DNA from: Verrucomicrobiota bacterium | Lineage (GTDB): Bacteria; Verrucomicrobiota; Verrucomicrobiia; Limisphaerales; Fontisphaeraceae | Direction: 5' to 3' | NCBI GenBank assembly: GCA_037139415.1 | Contig: JBAXGN010000022.1 | Location: 1-53,847 of the forward strand | DNA: 53,847 nucleotides | Part shown: one piece after another, positions 1 through 53,847 of the stretch | How positions within the stretch are numbered: position 1 is the first letter of the stretch | How the letters are laid out: each line of letters begins with the position of its first letter | Notes under the pieces: generated by a model | The model's input: only the letters and a program-made list of their open reading frames with translations | Told to the model about the DNA's origin: nothing | Databases searched by the model: none | Position numbers and translations under genes: made by a program

Positions 1-481
1 CAGTGACTGCCGGTTCAAACGTCGTATTCCAAGTCAATGCCACTGGTTCCGATCCACTATCGTACCAATGGTATTTCAATCAAGGTGCCTTGTTGTCTGG
101 CGCGACCAATTCCTCCTTGACCCTTAGTCGGATACAAGTCTTCCAGTCGGGTGACTATTACGTGGTAGTTACCAATCCATACGGTGTAGCCACCAGTGAT
201 TTGGCTCATCTGACTATAATCACGCCCCCACCCGAAATCACGAGCCAACCCGTCAGCCAAACAGTGACTGCCGGTTCAAACGTCGTATTCCAAGTCAATG
301 CCACTGGTTCCGATCCGCTATCGTTCCAATGGTATTTCAATCAAGGTGCCTTGTTGTCTGGCGCAACCAATTCCTCCTTGACCCTGAACCGGGTACAAGT
401 CTTCCAGTCGGGTGACTATTACGTGGTGGTCACCAATCCATACGGTGTAGCCACCAGTGACCTGGCCCATCTGACCCTTAT
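1..481 (+). repeat. 261-bp tandem repeat encoding near-identical Ig modules
   Basis: The block starting at base 1 recurs from base 262 with only scattered differences and the similarity fades near 481. The period of 261 bases is 87 codons, so the frame is kept. The later modules of the same protein are far more diverged, so this pair is a recent duplication. The array reaches the left edge and probably continues beyond it. Confidence 0.9.
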
Positions 482-1766
482 CGGCGAACCCGTCATTACC
501 CTGCAACCTTCCAATCAATCTGTGCTGCTGGGAACAACCGCCAAGTTCAGCGTCCGCGCTTCGGGAAATGCGCCATTACGGTTCCAGTGGCAATTCAATG
601 GCTTGAACCTCACCGGCCAAACCCTGTCCAACCTGACCGTCATAGCCAGCAGTACCAATAAGTCAGGCAATTACACCGTGATGATTAGTAACGCCGTGGG
701 CACCGTGACCAGCCAGGTTGCCACCTTGAATGTGCTATTAAAACCGACCATGCTGATCCAACCAAAGAACCTGGTGGCGGTTCAAGGAGGCACTGCGACG
801 TTCACGGTTGGCCTGGGCGGTTCGGCACCGTTCCTCTATCAGTGGTTGAAAAACACTGCTGTCATTCCCGGGGCCACCCTGCCCGTGCTAACCCTGACCA
901 ACCTGCAAGCGGCTGATGCGGCCAAATACAGCGTGCGCATCACGAACGCGGTGGGGAATGCATTAAGCTTGCCAGCCAGCCTCGCGGTCCAGATTCCGCC
1001 GGTGATTACGCAAGTCACCCTGTCGGCCAGCAACCAACCGGTGGCCGCCGGTACTACGGTGACATTCAAAGTGCTCGCCACCGGCACCGCACCATTGAAA
1101 TACCAATGGCTCTCGAACGGGGTCCCGATCCGCGGACAAGCTGCCGCTACCATGAGCCTTGCGGCCATCACCACGAACAAATCCGCCGGATATTCGGTCG
1201 TGGTGACCAATCTCGTCGGCTCCGCCACCAGCGCGGTCACGCAGTTGCTGGTGCATCAAAAGCCGGCCATCATCACCCAACCAAAAAACCAAACCATCCT
1301 GGCGGGAACCAACGTGACCTTGATGGCACTGGTGACCGGCTCTGATCCATTGATATGCCAGTGGCGCAAAGATGGCCTACCCCTGACGGGAGAAACCAAC
1401 GCTAGCCTGGTTATCACCGGCATCCAAACCAATCAGGCGGGCAAGTACGATTTGCGGGTGACCAACCTGGTCGGCTGGGTGCAAAGTGCCACGGCCATTC
1501 TGACCGTGAAGCCACCCCCCAAACCGGCGTCCCGCCTTGCGCAACCAATCTCCCTGACGACGACCAGTGCGAGCACCCGGATCACACTTACCTTCACCAC
1601 GGAGCCCGGCAAAACGTACCAGGTCCAATACACGGAAAGCCTGACACCGCCTGTCTGGCTGCCACTGGGCATCCCTCGCCTGGCAACCTCATCCACGTTG
1701 TCCATCGAAGATGCCAAAGCCGTGCAGACATCTCGCTTCTATCGCCTGGTGGAAACCGGATATTAA
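1..1766 (+). CDS. Ig-like repeat surface protein, C-terminal part (5' truncated)
   Basis: The reading frame is open at the left window edge, so the true start lies upstream; 587 residues are visible. It contains about six immunoglobulin-like modules of 80-87 residues, each with the pattern I..QP..QTV..G..V.F.V.A.G..PL.YQW..NG, ending in G.Y.VVVTN..G.ATS. The last 80 residues form a different beta-rich module (roughly 507-587) with the motifs PGKTYQVQY, W.PLG and SRFYRLVE, a C-terminal module I associate with secreted verrucomicrobial proteins. The role is most likely an adhesin or large surface protein; no enzymatic motif is visible. The first two visible modules are nearly identical in DNA. 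It converges on the radical SAM gene with a 9-base gap. Confidence 0.85.
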   Translation, partial: VTAGSNVVFQVNATGSDPLSYQWYFNQGALLSGATNSSLTLSRIQVFQSGDYYVVVTNPYGVATSDLAHLTIITPPPEITSQPVSQTVTAGSNVVFQVNATGSDPLSFQWYFNQGALLSGATNSSLTLNRVQVFQSGDYYVVVTNPYGVATSDLAHLTLIGEPVITLQPSNQSVLLGTTAKFSVRASGNAPLRFQWQFNGLNLTGQTLSNLTVIASSTNKSGNYTVMISNAVGTVTSQVATLNVLLKPTMLIQPKNLVAVQGGTATFTVGLGGSAPFLYQWLKNTAVIPGATLPVLTLTNLQAADAAKYSVRITNAVGNALSLPASLAVQIPPVITQVTLSASNQPVAAGTTVTFKVLATGTAPLKYQWLSNGVPIRGQAAATMSLAAITTNKSAGYSVVVTNLVGSATSAVTQLLVHQKPAIITQPKNQTILAGTNVTLMALVTGSDPLICQWRKDGLPLTGETNASLVITGIQTNQAGKYDLRVTNLVGWVQSATAILTVKPPPKPASRLAQPISLTTTSASTRITLTFTTEPGKTYQVQYTESLTPPVWLPLGIPRLATSSTLSIEDAKAVQTSRFYRLVETGY

Positions 1767-1775
1767 GATCAATGG

Positions 1776-3377
1776 CTACACTCCGGCGGAAATCACAGCC
1801 GGAGCGGGATTCGCGACTGGCAAGTGAACGGGTTGGGCTTCCAAACGTCGGCGAAACGCCAAATGGCGACGACGACTCCAGTGCACCAGCGGTGACCAGA
1901 CGGCATGAACCAAGTCATGTTTGATTAAGAAGTGCCACAAACGGTTACTCCGCTTATAGAGCAGCGACATGGCCAAGTATGGCGCAATCGCGGACGCGTG
2001 ACGGGGACGCCGACGCCAAATGCTGGCCGGGGAAAATAACCGGCGATACAACCAGTCGTACCCCAACTCCAATTCTTCCGGCGTCATGTGCTTGGGATAA
2101 AATACCGCATGCGCCGTGTCGTATAAATTCCAATTGCGATGCCGCAGCCGCCCGGAGGTTTCCATCTGCCGAAACAATGGTGTCCCGGGATACGGAGTCA
2201 GGATATGAAAGGTGGCGCACTCCAACCGGTTCTGTTCAATCCATTGTGCGGTGGTCTGGAAGACATCCTTCCGATCTCCATCAAATCCCAGTACGAAACT
2301 GCCGTTCACCTGAATGCCCTGATCATGAAAGATCTGAATGCGTCGCGCGTAATCTGCCACCCGTGGTGTTCGTTTGCGGGCGCCAATCAGGTTTTCATCG
2401 GATAGTGATTCAAACCCCACAAACACACCTGTGCAACCCGCCAGCGACATTTCGCGAACGAGCGCGTGATCATCGCTTACATCCAGGGAAATCGCCGCGC
2501 TCCAGATTTTCCCAAGTGGCTTCAATTCGCGGCACAGTTGCCGTAGATAGCCACGCTTGGCCCCGAGATTATTGTCCAGAAATGCCGCATACGGTTCACC
2601 GCTTTCCGCAAGCTGGCGGGCGATGTCCTCCGGGGGACGTTCGCGGCACGGCATCCGCAGGTTGCCGGTGGACAGGAAACAAAATTCGCACCGGTTATGA
2701 CATCCGCGCGTCGCCATGAGGCTGGCCCGGGTGAGGAAGGAATGTGGCGAAATCAATTGCCGTCGCGGAGCCGGTTCCTGCCCATAATCCCCATCGAACT
2801 CGCAGCGGTAACAGGGTTGAAGAGTTTGCCGCTCCACATCGGCCAGCACCTGCGGCCAGGCGCGCACCCCATCCCCGATCACAATGGCATCGGCGTACCG
2901 CATCAGTTCCTCCGGGCAGGCCATGGCATGCAGACCGCCCAAAATGACTTTGACCCCATGCTGGCGATACCACGCCGCTAACTGGCACGCGCGTTCGGCA
3001 AACGTGAGATGCACGGTGATCCCCACCACTTCGGGCAACGGCTCCATGGGAGGCGGGCCGTGCAGCAAATTTTCGTCCCACCAATCCACCCGCCAATGCT
3101 CCGGCGTGGCAGCGGCGAGACTGGTCAGCGCCAGGGACGGGGTTAACACATGTTTGCCGTAACTGGCGTGGGGATCCTTGGGGTAAAAGGGTTGCACCAA
3201 TCGGACGTACCGTTTGACCATCGGGCCGGTATTACTGCAATCCGGCAATGGGGGTGCCTCACGCATTTCCAACGGTTGCCATAATGGCTGACGCGGTTGA
3301 TAATATGGATCCTCCGGAACCCGGTTCCATATACTTTCGGCAAGGCTCTGCCAATGCGTTGGGAATATGTTTTTCAT
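1776..3377 (-). CDS. B12-binding domain radical SAM protein
   Basis: A 533-residue class-B-type radical SAM protein. Residues about 75-200 look like the cobalamin-binding Rossmann domain (DWWDENL, then VGITVHLT and VKVILGGLHA). The radical SAM cluster motif CHNRCEFC is at C226, C230 and C233, preceded by the usual MATRG strand, and the TIM-barrel part runs to about 440 with segments such as GVFVGFESL and QVNGSFVLGFDGD. The C-terminal part resembles DUF4070-type extensions. Family members perform methyl transfers or other radical chemistry; the substrate cannot be told. The start at 3377 gives a full N-terminus. It lies downstream of ispH on the same strand with a 94-base gap, so co-transcription is possible. 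Confidence 0.85.
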   Translation of the reverse strand: MKNIFPTHWQSLAESIWNRVPEDPYYQPRQPLWQPLEMREAPPLPDCSNTGPMVKRYVRLVQPFYPKDPHASYGKHVLTPSLALTSLAAATPEHWRVDWWDENLLHGPPPMEPLPEVVGITVHLTFAERACQLAAWYRQHGVKVILGGLHAMACPEELMRYADAIVIGDGVRAWPQVLADVERQTLQPCYRCEFDGDYGQEPAPRRQLISPHSFLTRASLMATRGCHNRCEFCFLSTGNLRMPCRERPPEDIARQLAESGEPYAAFLDNNLGAKRGYLRQLCRELKPLGKIWSAAISLDVSDDHALVREMSLAGCTGVFVGFESLSDENLIGARKRTPRVADYARRIQIFHDQGIQVNGSFVLGFDGDRKDVFQTTAQWIEQNRLECATFHILTPYPGTPLFRQMETSGRLRHRNWNLYDTAHAVFYPKHMTPEELELGYDWLYRRLFSPASIWRRRPRHASAIAPYLAMSLLYKRSNRLWHFLIKHDLVHAVWSPLVHWSRRRHLAFRRRLEAQPVHLPVANPAPAVISAGV

Positions 3378-3471
3378 AGCTTGATCCGATAATTCGGCTT
3401 TGCATCACGACAAAACCATGGCGTTGCGCTAAGTGAGCGCGTTTTACTGACGTGATGTAAAAACTAGGCTG

Positions 3472-4362
3472 TCAGCCGACCGCAACCGCATGGTGATTAG
3501 CCGTCACACTGGCTGGTGTCGCTGCATCGTGGTTCCAACTGTGCAACTGCATCTCCACCGCGTCTATGACTTCATCCGGGGTTGAAGTGCCGGCGGTGAT
3601 GCCCACTAAATCATCTTGATTGAACCACTCCTGCCGTAATTCCTGCGCCGTTTGGACATGATGCACGCGGGGACACCATTGTTCACAGGCAGCCACCAAT
3701 TCCCGGGTGTTATTGCTGTGCGCACCGCCGATCACAATGACCGTGGTGCATTGCCGGGCCAGGTCCATCGCTGCGCCTTGGCGCTGTTTGGTGGGTCGGC
3801 AGACCGTATCCACAAATTTGACTTCCGATTGCGGAAAACGCCGTTGGATCATCGCCACAAGGAAACGCGCCCGGTCCAACCGTTGCGTGGTCTGCGCGAT
3901 CACCCCAAAGCGCGGGCGCTCCCGCAGTTCATCCACATCCGCTTCCGTCAGGATGACATCATACGCCTCCAGATCTCCGGTAATGCCGCGCACTTCCACG
4001 TGCTGGCGCTGGCCGATGATGACCGGGTGATGGCCCTCCCGCACCAACTGGGCAACCGCAAGGTGCGCGTGCCGCACCAGTGGGCACGTCGCTTCAATCA
4101 CCCGGTGGCCGCGCGCCACCACTGCGCCAACCACCCGCTGCGAGGTGCCATGCGCGGTGATCATCACCTGCGCCGTGGGCAGATCGTCTCCCAGATTGAC
4201 GATCCGGACACCGCGTCCGCGCAAATCATTCAGGACGGTTTCATTATGGACGAGGTCGCCCAGAATGGAGAGCGGCGCCTGGGCGGCGTGTTGTTTGGCC
4301 AGGGTGATGGCGTCTCGCACGCCAAAGCACATGCCGTAATGAGCAGCACGGATTATTTTCAT
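3472..4362 (-). CDS. ispH: 4-hydroxy-3-methylbut-2-enyl diphosphate reductase
   Basis: The last enzyme of the MEP isoprenoid pathway, which reduces HMBPP to IPP and DMAPP with a [4Fe-4S] cluster in the cytoplasm. At 296 residues it is of normal length. The three cluster cysteines are visible: C12 in GMCFGV, C93 in ATCPLV and C188 in DTVC. The substrate-binding histidines lie in LVHNETV, TAHGTS and HVEVRG. The C-terminus carries the family segment GITAGTSTPDEVID. A palindromic site (4438-4452), a near copy of one in front of the regulator operon, sits about 76 bases upstream of the start, so this gene may be a target of the neighbouring winged-helix regulator. Confidence 0.95.
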   Translation of the reverse strand: MKIIRAAHYGMCFGVRDAITLAKQHAAQAPLSILGDLVHNETVLNDLRGRGVRIVNLGDDLPTAQVMITAHGTSQRVVGAVVARGHRVIEATCPLVRHAHLAVAQLVREGHHPVIIGQRQHVEVRGITGDLEAYDVILTEADVDELRERPRFGVIAQTTQRLDRARFLVAMIQRRFPQSEVKFVDTVCRPTKQRQGAAMDLARQCTTVIVIGGAHSNNTRELVAACEQWCPRVHHVQTAQELRQEWFNQDDLVGITAGTSTPDEVIDAVEMQLHSWNHDAATPASVTANHHAVAVG

Positions 4363-4437
4363 AGCATGAAAGGGATGGGGCCGCGAAACGTTGGCCGTGG
4401 CCGGTTGGGTTCAAGACTGTTCTTATGATTACTCATA

Positions 4438-4452
4438 CTTTGTAACACAAAG
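4438..4452. promoter_or_regulatory. Palindromic operator-like site upstream of ispH
   Basis: The site reads CTTTG, five bases, CAAAG. It matches a second site at 5427-5441; over a 20-base span the two agree at 17 positions. It lies between the end of the winged-helix gene and the start of ispH. On the minus strand a weak promoter can be drawn through it (TTGTGT, 17 bases, CATAAG). It is inferred to be a binding site of the adjacent regulator. Confidence 0.55.
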
Positions 4453-4490
4453 CTTATGACCATGGTTCTTCGTTTTTGTTCAAAATAGTT

Positions 4491-4802
4491 TCATTTCCCG
4501 TTTTTCGCCGCCGCGATGATTTGTTCCAGCAGGTTCAGGTATGTGGCAAACGCCGTTTTGCCGTTCGCGGTTAGGGCGCAGGTGGTCAACGGGCGGTTCT
4601 GCGCGTACGACTTGGTGACGGAGACGTAACCGGCCTCTTGCAGCGTGCGGATGTGCGTGGTGAGATTGCCATCGGTCATCTGGAGGGTGCCGCGTAATTC
4701 CGTGAAGGATAACTCAGGCGTGGCGGCCAGCAGCGACATGATTGCCAGACGCCCTTTCTCATGGATCACGCGATCCAGCAATAAAAACGGCTCGGGATTC
4801 AC
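4491..4802 (-). CDS. Winged-helix transcriptional regulator
   Basis: A 103-residue protein with a single winged helix-turn-helix domain of the MarR/ArsR-like HTH_34 kind: RLAIMSLL, then SFTELRGTLQMTDGNLTTHIRTL as recognition region, then a wing around YAQNRPLT. The GTG at 4802 is chosen as start because its first bases overlap the stop codon of the upstream membrane protein gene (GTGA), the usual sign of translational coupling. A longer in-frame start at 4895 would lie inside that gene. No ligand-binding domain is present. Regulators paired with a membrane partner commonly control their own operon; the two palindromes nearby are candidate operators. Confidence 0.85.
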   Translation of the reverse strand: MNPEPFLLLDRVIHEKGRLAIMSLLAATPELSFTELRGTLQMTDGNLTTHIRTLQEAGYVSVTKSYAQNRPLTTCALTANGKTAFATYLNLLEQIIAAAKNGK

Positions 4803-5419
4803 GCTGTTTTGTCCGGTTTTTCCGTGAAATACAGGTAGATTCCGTATGCCAGGTGCAGCCCGCCAAACGTGCCGGCCATGACCAGGTTGGGCCAAGCGGG
4901 GGCCAGGTCATCCGCCAGGGCGGGCAGCAACATGACGCCCAATCCGCAAAACGCGAAAATCCATCCCAACAGGCGGATGCCCCGCCGCATGAAAAAGCCG
5001 GCGGCATTCAGCGCGCAACCGTATAACAGCAACCAGATCATCACCAGCGGCCACGTATCATTTTCCGCTTCCACCATGAAGCAGGCCGCCACCCCAATCA
5101 CCGCCCCGAGCAACAACGGCAGTGAGACCGTGGCGGCCACGCGGCGGGTCGGTGGCGACCAGAATACCTCGTCGGCCTTGAGCGCTTGCTGGCGGATAAG
5201 GAGCATCGCCAATCCCAGCGACACCACGCTGACGCCCAGCCAGAACAGGCCGAAATGCCGGGTATCGGCCCACTGCAATTTCCAGGCCACCAAGCCAGCC
5301 GCCAGCCCAATGCCGCCGGTCAGCGTGTAGATGGGGGCCAGCGCCCGGCGATACAGGGCGGCACGTTCCATCAACGTCCGAATCGTCTGCAATTGTTCCA
5401 TCGCCCAATCATTCTTCAT
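4799..5419 (-). CDS. Multi-pass membrane protein of unknown function, partner of winged-helix regulator
   Basis: A 206-residue protein with about six hydrophobic segments (for example around 29-45, 57-74, 95-110, 122-140, 150-166 and 178-195) and a cytoplasmic-looking start containing QLQTIRTLMERAALYRRAL. No catalytic motif is seen. Its stop codon overlaps the GTG start of the regulator gene, so the two are co-translated. The arrangement resembles small regulator-plus-sensor-like membrane protein pairs found in Acidobacteria and Verrucomicrobia, where the membrane protein has no established activity. A palindromic site lies only 8 bases upstream of the start codon. Confidence 0.8.
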   Translation of the reverse strand: MKNDWAMEQLQTIRTLMERAALYRRALAPIYTLTGGIGLAAGLVAWKLQWADTRHFGLFWLGVSVVSLGLAMLLIRQQALKADEVFWSPPTRRVAATVSLPLLLGAVIGVAACFMVEAENDTWPLVMIWLLLYGCALNAAGFFMRRGIRLLGWIFAFCGLGVMLLPALADDLAPAWPNLVMAGTFGGLHLAYGIYLYFTEKPDKTA

Positions 5420-5426
5420 GCAGTCA

Positions 5427-5441
5427 CTTTGCTACACAAAG
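5427..5441. promoter_or_regulatory. Palindromic operator-like site before the membrane protein/regulator operon
   Basis: CTTTG, five bases, CAAAG, centred 15 bases upstream of the minus-strand start codon at 5419. It would cover the ribosome-binding region or early transcript, a position suited to autorepression. It is a near copy of the site at 4438-4452. Confidence 0.6.
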
Positions 5442-5846
5442 CATATTCATGCAAGCAGTTTTTTCACCGGCATCCTCACCCCGGCCGACATCGTCAAACC
5501 TCAGGATTTATGGGGCAAACGCCAGCCGTTAAAGTGGTCGTCCGCGCGGTGATTAGATTTTTAATAATTTCTATTGCATCATTAGCGGATAAGGGTAGTC
5601 TTCAGGCGATCCGCAGGCTGACTAATTGAGACGCGATGGCACGTTTACAAACATTGGTTGCGTATTCCGGGCAAACTCCGACCCGGAAACTCGGCGCGCT
5701 GCAAAGCGCGAGCCCCGCCATTTCCCTTGCCCCCCGCCAAACGCTGGCGCGGGCGCGGGTGGGTGCCTCGGGCCAATCCACCCACCCCGGCAAATCATTC
5801 CTTGGGCTCGCTAACTCTCCCAGGCTGCTCTCCAAACCATTCTTTG
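5442..5846. other. Gene-free stretch before the minisatellite
   Basis: No convincing gene is seen. The segment has no ORF with family-like composition. A short perfect hairpin (CGCGCT, four bases, AGCGCG) lies at 5695-5710, and a G+C-rich stretch follows. It leads directly into the 21-bp repeat array. Confidence 0.5.
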
Positions 5847-6203
5847 GGCATAATGATGGTCGTACAGGACATAATACCACCGCCACAGGACATAATAAAC
5901 CGTTTATTGGGTCCAATAACACCGTCAGAGAACATAATGACGGTCGCACAGGACATAATACCACCAGCACAGGGCATAATAAACCGTTTATTGGGTCCAA
6001 TGACGCCGTCAGAGAGCATAATACCACCGTCACAGGGCCAAATAATGCCAGCACAGGGCATAATAAACGGTTTACCGGGTCCAATAACACCGCCAGAGGG
6101 CATAATACCACCGCCAGCCAGCCCAATAAACCGTTTATTGGGGCCAATAAATCATTTATTGGGCTTATTAAATGGTTCGTAAACGCCCATAACCCGTTCA
6201 AAA
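5847..6203. repeat. 21-bp minisatellite, 17 units
   Basis: Seventeen consecutive 21-base units run without spacers; most begin GGCATAAT or GGTCCAATA. They fall into recurring types in the order A-B-C-D (units 1-4, again 5-8, partly 9-13), giving an 84-base higher-order period. Unit type C is itself nearly palindromic (AATAAACCGTTTATT). Because 21 is a multiple of three, two forward frames and two reverse frames stay open through the array. The forward translation gives heptads such as GHNTTAT and GHNKPFI, the reverse gives LLCPVAV-like heptads. The last two or three units are degenerate. The array ends about 80 bases before the next gene. Confidence 0.9.
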
Positions 6204-6284
6204 AGGCTAGTTTACAACAAAAACTGCCAAAACGGGGCAAATTGGACGTGTTTTGCCCGGTTGGCGGCTTTGAGACCTATTTTT

Positions 6285-7139
6285 ATGAGAACTGTCTATT
6301 TCGATTCCGGCTTTCATGCAGACGACCCCAATATTTATTGGGGCGACCCCAGCTACCAACTCGAACCGGGGGACCCCGGCTACGTGCCTTACCCGACCCC
6401 TTTGCCCGTTAACCCATCCAACAAAAAAACAACCCATAAAAATATGGTTAAAGGAGATCGCATCAAACAAAACAGTGATGAGTTTTTACACCAACTCGTC
6501 ACCTTCGACAACAACATCGCCGCCCATGCCGCCGCGCTGGGCGTCACGACCGCGCAAATGACCGCGCACCACAACGACACCCTCTACTTTGAGTACGTGC
6601 TGGGCTCGTTGAGCGTCGCCCGCGCTTGTGCCGCACAATGGACCACGTGGAAAGACCTCGTGTCCGACGGCGGCACCCCGTCACCCGCCGCCGTGCCGAC
6701 CCCGCCGCTCTTCCCCGCCGCCGCGCCCGTCGTGGACCTAAATATCAAGGGCCGTTTCCGCGTCCTGGTCCAGAACATCACGAACCATCCCGGCTATAAC
6801 GAAGCCATCGGCAAAGTCCTGGGCATCGAAGGCTCCGAGATCACCCCGCCCGATTACGACACCCTGCAGCCGGACTTCAAACTGAGCCTGCGCAGCAACG
6901 GTGTGTACGTCCATTGGAACTTTGGCCACTACGGCGCGTTCCTGGACCAATGCAAAATCGTCGTGGATCGCGGCGACGGCAAAGGCGAAGTCCTGCTGAC
7001 GATCGACAACACCGCCGGTTACCTGGACACCACCCCGTTCCCGGCCACGCCCGCCAAGTGGACCTACCGCGCCGTGTACATGGCCAAAGACCAACAAGTC
7101 GGCCAATGGAGCAAGCCCGTCACCATCAACGTGGGCTAA
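6285..7139 (+). CDS. Conserved-looking hypothetical protein
   Basis: I do not recognise a named family. The 284-residue protein has a tyrosine/proline-rich N-terminus (residues 1-50), a helical part containing FDNNIAAHAAALGVTTAQM, a proline/alanine linker (about 125-150), and a beta-rich C-terminal half with KIVVDRGDGKG and TYRAVYM that resembles a fibronectin-like fold. The ATG at 6285 is used; an internal ATG at 6444 would give a protein starting at the helical domain. No signal peptide is visible. It is followed by a strong hairpin at 7167-7202 and preceded by the minisatellite, so it is probably transcribed alone. Confidence 0.7.
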   Translation: MRTVYFDSGFHADDPNIYWGDPSYQLEPGDPGYVPYPTPLPVNPSNKKTTHKNMVKGDRIKQNSDEFLHQLVTFDNNIAAHAAALGVTTAQMTAHHNDTLYFEYVLGSLSVARACAAQWTTWKDLVSDGGTPSPAAVPTPPLFPAAAPVVDLNIKGRFRVLVQNITNHPGYNEAIGKVLGIEGSEITPPDYDTLQPDFKLSLRSNGVYVHWNFGHYGAFLDQCKIVVDRGDGKGEVLLTIDNTAGYLDTTPFPATPAKWTYRAVYMAKDQQVGQWSKPVTINVG

Positions 7140-7166
7140 GCCTGGGAAACACCGCTCGACAACCAA

Positions 7167-7202
7167 CCACCGCCGCGCGTCCCTCGCAATGCGCGGCGGT
7201 GG
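7167..7202 (+). terminator. Strong hairpin after the 6285 gene
   Basis: A perfect 12-bp stem (CCACCGCCGCGC with its complement) and a 12-base loop start 27 bases after the stop codon. No run of T follows, only ATTATTAAATT, so it may be an atypical terminator or a 3'-end stabiliser. Confidence 0.55.
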
Positions 7203-7325
7203 ATTATTAAATTGACCCGAGGGGCCTTTTTAGGGATGGTCGGCACCATGAAAACCAACTGGCCACCGGAAACCATGAACGAAAAGGGCGTTCAATAATA
7301 TTGTTAGGACCGTACCACCTGCATT

Positions 7326-7664
7326 ATGGACGATCCCATTAAGGAAATCGTGATTCGCCGGGTTCGACTTAAAGACGAGCACAGACCGTTCGAGATTCAC
7401 ATCGGGCAGCTCGTTGAGGTGGATTGGCTTGCCGTCACACATGCCACGAGCAACCAACGCGATTCTTTTAATCTCGTTTTTTTTCGCTTTGATGGCTTTG
7501 TTATTGATTGGGTACAGTATGACACACTGGCTATTGCCTTGGACCAAGCCCACGCCATTGCCGGAGTCGAGGCTTCGGAATGGGAACAATGCAATGCCGA
7601 GATCACGAATGAGGACGGCAGAGTTAGTTGGGAGGAGGTTTGCCAAAAACGGGTCAACCAATAA
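7326..7664 (+). CDS. Small acidic hypothetical protein with atypical codon use
   Basis: A 112-residue cytosolic protein with no signal peptide, acidic and rich in Trp/Glu toward its end (IDWVQYDTLAIALDQAHAIA and VEASEWEQC). I do not recognise the family; composition and size resemble single-domain immunity-type proteins, but this is only a resemblance. Codons more often end in A or T (for instance GTT, TTT and ATT runs) than in the flanking genes, which hints at recent acquisition. The overlapping minus-strand frame (7230-7679) is considered its shadow. Confidence 0.5.
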   Translation: MDDPIKEIVIRRVRLKDEHRPFEIHIGQLVEVDWLAVTHATSNQRDSFNLVFFRFDGFVIDWVQYDTLAIALDQAHAIAGVEASEWEQCNAEITNEDGRVSWEEVCQKRVNQ

Positions 7665-7706
7665 CCAAACCACCGACACCTTGTTCGTTTAGCCGCTGGG
7701 CGATGG

Positions 7707-7783
7707 TTATTTCAAGGCATCCTTGCCATCGGTGAGCCATTCGAGGTTGAAGCGGGCGAGGGTGTCAAGGCGCACTACGCCAG
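7707..7783 (-). pseudogene. Possible C-terminal gene remnant after the serine hydrolase
   Basis: Directly beyond the stop of the serine hydrolase, in a different frame, the minus strand reads VVRLDTLARFNLEWLTDGKD followed by ALK and a stop. This looks like a real protein C-terminus but has no start codon, and the frame is closed upstream by a stop inside the hydrolase gene. It may be the tail of a gene mostly deleted, or a hydrolase C-terminus lost by frameshift. Confidence 0.3.
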
Positions 7784-9373
7784 CTTGCCTTGCAGCACCG
7801 GTCGCTTATCCGTCGGTTTCGCGCTCATTTTGGCGATGCTGTTCAAAAATTCCACTTTGACTTTATCCCCCTCAAACCGACATGTCACCTGATCGTGGTG
7901 CGGGGTCTCATTATAACGCCAGATCATCACGAAGGTGTTGGCATCTTTCCAAGCGCCAGCCGCCGCCACTTTGTACTTGGTCTTGCCTTTGAGATGCCCC
8001 GTGGCAATCAACTTGGGCGGTGTTCCGGGCATATCGGTTTCCCCTTGCACCCAGTTTTCCAAGCCGCACACGATGGAATAGTCGCCCTGATCGTTCTGCA
8101 AGGTGAATCGGCAGGCGCCAAGTTGAAAATTGAACGTGACACTGCGCGCCGGGAGGTCGTTGGGTTCGATCTGGAACGTTTTGCCTGAAATGTCGCTGGC
8201 GATGGGAGGCACCGGCTGGCCGTGGGGCGGTTGCAGGACCAGTGAAGCCAGGGTCTGCCGCAATTGCGTGGCGGACGCCGGGTCGGGTGGCAGCGCTTGG
8301 TTTTTCATGGCGGGCAGCAGGTGTTCCCAAACCAGGTCCAACTCGCCCTGCATGTTGGGGCTTTCACTGGTGATGGCAATCACCGCATCCTGCTCCGGCA
8401 TGACGATGGTGAATTGCCCATACGCGCCGTCCCCACGAAACGCGTTATGCTGGCAGCGCCAGAACTGGTAGCAATATCCCTGCTGCCAGTCATTCTGTTC
8501 TTTCGGTCGGCTGGGATTCGCAATCACTGGCTGCTGAATCTTGAACGTGGTGGCTTCTTCCACCCATTGCGCCGGCAAGATCTGCCGCCCCTGCCAGACG
8601 CCTTGTTGCAGGTGCAGTTGCCCAAATTTGGCCAACCCCTCGGTCTGAATATTCAACCCCCAGCCGCCAGTATTGATCCCGCGCGGACACATTTCCCATG
8701 TCACGCCTTCGATTCCCAGCGGCTCGAATAAACGCGGCTTCAAATACTCCAGGATTGGCTGGCCCGTGACCTTTTGCACGATGGCCGACTGCATATACGT
8801 CGCCAGGCTGTTATAAAGAAAAACGCTGCCTGGAGGGTTGGCGATGGGCAACGCCAGAAAGGCTTTCACCCAGTTTACCTCCTCCGTCAAAGTCCTGGTG
8901 GGGTCCTTGGCGTGGCCCACGGACATGGTCAGCAAATCTTTCACCCGCAACGCTGCCAGGTGATCGCTTACGGTAGCCGGCAATTCCTCCGGGAAAAAGG
9001 ACACGACCCGGTCGCTGACCTTTAACCTGCCCTCCGCGACGGCCAAGCCAACTGAGGTTGAGGTGAAACTCTTGCTCATCGAATACAGGGTGTGCGTCAA
9101 ATCCGGTTGGTAGGGTGTCCACCAGCCTTCGGCCACCACTTGGCCATGGCGAACCATCATGAAGCTGTGGAACTCGTGTTTGCTTTTCGCGAGCGCGGCC
9201 AGAAAGGCTAATACCCCCGGCGACGATACCCCTTGCGCCTCGGGCGAGCTGCGCGGGAGTCGTTGGGTGATGGAGCGCCCGGTGGAGCGACAACCAGAAA
9301 AGGTGGAAATCAAAGTGAACCCGGCCACCCCATAGCCAAGGTGTTGAAGAAAGGCTCTGCGATTCGACGACAT
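7775..9373 (-). CDS. Exported serine hydrolase, class C beta-lactamase family
   Basis: A 532-residue protein of the PF00144 family. The active-site SxxK is S98-M-S-K101, followed by a YNS motif at 187-189 that takes the place of the usual YxN. The N-terminus has a twin-arginine pattern (NRRAFLQ), a hydrophobic stretch and a cysteine in STFSGCRS that could be lipidated, so it acts outside the cytoplasm. Residues past about 380 form an extra beta-rich domain. Family members are esterases, D-amino peptidases or carboxypeptidases; antibiotic hydrolysis should not be assumed. It is divergent from the secreted protein gene starting at 9491. Confidence 0.85.
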   Translation of the reverse strand: MSSNRRAFLQHLGYGVAGFTLISTFSGCRSTGRSITQRLPRSSPEAQGVSSPGVLAFLAALAKSKHEFHSFMMVRHGQVVAEGWWTPYQPDLTHTLYSMSKSFTSTSVGLAVAEGRLKVSDRVVSFFPEELPATVSDHLAALRVKDLLTMSVGHAKDPTRTLTEEVNWVKAFLALPIANPPGSVFLYNSLATYMQSAIVQKVTGQPILEYLKPRLFEPLGIEGVTWEMCPRGINTGGWGLNIQTEGLAKFGQLHLQQGVWQGRQILPAQWVEEATTFKIQQPVIANPSRPKEQNDWQQGYCYQFWRCQHNAFRGDGAYGQFTIVMPEQDAVIAITSESPNMQGELDLVWEHLLPAMKNQALPPDPASATQLRQTLASLVLQPPHGQPVPPIASDISGKTFQIEPNDLPARSVTFNFQLGACRFTLQNDQGDYSIVCGLENWVQGETDMPGTPPKLIATGHLKGKTKYKVAAAGAWKDANTFVMIWRYNETPHHDQVTCRFEGDKVKVEFLNSIAKMSAKPTDKRPVLQGKLA

Positions 9374-9444
9374 GGACGAATGTTACAGAATTGTTTCAGG
9401 CGGTTCAAGCACGGAATCGTATGGAACCGGCCAAATGTTTGGGA

Positions 9445-9473
9445 GAGACAACAACGTCAGCAGAGGCTATAGT
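9445..9473 (+). promoter_or_regulatory. Candidate promoter for the 9491 gene
   Basis: A TATAGT -10 box at 9468-9473 lies 17 bases after GAGACA (9445-9450), a 4-of-6 match to the -35 box. The same -10 form is found upstream of the cold-shock and GH127 genes in this window. The start codon follows 17 bases later. Confidence 0.4.
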
Positions 9474-9490
9474 ATCCCCGTGACACGACC

Positions 9491-11032
9491 ATGAACTGGC
9501 TTGCGCATCAGTATCGTCAGCAATCGCCGCCCTGGATTTCCGCCTGGGTGGGGGGATCGCTATTGGTTGCCTCGGCTCTGCCCATGGCGGCACAAACCAC
9601 CAATGCGCCACCCGAACCGCCTGCGCCCGCGCCGGTTGATAACTTGGAATTTCTGAACGGCGATCAGCTCAAAGGTGTCTTCCTGACGCATGATCTGAAG
9701 AACGGCGTGCGCTGGCAGCACCCGGCCATCAAGCAAGTGCTCACGGTCAACCCGAGCGGTATTTCGCAAATCCGCTTGAACCATCCTCGCACCAACCACC
9801 CGGAGCGCGTCAACTGCACCCTCAGCCTGGCTAACGGCGACGAACTGACGGGTTCCCTTTCAGCGTATGACGATGGTAAATTCGCGGTGGAAACCTGGTA
9901 TGCCGGACGCTTGCTGATTCCCCGCAGCGCGGTGCAGACCGCGCGCATCAGCGCCAATGCCGCCAATACGCTGTATGAAGGTCCCACCAGTCTGGACGGC
10001 TGGCTGGCCAAAAGCTCGGGAGCAGTCACGGTGTTCGGTGGCGGCTTCGGCGGTGGCCAGATCATCATCAATGGGGGCGTCCTGATCCAAAACGGACGGG
10101 TCATCACCGCCAACAATTCCCGGCAGCAAGGCGTCTGGCAGTTTAAGGACGGTTGCTTTGCCAGCACCGGCAGTGGTGCCACCATCGCGCGCCAAGTGAA
10201 TTTGCCCCCCACGTCCAACATCGAGTTTGACGTGGCCTTCTCCCGCTACCCGCAGTTCAGCCTCTATTTTTACAGCGACTTTTTAGAGGGGTTTAATGGG
10301 AACGCCTACATTCTGCAATTCGCCGCCAAGAACGTGTACCTCCGCCGGCAAGGCGGCGGTGGTGGCGGACAAAACTTCGGCAGCATTGAACTCTCCAGTA
10401 TCACTGCCAAAGGCAAGGCACGCATTTCCGTCCGCACCAATCGGGAACAGAAAACCATCGCGCTGCTGGTGGATGACCAACTGGTCAAGCAATGGATGGA
10501 TACCGGGGAACTCGGTGGGGCCGGCACCGCCATTCTGTTCCAATCTCAAAGTGCCATCCCGATCCGCTTGAGCAACCTCCGCGTCACCGAATGGAATGGG
10601 GTGATTGATGAAGCGACCACCGCCCTTTCCAACGCCAAGGAGGACCTGGTCTATCTGGCCAACCGTGACAAAGTGTCCGGCACCCTCAGCGGCATTAAAG
10701 ATGGCAAACTCAAATTCACCACCCAGTTTGCCACGCTGGATATTCCCCTCGAACGGATTTACCGCATTGATTTCAATTCGGAAAAAACCGAGAAAACCCC
10801 GCCGCGCCCCACCGACGTGCGCCTGGTCTTTGGCGGGCGTGGACGCCTGACGGTTCAACTGGAGAGCTGGGATGAACGCCAGGTGGTAGGGTCCAGTCCT
10901 GTTTTTGGCACCGCCCGCTTTCAGCCCTCGGCCTTCAGCTCCCTTCAATTCAATCTCATCAAGCCACGCGTGGACACCGACTCCAGCGATACTCCGGGCG
11001 GCATGTCCGGCGCGGGGGATTGGATGGAATAA
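9491..11032 (+). CDS. Secreted protein with repeated short beta modules and a LamG-like middle
   Basis: A 513-residue protein with a signal peptide (hydrophobic stretch about 20-34, cleavage after PMAAQ). It holds three copies of a short beta motif of the form NGDxLxG(S/T)L...DGK..... L.IP...I..I (around residues 54-96, 117-157 and 392-432). Between copies two and three lies a glycine-rich stretch and a jelly-roll-like segment (about 215-365) with IEFDVAFSRYPQFSLYF and ARISVRTNREQKTIALLVDD, similar to concanavalin-like or DUF1080 folds. The function is unknown; binding of a polysaccharide is a guess. It converges with the oxidoreductase gene, with a 12-base gap. Confidence 0.75.
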   Translation: MNWLAHQYRQQSPPWISAWVGGSLLVASALPMAAQTTNAPPEPPAPAPVDNLEFLNGDQLKGVFLTHDLKNGVRWQHPAIKQVLTVNPSGISQIRLNHPRTNHPERVNCTLSLANGDELTGSLSAYDDGKFAVETWYAGRLLIPRSAVQTARISANAANTLYEGPTSLDGWLAKSSGAVTVFGGGFGGGQIIINGGVLIQNGRVITANNSRQQGVWQFKDGCFASTGSGATIARQVNLPPTSNIEFDVAFSRYPQFSLYFYSDFLEGFNGNAYILQFAAKNVYLRRQGGGGGGQNFGSIELSSITAKGKARISVRTNREQKTIALLVDDQLVKQWMDTGELGGAGTAILFQSQSAIPIRLSNLRVTEWNGVIDEATTALSNAKEDLVYLANRDKVSGTLSGIKDGKLKFTTQFATLDIPLERIYRIDFNSEKTEKTPPRPTDVRLVFGGRGRLTVQLESWDERQVVGSSPVFGTARFQPSAFSSLQFNLIKPRVDTDSSDTPGGMSGAGDWME

Positions 11033-11044
11033 GCGGCAGCGGCT

Positions 11045-12403
11045 TTACACCCGCGTTGGATCCGGGTGTACCCACGGCGCACGGTATGGGCGCTGCAGCA
11101 GGCGGTTGGCCTCCTCGTCCCCCACCACCTGGTGTTTGACCGGGTCCCAAGCCAGCGTGCGGTTTACCTTCATCGAGAGATTCGCCAGAATGCTCGATGC
11201 GCTGGAGATGTGCCCTTCCTCAATGTCAGCCACGGGCCGCCCGCGGTTGTCGGTGCAGCGCAGCAAATCTTTCATGTGCCCGCGAATTGCCGGGGCCACA
11301 TGCCGTTCCAGTCCTTTTTCCGTTTTGTCCTCCGGGAACTGCTCATATTCGTAGGTGACGTCCTTATGCGCCGAGGGTTCATCCTTGTTGCAGGGAATAA
11401 AGTCGTAACTCATCACGCTGGCTTTCAGCGTTCCCTTTTCCCCGTAGAAGGTCATCCCCCAAGGATACTTCGGATCGGGCGGATCACCCCAGGTGCGGTG
11501 CTGCCAGATGACCTGGACATCCCCATGATCAAACGTGGCGGTCTGCGTATCGGAGATGTTCGCCCGGCTCTCCCGGTCCATCATAATGCCCCCCGTGGAA
11601 CTGATGCGCTTGGGCCAGCTCAGGCCCATCATCCAGCGCACGGCATCATGCATGTGGATGCACATGTCGCCCACAATCCCGTTGCCGTATTCCATATATG
11701 CACGCCAACTGCGCGGGTGGATCAGCTTGTTGTAGGGCCGCATCGGGGCCGGGCCCGTCCACATCTCGTAATCGAGATACTCCGGCGGCGCGGTATCCGG
11801 CGGGTTTTCCCGGGCGCGCATCCGGTAATAACAGTAGATCTCCACCAGCCCGATCTTGCCGAGTTTGCCGCTCTTGATAAATTCATCCCGCGCCTCGATC
11901 AGATGGGGCGTACTGCGGCGCTGCGTGCCCACCTGCACCACGCGATTGTACTTGCGGGCGGCCGCCAGGATGGACTGCCCCTCGACCACATCCACGCTGA
12001 TGGGCTTTTGCAGATACAGATCAGCGCCCGCTTGGATGGCGGCGATGGCCGGCAGCGCGTGCCAATGATCGGGCGTGGCAATCAGGACAATGTCCAAATC
12101 CTTTTCCTTGAGCATCTCCCGGTAATCCCCATAGATGCGCGGACGCTTCCTGGAGATCTGTTTGGCGGCGGCGATATCCGCCGCTTCGGCCACCATCCGC
12201 TTATCCACATCGCATAGGGAAACCACTTCAACTGGCGCGACCTGCAACAGGCGCCAGAGATCGCATTTACCGTACCAGCCGGTGCCAATCAGCCCGACGC
12301 GTTTCTTGACGCCATCGAATTCGGCGGCAAACGCGGGAAACTTGCTCAGAGCCAGGCCGGCGGCGCTGACTCCACTTACTTGAAGAAATTGACGGCGATT
12401 CAT
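11045..12403 (-). CDS. Tat-exported Gfo/Idh/MocA family oxidoreductase
   Basis: A 452-residue NAD(P)-dependent oxidoreductase. The twin-arginine leader MNRRQFLQVSG is followed by a Rossmann fold with RVGLIGTGWYGK (near residue 35) and the family signature DIVLIATPDHWHALPA and LQKPIS, whose lysine is the usual catalytic residue. The second domain carries HMHDAVRWMMG. Exported members in this phylum are tied to sugar or glycosidase loci, and the neighbouring rhamnosidase and isomerase genes fit carbohydrate oxidation. The start at 12403 is chosen because it begins the Tat leader; an in-frame start at 12541 would place 46 non-leader residues before it. Confidence 0.9.
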   Translation of the reverse strand: MNRRQFLQVSGVSAAGLALSKFPAFAAEFDGVKKRVGLIGTGWYGKCDLWRLLQVAPVEVVSLCDVDKRMVAEAADIAAAKQISRKRPRIYGDYREMLKEKDLDIVLIATPDHWHALPAIAAIQAGADLYLQKPISVDVVEGQSILAAARKYNRVVQVGTQRRSTPHLIEARDEFIKSGKLGKIGLVEIYCYYRMRARENPPDTAPPEYLDYEMWTGPAPMRPYNKLIHPRSWRAYMEYGNGIVGDMCIHMHDAVRWMMGLSWPKRISSTGGIMMDRESRANISDTQTATFDHGDVQVIWQHRTWGDPPDPKYPWGMTFYGEKGTLKASVMSYDFIPCNKDEPSAHKDVTYEYEQFPEDKTEKGLERHVAPAIRGHMKDLLRCTDNRGRPVADIEEGHISSASSILANLSMKVNRTLAWDPVKHQVVGDEEANRLLQRPYRAPWVHPDPTRV

Positions 12404-12849
12404 GGGCTTTAAATAAGCGCACCTGACGGCAAAAGACAAGTGCATTTCCGAGGTGGCATCAATTTCGCATTCGGTCTGCCATGCCATCCCAGAATAGTGT
12501 ACACGACAACAATTGCGGCACAGCCCCCCTGGTGACATCATTCACCGTGATTTGTTTGTTCCAATAAACTTGTCAGGTGTTATGATCTCAATCGTCAAAT
12601 CCTGTATGCATTGGTTCTCCGTTGGCAAACTTGCCCCGCCATACCAGTGAATCGTCTTTGCGATCCACGAACTGAAACGTAAAATCTCCTCGATGGCATT
12701 CGTCGGAAACATTAAGCATGTAGAAGTCGAGTTTGACATCACGAATCTCTGGCTCTTGGCGACGAAGAAATTCAATGACTCGTCACCTACATTTATGGTT
12801 GCGCTTTTTTTGATGGTCAACGGGGCAATTTCGGAGCAGCATCCGGCGC
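12404..12849. other. Intergenic stretch with a gene remnant
   Basis: Between the oxidoreductase and the GH106 gene, which point away from each other, no intact gene of convincing composition is seen. The middle carries a start-less coding fragment on the minus strand (12588-12782). The remainder should hold the two divergent promoters, but no clear -35/-10 pair was found. Confidence 0.5.
12588..12782 (-). pseudogene. Small protein remnant, probably frameshifted
   Basis: The minus strand encodes a protein-like 64-codon stretch beginning VIEFLRRQEPEIRDVKLDFY and ending GEPMHTGFDD before a TGA. It has no ATG at its front, only an internal Met, and a TGA stands immediately upstream. In the adjacent frame the upstream bases read TIKKSATINVGDE, which would join well through a one-base shift near 12783. 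I read it as the rest of a small cytosolic gene; no family is recognised. Confidence 0.4.
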
Positions 12850-15800
12850 ATGAAAACCAGGACGAAAACTTTGCTGGTCCGCGCGGCGCTGCTCGCCCTT
12901 GATGTGGCGTTGTGCGGCTACAAAAATATGGCTCGTATGGAAAGTATTGGATTGGTTCTGTGGCGGAGCTTTCGCCGCCAGGCTTCTGCGCGGGTGTCGT
13001 TGTGGGCGGTCTTCGCTTTGTTGCTGGCATATCCGGCAGCGGCCGCCGTCGCTGCTGTCCCGGCGGGGGCGGACCCGCTGGCGCGCGGGTTCGCGCAGCC
13101 GCCGGAGGCCGCCCGGCCCTGGGTGTATTGGTTCTGGCTGAGCGGCAATCTCAGCAGCAACGGAATCACCGCCGATCTGGAGGCGATGAAGCGCACCGGC
13201 ATTGGCGGGGTGCTGATCATGGAGGTGGACCAGGGCGCGCCCAAGGGTCCGGCGGATTTCGGCGGGCCGCTCTGGCGCGAGTTGTTCAAGCACGTCTGCG
13301 CGGAGGCGGAGCGGCTGGGGCTGGAGGTGAATATGAACAACGACGCCGGCTGGTGCGGCAGCGGCGGTCCGTGGATCACGCCCGAGCTTTCCATGCAGAA
13401 GATCACCGTGGCGGAGCTGGCGGTGGAAGGTCCGCGCCGCCTGGCGGAGGTGTTGCCGCAGCCCGCCATGGTGGCGAATTATTACCGGGATATTGCAGTG
13501 TTCGCGCTGCCCACGCCCGCCGGGGATGAGGTACACATGCGGGAGTTCTCGCCAAAAGTGACCGCCAGCGGGTTGAAAGCGGAGGAAGCCGGCAAATGGT
13601 TGAGCGACAAACCCAAGGCCGCGATCACGCTGGCGTTGCCCAAGACCGGGCAGCCCGCCTGGGTGCTGGTGGAGTTCCCCCAGCCGTTCCGCGCCCGCGA
13701 ATTGCGCGTGTCGGTCGCCGGTTCGGCGCGGCTGGGCTTGCATCTGGCGCTGCAATCTTCGGAAGACGGCAGTAAGTTCACGACGCTCCGGGCATTGGAT
13801 GTCAAAGCGGGCGCGGTGGAATTCACGTTCCCGGAGACTTCCGCCCGGTTTTACCGCCTGCACTGCCCACGCGCCGATGCGAAGTTGGAGAAGCTGACGC
13901 TGAGCGGCCTGGAGTTGAGCCCGCGTTACCGCATCGAGGGGATCAGCGGCAAAGCGGCGTTCACGAAGCAGGAGATTCCGCTGCAATCCACCTGGCCCGC
14001 GCTTCCGGAGACCGCCGTCGTCGCGAGCGAGCGCGTCCAGAACCTGACCGCGCAGTTGGATAAGGATGGGAAGTTGACATGGGACGTGCCCGCCGGGAAA
14101 TGGACGATTCTGCGCGTCGGGCATACCTCAACCGGCAAGGATAATCACCCCGCCCCGCTCCCGGGCCGCGGCCTGGAATGCGACAAGCTCAGCAAGGAGG
14201 CCGCCGAGGCCATGTTCAACGGGCTGATGGGCAATCTGATCAGCGACAGCCGCCCGCGCGTGCCCAAGACGCTGATCTCGACGCATATTGATAGCTGGGA
14301 GGTCGGCTCGCAGAATTGGACGCCGCGTTTCCGCGAGGAGTTCCAACGGTTGCGCGGGTATGATCCCCTGCCCTATCTGCCGGTGTTCACCGGGCGCGTG
14401 CTGGATAGCCTGGAGGTTTCCGAGCGGTTCCTCTGGGATGTGCGGCAGACGGTCTCCGATTTGCTCGTGGACAATTACGCCGGGCATTTCCGCGAGCTGG
14501 CGCACAAATATGGCATGCGACTTTCCATCGAGGCGTACGACGGCGTCCCCTGCGACGACCTCACCTACGCCGGGCGCGCCGATGAGCCGATGGGGGAATT
14601 CTGGTCGTGGGGCCGCTTCGGCGCGGCGTACAGTTCCACGGAGATGGCGTCGGCCGCGCACGTCTATGGCCGGCCAATCGTCGGCGCAGAGGCGTTCACC
14701 GCCACGGATCAGGAGAAATGGCAGGGGCATCCCGCGAACGTGAAGGACATCGGCGACTGGGCTTTCTGCGAAGGGATTAACCGCTTCGTCTTCCATCGCT
14801 ATGCGCTCCAGCCGTGGCCGGACCGCCGCCCCGGAATGTCCATGGGGCCGTGGGGGCTGCATTACGAGCGCTCGCAAACCTGGTGGGAACAATCCCGCGC
14901 CTGGCACGAGTACCTCGCACGCTGCCAGTTCCTCTTGCAGCAAGGGTTGTTCGTTGCGGATATCTGCTACCTCGCGCCCGAGCGTTCGCCGCAGCGCTGG
15001 GCGCCGCCCGTCAACGCCAAGGCCACCGGCTACACGCGTCCGGGCTATAACTTCGACGGCTGCCCGCCGGAAGTGGTCCTCACCCGCATGAAGGTGAGCG
15101 ACGGCCAATTGGTGCTGCCGGACGGCATGAGTTACCGGCTGCTCGTCCTGCCCGCCGTGGAGACCATGACGCCCAAGCTGCTGCGCAAAATCAGGGAGCT
15201 GGTCGAGGCCGGCGCCACCGTCCTGGGGCCGCGCCCGGTGAAATCCCCCAGCCTGGCCAACTACCCGCAGTGCGACGCGGAAGTGCAGCAACTCGCCGCC
15301 GAGCTTTGGGGCGATTGCGATGGCAAGAACGTTACCAAGCGCAAGCACGGCAAAGGCTACATCGCCTGCGGCGTCACGCCGGATGAGGTGCTGAATTGGA
15401 TGGGGCAACAACCGGACTTCACCGCCAAGAGCCGCCTGCGCTACATTCACCGCGTCATCGGCGATGCGGACGTGTACTTCGTGGCCAATCCGTTCCCGCG
15501 CGCGCTCGACGAAGTCTGCAAGTTCCATATCAGCGGCAAGCGCCCGGAACTCTGGTGGCCCGATACCGGACGCATGGAACCTGCCGCGCTGTATGAGGCC
15601 GAGGACTGCTGCACGCGGGTGCGCCTATCGTTCGACCCCAGCGGCTCCGTCTTCGTGGTGTTTCGGCCCGGCACCGTGCCCGCCGGAATCACCGCCGTCA
15701 AACGCGACGGCAAAACTATCCTGGACATTGCCCCGGCGGGAACCGCCGCCACCGCCGCCGGCGGGAACAATGCGGGCATAACAAATTCTTTTACCATGGC

Positions 15801-16971
15801 CGCCTGGGTCAAACCGGCGATGAATACGTTGCTGCCCAAAGAAGCGGCGGCGGGCGTCGTCAACTTGAACGCAGCGCGCAACGACGTGCTTTATCCGCCG
15901 CCCGGTCATGAGGTGTATCCCGAGCCCGGCCATTCCGGGTGCGGCTTTGCCGTGGGACAAAACGGCGTCGCCATCTATGAACATGGCGACAGCTACTTCG
16001 CCCCGCTGCTCGTTCACGCCGCGCCGCTCACCGACTGGACGCACGTGGCCATTGTCTATCGCGACCGCGTGCCCAGCCTGTACCTGAACGGGAAACTCGC
16101 CCGCCAAGGCTTGAAAAGCGCGTGGCTCGTGCACCCCGGCGTCGGCGTGCCGCACGACCGGCCGCTTGCGTCCTTCAACGGCGAACTCGGCGAACTCAAG
16201 CAAGTAGACCGCGCATTGGACGCCGCCGAAGTCAATCAGCTCATGCAGACCATGAAGCGGCAAACCGAATCCAACGTCCTCCCCGCCGTGAATGTGACGC
16301 GCGCACCGGATGGCCAGCTCTGGCTGGAGACCGCGCATTCGGGCGCTTATGAAATCGCGCGCGCCGGCGGCAAAACCGCCACCGTGCAAGTCCCGGACCT
16401 GCCGCCCGTCCAAACCGTGGAGGGGCCGTGGGAAGTCCGCTTCGCGCCCGGTTGGGGTGCGCCCGAGCGCATCACCCTGCCGCAACTTATTTCCTGGAGC
16501 GATCACGCGGAGACCGGCGTCAAATACTTCTCCGGCGCGGCCACCTACCGCACCACCTTCCAGCGTCCCGCCGCCACCACTTCCGCGCTGCGGCTGGACC
16601 TTGGCCGCGTGGAAGTCATGGCGGAAGTCAAACTCAACGGCCAGGATCTGGGCATCCTCTGGAAGCCGCCGTACCGCGTGGACCTCCCCGCCGCCGCCGT
16701 GAAGCCGGGCGAGAACGTGCTGGAAATCAAAGTGGTAAACCTCTGGATCAACCGCCAGATCGGCGACGAACAACTTCCCGAAGACAGCCAGCGCAACGCC
16801 AACGGCACCCTCAAAGAATGGCCGCAATGGTTGCAGGAAGACAAACCCAACCCCAGCGGCCGCTTCACCTTCACCAGTTGGCGGCTCTGGAAGAAATCCG
16901 ATCCGCTTGTCCCCTCCGGCCTCCTGGGCCCCGTCACCCTTCAGCCCCTGGCGCGCGTGCCGGTGAATTGA
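12850..16971 (+). CDS. GH106-type alpha-L-rhamnosidase-like glycoside hydrolase with LamG insert
   Basis: A very large (up to 1373 residues) exported enzyme. The stretch after the leader, PWVYWFWLSGNLSSNGI then TADLEAMKRTGIGGVLIMEV, is typical of family GH106, whose members remove terminal alpha-L-rhamnose from pectin and related glycans. The catalytic core continues through LRGYDPLPYLPVFTGRV and GAEAFTA. Residues about 977-1140 form a LamG/concanavalin-like domain (SFTMAAWVKP, GELGELKQVDRAL), followed by a C-terminal beta-sandwich (RTTFQRP, AEVKLNGQDLGILWKPPYRV). The signal peptide is the hydrophobic stretch at about 50-65; starts at 12928 or 12937 would give a more normal leader. Its codons are more G+C-rich than those of the flanking genes. 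It ends 3 bases from the converging isomerase gene. Confidence 0.85.
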   Translation: MKTRTKTLLVRAALLALDVALCGYKNMARMESIGLVLWRSFRRQASARVSLWAVFALLLAYPAAAAVAAVPAGADPLARGFAQPPEAARPWVYWFWLSGNLSSNGITADLEAMKRTGIGGVLIMEVDQGAPKGPADFGGPLWRELFKHVCAEAERLGLEVNMNNDAGWCGSGGPWITPELSMQKITVAELAVEGPRRLAEVLPQPAMVANYYRDIAVFALPTPAGDEVHMREFSPKVTASGLKAEEAGKWLSDKPKAAITLALPKTGQPAWVLVEFPQPFRARELRVSVAGSARLGLHLALQSSEDGSKFTTLRALDVKAGAVEFTFPETSARFYRLHCPRADAKLEKLTLSGLELSPRYRIEGISGKAAFTKQEIPLQSTWPALPETAVVASERVQNLTAQLDKDGKLTWDVPAGKWTILRVGHTSTGKDNHPAPLPGRGLECDKLSKEAAEAMFNGLMGNLISDSRPRVPKTLISTHIDSWEVGSQNWTPRFREEFQRLRGYDPLPYLPVFTGRVLDSLEVSERFLWDVRQTVSDLLVDNYAGHFRELAHKYGMRLSIEAYDGVPCDDLTYAGRADEPMGEFWSWGRFGAAYSSTEMASAAHVYGRPIVGAEAFTATDQEKWQGHPANVKDIGDWAFCEGINRFVFHRYALQPWPDRRPGMSMGPWGLHYERSQTWWEQSRAWHEYLARCQFLLQQGLFVADICYLAPERSPQRWAPPVNAKATGYTRPGYNFDGCPPEVVLTRMKVSDGQLVLPDGMSYRLLVLPAVETMTPKLLRKIRELVEAGATVLGPRPVKSPSLANYPQCDAEVQQLAAELWGDCDGKNVTKRKHGKGYIACGVTPDEVLNWMGQQPDFTAKSRLRYIHRVIGDADVYFVANPFPRALDEVCKFHISGKRPELWWPDTGRMEPAALYEAEDCCTRVRLSFDPSGSVFVVFRPGTVPAGITAVKRDGKTILDIAPAGTAATAAGGNNAGITNSFTMAAWVKPAMNTLLPKEAAAGVVNLNAARNDVLYPPPGHEVYPEPGHSGCGFAVGQNGVAIYEHGDSYFAPLLVHAAPLTDWTHVAIVYRDRVPSLYLNGKLARQGLKSAWLVHPGVGVPHDRPLASFNGELGELKQVDRALDAAEVNQLMQTMKRQTESNVLPAVNVTRAPDGQLWLETAHSGAYEIARAGGKTATVQVPDLPPVQTVEGPWEVRFAPGWGAPERITLPQLISWSDHAETGVKYFSGAATYRTTFQRPAATTSALRLDLGRVEVMAEVKLNGQDLGILWKPPYRVDLPAAAVKPGENVLEIKVVNLWINRQIGDEQLPEDSQRNANGTLKEWPQWLQEDKPNPSGRFTFTSWRLWKKSDPLVPSGLLGPVTLQPLARVPVN

Positions 16972-16974
16972 GCC

Positions 16975-17862
16975 CTACACCTCGCAAATCCGCATCATTT
17001 TATCGAGCGTTTCGAGCGGCTCATTGATGGGGCTGTATTCGTGGGCGATGAAGCCCTGATAATTCAGGTCGGCAATGGCCTTGCAGATGGGGCGGTAATT
17101 CATTTCCTGAGTCTCATCGAACTCGTGCCGCCCCGGATTGCCAGCGGTGTGGAAATGCCCGATATACTCAATGTTCTGCTGGATGGTGCGGATGATATCC
17201 CCCTCCATGATCTGCATGTGGTAAATATCGTAAAGCAGTTTGACCCGCGGCGAGTTGACCCGCTTGCAAAGCTGGACGCCCCAGGCGGTGTGATCGCACA
17301 TGTAGCCGGGATGATTCACCTTGCTGTTCAACAGTTCCATGCAAAGGGTGATTTTCTGTTCCTCGGCAAAGCTCTTGATCTGGTTGAGAAAGATCGCGCA
17401 GTTCTCCATACCCTGTTCGTCGGTAAGACCCTGACGGTCTCCTGCGAGCACGATCACGTTGGGTGCGCCAGCGTCAGCGGCAGCCTTGATGGTCTCGCGC
17501 ATCTTGCGGTCAATCTCGGCATGATTCTTGCGGTCGTTGATGCCGTTCTTAATGCCAGACCCGCCGCCCGAAACCATCGTGGGAATCAGCCCATGCTGCT
17601 TCAAAATGGGGAAATCGCCGGGCTGCACCAAATCAATCCCCCACGCGCCAAGCCTGGCCGCCTCGCGGCACATGGCGTCCAGGTCCATCTTCTTGGCTTT
17701 GGAACTGAACACGCCGCGGCAGACGGCTTGTTTCAGACGACCTTTGCGCGGCTCCGCGTGAGCCGAGGGAACGGCAGTCCCCAAAATGGAGAAGGCGCCG
17801 AGGGTCCCAAGGGTGGCCACAAAACTCCTGCGGGGCATGGAATAAGATTCAGTATTTTTCAT
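16975..17862 (-). CDS. Tat-exported xylose isomerase-like TIM barrel (hydroxypyruvate isomerase-like)
   Basis: A 295-residue protein with a twin-arginine type leader (PRRSFVATLG, hydrophobic stretch, AHA cleavage site). The body is an AP-endonuclease 2/xylose isomerase-like TIM barrel, with VIVLAGDR, ITLCMELLNSKVNHPGY, VKLLYDIYHMQI and IGHFHTAGNPGRHEFDETQE, which supply the Glu/Asp/His metal ligands seen in hydroxypyruvate isomerases and sugar epimerases. The natural substrate is not predictable. Its place beside a rhamnosidase and a Gfo/Idh oxidoreductase suggests handling of released sugars or sugar acids. Confidence 0.85.
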   Translation of the reverse strand: MKNTESYSMPRRSFVATLGTLGAFSILGTAVPSAHAEPRKGRLKQAVCRGVFSSKAKKMDLDAMCREAARLGAWGIDLVQPGDFPILKQHGLIPTMVSGGGSGIKNGINDRKNHAEIDRKMRETIKAAADAGAPNVIVLAGDRQGLTDEQGMENCAIFLNQIKSFAEEQKITLCMELLNSKVNHPGYMCDHTAWGVQLCKRVNSPRVKLLYDIYHMQIMEGDIIRTIQQNIEYIGHFHTAGNPGRHEFDETQEMNYRPICKAIADLNYQGFIAHEYSPINEPLETLDKMMRICEV

Positions 17863-17961
17863 AGCCCCAGCTTATGCCTGATGGGCGGAATAAGGCAAGA
17901 ATGGAAAATGAAGTTCAATTTTCCATTGGCTTCCCGCCCGGTTTGCGGCATCGTTCCGGTC

Positions 17962-19185
17962 ATGCGGTCAACGGCGTTGCTCGTTTTGTCAGGCGCCATT
18001 AATGTGGCGTTGCTCTTGCTATTGTTACAGCAAGGTCACCATGCTGCCTCCGTCCCGCCCACCACCAATAAATTTTCCCTGGTGCGCACGCAGCAAATGC
18101 GGATGCCGATGCGCTTGCAGCGGACGAACATGAGCCTGAATGTGCAACTGCTTTCCTGGAAGCAAATCGAAGCCGACGATTACGTGCAGTACATCGCCAA
18201 TTTACGGTCCATCGGTTGCCCGGAAGAAACCATCCGCGACATCATCATTGCCGACGTGGATCACGTGTACGCCCGGAAACGCGCCCAACTTGCGTTGCTG
18301 AGACAAGATCAATGGTGGCAGTCGTCCTTGGACACGAAGGCCGAGGAGCGCATGAACCAACAGTTCGAGGCCTTGCACCAGGAAAAATCCGCTTTGCTGG
18401 CCAAACTACTCGGCCCCGATTGGGAACAAGGGTCCGATCAGGACATCGTCAACAAAGCCCTCGCCAAACCTTACCTTTCCGGAGCCGTTCTGGCGCAGTT
18501 GCCTGCCAACGTGGTCTCCGCCGTGCGCGAAGGTTTCGAGAAATTGCAAGCGGATTACCTGGCACATCTCAAGGAACGGGATAAAGCCGGCCGGGAGGAA
18601 GACCCGCTGGCAGTGGCCAAAATGCGGCGGGAATACCGGGCTCAACTGGAAAAGTTGCTGACCCCGGAACAGTTGGAAGAATATTTGCTGCGCAACTCCC
18701 GGATCAGCGAGCAACTGCGCGATCAATTGCACGGCCTCAACGTGACGCCGGAGGAATTCCGCGCCATCTTCCGGGCGCGCGACGGCGTGGAACGCCAACT
18801 TCTCTTTGGCGGCTACACCTCGGCAGAGGGCATGGTGCGCGTGGCCGATCAGATGGATGACCAGGCCGCCGTGGCCATCAAACAAGTCATCGGCTTGCAA
18901 CGTTTCCAGGAATTCCAGCAGAACCAGAACCCGGCATACCGGGATGCCAAAGCGCTGACTGCGGAAACCGGAGCCGACCCCAAAGTGGCCGGTGCGGTGG
19001 TTGAGTTGCGCAATTCCCTGGCGCAGGAAGAAGCGGCCATCCAAAAGGACCAGGACCTGACCCCCGAGCAAAAAACGGTGGCGGTCATGTTGGCGAGAGA
19101 GCAGATGGAAGGTGCCTTGCGGCAGGTTCTGGGGGACGAAGCGTACGCCAAATATCAGAAGAAGTTCGAGAAAGAGCGGCGTTAG
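17962..19185 (+). CDS. Membrane-anchored helical hypothetical protein
   Basis: A 407-residue protein with one N-terminal hydrophobic segment (STALLVLSGAINVALLLLLL) and then an almost wholly helical, charged region with many Glu/Arg/Gln and short coiled-coil-like stretches; it has LTPEQLEEYLLRNS and DLTPEQKTVAVMLAREQMEG, motifs reminiscent of LTxxQ periplasmic proteins. The function is unknown. The ATG at 17962 is chosen because it begins the hydrophobic leader; in-frame starts further up (17881, 17908) are possible. The open frame extending back to 17041 is the shadow of the isomerase gene. Confidence 0.7.
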   Translation: MRSTALLVLSGAINVALLLLLLQQGHHAASVPPTTNKFSLVRTQQMRMPMRLQRTNMSLNVQLLSWKQIEADDYVQYIANLRSIGCPEETIRDIIIADVDHVYARKRAQLALLRQDQWWQSSLDTKAEERMNQQFEALHQEKSALLAKLLGPDWEQGSDQDIVNKALAKPYLSGAVLAQLPANVVSAVREGFEKLQADYLAHLKERDKAGREEDPLAVAKMRREYRAQLEKLLTPEQLEEYLLRNSRISEQLRDQLHGLNVTPEEFRAIFRARDGVERQLLFGGYTSAEGMVRVADQMDDQAAVAIKQVIGLQRFQEFQQNQNPAYRDAKALTAETGADPKVAGAVVELRNSLAQEEAAIQKDQDLTPEQKTVAVMLAREQMEGALRQVLGDEAYAKYQKKFEKERR

Positions 19186-19274
19186 GTTGAGGTCTTGGCG
19201 GATCGCGGGAGTTCCCATGAGAGTCTTGGTGTGGGCGGATTAATATCGGTTCACGAATCAAATAAAACACGATT

Positions 19275-20420
19275 ATGAGATCATTCATCCCTGGCAGTGT
19301 ATTGGCGCTGACCCTGGTCACGGGGCTGGCGGCGGCCCCCTCCACCTTCAACGGTTTGGACCTGAATATGGGCAACCTTTACCGGCTCTCCAACGCCAAA
19401 TCCCGCTCGGTCAGCCCGGAAAACTTCACCGGCGAAAAAGGCATGGGCGGCATGGCCACCGAGGGCACCGGCGCTGGCGCCTCGCGGGACCTCGGGCAAG
19501 GGTGGAAAGTCTCCCCTTCCGTGCGCATCAAAGGCAAGACCACCTTTACCCTGGCGGACATCGCCGGCCCCGGTGCCATCCAAAGCATCTGGATGACGCC
19601 CACGGGCAATTGGCGCTGGTCCATCCTCCGCTTCTATTGGGATGACGAAACCGAGCCGTCCATTGAATGCCCGGTGGGCGACTTCTTCGCCTGTGGCTGG
19701 GGAAAATTTGCGCCGCTCAATTCGCTGGCCGTCTGCGTGAATCCCGGCAGCGCCTTCAATTGTTATTGGCAGATGCCGTTTCACAAAAAAGCGCGGATCA
19801 CCATGGAAAACTTGGATGACAAGGAGATGACCGTCTATTATCAGATCAATTACACGCTGACGGAAGTGCCGGAGGACGCGGCCTATTTCCATGCACAATT
19901 CCGGCGGGTGGATCCCCTGCCCTTCAAGAGCGTATATACCATTCTGGATGGCGTCGAGGGCGCGGGCCAATACGTGGGCACCTACCTGGCTTGGGAAGTT
20001 CACAGCACCGGCTGGTGGGGCGAAGGCGAAATCAAATTCTTCCTGGATGGCGACGCGCAATTCCCCACCATTTGCGGCACCGGCACGGAAGATTACTTCT
20101 GCGGCTCGTACAATTTTGAAAACAAAGCCACCAAACAATACCAGGAATTCTGTACGCCGTACTCCGGCCTGCCGCAGGTGATCCGCCCGGATGGGTTATA
20201 CGATTCGCAAACGCGCTTTGGCCTCTATCGCTGGCATATTCCCGACCCGGTCCGGTTTGGCAAAGACTTAAAAGTCACCATCCAGGCCCTGGGCTGGCAG
20301 TCTGGAGGACGTTACCTGCCGTTGCAGGATGACATTGCCTCCGTGGCGTACTGGTACCAGACCGAGCCGCACAAGAAATTCCCGAAACTGCCCGCCAAGG
20401 ACCAGTTGGAATTGCACTAA
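19275..20420 (+). CDS. DUF2961/GH172-type exported glycoside hydrolase
   Basis: A 381-residue protein with a signal peptide (SVLALTLVTGLAAA) and the DUF2961 fold: GMGGMATEGTGA, IQSIWMTPTGNWRWSILRFYWDDE, ECPVGDFFACG, ICGTGTEDYFCGSYNFE and FGLYRWHIPDPVRF. The conserved acidic residues in GTGTEDYF and VGDFF are those shared across the family. Characterised members (family GH172) act on fructofuranose or arabinofuranose linkages; which one applies here cannot be told. It is a separate unit 89 bases after the preceding gene and is followed by a repeat element. Confidence 0.85.
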   Translation: MRSFIPGSVLALTLVTGLAAAPSTFNGLDLNMGNLYRLSNAKSRSVSPENFTGEKGMGGMATEGTGAGASRDLGQGWKVSPSVRIKGKTTFTLADIAGPGAIQSIWMTPTGNWRWSILRFYWDDETEPSIECPVGDFFACGWGKFAPLNSLAVCVNPGSAFNCYWQMPFHKKARITMENLDDKEMTVYYQINYTLTEVPEDAAYFHAQFRRVDPLPFKSVYTILDGVEGAGQYVGTYLAWEVHSTGWWGEGEIKFFLDGDAQFPTICGTGTEDYFCGSYNFENKATKQYQEFCTPYSGLPQVIRPDGLYDSQTRFGLYRWHIPDPVRFGKDLKVTIQALGWQSGGRYLPLQDDIASVAYWYQTEPHKKFPKLPAKDQLELH

Positions 20421-20427
20421 GTAAACT

Positions 20428-20635
20428 CCGAAAACCGAAGGACGAATTCCAAAAGAAATCCGAAGTCCGAAAACACGCCAAATCCACGAGGAAAACCACC
20501 AACTCCCCTGGCCGCCGCCGGGCTGGAAAAATGCCGCGTTTCAACGTGAAAAGCGAACCGGCCACAAACCTCGCGCCTGCCATCGAATTTCGGATTCGGG
20601 ATTCTTTCGGTTTTCGGCCCTCGGACTTCGGATTT
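20428..20635. repeat. Inverted element with arms of CCGAA/TTCGG repeats
   Basis: The left arm (20428-20473) is made of CCGAA-type steps (CCGAAAACCGAAGG, CCGAAGTCCGAAAA). The right arm (20585-20635) has the complementary TTCGG-type steps (TTTCGGATTCGG, TTTTCGGCCCTCGGACTTCGG). The core of about 110 bases carries no gene. The two arms are imperfect inverted copies. A related 7-bp array occurs at 49544-49571. Confidence 0.6.
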
Positions 20636-20929
20636 AGCTAGCCCCCTATTCCATTCAAAATTGTCCATCTCCTATCTTCTTCTTTCCATTTTTGCCTGAA
20701 ACTATTTCTGCAAAGTTCCGCACTCCGCCTTCGTGTGGCCCCCTCGAACAACCACTCAAACTCATGTGATTCCGCCCTCATTCAACACGCCTCAGCATGG
20801 CTTGAGAAATTAAGTTGTAACCTAACTCCCCGACCGACAGTCTATTAGCAATAGTTGATGAAACGCCGGTCTGAATGGACCGGACGAGCGAACAATAATA
20901 GAGTGATTGATGAAAGGTTTGATACGAAC
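20636..20929. other. Leader region of the Spy-like gene
   Basis: No gene is seen. A palindrome, CCGGTC, six bases, GACCGG, lies at 20866-20883, 47 bases before the start codon, and may be an operator or leader hairpin. No clear promoter boxes were identified. Confidence 0.4.
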
Positions 20930-21337
20930 ATGAAACTGAAAGAATTAGCAATATTCGCCACCTGCGGCTCCTTGCTGCTGAGTGTGGCCAATGCCCAGGA
21001 CGCCCAGAAAAAAGAAGGAGCCGTGGACCGCCGGGCACAAATGGAGCAGCGCCAGAAGGAAATGATGGAAAAGCTGGGCCTTACCGACGAGCAAAAGGAA
21101 AAATTCAAGGTCGTCCTGCAAGAGGAACGCCAAAAGATGATGGAAAAAATGCAGGAACTCCGCGCCAAGGGCGATGTCACGCCGGAGCAACGGAAAGAAG
21201 CCATGCTAAAGCTGGCGGAAGATACCATCGCCAAAATCAAGGAACAGAAAATCCTGACCGATGAACAGATTACGAAGTGGAAAGAAATCCGCCAGCAAAT
21301 GTTCCAAGGCCAGGGGCGCGGCAAGAAAAAGGAATAG
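20930..21337 (+). CDS. Small exported helical protein, Spy/LTxxQ-like
   Basis: A 135-residue protein with a clear signal peptide (LAIFATCGSLLLSVANAQDA) and a highly charged helical mature part rich in Lys, Glu, Met and Gln, with LTDEQKEKFKVVL, VTPEQRKEAML and ILTDEQITKW. The three L/VTxEQ stretches match the periplasmic LTxxQ-motif family that includes the Spy chaperone. A role in envelope stress or folding is inferred from the family. The ATG at 20930 is the start with the leader; AAAGG lies about 13 bases upstream. A strong terminator follows, so it forms a single-gene unit. Confidence 0.75.
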   Translation: MKLKELAIFATCGSLLLSVANAQDAQKKEGAVDRRAQMEQRQKEMMEKLGLTDEQKEKFKVVLQEERQKMMEKMQELRAKGDVTPEQRKEAMLKLAEDTIAKIKEQKILTDEQITKWKEIRQQMFQGQGRGKKKE

Positions 21338-21366
21338 TGGACCACGCTGTCCTCACCGAATTACCA

Positions 21367-21390
21367 GGCACGGGCAACCGTGCCTTTTTT
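21367..21390 (+). terminator. Rho-independent terminator after the Spy-like gene
   Basis: A perfect 7-bp stem (GGCACGG/CCGTGCC) with a GCAA tetraloop is followed by six T. It lies 29 bases past the stop codon. Confidence 0.92.
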
Positions 21391-21463
21391 ATTGCGGTTT
21401 TTCAAAGATTGACGCTCCGGCCATGATGCGGAACACTTTCGCCCGAAACATTGAAATAAGATC

Positions 21464-23284
21464 ATGAAACTCCTGGGGATTGAAGGCGGCGGCACCCGCA
21501 CGGTGGCGCTGTTCCATGACGGCCAGACCACACAACGCTACGTGAACGGTCCGGGTAACCTGCGTCTGCTGACGGACGCCCAATGGGTTGCTCACCTCCG
21601 GGAAATCGCCGGCCAGTTCCCCTGCCCTGACGCGCTGGGCCTCGGCCTCGCCGGCGCGCGCACCCCGCAGGACCGCGCGCGCATTTGCGCGCTCGCGGCC
21701 CAGGTTTGGCCCGGCGTGCCGTGCCACGCCGCCAATGATCTCGAGACTGCCCTCGCCACGGTCGAGCCCGGCGAATCATCTGCTACCGTTGGCACCGTGA
21801 CAGTCCTGGTCTTAAGCGGCACCGGTTCCTGCTGTTACGGGCGTACCCGTGACGGCAAGGAGGTCAAAGTCGGCGGATGGGGACATATTCTGGGCGATCG
21901 CGGCAGTGGATACGACATCGCCTTGCAAGCCTTGAAACAAGTCATTGCTACCTTTGATTCGCAGGGACAATGGCCGCGCCTCGGGGCCCGTTTTTTACGG
22001 CATCTCAATCTCAATGAGCCGGAGCAACTGATCGGGTGGGCACAACGGGCCGGCAAGGAAGACGTCGCCGCACTCGCCCTGGAGGTCCTGACTGCCGCCA
22101 GTCAAAAGGACCCGATTGCCACCCGGATCTTAAATGACGCCGCCGGAATTTTAGCGGGCGATGCCATGACTTGCGCCCGGCGAATCGCGTGGAAAAATGC
22201 CCGGGCCCGGTTTGTGCTGACCGGTGGCATGCTGCTCAAGCAACCCGGTCTGGCGATGCGGGTCAGAACCGCCATCCGCAAACAGATGCCCCTCGCCATC
22301 GTGGAACCGTTGCGGCAGGAAAGCGTCTGGGGTGCCGTGAAACTGGCGGAGCAAGCCCTCGCCGAATCATCGCCTGCACCGCCCGCCGCCGCTTCCGCGC
22401 GGACTAAAGCCGCCCTGCCCCTCCTGCCGGTGGCTACCGGATTATCACCCACCGAAGAACGCCACCCGCGCTCCCGGCACCTGGATCGGATGCCGCTCCG
22501 CGCGGCCATCCAGTTGATGGCCAGCGAAGACGCCCAATTGCCTATGGCCATTCTGGCCCAAGCCAAGCCGATTACCCAAGCCATCCGCCTGATCATTCAC
22601 GCCCTGAAACACGGTGGCCGCCTCTTCTATGTCGGGGCCGGGACCAGTGGCCGCTTGGGTGTACTCGACGCCAGCGAATGCCCGCCCACCTTCCGCACTG
22701 CGCCGGAAATGGTTCAAGGCATCATCGCCGGCGGCCAAACTGCGCTTTGGGAATCCGTCGAAGGCGCCGAAGATGATCTGACTGCGGGAGCGCGCGCCAT
22801 CACCTTTCGGGTGGTCTCCCAGCACGACGTCGTGGTGGGCATTGCGGCCAGTGGTCGAACCCCCTTCGTGTGGGGCGCGTTGAACGAGGCCAAAAAGTGC
22901 GGTGCCAAAACCGTCCTCCTGGCCTTTAATCCACACCTGCACATTCCGCGCACCTTAAAGCCCACCGTGTGCATTCTCCCCAACACCGGTCCCGAAGTCT
23001 TGACCGGTTCGACCCGTTTGAAATCCGGCACCGCCACCAAGATGATTTTAAACATGCTCACCACCCTGTCCATGGTCAAGCTGGGCAAAGTGGTCGGCAA
23101 CCTGATGGTGGACCTGAACCCTTCAAACACCAAACTGCGCGACCGCGCCATCCGAATCCTCTGCGAACTCCAAGCTTGCCCGCGTGAACAAGCCCAACTG
23201 GCCTTGGAGCAATCCGGCTGGATCGTCAAGGCCGCCCTGCACAAGGTTTGCCGCCGGGAATACGCGGTTCGCATCACGGATTAG
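21464..23284 (+). CDS. murQ: Fusion of BadF/NAG-kinase-type sugar kinase and MurNAc-6-phosphate etherase
   Basis: A 606-residue two-domain protein. Residues 1-300 are an ASKHA sugar kinase of the BadF/GlcNAc-kinase type, with the phosphate-binding IEGGGTRT, LSGTGSCCYG, GGWGHILGDRGSGYD and VLTGGM. After a Pro/Ala linker (about 302-325), residues 335-606 are MurQ: the SIS-domain motif YVGAGTSGRLGVLDASECPP (catalytic E405, the equivalent of E. coli Glu83) and SVEGAEDD (around the Glu114 equivalent). MurQ cleaves the lactyl ether of MurNAc-6-phosphate to give GlcNAc-6-phosphate. The fused kinase probably makes that substrate from free MurNAc or GlcNAc, so one cytosolic protein would perform two steps of peptidoglycan recycling. 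Confidence 0.9.
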   Translation: MKLLGIEGGGTRTVALFHDGQTTQRYVNGPGNLRLLTDAQWVAHLREIAGQFPCPDALGLGLAGARTPQDRARICALAAQVWPGVPCHAANDLETALATVEPGESSATVGTVTVLVLSGTGSCCYGRTRDGKEVKVGGWGHILGDRGSGYDIALQALKQVIATFDSQGQWPRLGARFLRHLNLNEPEQLIGWAQRAGKEDVAALALEVLTAASQKDPIATRILNDAAGILAGDAMTCARRIAWKNARARFVLTGGMLLKQPGLAMRVRTAIRKQMPLAIVEPLRQESVWGAVKLAEQALAESSPAPPAAASARTKAALPLLPVATGLSPTEERHPRSRHLDRMPLRAAIQLMASEDAQLPMAILAQAKPITQAIRLIIHALKHGGRLFYVGAGTSGRLGVLDASECPPTFRTAPEMVQGIIAGGQTALWESVEGAEDDLTAGARAITFRVVSQHDVVVGIAASGRTPFVWGALNEAKKCGAKTVLLAFNPHLHIPRTLKPTVCILPNTGPEVLTGSTRLKSGTATKMILNMLTTLSMVKLGKVVGNLMVDLNPSNTKLRDRAIRILCELQACPREQAQLALEQSGWIVKAALHKVCRREYAVRITD

Positions 23285-23366
23285 CGTCTGGTTACGCCAA
23301 CCCTGGTGACCATGGAAAACTTTCATACTGGATTCGGCGGCCAAACTTCGCTTTAATACCGCCGCG

Positions 23367-25217
23367 ATGCGAAATTTATGGCGGGCCATGCGGTTCTTCC
23401 GTTCGGACACCCCGCGCCTGGCGGCGGTGATGGCATTGCTGTTGCTGGTTATCGGCGCCAACCTCCTCAAACCATGGCCGATTGCGATCATCGTGGATTC
23501 CATCCTCGGCACCAAGCCGCCGCCGGCCTGGCTCCAGCACCTGGGCTTTGAGCATCGCCCGCATGATCCCACGGCCCCGTTGTTTATCTGTTTAGTTGTC
23601 TCCATCCTAGTGTTACACGTGCTGCATGGGTTGATTTCCGCCGGGCAAAACTACCTGGCCATCAGCATCGGGCTGCGCGGCTTGTGCAGGGTGCGCAATG
23701 AGGTGTTCGCCTGCCTGCAACGGTTATCCATGCGGTTCCACCAGGGCAGCAAAGTCGGGGATCTGATTTACCGCGCCTCGTGGGACACGTATTCGTTCCA
23801 GACGTTGTTTCAGCAAGGGTTGGTGACGACGCTGATCGCGCTGCTCTCGCTGTTAATGATGGTGGTAGTGATGCTGCGCATCAATTGGCCGCTGACGCTG
23901 GTGGCTCTGGGCACAATTCCATTGCTGGCGTTGTCCATCCGAGTGTTTGGCAAGAAGATGACCGAGCGCGGCACCGCCGCCCAACAGGCGGATAGCGCCG
24001 TCACCACCCTGGTGCAGCAGAACATCGCCACCCTGCCCTTGGTGCAAAGTTACACGCGGGAGGATCAGGAACAGGAGGTATTCACGACGCAAACCGCCGC
24101 CGCCCAGGTCCAACGCCTGTCGCAGCATAGCTGGGAGTTATTGTACTGGCTGGGCATTACCATCGTGTTTTCACTGGGTACAGCCGCCACGGTCTGGGTG
24201 GGCAGCAAGCAGGTGATGGCAGGCCGGCTAAGCGTGGGCGATCTCTGGATATTCCTGGCGTACCTCTCACAATTGTACGATCCGCTAAATCAACTCTCGC
24301 ATGTCGGGGCCACGATTTCCACCGCCAGCGCCGCGACCGGGCGCGTCTTTGAATTACTGGACACGCCGGAGGATGTAAAAGACGCACCGGATGCCCGCCG
24401 GGTGCTCGGCCCCAAGGCCAAACCGGCGAGCCCCAGCGGCACGGAAACTGGCCCGGCCAACGTTCGCCCGCCGGTCATCGCCTTGGGCAACTTGGAGTTT
24501 GACCGGGTTTCCTTTGGCTACCAACCCGGACAATCCGTGTTGCGGGACATTTCCTTTCAACTGCGCGTGGGGGAATGCGCGGCGATCATCGGCCCGAGCG
24601 GCGTCGGCAAAAGCACCCTCATGAATCTCCTGCCGCGCTTCTACGATCCCGTATCCGGCGCGGTGAAGGTGGAGGGTGTGGACCTGCGGGAACTGAAGCT
24701 GCGGGATTTGCGCTCGCAAATCGCCGTGGTGCAGCAAGAGCCGATTTTGCTGCCCAGTTCCATCGCGGATAATATCGCTTACGGCAAACCGGGTGCCACC
24801 CTGGCGGAGATCGAGGCCGCCGCCCGCGCCGCCAATGCGCATGGGTTTATTGAGAAGTTGCCGCAACAATACCTGACGCGCGTGGGGGACGGCGCCACGC
24901 GCCTGAGCGTCGGCGAACGCCAGCGCATCAACATTGCCCGCGCCTTCCTCAAGGACGCCCCCATCCTGCTGCTGGACGAACCCACCAGCGCGCTCGATAC
25001 CGAAAGTGAAAACACGGTGGTGGCCAGCCTGTATGAACTCATGAAAAACCGCACCACCTTGATGGTGGCGCACCGTCTCACCACCATCCGCCGGGTGGAC
25101 CGCATTCTGGTATTGGAAGCCGGATGTCTTTCTGAAAATGGCAGCCCGTCTGAATTATTACAGCGGCCCGGAGGGTATTATGCGCGGGTGGCCAATGGGC
25201 AGGTGGCGCTGGATTAA
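23367..25217 (+). CDS. ABC exporter, fused permease and ATPase
   Basis: A 616-residue half-transporter of the MsbA/multidrug type. The transmembrane region (residues about 15-320) has six predicted helices, and the nucleotide-binding domain covers 370-616 with Walker A GPSGVGKST (409-417), Q-loop QQEP, signature LSVGE (513-517) in place of LSGGQ, Walker B ILLLDEP (533-539) and H-loop AHR. It works as a homodimer in the inner membrane. The cargo is unknown; lipid, polysaccharide or drug export are all possible. The start at 23367 opens directly into the elbow helix. It follows the kinase-MurQ gene by 82 bases. Confidence 0.9.
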   Translation: MRNLWRAMRFFRSDTPRLAAVMALLLLVIGANLLKPWPIAIIVDSILGTKPPPAWLQHLGFEHRPHDPTAPLFICLVVSILVLHVLHGLISAGQNYLAISIGLRGLCRVRNEVFACLQRLSMRFHQGSKVGDLIYRASWDTYSFQTLFQQGLVTTLIALLSLLMMVVVMLRINWPLTLVALGTIPLLALSIRVFGKKMTERGTAAQQADSAVTTLVQQNIATLPLVQSYTREDQEQEVFTTQTAAAQVQRLSQHSWELLYWLGITIVFSLGTAATVWVGSKQVMAGRLSVGDLWIFLAYLSQLYDPLNQLSHVGATISTASAATGRVFELLDTPEDVKDAPDARRVLGPKAKPASPSGTETGPANVRPPVIALGNLEFDRVSFGYQPGQSVLRDISFQLRVGECAAIIGPSGVGKSTLMNLLPRFYDPVSGAVKVEGVDLRELKLRDLRSQIAVVQQEPILLPSSIADNIAYGKPGATLAEIEAAARAANAHGFIEKLPQQYLTRVGDGATRLSVGERQRINIARAFLKDAPILLLDEPTSALDTESENTVVASLYELMKNRTTLMVAHRLTTIRRVDRILVLEAGCLSENGSPSELLQRPGGYYARVANGQVALD

Positions 25218-25411
25218 ATTTAGCTTGGTTTTCCAGACCATGGTTTCCAAATTTTCTCCTTATCCATCGCTCATTTTAAACTTACGTTATGACTGCCCAA
25301 GAGCTTCACCAGGGTGTCACCTTTGATGAAGCCTAGCTGGCAATTCCCTCCCATGGACAATCTGGTATTCACCCCCACTCCTGAACCGGGCGTGGCGTTT
25401 TTTGGACGTGC

Positions 25412-28400
25412 GTGAAAATCAAAAACTGCTACAGTTGCACGGTGTTCACGCTAATTCAAAGGCCGCATTATGGAAACCGGAACCGGCAACCAACGTCGCA
25501 AATTTGGCGCTGGTGGTTGGGCCTCGTGCTCGGGTTGGCCGGGTTGACCAGTCCGGCTTGGGCGGCGGGATCGGAACCCGTGCAATTCACGCGTGACTTT
25601 GCGCCGGCGGATGGTTGGGTAAAACCGGTGGAACAGCCGTATCGGCGGGAGCTTTGTCTGAACGGCAGTTGGCAGTTTCAGCCGGTCGCCTTGCCGCTGG
25701 GTTTTAAACGCGACACCGGCGAACCGCCCGGGTTGTCCGCGCCCACCCCCGGCGGTTGGGACTCGACCCGCATCAAAATTCCGTCCCCGTGGAACGTGAA
25801 CACGTGGGGTGGCCGGCGGACGGCGGGTGAAGGCACGGAGCATCCCTACGATCCGGGGGCGCTGTATTTCCCCAGTTATCCCGCCGCTTGGGACGGTGTG
25901 GAGATGGGCTGGTTGCGGCGTTCGTTCCGAGTGCCGGCGGATTGGGGGGATCGCCGCCTCGTGTTGCGCTTTGAGGCGGTGGCCGGCGAATGCCAGGTGC
26001 TGGTCAACGGCCAGGTTGCGGGCACGCATTTCGACAAGTACCTCCCGTTTGAACTCGACATCACCCGGCTGGTCAAGCGGGCAGAGGAGAACGAGTTGCT
26101 CGTGGGGGTGCGCGCTCATGCGCTGTTCAATCTGCGAAGTGCGCGGTATCCCAAGATGCGCGCGCCGTACCCATGCGGATCGGAAACCGAGCGGTTGACC
26201 GGCATTTGGCAGGATGTGTTCCTGCTGGGGCTGCCGTCTGTCCGGGTGGATGAGGTGTTTGTCAAACCGTTGGTGGATCAGGATTCGTTGGAACTGGAAG
26301 TCACGTTGCGCAACGCTAGTGACCGCGCGCAGGAGGTAACCGTGAGCGGGGAAATTGCTCCGTGGCAGAACCTCGCTGGCAAAGACATTTTGTCCGCTCC
26401 CGAACCGAAATGGAAACTGGGCGGTGCGGCCATGACGCTGCCCGCGATCGCGCGCAGTCTTCCGCCGGGTGCCAGGACAACGCTGACGTTGCGGGAAAAA
26501 GCCGGTGGTCGGCTGCAAACCTGGTCGCCCGCCGCGCCGAATCTCTACGCCGCTGTATTATCAGTGGTCCAAGGCGGTCAGACGCTGGATCGCCAGTCCA
26601 CCCGGTTTGGCTGGCGGCAGTTCAAGTTATCGGGGAATTCCCTGTTGCTCAATGGGCGTCCGCTCCAACTGGTGGGCGATCTGCTGCATCCCTTCGGGCC
26701 ATACACCCTGTCACGCCGGTATGTATGGGCGTGGTACCAGATGATTAAGGATTTTGGCGGCAACGCCGTGCGCCCGCACGCCCAGATTCATCCGCGCCAT
26801 TATCTGGAGCTTGCGGATGAGATGGGGCTGGTGGTGTTGGACGAAACCGCGCTGTTTGGCAGCTCCATCCAATTGAACTTCGAGGCCCCGGTGGCCTGGC
26901 AGCGGTTCGCCGAGCATTACGACGGTCTGGTCTTGCGCGACCGCAATCATCCCAGCGTGGTCGGTTGGAGCTTTGGGAACGAACTCTTCGCATCTTCAAT
27001 CTCAACCAGGTTTCCCGGGAGGATACGGATCGTTGGTATGCGCAATTGGCGGAGCTGGGCGCACGTGCCCGTAAATTGGACCCGACCCGCGAATGGATTT
27101 CGTGCGATGGCGATGAGGATTTGCGCGGCACGTTGCCAGTGTGGAGCAAGCACTTCGGCCTCGGTACCCCGTTGGATCGCTTGCCTAGTCTCAACCAGCC
27201 ACTGATGGTCGGCGAATCCGGCGGCACGTATTACGCCACGCCTGCCCAACTCGCCACCTTTAACGGCGAGCGCGCGTATAAAAATTACGCGGGCCGCAAC
27301 GAAGCGCTGGCCATGGATGTATTTGATAACCTCACGCGGATGGCCCGTCCGCGCCTGGTGTATTACTCGGCCAGTGAAACCGCCTGGTTCGGCATCGAGC
27401 ATCTCAATATCGGCTACCATGATTTCACCCGCCTGCCCAATGAACGGGATGGCGTCTTTTTCACCCAACCGTTCCAGGAGGGCCGGCCCGGTATTCAACC
27501 CGAGCGCCTGCCGCCTTATGTGACCACGCTTAATCCGGGCTGGGACCCCGCCCTGCCACTCTACAAGCCGCTGGCGATGTTCGACGCGCAGAAGGCCGCG
27601 CTGGCCGACAACCCACAACCAGGACTATGGAGCCGCCGCGCTGAAAACAAACCGCCCGTCCCAACCACCGCCGCGCCAACGCTGGAACAGGTCGGTTTCC
27701 TCGGCAATCACAATAGCGCGCTGTTTCGGCGATTGGAAGCGCTGGGGGTGCCGTTCACCAACACGGCAGCGGCACCCGGATTGCTCCTTGTCGCCGGCGA
27801 TGGGTTGGAAACCGCCACGCTCGAAACCGCCAAAGTCAGCGTGAATGCCTGGCTGGATCGTGGGGGCGTAGTGCTCCTAATGCTGGGGCAGGAAAGCACC
27901 AATACCGAATTCGTCAACCATCTATTACCCGCGCCAGTGCAGCTCACGACCCGCCGGGCAACCGCGCTGGAGCGCGCGCGCGAACATCCATGGATGGCCG
28001 GCTTGAATCTGCCCGATCTCTATTTTGCGGAAGAATCGGCGGATCGCCATATCCTCAAACATGGACTGGCTGGTCCCCTCGTGGAGCAAAGCCAGGTGCT
28101 GCTCCAGGCGAGTGACACCGATTGGTCGCTGTTCAATCACCGGCCCGAGACCGTAAAATGCGCCGCCGTGGTCTTGTACGAACAGCTTGTCAAACCGGGC
28201 GGCGCGGCGCTGATCGTGCATCCGCAAGGACCGGGAAAACTGGCGCTTTGCTCCCTGGATTGGCGCATAAGTTCCCGAGCCACGGATGCGCTATGGCGCA
28301 AACTGTTCGCCAACCTGAGTGTCAAACTCCGGTTGCCGCGCAGCGTCGGGCTGGCCGCCTTCGATGAAAAGGGCACCCTAATCAACGCACTGAGCCTTGG

Positions 28401-28932
28401 CCGGTTTGGTGGGCCTGATTTGGAGACCGCCCTGACCAAAGACTTTCTGGGCGACGCCAGCACCCGCCCAAAAAAAGACGCGCCAGCGGGTGGATTGACC
28501 TGGAAGCCAGTGACGTGCCCAAGCCGGGATCGCTTCGTCTTCAACCAACTCGGCCAAACAGGGCCGCAAACCAATTATACGGTGTATTTTAGTTACTGGA
28601 TTAAAAGTCCCCGCGCTTTGGATGACTTGCTGAGCGGCGGCCCGGATGCGCCGCAGCTCACCACGTTCTGCTATGTGGCGGATCAATGCAGTATGTGGGT
28701 CAATGGCCAGGCCTTGCCTCCCGTCCACAGTGAGCCCGCCGATTATCGGACCCGTCTGACGTTCGCGGGACTGCCTCTGAAAAAAGGTTGGAACCACATC
28801 CTGATCAAGGTGGCCGCCCGCCAGCTCCATGGGGATCACCCGGGCACGCTGGCAGTGCGGATCACTTCCAACCACCGCGAATATTTACAGGAGCTGGAAT
28901 CTGCCGATGCCCCGGAGGAGGCGCAAAAATAG
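25412..28932 (+). pseudogene. GH2-family glycoside hydrolase, interrupted by a one-base frameshift
   Basis: Two overlapping frames together encode one protein of about 1170 residues. The first (from 25412, GTG start) has a leader (LGLVLGLAGLTSPAWAAG), a sugar-binding jelly-roll (LVLRFEAVAGECQVLVNGQ), the Ig-like GH2 domain and the barrel start (GGNAVRPHAQIHPRHYLELA), up to WSFGNELF with the acid/base glutamate at codon 26981. The sense then continues in the frame one base back: RIFNLNQVSREDTDRWYAQL, with the nucleophile in VGESGGTYY (codon 27214) and a C-terminal beta domain. The break lies at 26987-26991, where TTCGC replaces an expected TTCCGC. Either the gene is inactivated or the base call is wrong. 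The substrate would be a beta-galactoside or beta-glucuronide-like bond. Confidence 0.85.
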
Positions 28933-29157
28933 GTTTCATAAAAACCGCATTGTGGGGCTTGCTTTCCGCCTTGGCCTTATTCATGCTGCCGTGGCTTGCC
29001 CTGCCATGGTGACAGGGCGAGCCTGTGACACCGGCGCGCTGGGTGCGCCGTTTACCTTGCGGTGGACCGGTTCCGCCGCGCAACACGGGCCTGAAAAGGC
29101 CGCGCATAAATAACATAATGAAAATACCGAGGCGGTGAAAATCGCCTGCCGTTGAAC

Positions 29158-30837
29158 ATGAGTCTCGATGCTGATCTGAATCTGGAGAAGCTGTTCCTGC
29201 CCGCGTGGGCCACGGAAACACCTTCTGCTAACCGTTACGAAAATTATACCGGGCGGGAAGAATCGCGCTCGGAGCGACGCCCCTCGCGGGATCGCAATGA
29301 TCGCGGACCCCGCCGTGATGGGCCGGGAGGCCCGGGAGCGGGTGGTCCACCCCGCGGTCAAGCCCGTGGCCCGGGCGGTAGTGGCGCTCCCCAAGGACGC
29401 CGGGATTTTCGTGATGATCGCGGACCCCGCCGTGGCGGCGGCGGACCCGACCGGCGGGATGACCGGTTTGAGCACCGGGACCGTCCGCCGGAAACGCCGT
29501 TGCCGGAACTCGAAGTGTTGGTGAGCGTGGATGACAAGGGTGTTGACTCGCTGGCACGGCAAATCCGCGTGACGGGCCGGGCCTACCCCATGTTCGATAT
29601 CGCCCAACTGCTGCTGCAAAAGCCGGAGCGGCATCAATTCGTGTTTACCGTGATCAAGAAGCCGGATGGGACCCCGGCGCAGCCAATGTTTCACTGCATG
29701 TTGGATGATACGCTGTGGCTCGCGGAAGACGAGGCTGTGGCCCACGTGCTGGACCGCCATTTCAACACCTTTTACCAGGTGGACCGCACCCCCACCGATC
29801 CGCCCAAGGGAGTTTATACCTTTGTGGCGCAATGCGGCATGAGTGGCATCATTCTGGGGCCACCGAACAACCACGACTACCAGGCGCGCCTGCACCGACT
29901 GCACACCGAGCGGTTTTCGCGCATGCCGTTTGACATGTTCAAAAGCCGCGTGAAAATCGTGCGCGATGAAGCGGTGGTGAAGAAGTGGATTGACGACCAG
30001 AGTTGGAAGACGGAGTTCCTCTGCCTCAATGTGCCAGACGCCCTTAAACTGCCGAACCGCGAGGCGGTGGAAAAGCATTTCCGTGAAACTCACCTGGCAA
30101 ATATCATCCGCCCGGTAGAGACGTACACCCTCTCCGGCGTGATTGCTCGCCAGTTGCGCTCACCCGGCATGCAACGGCTGGTGCGCGCCGCCTGGGAAGA
30201 GCAAAAACGGTTCCCGTTAAAAATGGTGGCGGGTCTCAGCGCGCTGTTTGCAGGGCGCGGCCTGCAATTCTTCAAGCGCGAAAAGAGCATCACCCACGTA
30301 TCTGTCGCCCGTCCGCATTTCCTAGACCTGGAATTGGAACCGGTTTCCGACGGCGTGAAGAGCATCATCAATTTCATCAACGCGACTGCCAAGTGTACGC
30401 GTCAAAAACTGGTCGAAGCCCTGGCTCCCAGCCCCGTCTCCGCAAAACCGCCGGTCCCAGCGCCCGCTCCGGCAGAAGGCGCAGCTCCATCTCCCGCACC
30501 CGCGCCGGAGTTGACCCCGGAGCAATCCCAAGTGGTCAGCGACCTGCACTGGTTGATTCATCAAGGGCACGTCATTGAGTTCGCCAACGGGACTTTGGAA
30601 ACAGCCAAGCGACCGCTGCCGAAGCCGGTCAAACCCGAGCCAAAACCGCAGGCCAAACCGGCGCCCGCACCCGCGGTGCCCGCGGAGAGAACCGTTCAAC
30701 CGTCCGCCGAATCCGCCCCGGTTTCACCCACGGCGGTGGTAACCGAAACACCGGTGGCTCCGATAGTTGAAGCTCCAGCGGCACCGGTGGCCGAGCCAGT
30801 CGTGGCTTCGACGGAAAATCCGCCAGCCCAGTCCTGA
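29158..30837 (+). CDS. Hypothetical protein with Arg/Gly-rich N-terminus, possible RNA binder
   Basis: A 559-residue cytosolic protein with no signal peptide. Residues 1-30 are ordinary; 30-115 are very rich in Arg, Gly, Asp and Pro (RRDGPGGPGAGGPPRG, RRGGGGPDRRDD), like RGG tails of RNA-binding proteins. The central part (about 118-430) is well folded by composition, with RAYPMFDIAQLLLQKPERHQ, CGMSGIILGPPNNHDYQ and LHRLHTERFSRMPFDMFKS. The C-terminus is a long Ala/Pro/Lys linker with PAPAP stretches. I know no named family; similar unnamed proteins seem to be verrucomicrobial. The ATG at 29158 is used. It ends at a bidirectional terminator, so it forms its own unit. Confidence 0.75.
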   Translation: MSLDADLNLEKLFLPAWATETPSANRYENYTGREESRSERRPSRDRNDRGPRRDGPGGPGAGGPPRGQARGPGGSGAPQGRRDFRDDRGPRRGGGGPDRRDDRFEHRDRPPETPLPELEVLVSVDDKGVDSLARQIRVTGRAYPMFDIAQLLLQKPERHQFVFTVIKKPDGTPAQPMFHCMLDDTLWLAEDEAVAHVLDRHFNTFYQVDRTPTDPPKGVYTFVAQCGMSGIILGPPNNHDYQARLHRLHTERFSRMPFDMFKSRVKIVRDEAVVKKWIDDQSWKTEFLCLNVPDALKLPNREAVEKHFRETHLANIIRPVETYTLSGVIARQLRSPGMQRLVRAAWEEQKRFPLKMVAGLSALFAGRGLQFFKREKSITHVSVARPHFLDLELEPVSDGVKSIINFINATAKCTRQKLVEALAPSPVSAKPPVPAPAPAEGAAPSPAPAPELTPEQSQVVSDLHWLIHQGHVIEFANGTLETAKRPLPKPVKPEPKPQAKPAPAPAVPAERTVQPSAESAPVSPTAVVTETPVAPIVEAPAAPVAEPVVASTENPPAQS

Positions 30838-30858
30838 AGCCAAATATTCCAATCAAAA

Positions 30859-30886
30859 GGCCGCATCCTCCGATGCGGCCTTTTTT
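30859..30886. terminator. Bidirectional rho-independent terminator
   Basis: A 9-bp stem (GGCCGCATC/GATGCGGCC) with a 4-base loop is followed by six T on the plus strand and preceded by AAAA on the same strand. It can end transcription of both the 29158 gene and the converging glycosyltransferase gene, whose stop codon overlaps the T run. Confidence 0.9.
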
Positions 30887-32006
30887 ACAATTTGAAGGCC
30901 AGTTGCCGCTGGATGACCGCCAGCACCTGTTCGCCCATGCGCTGCCGGGTGTGATGTTGTTGCACATATTCCAGGGCTTTGAGGGCGCGTGCCTGGGCGG
31001 CTTCCGGCTGGCTCAAGACCTGCACCAACACGGTCGCGATGGCCTCGGCGGAAGCCGGTTCAAATAGCAGGCCGGTGGCATTATGCTGGATGATTTCTGG
31101 AATTCCGCCCACACGACTGCCCAACGCCGGACAACCGGCAAACATCGCCTGTAACAGCGATTGCGGGATACCTTCATTTTTCGTGCTGGGCAGAAGCGCA
31201 GCGTCCAAGGCGCGGAAATAGCGCCAGGGATCAGCCTGGTGCCCGGTGAACAGTATTCGCTCGCGCACCGTCAGGGAATCACGGTGCTCATTCAAGCCCG
31301 GCCAGCCGGGCCCATTGCCCACCAACAACAAATGGTGGTGGGGAAAACGCGCCGCCACACTTTGAAAGGCGTCCATCAAAAGGGCCTGCCCCTTCCAACT
31401 GCGCAGCACGGCCACGCACCCCACAAACCGGCTGGTTGGCGGCAGTTTCAACTCCTGGCAGAGACTCACACGCGCTGTCTCACGATCAGATGGGAACGGC
31501 GGCGGCTCAATGCCAGTGGGCGCGGAAGTTACCTTCAAGGGGTCCACGCCAAGGGTTTCGATCAAGGGCTGGCGGATGCATTCCCCTGTAGTCAACGTGT
31601 GATGACAGAGGGTGCGGTAGAAAAAGCGGTTTAGCCAGTTGGGTTTGACCGGCGTACTCACATGGCGGTAGCGCAACAAGACCGGCACCCGTTGCCGGCG
31701 TCCAGCCAGCATCCCCACCCAACTATCCGTGCTACTATGAGTGCCAAGCACGTGCGGACGCATCTGTTGGAGGATGCGCCCCAGACGAAAGAAATCTCCC
31801 GCTTGCGAGGCTTTCGTGAACGACAGTTGGAAGGTTTCAAACCCCGCCTCACGCGCCCGCTGCTGGAGCTGCGCGTGAGCAGGCGTGATCAGGATTACCC
31901 GATGACCTTGTTCGCGAAACCAACCGGCTTCGCTAAAAATCCGGATTTCCTGTCCGCCCCAGCCGTCCGAGGCTTCCGTGTGAATGATCGTCAATGTTTC
32001 AGCCAT
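30885..32006 (-). CDS. GT4-family glycosyltransferase
   Basis: A 373-residue GT-B fold enzyme. The N-terminal domain opens with TIIHTEASDGWGGQEIRIF and EQGHRVILITPAHAQ; the C-terminal donor-binding domain has FVGCVAVLRSWKGQ, LLVGNGPGW, ILFTGHQADPWRYF and the EGIPQSLLQAMFAGCPALG segment with the usual glutamate of family 4 (the second acidic position is Gln here). Such enzymes transfer a nucleotide-sugar residue to a lipid or polysaccharide acceptor at the cytosolic face of the inner membrane, typically for LPS or exopolysaccharide. The neighbours on the same strand are unnamed secreted proteins, so the acceptor is not indicated. Confidence 0.88.
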   Translation of the reverse strand: MAETLTIIHTEASDGWGGQEIRIFSEAGWFREQGHRVILITPAHAQLQQRAREAGFETFQLSFTKASQAGDFFRLGRILQQMRPHVLGTHSSTDSWVGMLAGRRQRVPVLLRYRHVSTPVKPNWLNRFFYRTLCHHTLTTGECIRQPLIETLGVDPLKVTSAPTGIEPPPFPSDRETARVSLCQELKLPPTSRFVGCVAVLRSWKGQALLMDAFQSVAARFPHHHLLLVGNGPGWPGLNEHRDSLTVRERILFTGHQADPWRYFRALDAALLPSTKNEGIPQSLLQAMFAGCPALGSRVGGIPEIIQHNATGLLFEPASAEAIATVLVQVLSQPEAAQARALKALEYVQQHHTRQRMGEQVLAVIQRQLAFKL

Positions 32007-32028
32007 GAAAGGCGATTACGTTCCCGAA

Positions 32029-33897
32029 CTATTGAGGATCAATGCTGACCCCACCGGACTCGCTGGGCCCCAGGAACCAGCCGGCACCATAGGCATCGGT
32101 GCCGAATTTCACAAGGGTCCCTTTATACGGCGTGGATTTTCCGGTGACGGGATGGAGGATGGTTCCGTTAAGCTGTCCGCTGGCGGCATTGATCGTCAAC
32201 GTGAGTTTATTGGTCGGCCCGGCCAGAACGCGTACCAGGCTGTTGGTCACTTGGATTGAATACGTCCAGGCATTATCAGCCTCCCGCGGTCCATTCGGGA
32301 CGGGCAGGTTGCCAAAGAAAAAGCAGATGGTTCCCAACTCCCAACCGGTCACACTCGTCTTGGGGGCGGGCGGAAAATACGGCGAAAACCAGGCGTAGGT
32401 AATTTCGCTCACCCCACCAGGCAGAATTGCGTCTTTGGCATTGGGAGGTTTTTGCCAATAAAAGTTGCCGTTCCACTGGGCGTGGTCCATCCAGCCCAGC
32501 AACAGTCCTTTGCCACCGTACAGTGGCGCAAAGACCGGCCACCACCCATTGGTCAGCAAAGCCGCCCCCTGACTGAACGCGGAGCCATCGGGCAGCGTGC
32601 CAGTCAATTGAACCGTACCCGTTTTGCTGACGGTGAAGCTCGCCGCTCCGCTGCCCAAATGATTGGTTGAAAAATTGAGATCCGGCTCAATGTCCATCGT
32701 GTAAGTGGCGGCCAATGGGCTATTGACCACCGCCGGTTTGGGTTGCAGGTTGACCACGGACTCCCATGCGGTCGCTTCCGCCACCCCGCCAGCGATGATC
32801 CCTTGGTTAAAGTCAAAGGCCAGCGTCGCCAAAATTGGCGGCTTGCCGGTACGCGGCACCAAAATCTTTGCCTGCCCATCCGCGCCAAATCCGCCGCTTA
32901 ACGGGTAGGTGCCGCCCATCATCAACAATTGCCCGCTCACCGCGCCCTGGGTGGTCAACGTCAATTTGATCATTCCGGCATTCGTGGACGCGACGGTATG
33001 AAACGAAGTGTTAGTGCTGTTGGGATCCAACGGTGCTTGTTGCGGCATGAACAAGCCATGGTAATCGCCTTTGAATGGCGTCCATGGATTTGGCGCAAAC
33101 GAAACGGTTACCGCCAGGTTGGATGCCATCACCAACGTGCAAGCGTTGCCCGTGGCCAACAGGTTGCCATCCGTATCGGTCCAGTTGGAGACCACCATGC
33201 CAGCAGCCGGTTTGGCGGTGAGCGTGAGGCTTTTGCCCACCTCCTGCCAAGTGTTGTTGAGATTGGGCATCACGGTGCCTCCGCTGCCAACCGTCACCGT
33301 CAAAGGTGCTTTGGGTGCATAGACAAAACTCACGCGGCTGACTGGGGAGGTGTTGTTGCAGGTGTCCACGCTGTAAGCTTTCACGCTATTCGTCCCAAGC
33401 TTGACGGTTACCTGGGTCTGCCAGTTGCTCATCGCCCCCGCCGCCGTCGGCACACCGTCGTTCAACACCACATACACTCCCGCCAGATTAGCGTCGCCCG
33501 CCTTGCCCTGCACGCTCACCAGACCATTGGTCAGCCGGGAGTTATTGACGGGCGCGGAAAGGGTGAGCGTGGGTTTCGTGGTGTCTTTGAAGATCGCTCG
33601 CACCGTCATGGCGTTGCTGGCGGACAGCACGAAGGATGGAGCTTTGTTCGTGATGAGCGCCGCGTTCCTCAGAATTTCCCACTGCGAAAACACCGATCCA
33701 GCGCGCGCAACGGCTTTTAAGGTATAGCTGCGCCCGATTTCAACCATGCCATTGGTAATGGCCGGGGTAAATGAGATCGCGCCCCGTCCGCAGCCATCCA
33801 CCAGGGCCGTAAAATTCGTGGCATAATCCGCCGCCGAGAGCCGTGACAGGCCACCTGCCAGGCAGATGCATAAAATAAGACAGTATCGGTTATTCAT
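32029..33897 (-). CDS. Secreted protein with InlB-type B-repeats and an Ig-like module
   Basis: A 622-residue protein with a signal peptide (MNNRYCLILCICLAGGLS, cut near SAA). The early part has divergent InlB B-repeat-like modules, GRSYTLKAVARAGSVFSQWE, later VGKSLTLTAKPAAGMVVSNW, each ending in MTVRAIF or LAVTVSF. Between them is an Ig-like module (PTLTLSAPVNNSRLTNGLVS to RVSFVYAP). The C-terminal half has two copies of a unit with YHGLFMP, LTTQGAVSGQLLMMGGTYPL and GTILHPVTGKSTPYKGTL. It is likely a surface or extracellular protein. Upstream on the same strand is the 34572 gene; the short spacing suggests co-transcription. Confidence 0.75.
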   Translation of the reverse strand: MNNRYCLILCICLAGGLSRLSAADYATNFTALVDGCGRGAISFTPAITNGMVEIGRSYTLKAVARAGSVFSQWEILRNAALITNKAPSFVLSASNAMTVRAIFKDTTKPTLTLSAPVNNSRLTNGLVSVQGKAGDANLAGVYVVLNDGVPTAAGAMSNWQTQVTVKLGTNSVKAYSVDTCNNTSPVSRVSFVYAPKAPLTVTVGSGGTVMPNLNNTWQEVGKSLTLTAKPAAGMVVSNWTDTDGNLLATGNACTLVMASNLAVTVSFAPNPWTPFKGDYHGLFMPQQAPLDPNSTNTSFHTVASTNAGMIKLTLTTQGAVSGQLLMMGGTYPLSGGFGADGQAKILVPRTGKPPILATLAFDFNQGIIAGGVAEATAWESVVNLQPKPAVVNSPLAATYTMDIEPDLNFSTNHLGSGAASFTVSKTGTVQLTGTLPDGSAFSQGAALLTNGWWPVFAPLYGGKGLLLGWMDHAQWNGNFYWQKPPNAKDAILPGGVSEITYAWFSPYFPPAPKTSVTGWELGTICFFFGNLPVPNGPREADNAWTYSIQVTNSLVRVLAGPTNKLTLTINAASGQLNGTILHPVTGKSTPYKGTLVKFGTDAYGAGWFLGPSESGGVSIDPQ

Positions 33898-33924
33898 GAT
33901 GGTATTTACCCGTGCCCGTGCTCG

Positions 33925-34572
33925 TTACTGGGAGTCATTGGTCAGGCGGTTGGAAACATTGGTTTCCCACGCTGTCCAGTTGGAGCCGTAATCCTCCGGA
34001 AAATAGGTGGTCAGGACCTTCATCGCGTCTTCCGCCTGCGGATGGTCCGGCGTGCGGGCAATGGCCAGGCACAGCGGCAACTTCAATTTCTCGTTGCGGT
34101 TCAACAAATCCGCCATCAATACCTCCCGCACTTTCTCCGGCGTATCCGCATTGGTCAGGAAACCAGCAGCGGCGGGAAACATTTCGTCACTGAGCAGATT
34201 GGCCAGATGTTTCACCGCCTCCTCCTGTTCTTCCCCCTTGAGTTGGGGCACCATTTCGAGAAATTGTTCGGCCTTGAGTTCGGTGGGAATGGTCGCCCGC
34301 AGAATTTCATCCCGCCGATCCTCGTAGCTTTGCAGTGGCAAGGCGGGCCCCGACAACCGTTCAAACTCGCGCCGCTTTTTGGCCATCGCCAGCTCGGTGG
34401 GCGTTGGGGCCGGGGCATTGGACTTGGTGGTAACAACGGCTGGCTGCCCGGCGGGCGAGCCCGGCGGCGTCACCGCCGCCGTCGAATTCGTTTTGCTGCT
34501 CCGGTTGGCCAACATCAGCGCCAACCAAACCAACAAACCGACAACGTTCAAGGCTATTAGCAATTTTCGCAT
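33925..34572 (-). CDS. Membrane-anchored helical hypothetical protein
   Basis: A 215-residue protein with one N-terminal membrane segment (KLLIALNVVGLLVWLALMLA), a Pro/Thr/Ser linker, and a charged helical domain (about 75-215) with AEQFLEMVPQLKGEEQEEAV and HLANLLSDEMFPAAAGFLTN, which looks like helical-hairpin repeats. The function is unknown. The ATG at 34572 is chosen because the hydrophobic anchor begins there; the open frame to 34923 upstream runs through the divergent promoter region and part of the next gene. It precedes the 33897 gene by 27 bases. Confidence 0.7.
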   Translation of the reverse strand: MRKLLIALNVVGLLVWLALMLANRSSKTNSTAAVTPPGSPAGQPAVVTTKSNAPAPTPTELAMAKKRREFERLSGPALPLQSYEDRRDEILRATIPTELKAEQFLEMVPQLKGEEQEEAVKHLANLLSDEMFPAAAGFLTNADTPEKVREVLMADLLNRNEKLKLPLCLAIARTPDHPQAEDAMKVLTTYFPEDYGSNWTAWETNVSNRLTNDSQ

Positions 34573-34690
34573 ACCAGCCCCTAATCTAAAGTAAAAGTTG
34601 GCTGGGAGCAATAGTGGTTTTCGGGCTGTCGTTTTTTGCTGATCGCGGTTGTTACCAAATGGCATGGCGCTTGCTTCCTCGTATGTCACT

Positions 34691-35149
34691 ATGAAAAATA
34701 TATCACGGAAACACGCGAACAACTGGCCGAATATCCTCGTATTACTTGGCTTGGCGGTCCTCTTCCCGCTCGGTGCCTCCGCCCAGAACCTCGCCGCCAC
34801 TGTGGAAGCTTTGGACGACTGTGTCAAAAAAATGGACATGCAAATCATCATTGACCCGGTGACCGAATCGGTGAAGGTCGAACGGAGGTTTGTGGAGCAA
34901 GTGCTGGTCACCAAGCGGTACAAAGTCAGCGACCTGGTCTATATCAAGGTCATCGCCGCCAAAAGCGGCAAAGCCCAGGAGGAAATCCTGAATACGTATG
35001 CCAAACGCAATTGGGCGTCCGCGCTGAAGCAGGAAGGGGTGGACAAAGAAGAAATTCAGACCCAAATGGACGAGGCGTACATGGAACTGGCCACCCGAAT
35101 CCTCGACATTGATACCAAAAAGAACGACCGCCGCACGGCGAAAAAGTAA
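34691..35149 (+). CDS. Small exported hypothetical protein
   Basis: A 152-residue protein with a signal peptide (WPNILVLLGLAVLFPLGASA, cut before QNL). The mature part has TVEALDDCVKKMDMQIIID and YKVSDLVYIKVIAAKSGK and is rich in Lys and Glu toward the end. No family is recognised. The start at 34691 opens the leader. It diverges from the 34572 gene across a 118-base spacer and converges with a small minus-strand ORF 7 bases away. Confidence 0.65.
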   Translation: MKNISRKHANNWPNILVLLGLAVLFPLGASAQNLAATVEALDDCVKKMDMQIIIDPVTESVKVERRFVEQVLVTKRYKVSDLVYIKVIAAKSGKAQEEILNTYAKRNWASALKQEGVDKEEIQTQMDEAYMELATRILDIDTKKNDRRTAKK

Positions 35150-35156
35150 AAACGGA

Positions 35157-35393
35157 TTAACGGATTTTCACCTTCGCGCGACCATTCCCGTGGTCGTCCT
35201 TCGCCAATCGGATGGCCTCGGCCAACAGTTTCAGGCTGCCGTCATTCGCGTGAATTTGAAGGTCTTCGCGCGCCAGCCCCGTTCCCTTTTTTTTGCACTT
35301 TTCTCCATTCGCATCGCTGGTCGTTTTTCGCCGGCTGGGATTTTCAATCAAATTTAGAAAAAAATACTTGTGCAAAAACGGGAGATGAGACAT
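35157..35393 (-). CDS. Possible small protein before the ATP synthase operon
   Basis: A 78-codon ORF on the minus strand, basic at the front, with a protein-like second half reading REDLQIHANDGSLKLLAEAI then RLAKDDHGNGRAKVKIR. It converges tightly with the 34691 gene (7-base gap), like other gene pairs here, and would diverge from atpB across 56 bases. I recognise no family; it could also be chance, and the start is uncertain. Confidence 0.4.
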   Translation of the reverse strand: MSHLPFLHKYFFLNLIENPSRRKTTSDANGEKCKKKGTGLAREDLQIHANDGSLKLLAEAIRLAKDDHGNGRAKVKIR

Positions 35394-35449
35394 TTTCTCT
35401 CTTCACTTTATCGTGCTTGTGTGGTGAGTGAACAAATTTTGGTTGCCTA

Positions 35450-36457
35450 ATGTTTATAATTAGCATGGGTTATTTAAAGAAACTAATGATCGGTTGCTGG
35501 TTGCTGTTGCCGCTGACAATGCTGTTGGCGGCGGCTCCGACCGCCCACCGGGAAGGGACGGCGGCGAGCGTCCCCACGCACTCCAGGAGCACGGCGGTCC
35601 ACGCGACCGACAAGGCCGCACCTGACAGCCACACGGGAGAGCATCACGGGTTGCCGCTCGTCGCCCCGCGCCTTCAGGATTCGTTTATCTCCAATTCTAT
35701 GCTGGTAACCTGGGTGGTGGCGCTGCTGGTGATCTTCTTCGCCCAACGGGCCACCCGCCAGATGAAGGCAATCCCGGACGGCGCGCAGAACTTCTGGGAG
35801 TGGATGGTGGAATCGCTGCACGACCTGCTGGAAAGCATCATCGGACCCAAGATGATCCAAAAAAGCTTCTGGTTCTTTGCCACGATCTTCATTTTCATTC
35901 TCTCCTGTAACTGGCTGGGCCTCCTGCCAGGTTTTGGCACCATTGGTTGGGGGCATGCCACCGAGCATGGTTTTCAGGTGACCACCCCGCTGCTGCGCGG
36001 TGGCAACGCCGATTTGAACATGACCTTGGCCATGGCGTTGCTTTTCTTCGCGCTCTGGCTGGTCTGGTCCATTCAGGAAAATGGCATGGTCGGGTTCATC
36101 CTCCATATTTTCGGTCCCAAGGGGGATATGAAGGGCGTGCTCGGATTCCTGATGATCTTTGTGTTTTTGTTTGTGGGCGTGCTGGAGCTGGTTTCTATCA
36201 TGTTCCGCCCGGTCTCGCTCACCTTCCGCTTGTTCGGCAACATCTATGGAGGTGAAAACATGCTGGAGGCGATGTCGAACCTGATCGGCGGACCGGCTTG
36301 GGCGCAGTTTCTGGGCAGCAGCCTGATTCCGATTCCGTTTTATTTTCTGGAAGTGTTGGTGGGATTTGTGCAGGCCCTGGTCTTCATGTTGTTGACGGCG
36401 GTATTTACCATGCTGATGTGTACGCATGAGGAAGGGCATGAAAAAGGCAGTCATTAA
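35450..36457 (+). CDS. atpB: ATP synthase F0 subunit a
   Basis: Subunit a of the F-type ATP synthase in the inner membrane, forming the two proton half-channels against the c-ring. It is 335 residues, longer than the usual 240-290, because of an N-terminal extension of about 70 residues with a first hydrophobic stretch and a His/Ser/Thr-rich segment (THSRSTAVHATDKAAPDSHT). The essential arginine is R260 in FRLFGNIYGGEN, followed by a further helix pair. The start at 35450 is used; a second ATG lies 15 bases on. It heads the eight-gene operon and no atpI gene stands in front. Confidence 0.93.
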   Translation: MFIISMGYLKKLMIGCWLLLPLTMLLAAAPTAHREGTAASVPTHSRSTAVHATDKAAPDSHTGEHHGLPLVAPRLQDSFISNSMLVTWVVALLVIFFAQRATRQMKAIPDGAQNFWEWMVESLHDLLESIIGPKMIQKSFWFFATIFIFILSCNWLGLLPGFGTIGWGHATEHGFQVTTPLLRGGNADLNMTLAMALLFFALWLVWSIQENGMVGFILHIFGPKGDMKGVLGFLMIFVFLFVGVLELVSIMFRPVSLTFRLFGNIYGGENMLEAMSNLIGGPAWAQFLGSSLIPIPFYFLEVLVGFVQALVFMLLTAVFTMLMCTHEEGHEKGSH

Positions 36458-36529
36458 CCGATAACGATTTCGGCGCCTTGACCGTGGCACACGCGGGAGG
36501 CACCGGGAAAAGCGAAAGGAAAACTGAGT

Positions 36530-36760
36530 ATGTTGACACCAATGTTAGGCGAAATTGCCGGTAATATTCACGTCGGGTTGGCGGCGCTGGGCGCAGCCAT
36601 CGGCGTAGGTATGATCGGTGCCAAGGCATCCGAAGCGGTGGGACGCAATCCCGGCGCGTTCGGCAAAGTCCTGGCCCTGGCCATTATTGCCATCGCCCTG
36701 GCGGAAGCCATTGTGTTCTACGCGCTGTTCCTGGCCACCAAGGCCTGGCCGGCGCAGTAA
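36530..36760 (+). CDS. atpE: ATP synthase F0 subunit c
   Basis: A 76-residue two-helix hairpin forming the rotor ring. Helix one has the glycine/alanine pattern LAALGAAIGVGMIGAKASEA; the polar loop is GRNPGA (R39, N40, P41); the ion-carrying carboxylate is E59 in ALAEAIVFYAL. The second-helix pattern is that of proton-translocating rings; the extra polar ligands of sodium-type rings are not evident. It lies 72 bases after atpB. Confidence 0.95.
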   Translation: MLTPMLGEIAGNIHVGLAALGAAIGVGMIGAKASEAVGRNPGAFGKVLALAIIAIALAEAIVFYALFLATKAWPAQ

Positions 36761-36836
36761 ACTGATGGAACGTTGTTACCGGCGCGGTGCGCCTTACGGA
36801 CGCCGCGCCGGGCATCCACATCCAGCGAGTTAATTT

Positions 36837-37364
36837 ATGAACGGTTTATTTTTTGCCAACATAGTCGGGGATACCGCCCGGGAGTTTGGCGTGGATTGGC
36901 CGCACCTGATCGCGCAAATGATCAGTTTCTCGGTGGTGGCCTTCTGCCTGCACCGGTTTGCGTACAAACCCATCCTGACGACCCTGGCGGATCGCAAGCA
37001 GCGCATCGCCGAGAGTTTGCAGAACGCGGACAAGATCAAACAGGAACTGGCCAAGGCCGAGGCCTCCCGTCAAGAAGTCCTGACCCAGGCCAACACTGCG
37101 GCCAACAAAATGATTGAAGAGGCACGCCTGCAAGCCGCCAAGGTATTGGAGGCGGAGACTCAAAAGGCCATTGCCACCGCCAATCAGATCATCGTCAAGG
37201 CCCGCGAGGCCAACGATGTAGAACTGGCCCGGCTTAAACTGGAGTTGCGCCGCGAAATGGTCCGTTTGGTGGCCCAAACCACGGCCGCGGTCACCAGCAA
37301 AATCCTGACGGCGGAAGACCAACAGCGTCTCGTGGAGGAGACCAACAAACAATTGGCCGCCTGA
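36837..37364 (+). CDS. atpF: ATP synthase F0 subunit b
   Basis: A 175-residue peripheral-stalk subunit: a single membrane helix near the start (LIAQMISFSVVAFCLHRFAY, with the conserved KPIL after it), then a long charged helix with the family segment LADRKQRIAESLQNADKIKQ and repeated AKAEASRQEVLTQA-type stretches that dimerise as a right-handed coiled coil. The C-terminal part reaches subunit delta on F1. It is preceded by 76 bases after atpE. Confidence 0.92.
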   Translation: MNGLFFANIVGDTAREFGVDWPHLIAQMISFSVVAFCLHRFAYKPILTTLADRKQRIAESLQNADKIKQELAKAEASRQEVLTQANTAANKMIEEARLQAAKVLEAETQKAIATANQIIVKAREANDVELARLKLELRREMVRLVAQTTAAVTSKILTAEDQQRLVEETNKQLAA

Positions 37365-37380
37365 CGCTCACGCCCGCTGA

Positions 37381-37773
37381 ATGAAAATTACCAAACAAGC
37401 CCGTCGCGACGCCAAGCAGTTGTTTTATGACTGCAAAGTGAACGGCTTGCTGGATGAGACGCGTGTCCGGCAGGTGGTCACGGCGGTAATTGCCAAAAAG
37501 CCGCGTGGCTATTATGGCATCCTCACCCATTTCCAACGGTTGGTGCGACTGGATGTCGCACGCCGTACGGCCCTCGTCGAGAGCGCGATTCCGCTCACCC
37601 CTGCCCTGCAAACCAGCGTGACTGGCAACCTGACCCGAGTGTATGGCCCTGGCCTGAGTTTGGCGTTTGCCACCAACCCGGAATTGATCGGCGGGTTGCG
37701 GGTGAAGGTGGGCAGCGACGTCTATGACGGCAGCATCCGGGCCAGGTTGGCCCAATTGACCGAGAATTTCTGA
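37381..37773 (+). CDS. atpH: ATP synthase F1 subunit delta, short form
   Basis: Links the peripheral stalk to the top of the alpha3-beta3 ring. At 130 residues it is well below the usual 175-180. The first helix is recognisable ([13 protein letters not shown]), and the C-terminal domain is complete ([20 protein letters not shown], then [20 protein letters not shown]). What is missing is the middle of the N-terminal helical bundle. No frameshift is apparent and the spacing to both neighbours is tight (16 and 5 bases), so it is probably the natural size. The identification rests on the operon position and the C-terminal motif. Confidence 0.88.
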
Positions 37774-37778
37774 ACCCT

Positions 37779-39311
37779 ATGAGTAACTTAGTCCAAGAGA
37801 TCGAAGCTCAAATCGCCGGCCTGAAAACCACGGCGGCTCGTCAAAATGTGGGCGTCGTGCGCGAAGTCAGCGACGGCGTGGCCAAATTGGAAGGCCTGGA
37901 TGACGTGATGTTGAACGAGATGCTTGATTTCGGCGATGGCGTCATGGGCCTGGCCCTCAACCTCGAAGAGACCGAAGTCGGCGCCATCATCCTCGGCGAT
38001 TACACCCGCGTCCGGGAAGGCCAGGAAGTCCGTACCACCGGCAAGCTGCTACAAGTCCCCGTGGGTAAAGCCATGCTGGGCCGGGTAGTGGATTCGCTGG
38101 GGCGTCCGCTGGATGGCAAAGGCCCGATCTCGACCAATGTCGCCTACCCAGTCGAGAAGATCGCCCCTGGCATCATCAAGCGCCGCTCGGTGAGTCAACC
38201 CGTGCAGACCGGCATCATGGGCGTGGACGCGATGATCCCCATCGGGCGCGGCCAGCGCGAATTGATCATTGGCGACCGTTCCACCGGCAAGACCACGGTT
38301 TGCGTGGACGCCATCATCAACAACGCCCGCCTCAACAAGTTGGCGGAAGCGAAGAACGATCCCGCCTTCCGTCCGTTGTACAGCATCTACGTGGCCATCG
38401 GCCAGAAGCAATCCAACATTGCCCGGGTCATCGCCACACTGGAAGAACACGGTGCCCTGCCCTACACCATTGTGATGTGCGCCGCCGCCTCCGACTCGGC
38501 CACCAACCAGTACATCGCGCCGTTTGCGGGTTGCGCGATGGGTGAATGGTTCATGGACAACGGGATGGACGCGCTAATCATTTTTGATGATTTGTCCAAA
38601 CACGCGGTGGCCTACCGTCAAGTGTCGCTGGTGCTCAAGCGTCCCTCCGGCCGCGAGGCCTATCCCGGCGACGTGTTTTATCTGCATAGCCGCCTGCTCG
38701 AACGTTCCGCGCGGCTGAGTGAGAAAAACGGCAACGGTTCGTTGACCGCGCTGCCCATCATTGAAACCCAGGCGGGTGACGTTTCGGCGTACATCCCCAC
38801 CAACGTAATTTCGATTACGGACGGTCAGATCTTCCTGGAAACCGACCTATTCTATCAAGGCGTGCGCCCAGCAATCAACGTCGGCATCTCGGTCTCGCGC
38901 GTCGGTTCCGCCGCGCAGATCAAGGCGATGAAACAGGTAGCTGGCCGCATCAAGCTGGAGCTGGCCCAGTACCGTGAACTGGCGGCGTTCGCCCAGTTCG
39001 GTTCGGACCTCGATGCCAAAACCCAGGCGCAACTCGAACGCGGCAAACGGATCGTTGAAGTGTTCAAGCAGAGGCAGTACAACCCCATCCCGGAGGAAGT
39101 CCAAGTGGCGGTGTTGTGGACGGTGCAGAACGGACTGATGGATGATGTACCAGTGGAAAAAATTAAGGATTTCCAGCTCAAACTGACCGAGACTCTGACC
39201 AACCGCAAGAGCGAATTGCTCGCCCGGATCGCCAAAGAAAAGGCCATGAGCGATGTGCTGGTGACCGACCTCAAGGCGGCAGTCACCGAATTCAAGCAAA
39301 CCTACCGCTAA
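37779..39311 (+). CDS. atpA: ATP synthase F1 subunit alpha
   Basis: The non-catalytic nucleotide-binding subunit, 510 residues. The P-loop is G165-D-R-S-T-G-K-T172; most bacterial alphas have Gln where this has Ser (GDRQTGKT). Other marks are [50 protein letters not shown] and the [20 protein letters not shown] segment with the family signature. It lies 5 bases after atpH, so translation is likely coupled. Confidence 0.97.
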
Positions 39312-39319
39312 GCTGATTC

Positions 39320-41622
<2,303 letters not shown>

Positions 41623-41637
41623 TCCGCACTGATTTCC

Positions 41638-42057
41638 ATGCCAGACACCTTTAAATTGGAAATTGTGACGCCGGAAGGCGTGATCTGCTCCGAGCAGGTG
41701 GAAATGCTCACCCTGCCTGGCGTCGAGGGCGAGATGGGGATTTACCCCATGCACGTGCCGCTGATGACCCAGATCGAGCCGGGCGAACTGACGTGGATCA
41801 AGAATGGCCAGGAGCATTTGCTCGCCGTGGGCGAAGGCTTTGTGGAAATCACCGGCGAACATGTGGCGATCATGACGGATATGGCGATCGAGGCGGATTC
41901 CATTGATGAAGCCGCCGCCGAGGAAGCCAGGCGACGTGCCGAAGGACGTCTCCAAGAGAAAATCTCCGAGGAAGAACTGGCCGCCGTGCAAGCGTCGCTG
42001 GTGCGCATCACTGCCCAATTGCACGTCAAACGCCACCGTCGTGGTCAGCATCATTAA
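41638..42057 (+). CDS. atpC: ATP synthase F1 subunit epsilon
   Basis: A 139-residue subunit of the central stalk. The N-terminal beta-sandwich has FKLEIVTPEGVICSEQVEML, GVEGEMGIYPMHVPLM and FVEITGEHVAIMTDMA; the C-terminal part (about 90-135) is a charged helical pair (AAEEARRRAEGRLQEKISEE) that can act as an inhibitory arm. It closes the operon; the cold-shock gene that follows has its own promoter. Confidence 0.95.
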   Translation: MPDTFKLEIVTPEGVICSEQVEMLTLPGVEGEMGIYPMHVPLMTQIEPGELTWIKNGQEHLLAVGEGFVEITGEHVAIMTDMAIEADSIDEAAAEEARRRAEGRLQEKISEEELAAVQASLVRITAQLHVKRHRRGQHH

Positions 42058-42074
42058 TTACTTGTAAGAACCGC

Positions 42075-42103
42075 TTGACGGGGTGATACCGTTTCGTTAT
42101 AGT
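42075..42103 (+). promoter_or_regulatory. Sigma-70-type promoter of the cold-shock gene
   Basis: TTGACG (42075-42080), a 17-base spacer and TATAGT (42098-42103) make a near-consensus promoter just after the ATP synthase operon. Transcription would begin near 42110, leaving an untranslated leader of about 110 bases before the ATG, as in the cold-shock genes of E. coli whose leaders respond to temperature. Confidence 0.75.
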
Positions 42104-42220
42104 ATATCAGAGCATTGGATGTAGCAGGTCTGGCATGAACCAGTTTGTCGCCCTTGTGTACGCGGGGTTGTGGTTTGTCACATGCATGAGCCCTGCGTGT
42201 CCGTAGTATCGGAGTACACT

Positions 42221-42472
42221 ATGGCAAGCGGCAAAGTAAAATGGTTTGATAACCGGCGAGGCTACGGTTTTATCGTTAACGAATCGGGCAAAGATGTATT
42301 CGTGCATCACACCTCGATCCAAGGCGAAGGGTTTCATACCCTTCAGGAGGGAGAAGAGGTGCGCTATGAACTCGAAGACTCCGGCAAAGGCCCCAAGGCC
42401 AATCAAGTACAACGGCTTATGGCCAAGCCCGCACCACGCCCGACCGTACAAGCGAATGACCGCCAGTTCTGA
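42221..42472 (+). CDS. Cold-shock domain protein
   Basis: An 83-residue nucleic-acid-binding protein: ASGKVKWFDNRRGYGFI (RNP1-like), then GKDVFVHHTSIQ (RNP2-like) and the closing strand GPKANQVQ, with a short Pro-rich tail. The residues that stack on RNA, W, F and H in these motifs, are present. It acts as a single-stranded RNA/DNA binder or RNA chaperone. The start at 42221 follows a CGGAG site and gives the normal size; the longer frame from 42170 is not supported. Confidence 0.93.
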   Translation: MASGKVKWFDNRRGYGFIVNESGKDVFVHHTSIQGEGFHTLQEGEEVRYELEDSGKGPKANQVQRLMAKPAPRPTVQANDRQF

Positions 42473-42499
42473 TCAAACCCGTCAAAGGATGGCCGCCTC

Positions 42500-43687
42500 G
42501 TGACGGCGGCATCCACCACAGCGCCCGGTTCCTCCCCGCCACCGGTCAGGAGCCTATATGTTCATGTGCCGTTCTGCGCGCACAAATGTGAGTATTGCGC
42601 CTTTTTCTCCGCTCCCCCGCAAGGCGATCAGATCAACGAGTATGTTACCGCCCTCACCCGGGAACTGGAACTGGTGGCCCCGCAATTGCAGCCCGACACC
42701 GTCTATTTTGGCGGCGGCACCCCTTCCCTGCTGAACTTGCGGCAATGGACAACCATTTTTGAAGCCATGCGTCGGCTGGACTTGCACGGAGCCGCCGAGT
42801 GGACGGTGGAATGCAATCCCGCCACGGTTTCCCCGGATAAGGCACGCCTGTTTCGCGATTACGGCGTCAACCGTATTTCCTTGGGCGTACAGTCCCTTGA
42901 CGAACAGCTTTTGGAACGGTTGGGGCGCGTTCACGCCCGCGAGATGGTGTTTCAGTCCTTCGAGGTTTTCCGTAAAGCCGGGTTTGACAATGTGAACGTG
43001 GACCTGATGTTCGCCATTCCCAGTCAGACCATGGAAATCTGGCGACGCACGCTGGATGAAGTGCTCGCGCTGCAAAGTGAACACCTGAGTTGCTACGAAG
43101 TCATCTACGAGGAGGACACCCCACTGTATGCCCAATTGCAGGCCGAGCAATTCAGCATGGATGAGGACCGGGCCTGCGATATGTACGAAGAGTTAATCAC
43201 CCGTTCCGCCGAACATGGGTTTCATCAATATGAAGTGGCCAACTTCGCCCGGCATCTCGGTGGTGGCGGCTTTCGGATTCCCGACCGCGCCTGCCGGCAC
43301 AATGTCAATTACTGGCGGGGAGGGACGTTTTACGGACTGGGGCCATCTGCCAGCAGTTTTGTGGACCAAGTACGCACCCGCAACCATGCCAATACCACCC
43401 TCTACTGTCAGGAACTCGCGGGCGGACGGCGCGCCATCGAATCGCGCGATGAACTGCCGCCACTGGCACGCGCGGGAGAAATTGCGGGTTTTGGACTGCG
43501 TATGACGGCAGGCTGGTATTTCGATGAGTTTCAAGCCGTCACCGGCTTCGATTTACGAGAGCATTGGACCGAAGAAATGAGCCGGCTGGTATCGCTGGAG
43601 TATGCGCGACAGGATGACCTCGGTTTTCGGCTGACCGCGCGCGGTTTGCGCTACGCCGACTGGGTGGTGGAACTGTTTCTGCGCTGA
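42500..43687 (+). CDS. hemW: Radical SAM heme chaperone HemW (HemN-like)
   Basis: A 395-residue radical SAM protein: LYVHVPFCAHKCEYCAFFS holds the cluster cysteines C26, C30, C33, followed by VYFGGGTPSLL, TVECNPATVSPDKARLF, GVNRISLGVQSLDEQLLERL and YEVIYEEDTPLY, all of the HemW/HemN family. The HemN-specific catalytic N-terminal extension is absent, and members like this insert heme into respiratory enzymes. The start is GTG at 42500, with AAAGGA about 11 bases upstream. Its last 51 bases and the stop codon are repeated exactly at 44036-44086. Confidence 0.9.
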   Translation: MTAASTTAPGSSPPPVRSLYVHVPFCAHKCEYCAFFSAPPQGDQINEYVTALTRELELVAPQLQPDTVYFGGGTPSLLNLRQWTTIFEAMRRLDLHGAAEWTVECNPATVSPDKARLFRDYGVNRISLGVQSLDEQLLERLGRVHAREMVFQSFEVFRKAGFDNVNVDLMFAIPSQTMEIWRRTLDEVLALQSEHLSCYEVIYEEDTPLYAQLQAEQFSMDEDRACDMYEELITRSAEHGFHQYEVANFARHLGGGGFRIPDRACRHNVNYWRGGTFYGLGPSASSFVDQVRTRNHANTTLYCQELAGGRRAIESRDELPPLARAGEIAGFGLRMTAGWYFDEFQAVTGFDLREHWTEEMSRLVSLEYARQDDLGFRLTARGLRYADWVVELFLR

Positions 43688-43691
43688 TTGA
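43637..43691 (+). repeat. 55-bp direct repeat, copy 1 (3' end of hemW)
   Basis: The last 51 bases of hemW, including the stop codon, plus four bases after it. It is identical to 44036-44090, and sequence on either side of the two copies differs. It is the original copy, as it encodes the natural HemW C-terminus YADWVVELFLR. Confidence 0.95.
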
Positions 43692-43712
43692 CCGGTAATG
43701 AAAAAAATGTTT

Positions 43713-43763
43713 TCAGATCACAATTTTTATGCTGCCGCGATCCAACTCCACCAAAAACATCAT
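43713..43763 (-). pseudogene. Truncated partner ORF of the DUF433 gene
   Basis: The ATG at 43763 overlaps the DUF433 stop codon (ATGA) and is followed by 16 codons reading MMFLVELDRGSIKIVI before a stop. DUF433 antitoxin-like genes are normally followed, with such overlap, by a DUF5615 PIN-like gene starting M-[KI]-FLVD-type. Only the first five or so residues fit, so this looks like the stump of a lost toxin. Confidence 0.35.
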
Positions 43764-43993
43764 GCCAGAACAAGATGCTGGCTTTTAACCTGAAGCGACC
43801 GCGTTGCGAATTCCAGGCAGGCCAAAAAATCTTCCCGTTCCAAATCCGGAAATTCCTTTAACAAATCGTCAATCGTGTCGCCGGCGGCCATATATTCAAG
43901 CAGGGACTCGACGGGGTACCGCAGATTGCGCACCACCGGCTTCCCATGACAGATTTCCGGGTTGATTGTTATACGCGATAGCAGCGACTTCAT
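43760..43993 (-). CDS. DUF433 antitoxin-like protein
   Basis: A 77-residue protein with the DUF433 pattern: ITINPEICHGKPVVRNLRYP then VESLLEYMAAGDTIDDLLKE and FPDLEREDFLACLEFA, a helix-turn-helix-like fold. DUF433 proteins are the proposed antitoxin half of pairs with DUF5615 PIN-like nucleases. The start at 43993 gives the usual length; a start at 44020 adds nine atypical residues. The gene sits inside a 344-base segment bounded by two perfect 55-bp repeats, and no intact toxin gene follows. Confidence 0.85.
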   Translation of the reverse strand: MKSLLSRITINPEICHGKPVVRNLRYPVESLLEYMAAGDTIDDLLKEFPDLEREDFLACLEFATRSLQVKSQHLVLA

Positions 43994-44035
43994 GACGGAA
44001 GTTAGTCCTATAATCCACATAATGTCAAGCGCGCG

Positions 44036-44090
44036 GCGCGCGGTTTGCGCTACGCCGACTGGGTGGTGGAACTGTTTCTGCGCTGATTGA
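44036..44090 (+). repeat. 55-bp direct repeat, copy 2 (duplicated hemW end)
   Basis: An exact second copy of 43637-43691 with no hemW sequence before it. It ends 9 bases before the flippase stop codon. Without the segment 43692-44090, hemW and the flippase gene would face each other across about 13 bases, like other convergent pairs in this window. Confidence 0.95.
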
Positions 44091-44099
44091 ATCCGCCGT

Positions 44100-45383
44100 T
44101 TAGCGTGCTTGGTCTGCGGCAGAGTTTTGTTTGTTTTTCAATGAAAACCAGAGGCAGATGGCCACCATGCCCAGGCTGAAGAGACCGAGCATTTGCACGA
44201 CTTGCGAGAAACCATGGATCAAGTCGGTTTTATCCGCCGTGGAAGCGCGCCATTGCAGGGCGAGCGCGTAGCCGCCGGCCAGCAGGATCAACCAGGGCAC
44301 CACCTTGAATTGTTTGCGGGCCAGCAGGTTGTTCACCAGCACGTTCGCCACGGTCAACGGCACCACACACCACACAAACCAGGGCACCACCGGCGCCACT
44401 TTAAGAAACGTCTTGTCGTACACCAGACGCAAAGGAAATTCCGGCAGCACGGTGCAAAATAAAGCGGCCCCCATGCCAAGCAAAGCGGTAACCCCCAAGG
44501 CTTGCAACAGCACGGTGGATTTCTCACCAGTCGCCGCCTGGCGCACGATTTTGGGGAACATGACGGCCGCCACCGGCGCAGTGAAAAACACCAACGCGCG
44601 TCCGATCATGCCCGCCGCCGCATAAAAGCCGGTTTCATTGCGGTCGAAGTATTTCTGCACAAAGATCATGTCGGCGCTCATCATGAACAGCGTGGCACCC
44701 GCCCCCAATGTCAGGGGCACCACCCGGCCCAGCCATTCCCGCCAGTTGATGGATTGTGCCGCCCCTATCCAGCATGCGCGGTTCTGCCAGGCGCCAATTC
44801 CCAGGCTGATGATGAGGCCGAACAATACCGCCGTCATGCCACCCGCCGCCCAACCGCCCAGCAAACGCACAATGATCACCACGCCGAGGAATCGCGCAAA
44901 GCCACCCGCGATGGACACCAAGCCATACCAGAAAAACGATTGCTGGCCTTGCAGCAGACCCGACATGATCGGCATCCACATGGCAAACAAACCCACCACG
45001 GCGGTCATCCATAACGCGGCGGGGTTGGCGACTTGCAGCGAATCAATGACATACTGTTGCGCCACCACCAGCACGCCTACCATCACCAGCCAAATCCACA
45101 AGATGCCCTTCATGACGGAACGAACCGTGCCCACCAATTGCTGGTGGGCGGCATCGCCCACGGCAGACGCCGCCTGCTGGGCAAACACACTCTGCAAACC
45201 AATGGCGGGAATACCCATCAGGTTCAACACCTGCAACAGCGCGGTGAAAACGCCGTACTCGGATTTCGGCATGTCCTTGGCCACCATGTGAACGGCGTAC
45301 ATGAACGCGCCACCGAGCGCCGTGGCGACCGCAATCCAGCCGGTCTGGTAAAAAAACTTAAATTTACTTTCGCGTTGTTCCAT
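44100..45383 (-). CDS. Oligosaccharide flippase-like membrane protein
   Basis: A 427-residue protein of the MATE/Wzx-like polysaccharide transporter group with about 12 hydrophobic segments (for instance VVPLTLGAGATLFMMSADMI and WLILLAGGYALALQW). The start VATALGGAFMYAVHMVAKDM then SEYGVFTALLQVLNLMGIPA is typical of the polysaccharide biosynthesis family. It would move lipid-linked sugars across the inner membrane. The start at 45383 is used; the frame to 45428 adds 15 residues without support. Confidence 0.82.
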   Translation of the reverse strand: MEQRESKFKFFYQTGWIAVATALGGAFMYAVHMVAKDMPKSEYGVFTALLQVLNLMGIPAIGLQSVFAQQAASAVGDAAHQQLVGTVRSVMKGILWIWLVMVGVLVVAQQYVIDSLQVANPAALWMTAVVGLFAMWMPIMSGLLQGQQSFFWYGLVSIAGGFARFLGVVIIVRLLGGWAAGGMTAVLFGLIISLGIGAWQNRACWIGAAQSINWREWLGRVVPLTLGAGATLFMMSADMIFVQKYFDRNETGFYAAAGMIGRALVFFTAPVAAVMFPKIVRQAATGEKSTVLLQALGVTALLGMGAALFCTVLPEFPLRLVYDKTFLKVAPVVPWFVWCVVPLTVANVLVNNLLARKQFKVVPWLILLAGGYALALQWRASTADKTDLIHGFSQVVQMLGLFSLGMVAICLWFSLKNKQNSAADQAR

Positions 45384-45511
45384 TACAATTGTGACACGCG
45401 GAAGAGCCGGTCTCGACCGATGGCCCAAGCCTCCCGCACGCGCGGTGAACGTAAACCACCCCGGAATAATTTGCCAGTGGATTTGTTACCGAAAGCACGC
45501 GTTGAAATTGA

Positions 45512-45612
45512 ACACGGATTACACGGATTGCACGGATGAAAGAGCACGGGGAGGACCGTGCTTCACCCAAAGGCTGTTACTGTTCCATCCGTTGTCAATT
45601 CGTGTCATCGTC
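45512..45612. repeat. Inverted short-repeat element overlapping the end of rsmI
   Basis: The left arm is three 9-base steps (ACACGGATT, ACACGGATT, GCACGGATG; 45512-45538). The right arm (about 45586-45612) holds the reverse pattern (ATCCGTTGTCAATTCGTGTC). Between them is a hairpin AGCACGG, six bases, CCGTGCT (45543-45562) that could end rsmI transcription. The rsmI stop codon lies within the right arm. Confidence 0.55.
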
Positions 45613-46353
45613 AGTTTCTGCCTGTTTTTCTGTCGGCTCGGCGTCCGCTTCTTCCCCTGCGCCAATCAGTACCACAAATTCGCCTTTCAGCGGTTTCTGT
45701 TGCGACTGGGCCAGTAATTGCTCCGGGGTGCCGCGTAGGTATTCCTCGAACTTCTTGGTCAGCTCGCGCGCCAGGACGATCTGCCGCTTGGGATAAATGG
45801 ACTGCAACTCGCCCAAAAGCTTTTCAATCCGGAACGGCGACTCGTACAGGATCAAGGTTCCCGGCACGGCACGCAAGGCTTCGAGGGCCTTGCGGCGCTG
45901 ACCGGATTTATGCGGCAGGAAGCCGATAAAGTGAAATTCATCCGCCGGCAAGCCGCTGGCAGTGAGTGCAGCCACCAGCGCGCAGGCACCGGGCACGGAT
46001 TCCACGCGGAACCCGGCCGCGAGCGCGGCGCGCACCACCCGCTCGCCGGGATCGCTGATGCCGGGGGAACCGGCGTCAGTAACCAGTGCCACTTTGGTGC
46101 CCTGGGCCAATCGCGCCAGGATTTCCTCGCTGCGTTTGGCCTCGTTAAAGGCGAAATAACTCAACATGGGTTTGCTGATCTCGAAGTATTGCAGCAGACG
46201 TCCGGTGTGCCGGGTATCCTCGGCGGCGATGACATCGCACTCCTTGAGCACGCGCAACGCGCGCAAAGTGATGTCTTCCAGATTGCCAATGGGCGTGGCA
46301 ACCAGGTACAGCGTGCCCGGCATGAGCGGCGGGCGTGGTGATTCAGGATTCAT
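45595..46353 (-). CDS. rsmI: 16S rRNA 2'-O-ribose C1402 methyltransferase
   Basis: A 252-residue tetrapyrrole-methylase-fold enzyme: GTLYLVATPIGNLEDITLRA, CDVIAAEDTRHTGRLLQYF, KVALVTDAGSPGISDPGERV, VPGACALVAALTASGLP and ILYESPFRIEKLL are the family hallmarks; AdoMet is the donor. The C-terminus is a short acidic tail (about 20 residues) whose last codons come from the inverted repeat element at 45512-45612. The start at 46353 is used, with an alternative at 46323. It lies 22 bases after the ArsR-family gene, probably in one transcript. Confidence 0.93.
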   Translation of the reverse strand: MNPESPRPPLMPGTLYLVATPIGNLEDITLRALRVLKECDVIAAEDTRHTGRLLQYFEISKPMLSYFAFNEAKRSEEILARLAQGTKVALVTDAGSPGISDPGERVVRAALAAGFRVESVPGACALVAALTASGLPADEFHFIGFLPHKSGQRRKALEALRAVPGTLILYESPFRIEKLLGELQSIYPKRQIVLARELTKKFEEYLRGTPEQLLAQSQQKPLKGEFVVLIGAGEEADAEPTEKQAETDDDTN

Positions 46354-46375
46354 AGGCAGGCATCAGACACTCGGA

Positions 46376-46720
46376 TTAAATACCACCAAACGCCTTCGCA
46401 TGTTCTGCCAGGCGTTTTTGCAGGCTGCCACACACGTGTTCGCACAGGGTAAAGATGCCCGGATCAGCGATCCGGTAAAACACCTTCAGCCCCTCCTTGC
46501 GGCGGCTGAGGATGCCAGCATCGGTCAGGGCCTGGAGATGCCGGGAGACATTGGCCTGGTTCAGGTCGGTGGCGGCCATCAACTCGGTGACGTTCTTCTC
46601 ACCGGCTTCGAGGGCGTTAATGAGTTTCAAACGGCTCGGTTCGCTTAGGAGCTTGAAGCGGGCGGCGATGAGTTCAAGCGCCTGATCGGAAAGAACGGGA
46701 TGTGCGGATCGTTTCGACAT
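46376..46720 (-). CDS. ArsR-family winged-helix regulator
   Basis: A 114-residue regulator: FKLLSEPSRLKLINALEAGE, KNVTELMAATDLNQANVSRH, LQALTDAGILSRRKEGLKVF, the standard ArsR arrangement with the recognition helix at NQANVSRHL. The classical metal-binding ELCVCD motif on helix 3 is absent; two cysteines sit near the C-terminus (LCEHVCG), which could sense metal or redox state, unproven. The start codon lies about 6 bases after a TATGGT -10 box, so the mRNA is probably leaderless. It precedes rsmI. Confidence 0.88.
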   Translation of the reverse strand: MSKRSAHPVLSDQALELIAARFKLLSEPSRLKLINALEAGEKNVTELMAATDLNQANVSRHLQALTDAGILSRRKEGLKVFYRIADPGIFTLCEHVCGSLQKRLAEHAKAFGGI

Positions 46721-46726
46721 GCAAAC

Positions 46727-46755
46727 ACCATATTACCATATACCAATACTGTCAA
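46727..46755 (-). promoter_or_regulatory. Consensus promoter for arsR, leaderless
   Basis: On the minus strand TTGACA (46755-46750), a 17-base spacer and TATGGT (46732-46727) are followed by the ATG at 46720. The spacer is made of ACCATATT-like repeats, a likely operator for the ArsR protein itself. The -35 box lies inside the 3' end of the small ORF upstream. Confidence 0.7.
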
Positions 46756-47005
46756 TCAGTTGCCGATATTGGGGAATTTCACCCAGGGCTGCATCCAGCT
46801 CGGTTTGGAATTTTCCGCTCGCACCGCTGATTGAATAACCAGAACCGCTCCCGCGCCCCCGGCGCACCGGAGGTCCGCGCTCCATCTTTGGCTTCCCCAG
46901 GCTCGGTGGCTCGGGCCGCTCTGGTTGACGCGAAATGGCTTTAGCCGGTCGGGATCGGGATTCACACCAGCGGGGTGGCAAGTCGGCGGGAATATCCCTT
47001 GTCAC
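46733..47005 (-). CDS. Possible small Arg/Pro/Gly-rich protein
   Basis: A reading frame of about 90 codons from a GTG at 47005, with a Pro/Arg-rich front (RSRPAKAISRQPERPEPP), a glycine-rich linker (RRGRGSGSGYSISGASG) and a compact helical end, KFQTELDAALGEIPQYRQLI then DSIGIW. The last part looks like a real protein. It lies 12 bases in front of arsR on the same strand. Family unknown; start uncertain. Confidence 0.4.
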   Translation of the reverse strand: MTRDIPADLPPRWCESRSRPAKAISRQPERPEPPSLGKPKMERGPPVRRGRGSGSGYSISGASGKFQTELDAALGEIPQYRQLIDSIGIW

Positions 47006-47018
47006 TATAATATGCGAC

Positions 47019-47047
47019 TTTAACTGTTTTCCGCCCGCCCGTATAGT
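47019..47047 (+). promoter_or_regulatory. Candidate promoter of the GH127 gene, leaderless
   Basis: TTTAAC (47019-47024), a 17-base spacer and TATAGT (47042-47047) lie directly before the ATG at 47054, leaving room for almost no untranslated leader. Confidence 0.45.
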
Positions 47048-47053
47048 GCAGCC

Positions 47054-49429
47054 ATGATGATGCATTTAATGCGGGTACATCGTTTGCCACAATTGGGTTT
47101 GATAGCCGTATTGGCCACCCTCGGCACCGTGACACCATCGGCGTTTGCCGGTGAAGTGGCACCGGTGGTATCCTTCAAGGCGTCGCCGTTTGCCATGCAG
47201 GATGTGCGCCTGCTTGACGGCCCGTTCAAAACCGCCATGGAACGGGACAGCAAATACATGCTGAGTCTTGATCCCGACCGATTTCTACACAATTTTCGCG
47301 TCAATGCCGGGTTGCCATCCACCGCCGAACCGCTGGGCCATTGGGAGAAACCCAAGTCCGAGCTGCGCGGTCATTTGACCGGCCACTACCTGAGCGCCTG
47401 CGCGCTGATGTATGCCAGCACCGGGGATGAACGCTTCAACGACCGGGTGAACCTGCTGGTCCGCGAGCTGGCCAAATGCCAGGCAGCCCTGGGTGACTCC
47501 GGCTATTTAAGCGCTTTTCCGGAAACGTACTTTGATCGGGTGGAGACTACCGGAAAGGTTTGGGCTCCCTACTATACCCTGCACAAAGTCCTGGCTGGCC
47601 TGCTCGATGCCCATACGCTTTGCGGTAACTCACAGGCGCTGGAGGTGGCGGGGAAATTCGGCGGCTGGGTCAAAACGCGCACGGACAAACTCAGCGACGC
47701 TCAAGTCGAGAAAATGCTGGGCGTGGAACACGGCGGCATCAACGAATCCATGGCCAACTTGTACGCCCTGACGGGTGACCTGAGGCATCTCCAGACTGCG
47801 CGCCGACTTTATCATAAAGCCGTGTTGGAGCCATTAGCCGCCCGGGAAGACAAACTGTCCGGCCTGCACGCCAATACCCAGTTCCCCAAAGTCATCGGCC
47901 TGGCACGCCTCTATGAACTCACCGGTGAGGAGCGCTATCATACCAGCGCGGAATTCTTTTGGGATCGCGTGGTGAACCATCACAGCTACGTTATTGGCGG
48001 CAACAGCGACCATGAACACTTTGGCCCACCCGATCAACTCAACACCCGCATCAGCCCATGGACGGCGGAGAGCTGCAACACTTACAACATGCTCAAGCTC
48101 ACCCGCCAGGTATTTTCCTGGGATGCATCAGCCGCCCAAGCGGATTACTACGAGCGCGCCCTGTATAACCACATCCTCGCCAGCCAGGACCCGCGCACCG
48201 GCCTGATGGCCTATCACATCCCGGTTCATGGTGCATGGTTCATGCCGTACAACACCCCCAATGATTCCTGCTGGTGCTGCACCGGCACCGGCTTCGAGAA
48301 CCACGCCAAATACGGGGATAGTATTTACTGGCACGACAACGACGGCCTCTTCGTCAACCTCTTCATTCCCTCCGAACTCAACTGGCGGACCAAGGGTCTG
48401 GTGGTGCGCCAGGAAACCCGTTATCCCGAGGAAGACACCACGCGGCTGGAATTCAAGTGCGCCCAGCCTTGCACCCTGGCGCTGCGCATTCGGTACCCGG
48501 CCTGGGCGCAGCGCGGCATGACCATTACCGTGAACGGCGAGATTGTGCCGCATCAAGCCGCACCCGCCAGTTTTGCCACCCTTCGCCGCACGTGGAAAAG
48601 CGGGGATCGGGTGGAGGTCAAGCTCCCCATGACGCTGCGGCTCGAACCCATGCCGGACAATCCGACCCGCGCCGCCATCTGCTACGGGCCGGTCGTCCTC
48701 GCGGGTGAACTGGGCACCAACGGAATCGTTCCCCCCATGCCCTACGCCAATAGCCAGAGCGATTTCTTCAAAGTCAAACCACCGGCCGCCCCGGTATTGC
48801 TGACCCAGAATCGCCCGGTGACGGATTGGGTGCAACCCGTGCCTGGCAAACCGCTCACCTTTCAGACCAAGGGCGTTGGGCGTCCGTCCGACCTCACTCT
48901 GACCGCCTTTTATGCCATGACGCCGCAACGCTACAGCATCTACTGGGACATGCTTACCGCCGAACAATATCAAGCACGCCTGACCGACGAAGAAAATGAG
49001 GCCCGACGCGCACAGGCTTGGGCGGCGCGCACAGTGGATTCGGTGAAAATTGGCGATGACACCTCGGAGAAGGCACACAACCTCAAGGGCGAAAACACCA
49101 GTTCCGGCCCCTTTTCCAGCCGCACCTACCGCCACGCCCTCAACGGCGGCTGGTTTGCGTATGATCTGAAGGTGACACCCGACCAACCGGCCAAACTGCT
49201 CTGCACCTATTGGGGCAATGATGGCGTCCGCACGTTTGATCTCACCGTGAACGGCACCTTTTTGGCCACCCAGAAACTCAATCGCGAGCATCCGGGAGAA
49301 TTTTTTGACGTCGAATACGATCTGCCGCCAGCGGTCATCGCCGGCCAATCCAAAGTCACGATCAAATTCCGAGGACAACCCGGCCAAACCGCAGGCGGCC
49401 TGTTTGATTTGCGAATCCTCAAGCCGTAA
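47054..49429 (+). CDS. GH127-type beta-L-arabinofuranosidase (DUF1680)
   Basis: A 791-residue exported enzyme that releases beta-L-arabinofuranose units from plant glycans. The leader is LGLIAVLATLGTVTPSAFA. The catalytic region has LRGHLTGHYLSACALMYAST, GYLSAFPETYFDRVE and the metal site of the family: E339 and C341 in TAESCNTYN with C408 and C409 in SCWCCTGTGFENH, which align with Glu338, Cys340, Cys417 and Cys418 of the Bifidobacterium enzyme. Beta domains follow (about 430-620), and a C-terminal sandwich (around 690-790) ends with SKVTIKFRGQPGQTAGGLFD. The start at 47054 is one of three adjacent ATG codons. A predicted promoter lies directly in front. Confidence 0.9.
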   Translation: MMMHLMRVHRLPQLGLIAVLATLGTVTPSAFAGEVAPVVSFKASPFAMQDVRLLDGPFKTAMERDSKYMLSLDPDRFLHNFRVNAGLPSTAEPLGHWEKPKSELRGHLTGHYLSACALMYASTGDERFNDRVNLLVRELAKCQAALGDSGYLSAFPETYFDRVETTGKVWAPYYTLHKVLAGLLDAHTLCGNSQALEVAGKFGGWVKTRTDKLSDAQVEKMLGVEHGGINESMANLYALTGDLRHLQTARRLYHKAVLEPLAAREDKLSGLHANTQFPKVIGLARLYELTGEERYHTSAEFFWDRVVNHHSYVIGGNSDHEHFGPPDQLNTRISPWTAESCNTYNMLKLTRQVFSWDASAAQADYYERALYNHILASQDPRTGLMAYHIPVHGAWFMPYNTPNDSCWCCTGTGFENHAKYGDSIYWHDNDGLFVNLFIPSELNWRTKGLVVRQETRYPEEDTTRLEFKCAQPCTLALRIRYPAWAQRGMTITVNGEIVPHQAAPASFATLRRTWKSGDRVEVKLPMTLRLEPMPDNPTRAAICYGPVVLAGELGTNGIVPPMPYANSQSDFFKVKPPAAPVLLTQNRPVTDWVQPVPGKPLTFQTKGVGRPSDLTLTAFYAMTPQRYSIYWDMLTAEQYQARLTDEENEARRAQAWAARTVDSVKIGDDTSEKAHNLKGENTSSGPFSSRTYRHALNGGWFAYDLKVTPDQPAKLLCTYWGNDGVRTFDLTVNGTFLATQKLNREHPGEFFDVEYDLPPAVIAGQSKVTIKFRGQPGQTAGGLFDLRILKP

Positions 49430-49543
49430 GCCAACGGCCTTGAACCACTAGCGCCGGTGCGCAGCCACATGGTTGTGGTGTTTTTGTGGGAAAAACGATT
49501 TTGCAGAAAAATTTTCAGGCTGAAACAGGGAATTCCGCTTTCG

Positions 49544-49571
49544 GGATTCGGAATTCGGAATTCGGGTTTCC
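49544..49571. repeat. 7-bp tandem repeat after the GHL10 gene
   Basis: Four successive 7-base units, the middle two GAATTCG, just past the 3' end of the minus-strand glycoside hydrolase. The sequence is related to the TTCGG-rich arms at 20428-20635. The spacer 49430-49572 holds no gene. Confidence 0.7.
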
Positions 49572-49572
49572 G

Positions 49573-52014
49573 CTAACGCGTCCCGCGTCCCGCCGGAGCC
49601 GTGATTCCCATCCCTAACAGCGGGATCAGATCCCGCGCCTCGGTTTCTCCATAATTAAAGATGGTGAACCCGCCAGTATGATTCTTCCGGCTGATCTGGA
49701 TTTGCTCGATGACGCGGTCCGGCATCATCTGGTGGAAGGTGCTGATGCCGATGCCGGGATAGATCGGCACTTTCCCCGCCCACTCCACCTGCTGACGGAC
49801 CATGTTTTCGAAGCTGGTGTTGCTGGGCGTGTAATCCATCGGGCAAAGGAAATCCACGTAGCCGCGGTCGCACCACAGTTTCCAGTCCTGCCCGACGGAG
49901 TCGCGGTCAGTCGTCCAATGACGGAACACGGCGGCGGAAATCTTGATGCCGGGCCGGATTTGCCGGGCCTGTTCGCTCACGGCCTTGACCACCGTGGTGA
50001 TGTTCTCGCGCCGCCAATCCAGCCAGCGGGCGCGCTGCGCGCCATCCGCCTGCACGGCGCGCGGCCAGTTCTTCAGCGACGCGCCCAGCACCTTCTCAAA
50101 CCGTTCCCGGCAACCGGCGCAGAAGCAATGGCTGCCGTCCGGATAACGGATGTAATCGAAGTGAATGCCGTCCACCGGGTACTTGCGCGCAACTTCCACC
50201 ATGGTGGCGATCTCCAGCTTTTGATTCTCCGGATGCGAGGGGCACAGCCACGGTTCCTCTTTGCCCTGGGCATCCGCCTGCAAGCGCTGCTCCTGGCGCA
50301 TCTTATCGAGGAACGACTTCGGCACGTGATGACCGGTGTTCCAATTCACTTTCCACACGTGAATCTGCACGCCGTACTTCCGGCAGGCTACGAGGCATTT
50401 CGCGATCTGGTCGCCGCGCGTCGCCACCTCGGGAACAACCGGCAGCAGGTCGCTGGGATAAAACGCCGAGCCGCCCCAAAGCATGTTGGGCAGGATGGCC
50501 GTGAAACCGCTCTCCGCCAGGCGGCGGATGGCCTCATCCCATTCCATGCCATTAACCCCAAACGCGCTGTGGCACCAGAAGGCGCGGAACTCCGCTAGCT
50601 GCGCCGTTTGCGCGCGGCAATACGCCTCCAGCAGGGAGTGCCGGACGATCTCGGCCTGGTCCAGCGCTTCGCCATACTTGGCCTGGCTGCATAATTGCGC
50701 ATGGGCCTGGCGCGCACTCTTCGCCGCCGCCAGCGCGGTATTCACGGCGGCACGGTCGCCGGAGATCGCGGTGATCCGACTGATGGCATCGTCCATGCCC
50801 TGGTATCCCGCAAAATTCCCAGCCTGCGCCAGCGCATTCGCCGCCGTCCGTTGCCACAGCTCGGGCACCAGGGAACCGGCCATGGCCAGCAGCATGCGCC
50901 GTTTGGCCGCGCCACCGTCCTGCAACAGCACATGCGTCATCACGATGCCATGGGCAGAACCAAGAATGGCCGCGTGCCCCGTGGGTTTCCCCTGAGCATC
51001 CAGCCAATCCGCGAGCACCCGCCCCTGCCCTGCCACGGGCTTGTAGCTATGCACATTCCAGGAATGCTGCGCCACGTGCGGCGGCGCGCCGGGCACCGCA
51101 TCTGCGGCAAAGCGAATGGTCGAGAAATATCCGGGCGACGGTTCCCGGACATGGGCTCCAGCCTGCACACCGAGCACCGCGAGCAGCTTCGCGGGCACGC
51201 TGTAAAACACCATCAGCTTGCCACCCTGCTGCACATATTGAACCAGGGCGTCCGCCACGCTGTCCGGCAACCTTGGGTTATGCGGCAGCACCACCAGCTT
51301 GGCCGCGCGCAACTGTTCCAGGGTGACATCCAAATCGCTGACCATCGCGCTGGGCAACCCCAGCCCTTGGAAGGTGGTGGCCATCTGCTCGCTGAATTCC
51401 TCGATGGACTTGGCTTCCGCGCGGTCGGCATGCACGGCGGAATCCGCGCGCAGCACCGCGACCAGGCTATCCGTGCCCAGCACGCCCGTGCGCCGGATAT
51501 CACGCAGGAAGAACTCCGTGTTGGCATCCTTGCCGTGCCAGGCGGAGATGCGCAGTGTGCGGATTTTGCTCCAGCCCGCCGGCTTGCCCTCGCTGCGGGC
51601 GGCGGCCTTTTCGATCGTGACGGTGCTCCAGCCATTGGTGGTTTCGGGAAAGAACGTGGTGCTGTACCACCCCTCGCCGCTCTGGAAATACACAGAGAAA
51701 CCGGAGATGGGCGCCGTATCGCGGCACCAAATCTGGAATTGAATGCCGCGGCTGGTGCTCAGATCCACATTGACCGCGCGGTCCCACGAGGCGCGCTCCA
51801 TCGTGGTGCCGGTAAAGTTGCAGGGCATGCGGACACCCCGCTCGCCGCCCGCCTCCCCCGGCGCCACGGCGGCACTGCCGCGCATGGGTTGCCACGCCGC
51901 CTTCGCCGCCGCCTCGCTGGCGTACTGGCAGGAATCAATGATTGCTGGGTCCGTCGCCGCCCCCGCCAACCAAGGGAGCCACGCCGTCGCCAAAAGTGCC
52001 AAGGTGTGTTTCAT
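49573..52014 (-). CDS. GHL10/YngK-type glycoside hydrolase with N-terminal beta domains
   Basis: An 813-residue exported protein (leader LALLATAWLPWLAGAA). The N-terminal 190 residues form a carbohydrate-binding-like sandwich (WDRAVNVDLSTSRGIQFQIW), followed by a glutamine-amidotransferase-like fold (about 195-375, KLMVFYSVPAKLLAVLG). The C-terminal TIM barrel (about 470-800) is the GHL10 family of YngK: FRAFWCHSAFGVNGMEWDEA, FTAILPNMLW, VDGIHFDYIRYPDGSHC, with the acidic residues after FDYIRYP-type motifs. A CFCAGC pair in the barrel could bind metal, which is unusual. The start at 52014 opens the leader. Confidence 0.82.
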   Translation of the reverse strand: MKHTLALLATAWLPWLAGAATDPAIIDSCQYASEAAAKAAWQPMRGSAAVAPGEAGGERGVRMPCNFTGTTMERASWDRAVNVDLSTSRGIQFQIWCRDTAPISGFSVYFQSGEGWYSTTFFPETTNGWSTVTIEKAAARSEGKPAGWSKIRTLRISAWHGKDANTEFFLRDIRRTGVLGTDSLVAVLRADSAVHADRAEAKSIEEFSEQMATTFQGLGLPSAMVSDLDVTLEQLRAAKLVVLPHNPRLPDSVADALVQYVQQGGKLMVFYSVPAKLLAVLGVQAGAHVREPSPGYFSTIRFAADAVPGAPPHVAQHSWNVHSYKPVAGQGRVLADWLDAQGKPTGHAAILGSAHGIVMTHVLLQDGGAAKRRMLLAMAGSLVPELWQRTAANALAQAGNFAGYQGMDDAISRITAISGDRAAVNTALAAAKSARQAHAQLCSQAKYGEALDQAEIVRHSLLEAYCRAQTAQLAEFRAFWCHSAFGVNGMEWDEAIRRLAESGFTAILPNMLWGGSAFYPSDLLPVVPEVATRGDQIAKCLVACRKYGVQIHVWKVNWNTGHHVPKSFLDKMRQEQRLQADAQGKEEPWLCPSHPENQKLEIATMVEVARKYPVDGIHFDYIRYPDGSHCFCAGCRERFEKVLGASLKNWPRAVQADGAQRARWLDWRRENITTVVKAVSEQARQIRPGIKISAAVFRHWTTDRDSVGQDWKLWCDRGYVDFLCPMDYTPSNTSFENMVRQQVEWAGKVPIYPGIGISTFHQMMPDRVIEQIQISRKNHTGGFTIFNYGETEARDLIPLLGMGITAPAGRGTR

Positions 52015-52074
52015 GGAGCCACACTAACAGAAATTGTCTTGCGAATACCACCCATTTTCTATCGTCTATGGATC

Positions 52075-53655
52075 ATGATGTTTTGCAGCAGACTCGGGTT
52101 GCTCGGCGCGGCCCTCGCAATTTCGGGGCTCGGCCTGAGCGTGACGGGGCAGGATTGGCCGCAATGGGGCGGCGCCAATCCCGGGCGCAACATGTACGCC
52201 ACGGCCAAGGGCCTGCCGACACGCGTTGATCCAGGCAAGCCCAAGCCGGGCTCGGATGGCTTTGATTCCACCACCGCCGTCAACCTGCGTTGGACGGCCA
52301 AGCTGGGCTCGCAAAGCTACGGCAACGTCACCGTCGCCGGCGGCAAGGTTTTCATCGGCACCAATAACGAGTCGCCCCGACACAACCGCTACGCGGGCGA
52401 CCGCAGCCTGCTGCTCTGCTTCGAGGAAGCCACCGGCAACTATCTCTGGCAACTGACTACACCCAAGCTGGCCACCGGCAAGGCGAATGACTGGGAGGCC
52501 TTGGGCATCCTCAGCGCCGCCGCCATTGACGACAACCGTGTCTATCTGGTCTCCAGCCGGTGCGAAGTGCTCTGCCTGACGATGGACGGCCTGGGGCGCG
52601 AAAACGTCGGGCCGTTCAAGGATGAAGCCCAGTACATGGCCGGCCCCGGCAAACCCAAAGTCGAGCCCGGCCCGGCAGACGCCGACATCGTTTGGCAATA
52701 CAGCATGTTCGACGAACTCGGCTCGCTGCCGCACAACGCGGCCAATTGCTCCGTCCTCGTGCTCGGCGACCTTGTCTATGCCTGCACCTCCAACGGCCAG
52801 GATTGGACGCACGCCAACACCCCGGCGCCGTACGTGCCCAGCCTGATTGCGCTCAATAAAAAGACGGGCGCGCTGGCCGGCGAAGACCGCGAGTTGATCG
52901 GCGAACGCCTCTTTCACGGGCAATGGAGTTCCCCCTCGGCGGGCAAGGTCGGCGACCGTCAATTGGTGTTCTTCGGCGGCGGCGACGGCGTCCTGTACGC
53001 GTTCGACGCCCTCCCGGTTGAGGAGAATGGCCACCGGTATTTTCGCAAAGTTTGGTGGGTGGATTGCAACCCGCCCGAATATAAGATGAAGGACGGGCAG
53101 CCCATCAAATATCCCGCCGCCGAAGGCCCCAGCGAAATCAACGCCACCCCCGTCTTCTACAACAACCGCGTCTATGCCTCCATCGGGCAGGACCCGGAAA
53201 ACGGGGACGGCGTGGGCCGGCTGATCTGCGTGGACGCCACGAAAACCGGCGACCAGGCCCAGGGCGGCATCGTGTGGGATTACCGGGCGATTCACCGCTG
53301 CCTCTCCACGGTCTCCATTGATCCGGACACCGGACTGCTGTTCGTGGCGGACTTCGCCGGATTTGTCCATTGCCTCGATGCCGCGACGGGCAAAGTGTAT
53401 TGGGTACACGACCTCAAAGCCCATGCCTGGGGCTCCACCATGGTCGCGGATGGCAAGGTGTATGTCGGCGACGAAGACGGCGACCTCTGCATCCTGGCCG
53501 CCAGCAAGGAAAAGAAAGTGCTCTGTGAAGTCAACTTCGGCGCGCCGCTCTACTCGACGCCCGTGGTGGCCAATGGCGTGCTCTACATTTCCAGCCAGAC
53601 GCACCTCTTTGCCTTCGCAGAAGGTGCCACCCCCAAGACCGGCGCCGCCAAGTAA
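52075..53655 (+). CDS. Exported PQQ-like beta-propeller protein
   Basis: A 526-residue protein with a signal peptide (LGLLGAALAISGLGLSVTGQ) and eight-bladed-propeller-type repeats: VTVAGGKVFIGTNNES, LLLCFEEATGNYLWQL, IDDNRVYLVSSRCEVLCLTM, GKVYWVHDLKAHAWGSTMVA and DGKVYVGDEDGDLCILAAS, the tryptophan-docking pattern of PQQ quinoprotein domains and YncE-like proteins. The opening DWPQWGGANPGRNMY is typical of outer-membrane or periplasmic members common in Planctomycetes and Verrucomicrobia. No heme-binding CxxCH or full PQQ-dehydrogenase active site is seen, so it is probably structural or a scaffold. It diverges from the GHL10 gene across 60 bases. Confidence 0.85.
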   Translation: MMFCSRLGLLGAALAISGLGLSVTGQDWPQWGGANPGRNMYATAKGLPTRVDPGKPKPGSDGFDSTTAVNLRWTAKLGSQSYGNVTVAGGKVFIGTNNESPRHNRYAGDRSLLLCFEEATGNYLWQLTTPKLATGKANDWEALGILSAAAIDDNRVYLVSSRCEVLCLTMDGLGRENVGPFKDEAQYMAGPGKPKVEPGPADADIVWQYSMFDELGSLPHNAANCSVLVLGDLVYACTSNGQDWTHANTPAPYVPSLIALNKKTGALAGEDRELIGERLFHGQWSSPSAGKVGDRQLVFFGGGDGVLYAFDALPVEENGHRYFRKVWWVDCNPPEYKMKDGQPIKYPAAEGPSEINATPVFYNNRVYASIGQDPENGDGVGRLICVDATKTGDQAQGGIVWDYRAIHRCLSTVSIDPDTGLLFVADFAGFVHCLDAATGKVYWVHDLKAHAWGSTMVADGKVYVGDEDGDLCILAASKEKKVLCEVNFGAPLYSTPVVANGVLYISSQTHLFAFAEGATPKTGAAK

Positions 53656-53772
53656 ACGCGGAAGCGGTTTCCGGCATCCCCAAAAACAGGCTGCAGGGTC
53701 TGCAATTGCCGCCATACCCCCGTTTTTGAGGTTTTTTGCGGTTTTTTGAGGGTTGGTGACGGTCATTTTCAA

Positions 53773-53847
53773 GAACACTTTCCATAGTTTCCAGAACACT
53801 TTCCATAGTTTCCAGAACACTTTCCATAGTTTCCAGAACACTTTCCA
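53773..53847. repeat. 21-bp minisatellite at the window edge
   Basis: At least three and a half copies of a 21-base unit (starting GAACACTTTCC) run to the last base of the window, so the array continues. All copies inside the window are identical. The unit length again equals seven codons, and at least two minus-strand frames stay open (heptads such as WKVFWKL or ETMESVL). Confidence 0.9.

Follow-up and report, generated by a model that had tools for sequence, protein, structure and literature searches.

The last 55 bp of the hemW region are present twice in the window (the whole 53,847-nucleotide stretch of Verrucomicrobiota DNA that was analyzed), as perfect direct copies on either side of a short toxin-antitoxin (TA) cassette. 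We favor, with a probability of about 0.58, the view that this structure originated when a DUF433-DUF5615 TA operon was inserted with a long duplication of the target, and that the toxin gene was deleted later. Within this bacterial order, the hemW cassette belongs to a wider pattern. The best explanation of these data is that TA cassettes are a new cargo for insertion with long target duplication, a process known for restriction-modification genes.

The target gene hemW is intact (42500-43687, plus strand); it encodes a radical SAM protein matching the TIGR00539 HemW equivalog with 238 bits against a cut-off of 205. The first copy of the repeat (43637-43691, plus strand) consists of the final 51 bp of hemW and 4 bp beyond its stop codon. 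The second copy, an orphan fragment of the hemW 3′ end (44036-44090, plus strand), is identical to it at 55 of 55 positions, with a copy-to-copy spacing of 399. Between the copies lies an insert of 344 bp (43692-44035, no strand assigned) with a G+C content of 48% versus 59% for the window. Because an exact match of 55 bp occurs within 54 kb, chance is excluded as the source of the repeat. The ORF on the right flank (44100-45428, minus strand), called a flippase in the original prediction, has no Pfam or NCBIfam match. The perfect repeat, its division into 51 and 4 bases and the 344-base segment had all been described correctly from the sequence, and the coordinates confirm that deletion of 43692-44090 would leave 13 bp between the stop codons of hemW and the "flippase". 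When the complete 454-bp region was used as a DNA query, a single place in the source genome (G000; 378 contigs, 7.9 Mb) matched. The only indication that the duplication may be recent, as was proposed, is the identity of the two copies.

The unit contains a DUF433 gene and a toxin remnant only, without transposase or recombinase, and no recombinase was found among the ten window genes scanned (39320-49429), in line with the earlier claim that none is present. Three familiar types of insertion were rejected. A transposon with inverted ends does not fit, since none of the nine inverted pairs (at least 12 bp) listed in 42500-45500 joins the ends of the cassette. An integrase-borne genomic island does not fit either: 344 bp is too small for an integrase gene, and DUF433 is the only ORF listed there. 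As for a tRNA target, the window has no tRNA gene, and among 12 cassette loci scanned L209 alone has one, outside its repeat.

The insert had been described as a DUF433 gene. The gene is indeed present (43760-43993, minus strand; PF04255, E 1.5e-23, 82.8 bits; homologues at up to 83% identity), but it does not stand alone, being the antitoxin gene of a TA operon with a deleted toxin. The DUF433 ORF of 86 codons ends at 44020; alignments with many homologues begin around residue 8-12 of this longer ORF, so translation of the antitoxin likely starts at 43993, about nine codons inside it. A TTGACA hexamer, putatively -35-like by the general consensus, is located 7 bp inside the cassette edge (44023-44028, minus strand). 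The antitoxin stop is overlapped by the start of a reading frame of 16 codons and a stop, MMFLVELDRGSIKIVI (43713-43763, minus strand), in the frame of the toxin. When aligned by eye, this very short remnant corresponds to codons 1-5 and the last 11 codons of a 117-codon DUF5615 toxin, about 101 codons being missing in frame; tblastn of the DUF5615 toxin gave no match at the window site. At homologous loci a 117-aa protein (MKFLVDAHLP...SLVELDR...) is encoded directly behind the antitoxin stop, and Pfam identified DUF5615 in both of the two tested. A full-length adjacent gene for a PIN-like toxin is thus absent at the window, where the 16-codon remnant is found instead. Judged from its sequence, the insert is a minimal DUF433-DUF5615 (VapBC-type) TA operon whose toxin was cut in frame from 117 to 16 codons.

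The state of the toxin was compared across the close subfamily, in 23 loci (L131-L153) that had all been retrieved via the antitoxin, a selection biased towards an intact antitoxin gene. The toxin was full length in 14 (counting L145, which has a shift in the first codons), broken in seven and not found in two; L133 lies near a contig start. These figures indicate that loss of the toxin with retention of the antitoxin is not rare in this set.

DUF433 matches at E 1e-6 or better were found in 176 of 320 genomes of the order. From the match list we took the first 60 DUF433 loci that follow the window's locus, each with flanks of up to 10 kb, and recorded direct repeat pairs of at least 60 bits with copies 100 to 1500 bp apart that spanned the gene. 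L175 was dropped as the same locus as L162, which left 59. Spanning repeats were present at 12 of these against 1.11 expected (Poisson 2.6e-9), where the expectation was derived from other positions of any kind, and not from short genes alone, at least 1.5 kb away in the same regions, dispersed repeats being unfiltered. Four of the repeat-bearing loci were known as such before sampling and were in the list regardless. The same rule gave 6/30 for ParE, 3/30 for PIN and 0/30 for the HU control (DUF433 versus HU, Fisher 0.007). Among 80 hemW loci (up to 7 kb) two contained any qualifying pair and in none did it span hemW. The repeat pairs at related DUF433 loci were 42-339 bp long.

The recommended search of the source genome for other DUF433 genes flanked by copies of adjacent gene ends gave none: the 11 other DUF433 loci (2-3 kb each) had neither an exact direct repeat of at least 30 bp nor an imperfect repeat spanning the gene. 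Outside the order, one of four plasmid-borne DUF433-DUF5615 pairs was spanned (four regions taken from 7 and 47 matching records). This pair (L345, 2821-4234) is on plasmid pPg_03 of the cyanobacterium Pseudanabaena galeata; its 108-bp repeat has 90% identity, with the second copy falling within an annotated gene.

Repeat copies from 21 loci (the window and 20 others) were compared with all loci collected, and the idea that every spanning repeat is a target duplication was rejected. The repeat of L162 is dispersed, that of L163 is shared with L195 and that of L199 with L282; such repeats make up four of the 12 spanned DUF433 loci. The PIN cases mostly are, or may be, dispersed repeats as well, and L292, L308, L358, L367 and L374 were discarded as target duplications, their repeats looking common, paralogous or ambiguous. 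After filtering, eight DUF433 loci, or seven events, remained (L160, L161, L194, L209, L210/L219, L211 and L218), L210 and L219 probably representing one event. Eight against the 1.11 expected from the unfiltered background corresponds to 2e-5.

The targets could be named in several cases. The 3′ end of rarA/MgsA is copied at L210 and, by similarity, at L219; that of thyA at L346, where the copy ends at the thyA stop and the repeat also matches L170; and that of argG at L349, the last two holding ParE-type cassettes. The original idea of a short insertion tied to a copied 3′ end of the target gene thus finds counterparts in relatives, at the rarA, thyA and argG ends. At L161 the copied gene encodes DUF4062. 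Two further layouts were seen. In L194 (4794-5976) a DUF433 TA cassette is located at a vapB gene, 190 bp of which are copied, and in L353 (1381-2043) a ParE-type TA pair adjoins ORFs that resemble cas9 and cas4 by eye (Pfam gave no match), with a piece of the cas4-like ORF copied.

The edges of the inserts were measured at loci where the frames could be properly read, with L163, L209 and L218 left out. The distance from the left edge to the antitoxin start is 42-47 bp in the window, L160, L210 and L219, and 146 and 201 in L161 and L195. The right edge lies 21 bp past the stop of the toxin remnant in the window; elsewhere it is 5-39 bp past the toxin stop in L161, L195, L199, L210 and L219, 136 in L160 and 317 in L194. 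These distances mean that several of the inserts, though not all, are near-minimal operons. Similar flanks were also observed at genes of other kinds: PDDEXK_3 (PF13366) genes with flanking direct repeats of 43-203 bp (contig C17 of the source genome, 23350-24124; L173, 8770-9329; L177, 1012-1880) and a PEP mutase gene in L208. The mechanism therefore need not be specific to TA genes.

A search for the unoccupied hemW-flippase junction in relatives, as originally recommended, did not find it: no flippase or DUF433 match was near hemW in 109 loci (29 + 80, with some genomes represented twice), and the 39 genomes searched included no congener of the source genome. For the rarA site, 49 genomes in the genus to which G241 belongs were considered; 46 have the gene, and 30 loci were compared. 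A second rarA end was found only in G241 and G212, both with the cassette; the other 28 had neither cassette nor second copy within 1.5 kb. The sequence to the right of rarA is not conserved among the compared loci, so the comparison links the copy with the cassette but gives no base-exact empty site. G213, in which a single copy (81%) and no match to the TA unit were found, was considered as the empty partner of G219 and rejected as a base-exact pair, its flanks being split over two contigs.

The favored course of events at hemW is as follows. A TA operon with one edge just outside the promoter-like site and the other slightly beyond the stop of the toxin would have been placed behind the stop codon of hemW, the unit itself carrying no recombinase. 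Insertion would have duplicated 55 bp of the target at the ends of the operon, and this would leave hemW intact with a fragment of its 3′ end stranded on the far side. Such an outcome might be reached by capture of a TA fragment between two offset breaks in sister chromosomes, or by replication that switched template into the TA operon and returned slightly upstream. Addiction to the TA operon might then favor cells that kept the insertion. Comparison with homologues suggests that an in-frame deletion, probably between two short stretches of similar sequence (FLV|DAH and SLV|ELD), later removed about 101 toxin codons and would have left a lone antitoxin gene. The exact repeat, the cargo and its boundaries at hemW, the toxin remnant, the enrichment of repeats at TA loci, the gene-specific copies, the 28 rarA loci with neither cassette nor second copy and the spanned plasmid pair all argue for target duplication. 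In L161 and L211, cassettes that share a site have copies with different end points, which is what random duplication predicts. One such locus, L211 (679-3213), has two TA-like gene groups among three copies of one repeat with differing ends and looks like serial insertion at one site. Several observations count against target duplication. The 11 further DUF433 loci in the source genome and three of the four plasmid loci lack a spanning repeat, and no empty hemW junction was found in the relatives compared. Four of the 12 spanned DUF433 loci have dispersed repeats, the hemW repeat is as long as the likely k of the assembler, and a TA insertion in E. coli (ccd, described below) seems to be a replacement. 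The near-constant ends and off-site copies of argG are left unexplained by target duplication.

The argG copies are one reason to consider site-specific insertion in trans, whereby an unlinked recombinase would insert small cassettes with an attachment site resembling the 3′ end of the target gene and thereby restore that end. Three argG ends are present at L349, and a ParE gene and an ORF6N gene lie among them. Further copies turned up in G117 next to argG, separated from it by a different ORF, and both G026 and G117 have more on separate contigs. In total, the unit of about 108 bp is found eight times in these congeneric genomes, in two argG genes and as six fragments, beside different single genes (L349, 1361-3150; L438, 1501-2806; L440, 98-1606; L442, 1500-1608). 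Aligned by eye, all eight start within a few bases of one point and finish on the stop codon or directly beside it. With ends that hardly vary, a cargo that changes and copies away from the site, the argG unit looks like an attachment site, and several clear targets (hemW, rarA, thyA, argG) are likewise 3′ ends at or near the stop. Integron gene cassettes provide a comparison. The arrays of G026 and G117 resemble them in having single-gene cassettes, one of them TA, between units of about 110 bp, and differ in that the argG unit is the 3′ end of a gene and has no consistent attC-like fold. Fold z-scores on the two strands were -0.15 and -0.87 for the hemW unit, 0.33 and -0.37 for the argG original and -2.09 and -0.79 for argG copy 2, which gives no consistent signal. 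Against insertion in trans are also the lack of a recombinase among the window genes scanned, the lack of a common core in the gene ends compared by eye, the variable ends in L161 and L211, and targets that are not 3′ ends. We consider insertion in trans unlikely for hemW. Slightly more doubtful still is the tentative idea that an undescribed recombination system of Verrucomicrobiota inserts single-gene cassettes, TA pairs included, at housekeeping genes, in their 3′ ends, with a copy of the gene end serving each cassette as attachment unit; the argG arrays would then be its clearest trace and hemW a single-cassette case.

An identical structure would also be produced by Campbell-type homologous recombination, in which a circle carrying the cassette and a 3′ fragment of hemW from another strain is integrated by one crossover within the 55 bp. 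Such integration would account for serial arrays whose ends stay constant, like those of argG. A prior duplication is required to form the circle, and 55 bp is generally regarded as short for recombination, which makes this route quite improbable.

The length of the repeat raised the question of assembly. The window begins and ends with exact 55-bp repeats (1-55 = 262-316 and 53772-53826 = 53793-53847), and contig C17 begins with exactly 55 bp of C2. The starts of C11 and C18 match near other contig ends by 50 and 52 bp; 34 contig ends were compared with roughly 16% of the genome, and the majority had no match there. Since contig ends share exactly 55 bp with other places, the assembly graph was very likely built with k=55, and the hemW repeat would then be a single shared vertex. 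If this vertex was misresolved, the true arrangement could be a mixture of strains, or else an unoccupied junction together with a cassette unit that is circular or tandem. In 1.25 Mb of the source genome, window included, 34 exact repeats were listed that are 40 bp or longer and lie within 5 kb; only the hemW repeat and the two at contig ends are exactly 55 bp long, and the other 31 differ in length. Graph edges of such assemblers are derived from reads, so the hemW copy is likely real and the junction k-mers should occur in the reads. The edges of the cassette fit a TA operon, and relatives have a similar design with diverged copies. We therefore hold an assembly effect to be very improbable, a little more so than a crossover with a circle, and regard the order hemW-cassette-flippase as the choice of the assembler and, like the number of cassette units, as provisional. 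Least probable of all is an unrelated local duplication of the hemW end followed by TA insertion into or between the copies, which is possible in principle and recalls those TA loci that are flanked by dispersed repeats, but is opposed by the enrichment of repeats around TA genes and by the 30 rarA loci, where the second copy occurs only with the cassette.

Long target duplication has been described for restriction-modification genes in the sections of PMC1643837, PMC3874152 and PMC3031569 that deal with it, the first two citing Nobusato et al. 2000 and Furuta et al. 2010. According to these accounts the target copies are of the order of 100 bp and the association with restriction-modification genes is frequent; in PMC2654758 the work is cited in a passage that compares restriction-modification and TA systems. 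As far as these accounts go, the likeness is in a small addictive unit flanked by long and variable direct copies of the target. The differences are that the hemW cargo is a TA unit, that there is no empty-site pair of strains for it, and that one genus has near-constant argG units. A DUF433 (COG2442) antitoxin with a PIN toxin forms an experimentally shown VapBC-type system, vapBC10 of Synechocystis, in the relevant part of PMC3834315; the window resembles it in the order of a DUF433 antitoxin gene followed by a gene for a PIN-like toxin, and differs from the system described there in keeping 16 toxin codons only. Gene transposition in Arabidopsis, as outlined in a portion of PMC2869330, left the moved gene with flanking genic direct repeats, for which insertion of a circle was proposed; genic target copies flank the moved gene in both cases, although that one is eukaryotic. 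The chromosomal ccd of E. coli is also a TA unit in a short intergenic gap, between folA and apaH. For the strains listed with ccd, the K-12 match splits into two pieces without the folA-apaH gap, and judging by this coverage ccd, unlike the hemW cassette, seems to have replaced intergenic sequence and not duplicated it. Among the open-licence papers listed as matches we found no report of long target duplication of TA genes, which is no proof of absence, and none in which DUF433 and DUF5615 are named together.

These data bear on how TA genes move without a mobile element to carry them. Copies of gene ends around TA units suggest a way in which such genes may enter chromosomes without a recombinase of their own. 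The signature is recurrent, spanning repeats being present at roughly a tenth to a fifth of the TA loci in these samples, and can therefore be tested in strain collections. It ties TA genes to a mechanism once proposed for restriction-modification genes, and the hemW cassette also captures a later stage, in which the toxin has been lost and the antitoxin kept.
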